Of a stretch of 11,341 bases of DNA, positions 1 through 11,341 are shown piece by piece. A program made the translations under genes and the position numbers. Source of the DNA: Fidelibacterota bacterium. Its GTDB lineage: Bacteria; Fidelibacterota; Marinisomatia; Marinisomatales; UBA1611. Position 1 is the first letter of the stretch. Every line of letters begins with the position of its first letter. The stretch is taken from positions 1-11,341 of the forward strand of contig DQOT01000277.1 of assembly GCA_015658495.1 (NCBI GenBank). Direction: 5' to 3'. Below the pieces are notes generated by a model. It did not search any database and had not been told where the DNA came from. It saw nothing but the letters and a program-made list of their open reading frames with translations.

Positions 1-1
1 A

Positions 2-541
2 ATTTCAGATGGAGATACACGTTTCAAATGCGCACCTCCGATTTGGGATGCCGATAACCGGGAAAAACTGTGGTTGGGATTGGAAAAAGGGACAATCGAT
101 TTTATTACCTCGGATCACTCACCATGCACTCCGGAATTGAAAAAGCTGGACACGGGGGATTTTCAAATGGCCTGGGGAGGCATTTCATCGATTCAGTTTA
201 CCCTTCCTGTAATTTGGACGGAATGCAGACAACGTGGGTTTTCCTTAGTTCAACTCGCAGACTGGTTGAGCAAAAGACCTGCAAAATTTATTGGCAAAGA
301 CCAACAAAAAGGCCAGATTGCCCCCGGCTATGATGCGGACCTGGTCTGCTGGAATCCAGACGCAAAGTTTTTGGTAGAACAAACAGCCATTCTTCACAAA
401 CATAAACTGACACCCTACGAAGGCGAGAACCTGTTCGGCACCGTAAATAAGACCTTTCTTCGGGGGAAAAAAGTTTATGAGAATGGAAAATTTATTAAGG
501 CTCCTTTTGGTAAAACTTTAATGAGGAAAAATGGAAATTAA
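2..541 (+). CDS. allB: Allantoinase, C-terminal part (5' truncated by window edge)
   Basis: Allantoinase hydrolyses the hydantoin ring of allantoin to allantoate. It is a cytosolic, metal-dependent enzyme of the amidohydrolase superfamily. The frame is open from base 2, so about 179 C-terminal residues are visible and the N-terminal metal-ligand histidines lie outside the window. Visible signatures are KCAPPI (about residue 9), the metal-binding aspartate in DFITSDHSPC (33-42), and AWGGISSIQ. They are followed by the C-terminal beta-sandwich segment with GQIAPGYDADLV and a late LRGKKVYENG strand. From memory these match E. coli AllB block by block (KCSPPIR, SDHSPC, AWGGI, GRIAPGKDADF). Its stop overlaps the allantoicase start by 11 bases, which indicates one transcript. 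Dihydropyrimidinase is the main alternative, but the KC-PPI and SDHSPC pair and the neighbours favour allantoinase. Confidence 0.93.
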   Translation: MSDGDTRFKCAPPIWDADNREKLWLGLEKGTIDFITSDHSPCTPELKKLDTGDFQMAWGGISSIQFTLPVIWTECRQRGFSLVQLADWLSKRPAKFIGKDQQKGQIAPGYDADLVCWNPDAKFLVEQTAILHKHKLTPYEGENLFGTVNKTFLRGKKVYENGKFIKAPFGKTLMRKNGN

Positions 542-1517
542 AAAAAACCAGGACCTAATTGACCTTGCGGCGGAAGAAAATGGCGGTCGCACTTTATTGG
601 CCAGTGATGATTTTTTCGCTCCGAAAGAAAACCTGCTTAAACCAGGTCCGGCTGTATTCCTTCCTAATAAATACACAGATCACGGTAAATGGATGGACGG
701 ATGGGAATCTCGGAGAAAAAGAACTGCAGGGCATGATTGGTGCATCTTGCGACTTGGGAAACCAGGCGTGATAAAGGAATTGGATATTGACACCAATCAT
801 TTCGTGGGGAATTTTCCATCTCATGCTTCTGTTGACGCAAGTTGGGTGTCTCCTTTTACGGCTTTGGGCGAAATAATGGATGAGGTTAAATGGATGGAAA
901 TTCTTTCCCGGGTTGAACTCCAGGGAGATTCGCAGAACCTATTCACCATTCATGGTGAGACCGCATTTACCCATCTTCGACTTAATATTTATCCCGATGG
1001 AGGTATAGCCCGATTCAGGGTTTACGGGTTTTCTGAAGACAAAGCAAATAATAATTCTTTCATTGATGCAGCCGCTTCCGAAAATGGCGGCGAAACACTT
1101 GCTTGTAGTGACATGCATTTCAGCAATATGAATAACTTGATCAAGCCTGGCTTTGGAATAGATATGAGCGATGGCTGGGAAACGAAACGTCGACGGGGTC
1201 CCGGATACGATTGGGTGATCCTCAAACTTGGACTCCCCTGGATCGTCGAGCGGATTGTGGTGGATACAACCCATTTCAAAGGAAATTTTCCCGACTCTTG
1301 TTCTCTTGAAGGATGCTTTGAACCCGATACAGATTGGGAGGCTTTTCTCACAAACACGATTGAATGGAAAGAAGTACTGACAAATTCAAAACTTTCCGGT
1401 AATCAGGAAAATAATTTTATCATAGACCAGACTTCACCACTTACCCATATTCGATTTAATATCTTTCCCGATGGCGGCGTGAGCCGATTAAGAATAATTG
1501 GTCGCCCAGTCTTATGA
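531..1517 (+). CDS. alc: Allantoicase
   Basis: Allantoicase splits allantoate into ureidoglycolate and urea in the cytosol. The 328-residue protein shows the family's two tandem allantoicase domains. Repeat 1 (about 8-170) and repeat 2 (about 177-328) share the blocks ENGG.TL..SD, N.(L/I)KPG, DGWE..R.R, a DW.IL.LG block, D(T)(N/T)HF.GNFP and TH(L/I)R.NI.PDGG. Length and internal duplication are normal for the family. The ATG at 531 is chosen because a GAGGA stretch lies just upstream and the protein begins exactly where repeat 1 should. It overlaps allantoinase by 11 bases and shares ATGA with the next gene. The urea released would need a urease or urea carboxylase, neither of which is in the window. 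Confidence 0.95.
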   Translation: MEIKKNQDLIDLAAEENGGRTLLASDDFFAPKENLLKPGPAVFLPNKYTDHGKWMDGWESRRKRTAGHDWCILRLGKPGVIKELDIDTNHFVGNFPSHASVDASWVSPFTALGEIMDEVKWMEILSRVELQGDSQNLFTIHGETAFTHLRLNIYPDGGIARFRVYGFSEDKANNNSFIDAAASENGGETLACSDMHFSNMNNLIKPGFGIDMSDGWETKRRRGPGYDWVILKLGLPWIVERIVVDTTHFKGNFPDSCSLEGCFEPDTDWEAFLTNTIEWKEVLTNSKLSGNQENNFIIDQTSPLTHIRFNIFPDGGVSRLRIIGRPVL

Positions 1518-2020
1518 CGGTTGAATCCTTAAATTCATTAACCAAATCTGAAGCATTTGTACAATTTGAAATGTGCTGTGGTGCATCAAATTGGGTTGAA
1601 AAAATGAGTGCTAACCGCCCTTTCCAGAATGATGATGAACTCTTTAAAAAGGCTGAATCTATTTGGTTTTCACTTTCATCAGAAGATTGGTTGGAAGCAT
1701 TCACCCACCATCCAAAAATTGGAGATATTGATTCATTGCGGAAAAAATCCCAGAATACAAAATCATGGTCTGAAAAGGAACAATCGAGCATCCAGGGCGC
1801 GGATGAGGTCATCCTGGAAAATTTGGCTGAATCAAATCGATTGTACAAAGATAGATTTGGGTTTATCTTTATCATCTGTGCTACAGGAAAATCAGCCGAA
1901 GAAATGTTTGCACTTTTAAAGGAAAGACTGAAGAACGATCCAGAAGCTGAACTATTAACCGCTGCTAAAGAACAAAACAAAATCACACAGCTCCGTTTAG
2001 GAAATCTTCTTTCACTTTGA
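1514..2020 (+). CDS. uraD: 2-oxo-4-hydroxy-4-carboxy-5-ureidoimidazoline (OHCU) decarboxylase
   Basis: UraD decarboxylates OHCU to S-allantoin, the third step after urate oxidation. The 168-residue length is typical of the all-helical family. Visible signatures are NRPF near residue 35, the HHPKIGD block carrying the proposed catalytic histidine (about 71-77), and the segment LYKDRFGFIFIICATGKS. The C-terminal KITQLRL block is also present. The ATG at 1514 overlaps the allantoicase stop as ATGA. No strong Shine-Dalgarno is seen, so translational coupling to the upstream gene is likely. The reading frame is intact and no expected block appears to be missing. Confidence 0.94.
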   Translation: MTVESLNSLTKSEAFVQFEMCCGASNWVEKMSANRPFQNDDELFKKAESIWFSLSSEDWLEAFTHHPKIGDIDSLRKKSQNTKSWSEKEQSSIQGADEVILENLAESNRLYKDRFGFIFIICATGKSAEEMFALLKERLKNDPEAELLTAAKEQNKITQLRLGNLLSL

Positions 2021-3456
2021 CATTCTCGCTTACTCCCGATATTATTGACGAAATTAATGGTCGACTCCAGGCTGCCAATACCATTTTCAACACAGCTCAC
2101 CCCGGGGAATCCCCGGACAGGCAACCGGTCCACACCGTTTATGGCGGGGCGCACATTTTCAAGGCAGGATCCGCACAAAAAATGGGGAAATCTGCCCTTA
2201 ATCACCTGAAAACCTATGCACCAAACTTTGTTGATTTCGCAAAAGTTCTCGAATTAAAAGGGCATGAAAGTCTCCCGGAATCAGACGAACAGATTATGGA
2301 CCTTTTAGATCAAATAAACAGAGATCCGAAAGCTGTCCAAAAAATGAATGAAGCAGCATTTTTTGCCTATACCGTTTATCAACGCGTGCTGGAAAAATTA
2401 GAACGTGAACCTGTAGAGGATTTCCGAATCGATTTTGAAGATGGGTACGGAAACCGGCCGGACAAAGAAGAAGATATGCATGCTGTTTCAGCCGCTGATG
2501 AAGTGGCAAAAGGTATGATAGAAAATTCACTTCCGCCCTTTATCGGCATCCGAATTAAACCCCTGACAGAAGAACAGAAAAACCGTGCGATCCGAACCCT
2601 GGACCTGTTCATCACGTCCCTTTTGAAAAAGACAACGGGTAAGTTTCCGGATAATTTTGTTGTAACCCTGCCGAAAGTAACCATTCCCGAACAGGTTTCC
2701 GCTTTGGTTCACCTGTTTGATGCCTTGGAAGCAAAGACTGGCATCCCCGCCGGCTCGCTCAAACTGGAACTGATGATCGAGACACCCCAATCCATCCTGG
2801 ACAGCAATGGAAATTCAGCCCTGCCTACACTGGTCAAGGCGGCAGACGGCAGATGCATGGGTGCACACTTCGGGGTTTACGACTATACCGCATCCACAAA
2901 CATCACTGCTGAATACCAACGCATGACCCACCCGGTTTGCGATTTTGCCCGGCACATGATGCAGGTCGCCCTGGGGGGAACTGGTATTCGGCTATCCGAT
3001 GGCGCGACCAATATCATGCCCGTGGGACCCCACCGGCCAGCGGATGAAAAACCATTAACAGAAAATCAGATGGAAGAAAACCGGCATGCTGTGTATCACG
3101 CCTGGAGATTAAACTTCACCGACATTCAACATTCCCTTAAACAGGGGTATTACCAGGGGTGGGATTTGCACCCGACTCAGTTTCCCCTGCGCTATGCTGC
3201 GGTTTATTCTTTTTTCCTGGAAAGCCTGGAGTCCACATCCCGAAGGTTGAAATCGTTCATGGAAAAAGCAGCCCAGGTAACATTGGTCGGGGGTATCTTT
3301 GACGATGCCGCCACTGGTCAGGGACTACTGAATTATTTTCTCCGGGGTATCAGTTGCGGAGCCATTACGGAAAAGGAAGCTGAGGCAGCGGGACTCACCC
3401 TGAAAGAAATTCGGACACGGTCATTCAAAAAGATTTTGCAAGGAAGACAATCATGA
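2017..3456 (+). CDS. CitE/HpcH-like aldolase-fold protein of unassigned function, in urate operon
   Basis: This 479-residue protein shows scattered motifs of the CitE/HpcH/malyl-CoA lyase-like TIM-barrel superfamily: FRIDFEDGYG (136-145), GIRIKP (177-182), TLPKV (217-221), LMIETPQS (252-259), HFGVYDYTAS (284-293), and GWDLHPTQFP (381-390), which resembles the G-K-x-x-x-HP-x-Q block near the end of CitE-type barrels. The acidic residues in DFEDG and IETP are where this superfamily normally binds Mg2+. It is longer than CitE (about 300 residues) and resembles what I recall as the DUF6986 family; that name is from memory. The TTG start at 2017 overlaps the uraD stop (TTGA), with AGGAAA 12 bases upstream. 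Lying between uraD and uraH, it probably acts in urate breakdown. Ureidoglycolate cleavage or condensation of glyoxylate with an acyl-CoA or pyruvate are inferences; the fold assignment is more secure than the role. Confidence 0.75.
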   Translation: MTFSLTPDIIDEINGRLQAANTIFNTAHPGESPDRQPVHTVYGGAHIFKAGSAQKMGKSALNHLKTYAPNFVDFAKVLELKGHESLPESDEQIMDLLDQINRDPKAVQKMNEAAFFAYTVYQRVLEKLEREPVEDFRIDFEDGYGNRPDKEEDMHAVSAADEVAKGMIENSLPPFIGIRIKPLTEEQKNRAIRTLDLFITSLLKKTTGKFPDNFVVTLPKVTIPEQVSALVHLFDALEAKTGIPAGSLKLELMIETPQSILDSNGNSALPTLVKAADGRCMGAHFGVYDYTASTNITAEYQRMTHPVCDFARHMMQVALGGTGIRLSDGATNIMPVGPHRPADEKPLTENQMEENRHAVYHAWRLNFTDIQHSLKQGYYQGWDLHPTQFPLRYAAVYSFFLESLESTSRRLKSFMEKAAQVTLVGGIFDDAATGQGLLNYFLRGISCGAITEKEAEAAGLTLKEIRTRSFKKILQGRQS

Positions 3457-3800
3457 AAAGTCAAATTACAACCCATGTCCTGGATACGGCCCAAGGACAA
3501 CCGGCAATAAACATCCAAGTCGTTTTGGAAATCCAGCGCAAAGAGGAATCGTGGGAAACTCTAGGCGAAGGCTGCACCGATGCCGACGGTCGAATTAACA
3601 ATCTCCTAACCAATAATGATCCCATATCACCGGGGACCTACCGATTGACTTTCGATGTTTCCTCTTATTTTCAATCCCAGGACGTGGACAGTTTCTATTC
3701 GTCCATCCCAATTGTATTTACCATTAGCGATACTGATCGACATACCCATGTTCCTTTATTGCTAAGTCCATTCGGCTATTCCACCTACCGAGGGAGTTGA
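3453..3800 (+). CDS. uraH: 5-hydroxyisourate hydrolase (transthyretin-like protein)
   Basis: UraH hydrolyses 5-hydroxyisourate, the product of urate oxidation, to OHCU. The protein is 115 residues, the usual length for the bacterial tetrameric enzyme. It starts with the family block ITTHVLDTA.GQPA (about 5-18), which carries an active-site histidine, and ends with HTHVPLLLSPFGYSTYRGS. That end contains the second histidine pair and the diagnostic C-terminal YRGS tetrapeptide, which separates hydrolases from vertebrate transthyretin. There is no signal peptide, so it is cytosolic. The ATG overlaps the aldolase stop as ATGA and is preceded by AAGGAAG at good spacing. Confidence 0.97.
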   Translation: MKSQITTHVLDTAQGQPAINIQVVLEIQRKEESWETLGEGCTDADGRINNLLTNNDPISPGTYRLTFDVSSYFQSQDVDSFYSSIPIVFTISDTDRHTHVPLLLSPFGYSTYRGS

Positions 3801-3805
3801 TCAAA

Positions 3806-4621
3806 ATGGAATGGTACAAAATACACGAGATTCTTAATCTGCTTTTTCGCTGGTTTCACATTATTGCCGGAATCAGTTGGATCGGTCAAACATATTTATT
3901 TAACTGGATGGAAAGAACACTCCCCTTGGAAATTGATTCAGATGCTGGAGATAATGTATCCGGCCAACTCTGGATGGTCCATGGCGGCGGTTTTTACAAA
4001 GTGGAAAAACAAACAAAACCCAGGATCATGCCCCGGACGCTCCATTGGTTCAAATGGGAGTCTGCCCTCACTTGGATCAGCGGTATGTTTCTCCTCATTA
4101 TCGTCTATTATATGGGCGGACTTATGCTTGAGTCGGGCTCAGAAATGTCTGAATTAACTGCAAGTTTAATTGGCATGGGTGTTTTGATCTTCGGGTATGG
4201 GGCTTATCACCTTTTGTGGAACTCTCCACTAGGAACCAATGAAATTGTGGCATCCATTATTTCTTTTATTTTGATCATTGCTCTTTTTGTCGGTTTGGAC
4301 CTTTTATTCAGTTCAAGAGCTGCAATGATGCATATTGGAGCTGCCTTTGGTACGATTATGACAGCCAATGTCTGGATGACTATTTTGCCGGCCCAACGAA
4401 AAATGATTGCATCCGTTGAAAATAATGAACCACCGAACATGTCCCTGGCTACTAAAGCAAAACGTTGTTCCAAACACAATACCTATATGTCCGTGCCGCT
4501 GATCCTGATCATGATCAGCAGCCACTTCCCGGTTACAACGTACGGAAATACGCACAATTGGATTATCCTGGGAGGGTTTATTCTTTTCGGCTGGCTGGCT
4601 GCCAAGTGGATGAGAGGCTGA
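3806..4621 (+). CDS. puuD: PuuD-type membrane urate hydroxylase, no cytochrome c domain
   Basis: This is an integral membrane protein (271 residues from the ATG at 3806) resembling the membrane domain of bacterial urate hydroxylase PuuD, which oxidises urate to 5-hydroxyisourate. Visible features are the first helix WFHIIAGISWIGQTY (16-30), the block GQLWMVHGGGFYKVEKQ (53-69), LHWFKWESALTW (79-90), and several further hydrophobic helices. The last helix ends at about 267, and His 18, 59, 80, 176 and 240 are possible haem or substrate ligands. An in-frame TTG at 3797 touches the uraH stop, but AGGGAG (3791-3796) sits nine bases before the ATG at 3806, so that start is preferred. The characterised enzyme carries a C-terminal cytochrome c domain. 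This protein stops right after the membrane part and has no CxxCH. It would therefore need a separate electron acceptor. No other urate oxidase is in the window. Confidence 0.88.
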   Translation: MEWYKIHEILNLLFRWFHIIAGISWIGQTYLFNWMERTLPLEIDSDAGDNVSGQLWMVHGGGFYKVEKQTKPRIMPRTLHWFKWESALTWISGMFLLIIVYYMGGLMLESGSEMSELTASLIGMGVLIFGYGAYHLLWNSPLGTNEIVASIISFILIIALFVGLDLLFSSRAAMMHIGAAFGTIMTANVWMTILPAQRKMIASVENNEPPNMSLATKAKRCSKHNTYMSVPLILIMISSHFPVTTYGNTHNWIILGGFILFGWLAAKWMRG

Positions 4622-4636
4622 TAATTCTCCTACTGC

Positions 4637-4656
4637 CCTATTATGAATATTATAGG
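4637..4656. terminator. Weak inverted repeat between converging operons
   Basis: Between the puuD stop and the end of the universal stress gene lies CCTATTATGAATATTATAGG, an imperfect inverted repeat (CCTAT/ATAGG plus two inner pairs). It is followed at 4658-4673 by a second perfect 7-base inverted repeat, GTTAAAT/ATTTAAC, which overlaps the usp stop codon. The position between two converging transcripts fits a bidirectional terminator. The stems are AT-rich and neither strand has a clear T-run, so this is a weak call. Confidence 0.28.
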
Positions 4657-4664
4657 TGTTAAAT

Positions 4665-5549
4665 TTATTTAACGATCAGGACGGGACAACGACAATTTTC
4701 CATCACATCCAACGGTTTACTGCCCTTGAAGAATTTTTTAATGGGTGATCGGGTGGATGCACCCATGATGATGATATGATTATCTCCTGCTGTATCTACA
4801 ATCGTTTTTGCCGGATCTCCCACTTTAAAAACATTTTTCGCTTCGATCCCACTTCGGTGTATGAACTTTGCTGCACGGTCCGCCGCTCCTTTATATCCTT
4901 CTCCAAAATGATCCTGTTTACTTACAGTTAAAAGATTCACGCCTATACCAAATGCCTGTGCCACTCGAACACCATATTTGATGGCTTTCCGTGTTCCAGG
5001 TGAATCATCAACTGCTATTAAAATTTGATATTCCTGACTAGGGTCATAATTTTTCACGACAAAAATTGAACTGTCAATATATTGAATCATGTCATGTACC
5101 ATTCGTCGTTTCCCACTGCCACCAATTATCATTACATCATAGAATTCTGTCTGGACCTCATCCCGTAGTTCTGCAATAATGTCTCCGTTTCTTAAGATCA
5201 GGTTCACATCATCGCATACAGTTCCTTTTAAATAAACTTCAGCACGCCTGCCGTCTTTTTCCACCAGGGTAGTTTTTGGGAATCCTGCTTCGATTTGCTG
5301 TGGTTCAATGAAATTATTTTCAGCGAGGTATTTAAACGCCCATTCTAATACATCTACACCCGGACGATCGAAATCCCACGATTCCATCCGTTCCTGTGTA
5401 AGCCCCACAACCTTGGTGGAAAACTCGCTGACTTTTTCTCCCACATCCACAATAGTTGTAGAGGCGTTGAATGCCTTGGCAACCTTGATCCCAACCTGGA
5501 GCGTAGGCCCGGAATATTCTTTACTGCCAACTGCGATTAGAATTTTCAT
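4665..5549 (-). CDS. Tandem universal stress protein (two UspA domains)
   Basis: This 294-residue cytosolic protein consists of two UspA folds. Domain 1 spans about 1-166, opening with KILIAVGSKEYSG and ending SSIFVVK. Domain 2 spans about 174-294, opening with YQILIAVDDSPG and ending CPVLIVK. The ATP-binding signature G-2x-G-9x-G(S/T) is only partly kept. Domain 2 has G263 and G276-S277, but Thr266 replaces the middle Gly. Domain 1 has G143 and G146 but no final G-S/T. ATP binding is therefore uncertain. It is the last gene of the - strand run, 21 bases after the transporter. UspA proteins are often encoded beside or fused to transporters, so it may modulate that transporter (inference). The Shine-Dalgarno is weak. 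Confidence 0.9.
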   Translation of the reverse strand: MKILIAVGSKEYSGPTLQVGIKVAKAFNASTTIVDVGEKVSEFSTKVVGLTQERMESWDFDRPGVDVLEWAFKYLAENNFIEPQQIEAGFPKTTLVEKDGRRAEVYLKGTVCDDVNLILRNGDIIAELRDEVQTEFYDVMIIGGSGKRRMVHDMIQYIDSSIFVVKNYDPSQEYQILIAVDDSPGTRKAIKYGVRVAQAFGIGVNLLTVSKQDHFGEGYKGAADRAAKFIHRSGIEAKNVFKVGDPAKTIVDTAGDNHIIIMGASTRSPIKKFFKGSKPLDVMENCRCPVLIVK

Positions 5550-5570
5550 AGCAATAAGTTTAATTCCATT

Positions 5571-6983
5571 TTAATTGATAAACAGCCAATATGTATTGGC
5601 ATAAATAACGAGCAAAATCATGGACATGAGTCCCACTTTCCAGCCCACTTTTAAGAAATCTTTAGCTTTAATCATGCCACTTGAATACACGATGGTGCAC
5701 GCTGGAGCCGCCACTGCGGTGAAATAACCGAATGCCGATGCGATGGCGGTTACGAGTCCCGTATGTAAGGCATCGCTGCCCATGTTCAATGTAACAGGTC
5801 CGAGAACAGCTACGGTTGCAGAACTGGATAAAACATTGGCTAATGTGGTTGTCATGAGCACCACAATTGCATCGGACATAAATGGGAATGTTTCCATCAT
5901 ATTTCCAAATAAATTTAGCACTTGGTTCGCCAACCAAATCGCCGCTCCCGTTGCTTTGATATTAAAACCCAGTGAGATCGTGGCTCCAAATAAAATGATC
6001 ACACCCCAATGTGTATTCCGATTGAGATCTTCCCAACGGACGAATCCTGCCACCATGTAAGACAATACCCCAGTAAGCGCAATGGTGCCAAGCCCAATGG
6101 ATTCACTGAAGAAAACCCATCCAAGAAATACGAAAAGAATAATGACCGCTGCCACGGTATTTCTTCCTGTCATTTTTCTGGATTTGGCCACCTGGATCAC
6201 CAATTTCCGCACACTACTATCCAAATGAACATATTCCGGGACAAAACTTTTTTGTAGGATCCAGGCTACAATCGGAATCTGGATAAGAACCAACGGATAA
6301 ACTTTCATCATCCAATCGAGATAGGAAATTGAGAGGTCAGCGTCTCGGAAATAGGTGATCATAATCACGTTCCGCCCACCACCGGAAGGTGTACCTATGG
6401 ACCCAATTAGACATCCATATGCAATTGAGAATAAAAGGACTGCGGATAGGTTGGAAACTTTGCTTACGTCATCTGAAGTAAATCGGATCAAGGTCATGGC
6501 GATGGGAAGCATGAGTGCCGCCACTGTGTGTTCGCCAATAAAGGATGATAGAATTGCTGAAATTGCAGTAAACCCAAAAACAATATTTGCTGTTTTATTC
6601 CCCGTTAGTTTGATAATACCCAATGCTATTCGTGTATCCCATCCCTGTTTTATAATAGCCACAGCCAACATGAGAGATCCCATGATAAAAAATACAGCAT
6701 CATTCATAAATGATGATGCAATCTCATTTGCAGTGCCAATACCAAAATAAACTTCTGCAACGAGTATATACATGGCAATGGCGGGGAGCGGAATAGGTTC
6801 AGTGATAATCATCATGAGGGCTGTGATTACAATGATAATGGTACGGTATCCTTCCAGGGGAAGTCCAACCGGTGTGGGAAGAAATAAAAGGATCAACCCA
6901 GCCATCATGGTGACAAGAAACCATTTTTTCTGGGTAACCCAGAAAAGAAAATTTGTCAGTGACCGGTGTGAAAATCCAAGCAT
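5571..6983 (-). CDS. SLC13/DASS-family transporter, divergent
   Basis: A polytopic inner-membrane transporter of 470 residues resembling the divalent anion/Na+ symporter (DASS, SLC13) family, with about 11-12 hydrophobic segments. Family features are TEPIPLPAIA (61-70), the first hairpin region before ALMLPIAM (156-163), GSIGTPSGGGRNVIM (194-208), the second hairpin region before VAVLGPVTL (391-399), and a late FGYFTAVAAPACTIVYSSGMIKAKDFLKVG segment. Aligned by eye, the two Ser-Asn-Thr motifs that bind Na+ and substrate in VcINDY-type members read Gly150-Glu-His and Ser386-Ser-Ser here. The substrate and coupling ion therefore cannot be inferred from better-known members. The context could suggest sulfate, a dicarboxylate or another anion, but none is supported directly. 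It lies 27 bases after moaE and 21 before the usp gene. Confidence 0.85.
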   Translation of the reverse strand: MLGFSHRSLTNFLFWVTQKKWFLVTMMAGLILLFLPTPVGLPLEGYRTIIIVITALMMIITEPIPLPAIAMYILVAEVYFGIGTANEIASSFMNDAVFFIMGSLMLAVAIIKQGWDTRIALGIIKLTGNKTANIVFGFTAISAILSSFIGEHTVAALMLPIAMTLIRFTSDDVSKVSNLSAVLLFSIAYGCLIGSIGTPSGGGRNVIMITYFRDADLSISYLDWMMKVYPLVLIQIPIVAWILQKSFVPEYVHLDSSVRKLVIQVAKSRKMTGRNTVAAVIILFVFLGWVFFSESIGLGTIALTGVLSYMVAGFVRWEDLNRNTHWGVIILFGATISLGFNIKATGAAIWLANQVLNLFGNMMETFPFMSDAIVVLMTTTLANVLSSSATVAVLGPVTLNMGSDALHTGLVTAIASAFGYFTAVAAPACTIVYSSGMIKAKDFLKVGWKVGLMSMILLVIYANTYWLFIN

Positions 6984-7010
6984 GAAGAATTGGAATTTAA
7001 GATTTAATAA

Positions 7011-7427
7011 TTATTCGTGAGAACATTCGCTGGGAATTTTTCTTCCATCTTCCAGGATAGCCCATTTCCAAATGGGAACCCGTTTCTTGAGCTCGGAGAT
7101 AAACCAAGTCATGGCTTTTAGCCCTTCTTTCCTGTGTTGGGACCACATTACCACATGAAGGCTGGTTTCTCCCACGTTAATTTTCCCGATACGGTGTTTA
7201 CATAATAGATCATTAATTGGAAATTGTTTTACCGTTTCTTCTGCCAAATGTGCCAGTTCTGTCTCGGCCATGCCTTCGTATTGCTCATATTCAAGGGCCG
7301 CAATCTTCCGTCCGTTTTCCGTATCGCGGACCCGGCCGTTGAAGACCAGCTCAGCACCGTCGTTATCACGGTTGTCCTCGCTGGGGAACGGTTTGATCTT
7401 TCCCTGAACAATCTCAGTCCGAATCAC
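7011..7427 (-). CDS. moaE: Molybdopterin synthase catalytic (large) subunit MoaE
   Basis: MoaE converts cyclic pyranopterin monophosphate to molybdopterin using sulfur from the thiocarboxylated C-terminus of MoaD. The protein is 138 residues and intact. Visible motifs are the FNGRVRD block (29-35), LEYEQYEGMA (45-54), HRIGKINVGE (78-87), SQHRKEG (96-102) and KKRVPIWKWA (114-123). Lys114 and Lys121 align with the catalytic Lys119 and Lys126 of E. coli MoaE. The start is GTG at 7427 with GGGGG eight bases upstream. It follows the MoaD-MoeB-rhodanese fusion by 36 bases, so the partner carrier is probably the N-terminal domain of that fusion, although other MoaD copies may exist elsewhere in the genome. 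Confidence 0.95.
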   Translation of the reverse strand: MIRTEIVQGKIKPFPSEDNRDNDGAELVFNGRVRDTENGRKIAALEYEQYEGMAETELAHLAEETVKQFPINDLLCKHRIGKINVGETSLHVVMWSQHRKEGLKAMTWFISELKKRVPIWKWAILEDGRKIPSECSHE

Positions 7428-7463
7428 TCTACGTTCCCCCAGATTTTATTCTGCAGTCTACGT

Positions 7464-8906
7464 TCAATACAGGTTTAGGCTCGGATCGACCTCGATTGTC
7501 CACTTCTTGATTCCTCCCGTCATGTTCTTCACATCAGGGAATCCCTGTTTGATGAGGTATTCAGCCATTGCGATGGCCCTCGGACCCTCTTTGCAGTGAA
7601 CAACGATTTCCCTGGAAGGATCGAGTTCGTCCAGCCGAGACGGAATGGCGTTCATGGGAATAAAGAGGGCCTCTTTAATGTGGGCAATATCCCATTCCCA
7701 CTTCTCTCTCACATCGAGAATCAGATGGTTCTCTCCACTGTCGAGTTTTTGTTTCACCTTCTGAACCGATAGCTCAGGAACAGTGACCATCTCCTCCAAT
7801 CCTGATACTCCACAGAATCCTTCGTAATCGATGGGTTCGGTGATTGTGGGATTCTCTCCACATACCACGCAATCGGGATTCTTCTGTAGCTTCACTTCAC
7901 GGAAGGTCATGGCGAGAGCATCGAAAAGGAGCAGGCGTCCGATGAGAGTCTGCCCGGCCCCAGTGATCCATTTGATGGTTTCTGTTGCTTGCAGACTTCC
8001 AACCACGCTGGGGAGGACTCCCAACACTCCCCCTTCCGCGCACGAGGGAACCAGCCCTGGTGGTGGTGGCTCTTCGTAAAGACAACGGTAGCAGGGCCCC
8101 TCTTTCGCTTCAAAAAGGGAAACCTGTCCATCGAACCGAAAGATGGAACCGTAGACGTTTGGCTTACCTTGAAACACGCAGACATCATTTACCAAATAAC
8201 GGGTGGGGAAATTGTCCGTGCCGTCGAGGATGATGTCATAGTTTCTGAAAAGTGACACTGCATTTGCCGAGGAAAGGGATTCCGCATAGGTAGTGATTTC
8301 TACATTGGGATTCAACGCCTGGAGTCGCTGTTTGGCAATGGTCAATTTGGGCTTGCCGATCTCAGCCGATGTATAAAGAATTTGCCTCTGAAGGTTTGAA
8401 AGTTCCACCACATCGTAGTCCACAAGACCGATGTGTCCCACGCCGACGGCAGCCAAATAGATGGACGCGGGACTGCCGAGACCTCCCGCCCCGATGATGA
8501 GGACTGATGCTTCTTTCAATTTTCGCTGTCCCCCCAGTCCGATCTCTGGGAGAGAAAAATGGCGGCTGTATCGGAGGTACTCATCTCGGTCAAAGGTCGT
8601 CGCTACTTCCGCCTTGCCGGAAAGTGTCTCCCCTCCGCCCGCAATCGAGGGAATGATCATCACCTCATCTCCATCTTTGATTTTTGTCGCCATGGCATCT
8701 AAGTAGCGGATGTCCTCTCCCCGAACGTATAGATTAACGAAGTTTCGTAATTCTCCTTTCTCGTTGTATAGCTGCGGAGCGAGTTCACTAAACTGACCGA
8801 TAAGGTTTTCGAGTGCTTCTTCCACTGTTTGTCCGTTAACCTCAACCACACTCTCGCCTTCTGTAAACCGCCGCAGTGGTGAAGGAATTTTTATTGAAAC
8901 AGCCAT
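7464..8906 (-). CDS. moeZ: MoaD/CysO-like carrier fused to MoeB/MoeZ adenylyltransferase and rhodanese
   Basis: A three-domain sulfur-activation protein. Positions count from the ATG at 8909. Residues 1-93 are a MoaD/ThiS/CysO ubiquitin-like carrier ending IIPSIAGGGE, with the Gly-Gly at 91-92. Residues about 105-355 are an E1-like MoeB/ThiF adenylyltransferase with the nucleotide loop GAGGLGS (140-146), NLQRQ (172-176), a Zn site CYRC (273-276) and CVVC (347-350), and PPPPGLVPSCAEGGVLGVLP. Residues about 378-475 are a rhodanese domain with the active-site loop CKEGPRA (Cys439). MoeB adenylates the carrier's C-terminal glycine and the rhodanese supplies sulfur to form a thiocarboxylate. ATG codons lie at 8909 and 8906; AAGGAG sits 2 and 5 bases before them, so 8906 is taken here and shortens the protein by one residue. 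The mec stop overlaps this start. Because the carrier is fused at its C-terminal side, the Gly-Gly is not free unless cleaved. Confidence 0.94.
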   Translation of the reverse strand: MAVSIKIPSPLRRFTEGESVVEVNGQTVEEALENLIGQFSELAPQLYNEKGELRNFVNLYVRGEDIRYLDAMATKIKDGDEVMIIPSIAGGGETLSGKAEVATTFDRDEYLRYSRHFSLPEIGLGGQRKLKEASVLIIGAGGLGSPASIYLAAVGVGHIGLVDYDVVELSNLQRQILYTSAEIGKPKLTIAKQRLQALNPNVEITTYAESLSSANAVSLFRNYDIILDGTDNFPTRYLVNDVCVFQGKPNVYGSIFRFDGQVSLFEAKEGPCYRCLYEEPPPPGLVPSCAEGGVLGVLPSVVGSLQATETIKWITGAGQTLIGRLLLFDALAMTFREVKLQKNPDCVVCGENPTITEPIDYEGFCGVSGLEEMVTVPELSVQKVKQKLDSGENHLILDVREKWEWDIAHIKEALFIPMNAIPSRLDELDPSREIVVHCKEGPRAIAMAEYLIKQGFPDVKNMTGGIKKWTIEVDPSLNLY

Positions 8907-9346
8907 CATTTCTCCTTATAGTTTCGTGTGAATTGCAGCTCGTCGAATTGCTGGTGATCATCCGCGAGCATCCACCACCGCCAAGTTTCCAAATACCCCT
9001 CACAAACTGACAGGATCAGATAGACAAATCCCGGCAACGCGTGCTCAAGGTCAAATTGAGATGGGCTGGCCGGGTGGTCGGGATGGGAGTGATAGCCGCC
9101 CATAAGTTGGTAGTCCCACTTCTCCGCTTGGTCTTCGGCTTTAAGAAACTGGTCCGGAGTCATTAAATATCTGTGCGTGCGGCCCCCCGCTCTCTCATTG
9201 CTCACAGATTGTGCTCTGAAGATCTGAAATTCTGTTGGGCTCTCTGTACCAAACAAGAAACCGCAACACTCTTCAGGGTAAGTCTGGAGAGCGTGTCCCT
9301 CAATTCTTGCCATGGCAGAACCAATTGTTACCACATGTTTCGTCAT
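8906..9346 (-). CDS. mec: JAMM/MPN+ metalloprotease, Mec-like
   Basis: A Zn-dependent JAMM (Mov34/MPN+) isopeptidase of 146 residues, the length I recall for mycobacterial Mec, which releases cysteine from the CysO-cysteine adduct. The motif is complete: Glu25/Glu26 in PEECCGFLFG, and H-x-H-x7-S-x2-D as His86, His88, Ser96 and Asp99 in YHSHPDHPASPSQFD. The ATG at 9346 is chosen because it overlaps the stop of the upstream DUF4395-like gene as ATGA and begins just before the domain's first strand. The frame is open further upstream, but that part lies inside the other gene. Its stop overlaps the fusion gene's start. Between cysM and the carrier gene, it probably acts on carrier-cysteine and possibly on the fused carrier itself (inference). 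Confidence 0.93.
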   Translation of the reverse strand: MTKHVVTIGSAMARIEGHALQTYPEECCGFLFGTESPTEFQIFRAQSVSNERAGGRTHRYLMTPDQFLKAEDQAEKWDYQLMGGYHSHPDHPASPSQFDLEHALPGFVYLILSVCEGYLETWRWWMLADDHQQFDELQFTRNYKEK

Positions 9347-9576
9347 TCTTCTGAACGCTGCGGATGTTCGTGCTCTCTCCCCAGGGAACAATTTACACAT
9401 ATTTCAGGGCAGAAAAGGCCAATTTGCGCCAAGACTCGATAAAGGGTGCAGCCGGCACAGAAATCAAATAGCAAGATAACGGTAGACCAAAAGACCACCT
9501 GTAAAGCTACCATACGAGCCGTCCAGGCATTCACAACGGTCGGAAAATAGAATATCGCGGTTTGAGCCGTGCTCAT
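9343..9576 (-). CDS. Short DUF4395-like cysteine-rich membrane protein
   Basis: A 77-residue protein whose middle, FDFCAGCTLYRVL (37-49), resembles the conserved C-terminal end of DUF4395 proteins (a GFC-GC-LY pattern, from memory). One hydrophobic segment spans about 21-40 and a weaker one lies near 7-16. Five cysteines occur at 40, 43, 56, 60 and 63, the last three in a second cluster (FCPEICVNC). DUF4395 proteins as I recall them are about twice this length with more membrane segments, so this is either a short form or a truncated copy. The ATG at 9576 is preceded by GGCGGG; the frame stays open to 9624 and includes a GTG at 9585. The stop overlaps the mec start as ATGA, which argues that it is translated. 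DUF4395 genes often sit near sulfurtransferases. The function is unknown; handling of reduced sulfur or redox at the membrane is a guess. Confidence 0.65.
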   Translation of the reverse strand: MSTAQTAIFYFPTVVNAWTARMVALQVVFWSTVILLFDFCAGCTLYRVLAQIGLFCPEICVNCSLGREHEHPQRSEE

Positions 9577-9633
9577 TCTCAGCACCCGCCTGCTCTTATT
9601 AAGATATTCATTGCTACCTGAACCTCACCATCT

Positions 9634-10596
9634 TCAATCTTTCCACAATCCCGTACCGCCATACCGTTCGCCAGTATCATTGAGCAGTGTAACGACTCGA
9701 GCGTCAGGGTAGCGCTCCAAGACCCGCTCCACGCCCACTAGATAGGCGCCCGAAGATTGCCCGACGAAGTGCCCCGCCTTAGCCAGCCGATGGCAATAGT
9801 GGCGGGCCTCATCGGCCGTCACATCGACATTTTCATCGATGACCGTCTCATCGAGAATTTCCGGCACAACATCTTGTGGTTCGCCCAGAGGTTTGAGGCC
9901 TTCGATTCCTGGGAATCTTTCAGGCCGAACAGACACCACCGTCACTTCGGGAGTCTCCTCCTTCAACCGCCTTCCGATGCCGGAGATGGAGCCGCCCGTT
10001 CCGATACCGCAGATAAAATGGGTCAAGTCTGGTGCCTGCTCCAAAATCTCCTGAGCAGTGGTCTCATAGTGGGCCAACCAGTTGTCATCATTGGAGTACT
10101 GATCGGCAAAGAAGTATGCATCGGGATTCTTCTCATAGCGACGATGGACCTCGCGTAGGGCTTCATCGTACCCTTCCAGGGGGTCCGTCAGAATAACGTT
10201 TGCACCATGAGCCCTGATCCTCATCAGTCGACCTTCGCTGGCATTGCCGGGAATCACGAGCTCCACCGCATGACCCAGCGCCCCACCTAACATGGCGTAA
10301 GCGATCCCCGCATTCCCCGAGGACGAATCGAGGATCACTTTATCCTCAGCCAATTCCCTCCGCTCCCGGGCTTTCAGGAGAATTTTTGCCACGGGACGGT
10401 CCTTGAGGGAACCTCCCGGATTCAGGTACTCCGCCTTAGCGCAGACCATCGCCTTTGGAAACTCCTCGCGGAAAAGATCAATCCGTACCATCGCCGTGTT
10501 TCCGATGAGATCGAAGATTTCAATACTTCGGTTTTGGCCCACATTTCTGGAACCCGTAACGGCAGGTCTTGTCGTTTCTTTAACAAGCACGCTCAT
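9634..10596 (-). CDS. cysM: Cysteine synthase, CysM-type PLP enzyme
   Basis: A cytosolic PLP-dependent beta-replacement enzyme of 320 residues. Visible motifs are NPGGSLKDRP (59-68) with the Schiff-base Lys65, the substrate loop SSSGNAGIAYA near 91-101, the phosphate-binding loop GTGGSISG near 199-206, FPGIEGLKPLG in the middle of the C-terminal half, and the terminal DTGERYGGTG. It makes cysteine from an activated serine (O-acetylserine or O-phosphoserine). In actinobacteria the CysM partner of CysO uses O-phosphoserine and takes sulfur from the CysO thiocarboxylate. Having mec and a CysO-like carrier in the same operon supports that route here. The donor substrate cannot be settled by eye, and cystathionine beta-synthase is a less likely alternative. 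The ATG at 10596 has no clear Shine-Dalgarno. It is the first confident gene of the - strand run, 57 bases before the DUF4395-like gene. Confidence 0.92.
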   Translation of the reverse strand: MSVLVKETTRPAVTGSRNVGQNRSIEIFDLIGNTAMVRIDLFREEFPKAMVCAKAEYLNPGGSLKDRPVAKILLKARERRELAEDKVILDSSSGNAGIAYAMLGGALGHAVELVIPGNASEGRLMRIRAHGANVILTDPLEGYDEALREVHRRYEKNPDAYFFADQYSNDDNWLAHYETTAQEILEQAPDLTHFICGIGTGGSISGIGRRLKEETPEVTVVSVRPERFPGIEGLKPLGEPQDVVPEILDETVIDENVDVTADEARHYCHRLAKAGHFVGQSSGAYLVGVERVLERYPDARVVTLLNDTGERYGGTGLWKD

Positions 10597-10806
10597 GCTA
10601 ATGTCACATCCATGACCTTTGGAGACCCAAGCTCTAAGCCTCCGCTAAACCCCAATTCAACACTCTTTCCAATTCCGGTGTATATCCAATTTTATTTCAA
10701 GCATCTGATATATCATATGACATAAGTCCTGAAGGATGGAGTACCACTATTAATGGATTGCCTAGATTGTGTTTCTGTAACTACCATAGTTATACATGCT
10801 TTCGTG
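10597..10806. other. Intergenic gap between grxD and cysM; possible gene remnant
   Basis: This 210-base AT-rich gap holds no confident gene and no convincing promoter. On the - strand, one frame (about 10634-10780) reads GLMSYDISDA, stop, NKIGYTPELERVLNWGLAEA, stop. That is loosely like the C-terminus of an NAD-dependent sugar epimerase interrupted by a stop codon, and could be a decayed remnant. A second overlapping frame (TTG at 10655, stop at 10593) encodes 20 residues ending KVMDVTLA and overlaps the cysM start as ATGA. Both cannot be original coding frames. The gap also contains the palindromes TGATATATCA (10706-10715) and TAACTACCATAGTTA (10778-10792). Confidence 0.2.
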
Positions 10807-11136
10807 TCAATCGATATTCAGTTGAATGTTTTCTCTTTCAAGAATTGTTTTGAATTCACCCGAGTTGTGCATCTCGATCGTGATATCCGCACCACCAATC
10901 AGTTCACCATTAATAAATAACTGAGGGATGGTTGGCCAGTTTGAATAATCAGCTAGCTTTACTCGAATTTCAGGATTTTCCAGTACATTTACATCCTTGA
11001 ATTCCACACCATATTGTCTGAGTACCTGCACTACAGAATTGGAAAACCCACACATTGGCATATCTTGAGTGCCTTTCATATACAGTATTACAGGGTTATT
11101 TTTAATATCCTTAGTAATCTGTTCTTTTAATTCCAT
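10807..11136 (-). CDS. grxD: Monothiol glutaredoxin, CGFS type (GrxD/Grx4-like)
   Basis: A cytosolic monothiol glutaredoxin of 109 residues. CGFS-type glutaredoxins bind a [2Fe-2S] cluster between two monomers with glutathione and pass it to apo-proteins. Visible motifs are ILYMKGT (17-23), MCGFS (28-32) with the single active cysteine, WPTIPQLFINGELIGGADI (67-85) including the cis-proline TIPQ block, and a short C-terminal helix. Length matches E. coli GrxD. The ATG at 11136 has AAGAGG five bases upstream, lying in the 12-base gap after the preceding gene's stop, so the two genes are probably co-transcribed. The DNA is much richer in A+T than the cysM region, which suggests a separate unit. 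Confidence 0.96.
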   Translation of the reverse strand: MELKEQITKDIKNNPVILYMKGTQDMPMCGFSNSVVQVLRQYGVEFKDVNVLENPEIRVKLADYSNWPTIPQLFINGELIGGADITIEMHNSGEFKTILERENIQLNID

Positions 11137-11148
11137 ATTAACCTCTTT

Positions 11149-11341
11149 TTATTTATTCCATTCTCTGTTGAAATATTCTTTCATTTCTTCTTCAGTCATA
11201 TCATTAGTTATATCTACCGGTTTTTCAATTGAATCTTCTGTTACTTTTAAGGCTCCAGGAAATTCTCTATCAATAAATGGATGACCTTTTGGTACTCCAC
11301 CTGACCTATTAAATGTAATTACATCAGTTGTAAATTCGTGA
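11149..11341 (-). CDS. C-terminal end of an unrecognised protein (truncated by window edge)
   Basis: The frame is open from the right edge of the window to a TAA at 11149-11151, giving 63 C-terminal residues. The visible part starts HEFTTDVITFNRSGGVPKGH, continues PFIDREFPGALKV, and ends with an acidic helix-like tail, TEEEMKEYFNREWNK. I do not recognise the family; no cysteine, membrane segment or known catalytic motif is visible. Codon use is AT-rich like the following grxD, whose ATG is 12 bases downstream. The shared transcript suggests a link to iron-sulfur or redox metabolism, but only by association. Confidence 0.7.
   Translation of the reverse strand, partial: HEFTTDVITFNRSGGVPKGHPFIDREFPGALKVTEDSIEKPVDITNDMTEEEMKEYFNREWNK

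Follow-up and report, generated by a model that had tools for sequence, protein, structure and literature searches.

A ubiquitin-like sulfur carrier fused to its own activating enzyme beside a JAMM peptidase gene in Fidelibacterota: a candidate precursor cut after Gly-Gly

Sulfur carriers of the CysO/MoaD kind need a free C-terminal glycine to be activated, a requirement that is established for the family. The stretch of DNA analysed here (the window, 11,341 nucleotides of contig DQOT01000277.1 from a Fidelibacterota bacterium) encodes a carrier whose Gly-Gly is followed by a whole E1-like enzyme and a rhodanese domain, and this raises the question of how such a carrier can work. An earlier note on this DNA proposed either that a JAMM protease encoded next to the fusion releases the carrier or that the carrier acts by some undescribed route. 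The first proposal probably holds, judging from three comparisons of sequences: the conservation of AGG at the junction, the co-occurrence of fusion and JAMM, and the decay of the junction in the clade of one genome, G079. The second proposal found no support.

The fused gene and its neighbors

The genes concerned all lie on the minus strand.

7011..7427, minus: MoaE, the catalytic subunit of molybdopterin synthase (Pfam)
7464..8909, minus: fusion of a CysO/MoaD-like carrier, an E1 and a rhodanese; open reading frame of 481 aa, with the carrier at residues 1-92, a linker at about 93-105, the MoeB-like E1 at about 106-352 and the rhodanese at about 372-481
8634..8642, minus: codons of A90-G91-G92, computed from the reading frame; predicted cut after Gly92, between 8634 and 8633
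8906..9400, minus: JAMM/MPN+ (Prok-JAB) metallopeptidase, Prok-JAB match of 73.7 bits; predicted processing and cysteine-release enzyme
9634..10596, minus: cysteine synthase (CysK/CysM family, PALP), 233 nt from the JAMM reading frame; upstream gene of the cassette
10807..11136, minus: glutaredoxin (Pfam), upstream of the cassette, with CGFS seen in the sequence, which we take to be the monothiol motif

On this strand the order is glutaredoxin, cysteine synthase, JAMM, fusion and MoaE, and the operon is read from gene order and strand, not from transcripts. The earlier description of a carrier fused ahead of a MoeB-like E1 and a rhodanese was confirmed by the reading frame, by Pfam and by PDB matches. 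The Pfam matches, all above the curated cut-offs, are ThiS at residues 6-92 (42.7 bits), ThiF at 114-348 (289.1 bits) and Rhodanese at 382-471 (71.8 bits), and carrier residues 2-92 match PDB chains 4n6e_B and 3dwg_C, which we take to be CysO proteins. The frame starts with an ATG at 8909-8907; the second ATG at 8906-8904 explains why the earlier note gave 8906 as the end. Residues 90-93 read A-G-G-G, and the codons after A90-G91-G92 are GGG GAG ACA; the predicted cut would separate AGG from GET. The E1-rhodanese part has D166, R175 and D232, presumably the adenylation site, C273/C276/C347/C350, presumably the zinc cysteines, and C439, presumably the rhodanese cysteine.

The JAMM gene does lie directly upstream with overlapping stop and start, as had been pointed out; its stop and the start of the fusion share 4 nt (ATGA). 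Residues E44, H104-S105-H106, S114 and D117, which we take to be the JAMM motif, are kept in 20/20 aligned JAMMs, and the nearest solved relative of the window JAMM by sequence is 2kcq. In a PDB profile search with the cysteine synthase, the closest solved structures were of E. coli-type CysM, under our own assumption of which chains count as such, and no mycobacterial CysM was recognised among the 60 of 154 matches listed. A CysO-type carrier with AGG, a JAMM with a complete metal site and a cysteine synthase are all found in one predicted operon. The idea of a self-contained unit was incomplete, since the cysteine synthase and, in this genome, also MoaE belong to the unit. Upstream of the cassette, an open-ended reading frame (11149-11341, minus) is BolA-like to the eye and has no Pfam match.

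We think it likely that this is a cysteine cassette of the CysM-Mec-CysO type in which the JAMM matures the carrier and the remaining parts act as follows. The gene product would be an inactive precursor, a CysO-type carrier joined to its own E1-rhodanese. The adjoining JAMM, which very probably cuts the carrier loose as far as sequences can tell, would cleave after Gly92 and leave a free carrier ending in Gly-Gly and a MoeZ-like E1-rhodanese. The E1 would adenylate the carrier, the rhodanese would supply sulfur to form the thiocarboxylate, and the carrier would pass this sulfur to the adjoining cysteine synthase; we infer that the thiocarboxylate, rather than sulfide or thiosulfate, is the sulfur source of that enzyme. 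A cysteine synthase of the Mec-CysO-CysM pathway would take the thiocarboxylate together with O-phosphoserine. Finally, the same JAMM would probably free cysteine from the carrier-cysteine adduct. On the carrier side, the bond between AGG and the linker resembles that of AGG with cysteine in the adduct, which makes it plausible that a single JAMM cuts both. In the window genome, the carrier probably serves molybdenum cofactor synthesis too.

Junction glycines and JAMM genes across genomes

In what follows, G numbers denote genomes of the phylum, L numbers loci and P numbers proteins. A90-G91-G92 was invariant in 44 aligned proteins, that of the window and 43 found with residues 1-130. Two sets of fusions, each made non-redundant at 85% on its own, kept AGG in 42/42 and 33/33 (entropy 0); the set of 33 is biased because the scan behind it had two patterns, one containing AGG, and the set of 42 is less so. 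When the fusions were pooled and made non-redundant at 80%, AGG was present in 61/61. These three sets were made before the G079 clade was found and are without it. A search blind to Gly-Gly, with the residues before the glycines, gave AGG in 120/120 of the best 120 of 567 matches, which come mostly from one clade. Alignment A3, also without the G079 clade, holds the window, 37 of the 43 search proteins, 36 of the 46 fusions from the named loci described below and 16 phylum loci. P0038, three truncated proteins and two near-duplicates were left out from the 43, and the ten named-locus fusions left out (L016, L022, L023, L037, L041, L042, L045, L051, L054 and L078, mostly truncated or over-long reading frames) all read AGG.

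The position after AGG is variable, with 3.0 and 2.4 bits of entropy in the two sets, and the linker that begins there varies from 10 to 38 residues. The residue found after AGG is S, A, T, V, K, G, Q, D, N, I, E, R or L. Pro was absent there (0/61, compared to 12% at positions 2-8, p=4e-4), as expected if a peptidase cuts that bond. The earlier note had pointed to glycines 91-93, had asked if Gly-Gly and the next residue are conserved together, and had expected a free carrier to end at Gly92 or Gly93. GGG is present in the window and the Gly-Gly is conserved, but conservation covers A90-G91-G92 and not Gly93, and the next residue varies. The predicted carrier end is, therefore, Gly92.

Searches and domain scans of fetched loci gave 23 fusions in 245 genomes of the phylum, with those of G175 and G192 partial at contig ends. 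The G192 contig starts inside the fusion and is unreadable upstream. A same-strand JAMM is located upstream in 21 of the 22 readable fusions, and a cysteine synthase is ahead of it in 21/21. The JAMM overlaps the fusion or is within about 30 nt of it in 20 loci and is about 0.8 kb away in G123. AGG is present in all the phylum fusions but that of G079.

Family searches, including a whole-genome Prok-JAB search, were conducted in a sample of 149 genomes, which holds 17 AGG fusions and the G079 fusion, the latter found through its E1. The ThiS search, which missed the G079 fusion, gave 86 rows: the 17 fusions, 50 rows for free carriers, and 19 uncounted ones, weak partial matches that lie in frames of 503-890 aa. 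In all 17 AGG-fusion genomes, Prok-JAB scores above 60 bits at a place no more than about 1 kb from the fusion, and G138 is the only genome in the sample that has such a match and no fusion. The limit of 60 bits for a strong JAMM was set in hindsight, at a gap that had become visible between 64.8 and 40.1 bits, and matches of 25-40 bits were not counted as Mec-like. Below this limit are a 140-aa frame in G036 (40.1 bits), where no carrier was found, and a 580-aa protein in G135 (39.5 bits). Among the free carriers, 48/50 end exactly at GG, and the two tailed ones (SSW and SGAG) are both in G138.

A strong JAMM was found in 18/18 genomes with a carrier running past an intact Gly-Gly and in 0/30 genomes, G079 among them, whose intact carriers all stop at GG. 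For these 48 sampled carrier genomes the Fisher p is 1e-13, uncorrected for relatedness; the cassette moves as a block, the co-occurrence is partly shared history and several genomes are incomplete. Counted by carrier, 19/19 with residues after Gly-Gly are in strong-JAMM genomes, compared to 15/48 of the bare ones. An unfused carrier with a three-residue tail was also seen in G237, with no JAMM on its 3.5-kb contig. The carrier beside MoaE in G138 (L117) reads PPVQGG-SSW, with three residues after GG, and is possibly a second JAMM substrate.

Other phyla, a decayed junction and competing explanations

Eighty named loci contained 46 fusions by domain scan, and all of them have AGG (46/46). According to the record titles, their hosts include Acidobacteria, Bacteroidota, KSB1, Chloroflexi, Gemmatimonadota, Verrucomicrobia, Gammaproteobacteria (Shewanella, Moritella) and Thermoplasmata archaea. 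L041 is from Moritella sp. PE36, a cultivable host. A JAMM is on the locus in 41/46 (upstream in 39, downstream in L037 and L038) and a cysteine synthase in 37/46, and CysM, JAMM and fusion are co-located in both the bacteria and the Thermoplasmata archaea. Five fusions have no JAMM on the locus. Genome-wide, a JAMM was found for L022, L032 and L071, and in L032 and L071 it adjoins a cysteine synthase elsewhere in the genome. No Mec-like JAMM was found in the whole-genome search for L017, and L026 gave only a 20.5-bit match; both keep AGG, which argues against a strict rule, and their genome completeness is not given.

Two other arrangements were seen. In L064, L066, L069, L070, L072, L073, L076, L077 and L084 the carrier reading frame runs for 2 to 20 residues beyond AGG, and the E1 has its own frame that starts nearby, sometimes overlapping in another frame; by their sequences, these may be split versions of the fusion. 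These nine loci are acidobacterial by record title or by taxonomy. P0038 (334 aa) has a CysO-like carrier with AGG and then a PAPS-reductase domain instead of an E1 and, if not an assembly artefact, is another fusion with an internal Gly-Gly.

The unfused carriers of the named loci (35 reading frames in 34 loci) fit the pattern in part. With a JAMM on the locus (n=22), 18 run on for 1 to 20 residues beyond GG and 4 stop there; without one (n=13), 7 are tailed. Twelve of these 13 loci were checked genome-wide, and L059, at a contig edge, was left out. Among the six tailed ones, a match above 60 bits lies elsewhere in L056, L068, L079 and L086, and partial matches were found in L066 (51.8 bits) and L074 (38.6 bits, in a long frame). 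For the six ending at AGG, L067 gave 74.8 bits, L081 a partial 29.4 bits in a long frame, and the others at most 24.1 bits or none. Bare-AGG carriers are located 0.4-1.1 kb from JAMMs in L049, L057 and L065 and in a JAMM genome in L067, suggesting that the JAMM has work other than processing.

Such bare carriers, as well as the AGG kept in L017 and L026, could also mean that another protease cuts after Gly-Gly and that the JAMM only hydrolyses the carrier-cysteine adduct. The cutter of M. tuberculosis MoaX was likewise not identified by its authors in the available part of their paper (PMC4326299). We consider this explanation unlikely because tails and fusions past an intact Gly-Gly track a strong JAMM, at 18/18 compared to 0/30, and because G079, in which the search gave no Mec-like JAMM, has a decayed Gly-Gly.

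The G079 clade provides the strongest sequence evidence that an intact junction goes with a JAMM. G079 (94% complete) has a full-length fusion with ASG in place of AGG. Its best Prok-JAB match in a genome search was 23.8 bits, below the cut-off, and within about 9 kb on either side of the fusion no JAMM match was found; in the 20 kb around the gene, a PLP enzyme was matched only weakly (33 bits). Beside MoaE, this genome has a free carrier that stops at GG, and the fused E1 is its only E1. Relatives of G079 have the junctions AAG (P0164) and SEG (P0166). In two of the three pairs within the clade, the carriers are 0.57-0.59 identical at an E1 identity of 0.91, compared to a mean of 0.81 (SD 0.07, lowest 0.66) for 37 intact pairs of like E1 identity; the third pair is not unusual (carrier 83% at E1 94%). 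The three carriers fall 2.0 to 2.9 SD below expectation, the lowest intact sequence falls 0.85 below, and the E1 of the clade keeps all but two or three of the 95 most conserved positions. This suggests that the E1 stayed under selection and that the carrier apparently did not. Loss of the junction glycines in the presence of a free carrier, which the earlier note had named as telling against release, was found only in this small clade (G079, P0164-P0166), and the exception supports release by the JAMM because no Mec-like JAMM was found in G079 either.

Since this clade keeps its decayed carrier in place, a non-substrate state can persist, and the fused carrier might in general be a docking or structural domain, with free MoaD proteins transferring the sulfur. 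A free carrier ending in GG is indeed held by 13/17 sampled AGG-fusion genomes, and the fused E1 is the sole E1 above cut-off in 11/13 of them. Even so, a docking role is improbable given AGG in 21/21 phylum fusions seen with a JAMM and in 61/61 pooled fusions, and given G007, G019 (69% complete), G107 and the window genome (82% complete), in which the fusion is present and no other carrier was found. It is very improbable that the carrier acts uncut through undescribed chemistry or cuts itself, because known activation requires the free glycine, intein-like cutting through Ser, Thr or Cys is unlikely when the residue after AGG is not fixed, and the decay in the G079 clade would be left unexplained. 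Least credible is a free carrier or E1 arising in translation by an internal start, a frameshift or termination at the junction: some unfused relatives stop a few codons past AGG and have a separate E1 start, but the window has no in-frame ATG, GTG or TTG between AGG and the E1 start, 43/53 fusions examined have no in-frame ATG there (10 have one), and in the window the shifted frames run on for 14 and 9 codons before a stop and give no bare GG end. An internal start or frameshift, self-cleavage and a mere docking domain were rejected on the junction codons, the variable residue, and AGG conservation together with the genomes lacking another carrier.

Known systems and function beside MoaE

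The carrier, E1-rhodanese, JAMM and cysteine synthase are the same four activities as in the mec+-cysO-cysM/MoeZR pathway of M. tuberculosis. In the excerpt of PMC3227635, MoeZR makes the CysO thiocarboxylate, CysM makes the adduct and Mec releases cysteine, and MoeZR also charges MoaD proteins. Here, in contrast, the carrier and the E1-rhodanese are one polypeptide with an internal Gly-Gly, and the cysteine synthase is nearest to E. coli-type CysM among solved structures. Rows 4c/4d of Iyer et al. 2006 (PMC1779556) give mec+-cysO-cysM operons, with ThiS/MoaD, E1-rhodanese, JAB and cysteine synthase in one operon in row 4c, and a passage of that paper suggests that the JAB peptidase might cut carriers off fusion partners. 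The earlier caution that the architecture may not be unique was justified because the domain order is already in print: the available part of PMC11237513 reports MoaD-MoeBR fusions in Poseidoniales and suggests transfer from Acidobacteria; thaumarchaeal MoaD-MoeB fusions also come from that paper. That part makes no link to a JAMM or cysteine synthase and does not discuss processing, and the fusions found here come also from Marinimicrobia, Bacteroidota, Chloroflexi, KSB1 and Gammaproteobacteria.

Cutting of carriers has precedents. In the QbsE/QbsD and HcyS/HcyD systems, carriers mature when a JAMM trims off the one or two residues that follow Gly-Gly; in the present case a whole enzyme takes the place of that tail. 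In M. tuberculosis, MoaX is cleaved at the bond between Gly82 and Ser83 (PMC4326299), and DrJAMM of Deinococcus radiodurans cuts MoaD-MoaE (PMC8832034). Both are fused carriers with an internal Gly-Gly, like the one here, and by these excerpts need cutting to work. Their partner is MoaE, the acceptor; the partner in the present fusion is the activating enzyme, with the JAMM encoded in the same predicted operon. No report of cutting of a carrier-MoeB-rhodanese fusion was found among the matches listed (titles and abstract openings). As far as these excerpts go, the architecture is known and the cut mechanism has precedents. New are the evidence for the membership of the fusion in a CysM-JAMM cassette and for the association of Gly-Gly with the JAMM in the phylum, and the apparent takeover beside MoaE. 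The processing of these fusions can now be put to a direct test: the cut is predicted after Gly92, the enzyme is predicted too, and the G079 clade can serve as a natural negative control. The locus would show a ubiquitin-like carrier that is made in precursor form and probably released by a JAMM with a possible second use, and a cysteine cassette that apparently took over cofactor synthesis. Annotation is also affected, as several of these fusions are called simply MoeB in sources.

Given the adjoining cysteine synthase, the CysO pathway is the natural reading of the cassette. The window genome (82% complete, 5% contaminated) has one ThiS, one ThiF, one Prok-JAB and one MoaE above cut-off, all in the window. 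The fusion adjoins MoaE and is the only carrier found, and at this completeness a missing free MoaD is possible. Relatives in the family, such as G119 and G148, have MoeB, MoaD and MoaE side by side, and here the fusion occupies the place of MoeB-MoaD. The window MoaE is typical of the order, with 71% identity to G018 and 69% and 71% to the same-genus G119 and G163. The simplest reading is that the cysteine cassette apparently displaced MoeB-MoaD beside MoaE and now serves both pathways. G175, which belongs to the window's family, carries the cassette at the end of a contig yet keeps MoeB beside MoaE, which argues against a general trend of takeover. In this family, the MoeB beside MoaE in L164, L165 and L166 (G174, G175 and G148) is extended at its N-terminus by about 95 residues that match rhodanese weakly, at 14-25 bits, and for which Pfam gave no call (L166).

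In 15/17 AGG-fusion genomes no E1 other than the fused one exceeds the cut-off, the exceptions being G008 and G052, and 11 of these 15 have a free MoaD beside MoaE. In these 11, the fused E1 presumably has to load a second carrier in trans as well, in the way described for mycobacterial MoeZR in the excerpt of PMC3227635. A role of the fusion mainly in molybdenum cofactor synthesis was dropped because no MoaE was found in G007, G019 (69% complete) and G107, which have the fusion, and because a free carrier is present in 13/17.

A broader proposal is tentative, and we lean slightly against it as a whole. The JAMM would have two jobs, maturing the carrier-E1 precursor and later freeing cysteine, and the precursor would lock the supply of carrier to the product-releasing enzyme. 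The processed pair would have displaced MoeB-MoaD, with one polypeptide feeding both cysteine and molybdenum cofactor synthesis, and the G079 fusion would be an E1 with a dead carrier.

Positions 2-4621 of the window (plus strand) hold a urate-degradation run by Pfam: allantoicase, OHCU decarboxylase, a DUF6986 protein, HIUase and a Urate_ox_N protein. The end of a reading frame ahead of the run is allantoinase-like to the eye. Urate is commonly made by a molybdenum enzyme, and the run may bear on the nearby MoaE.
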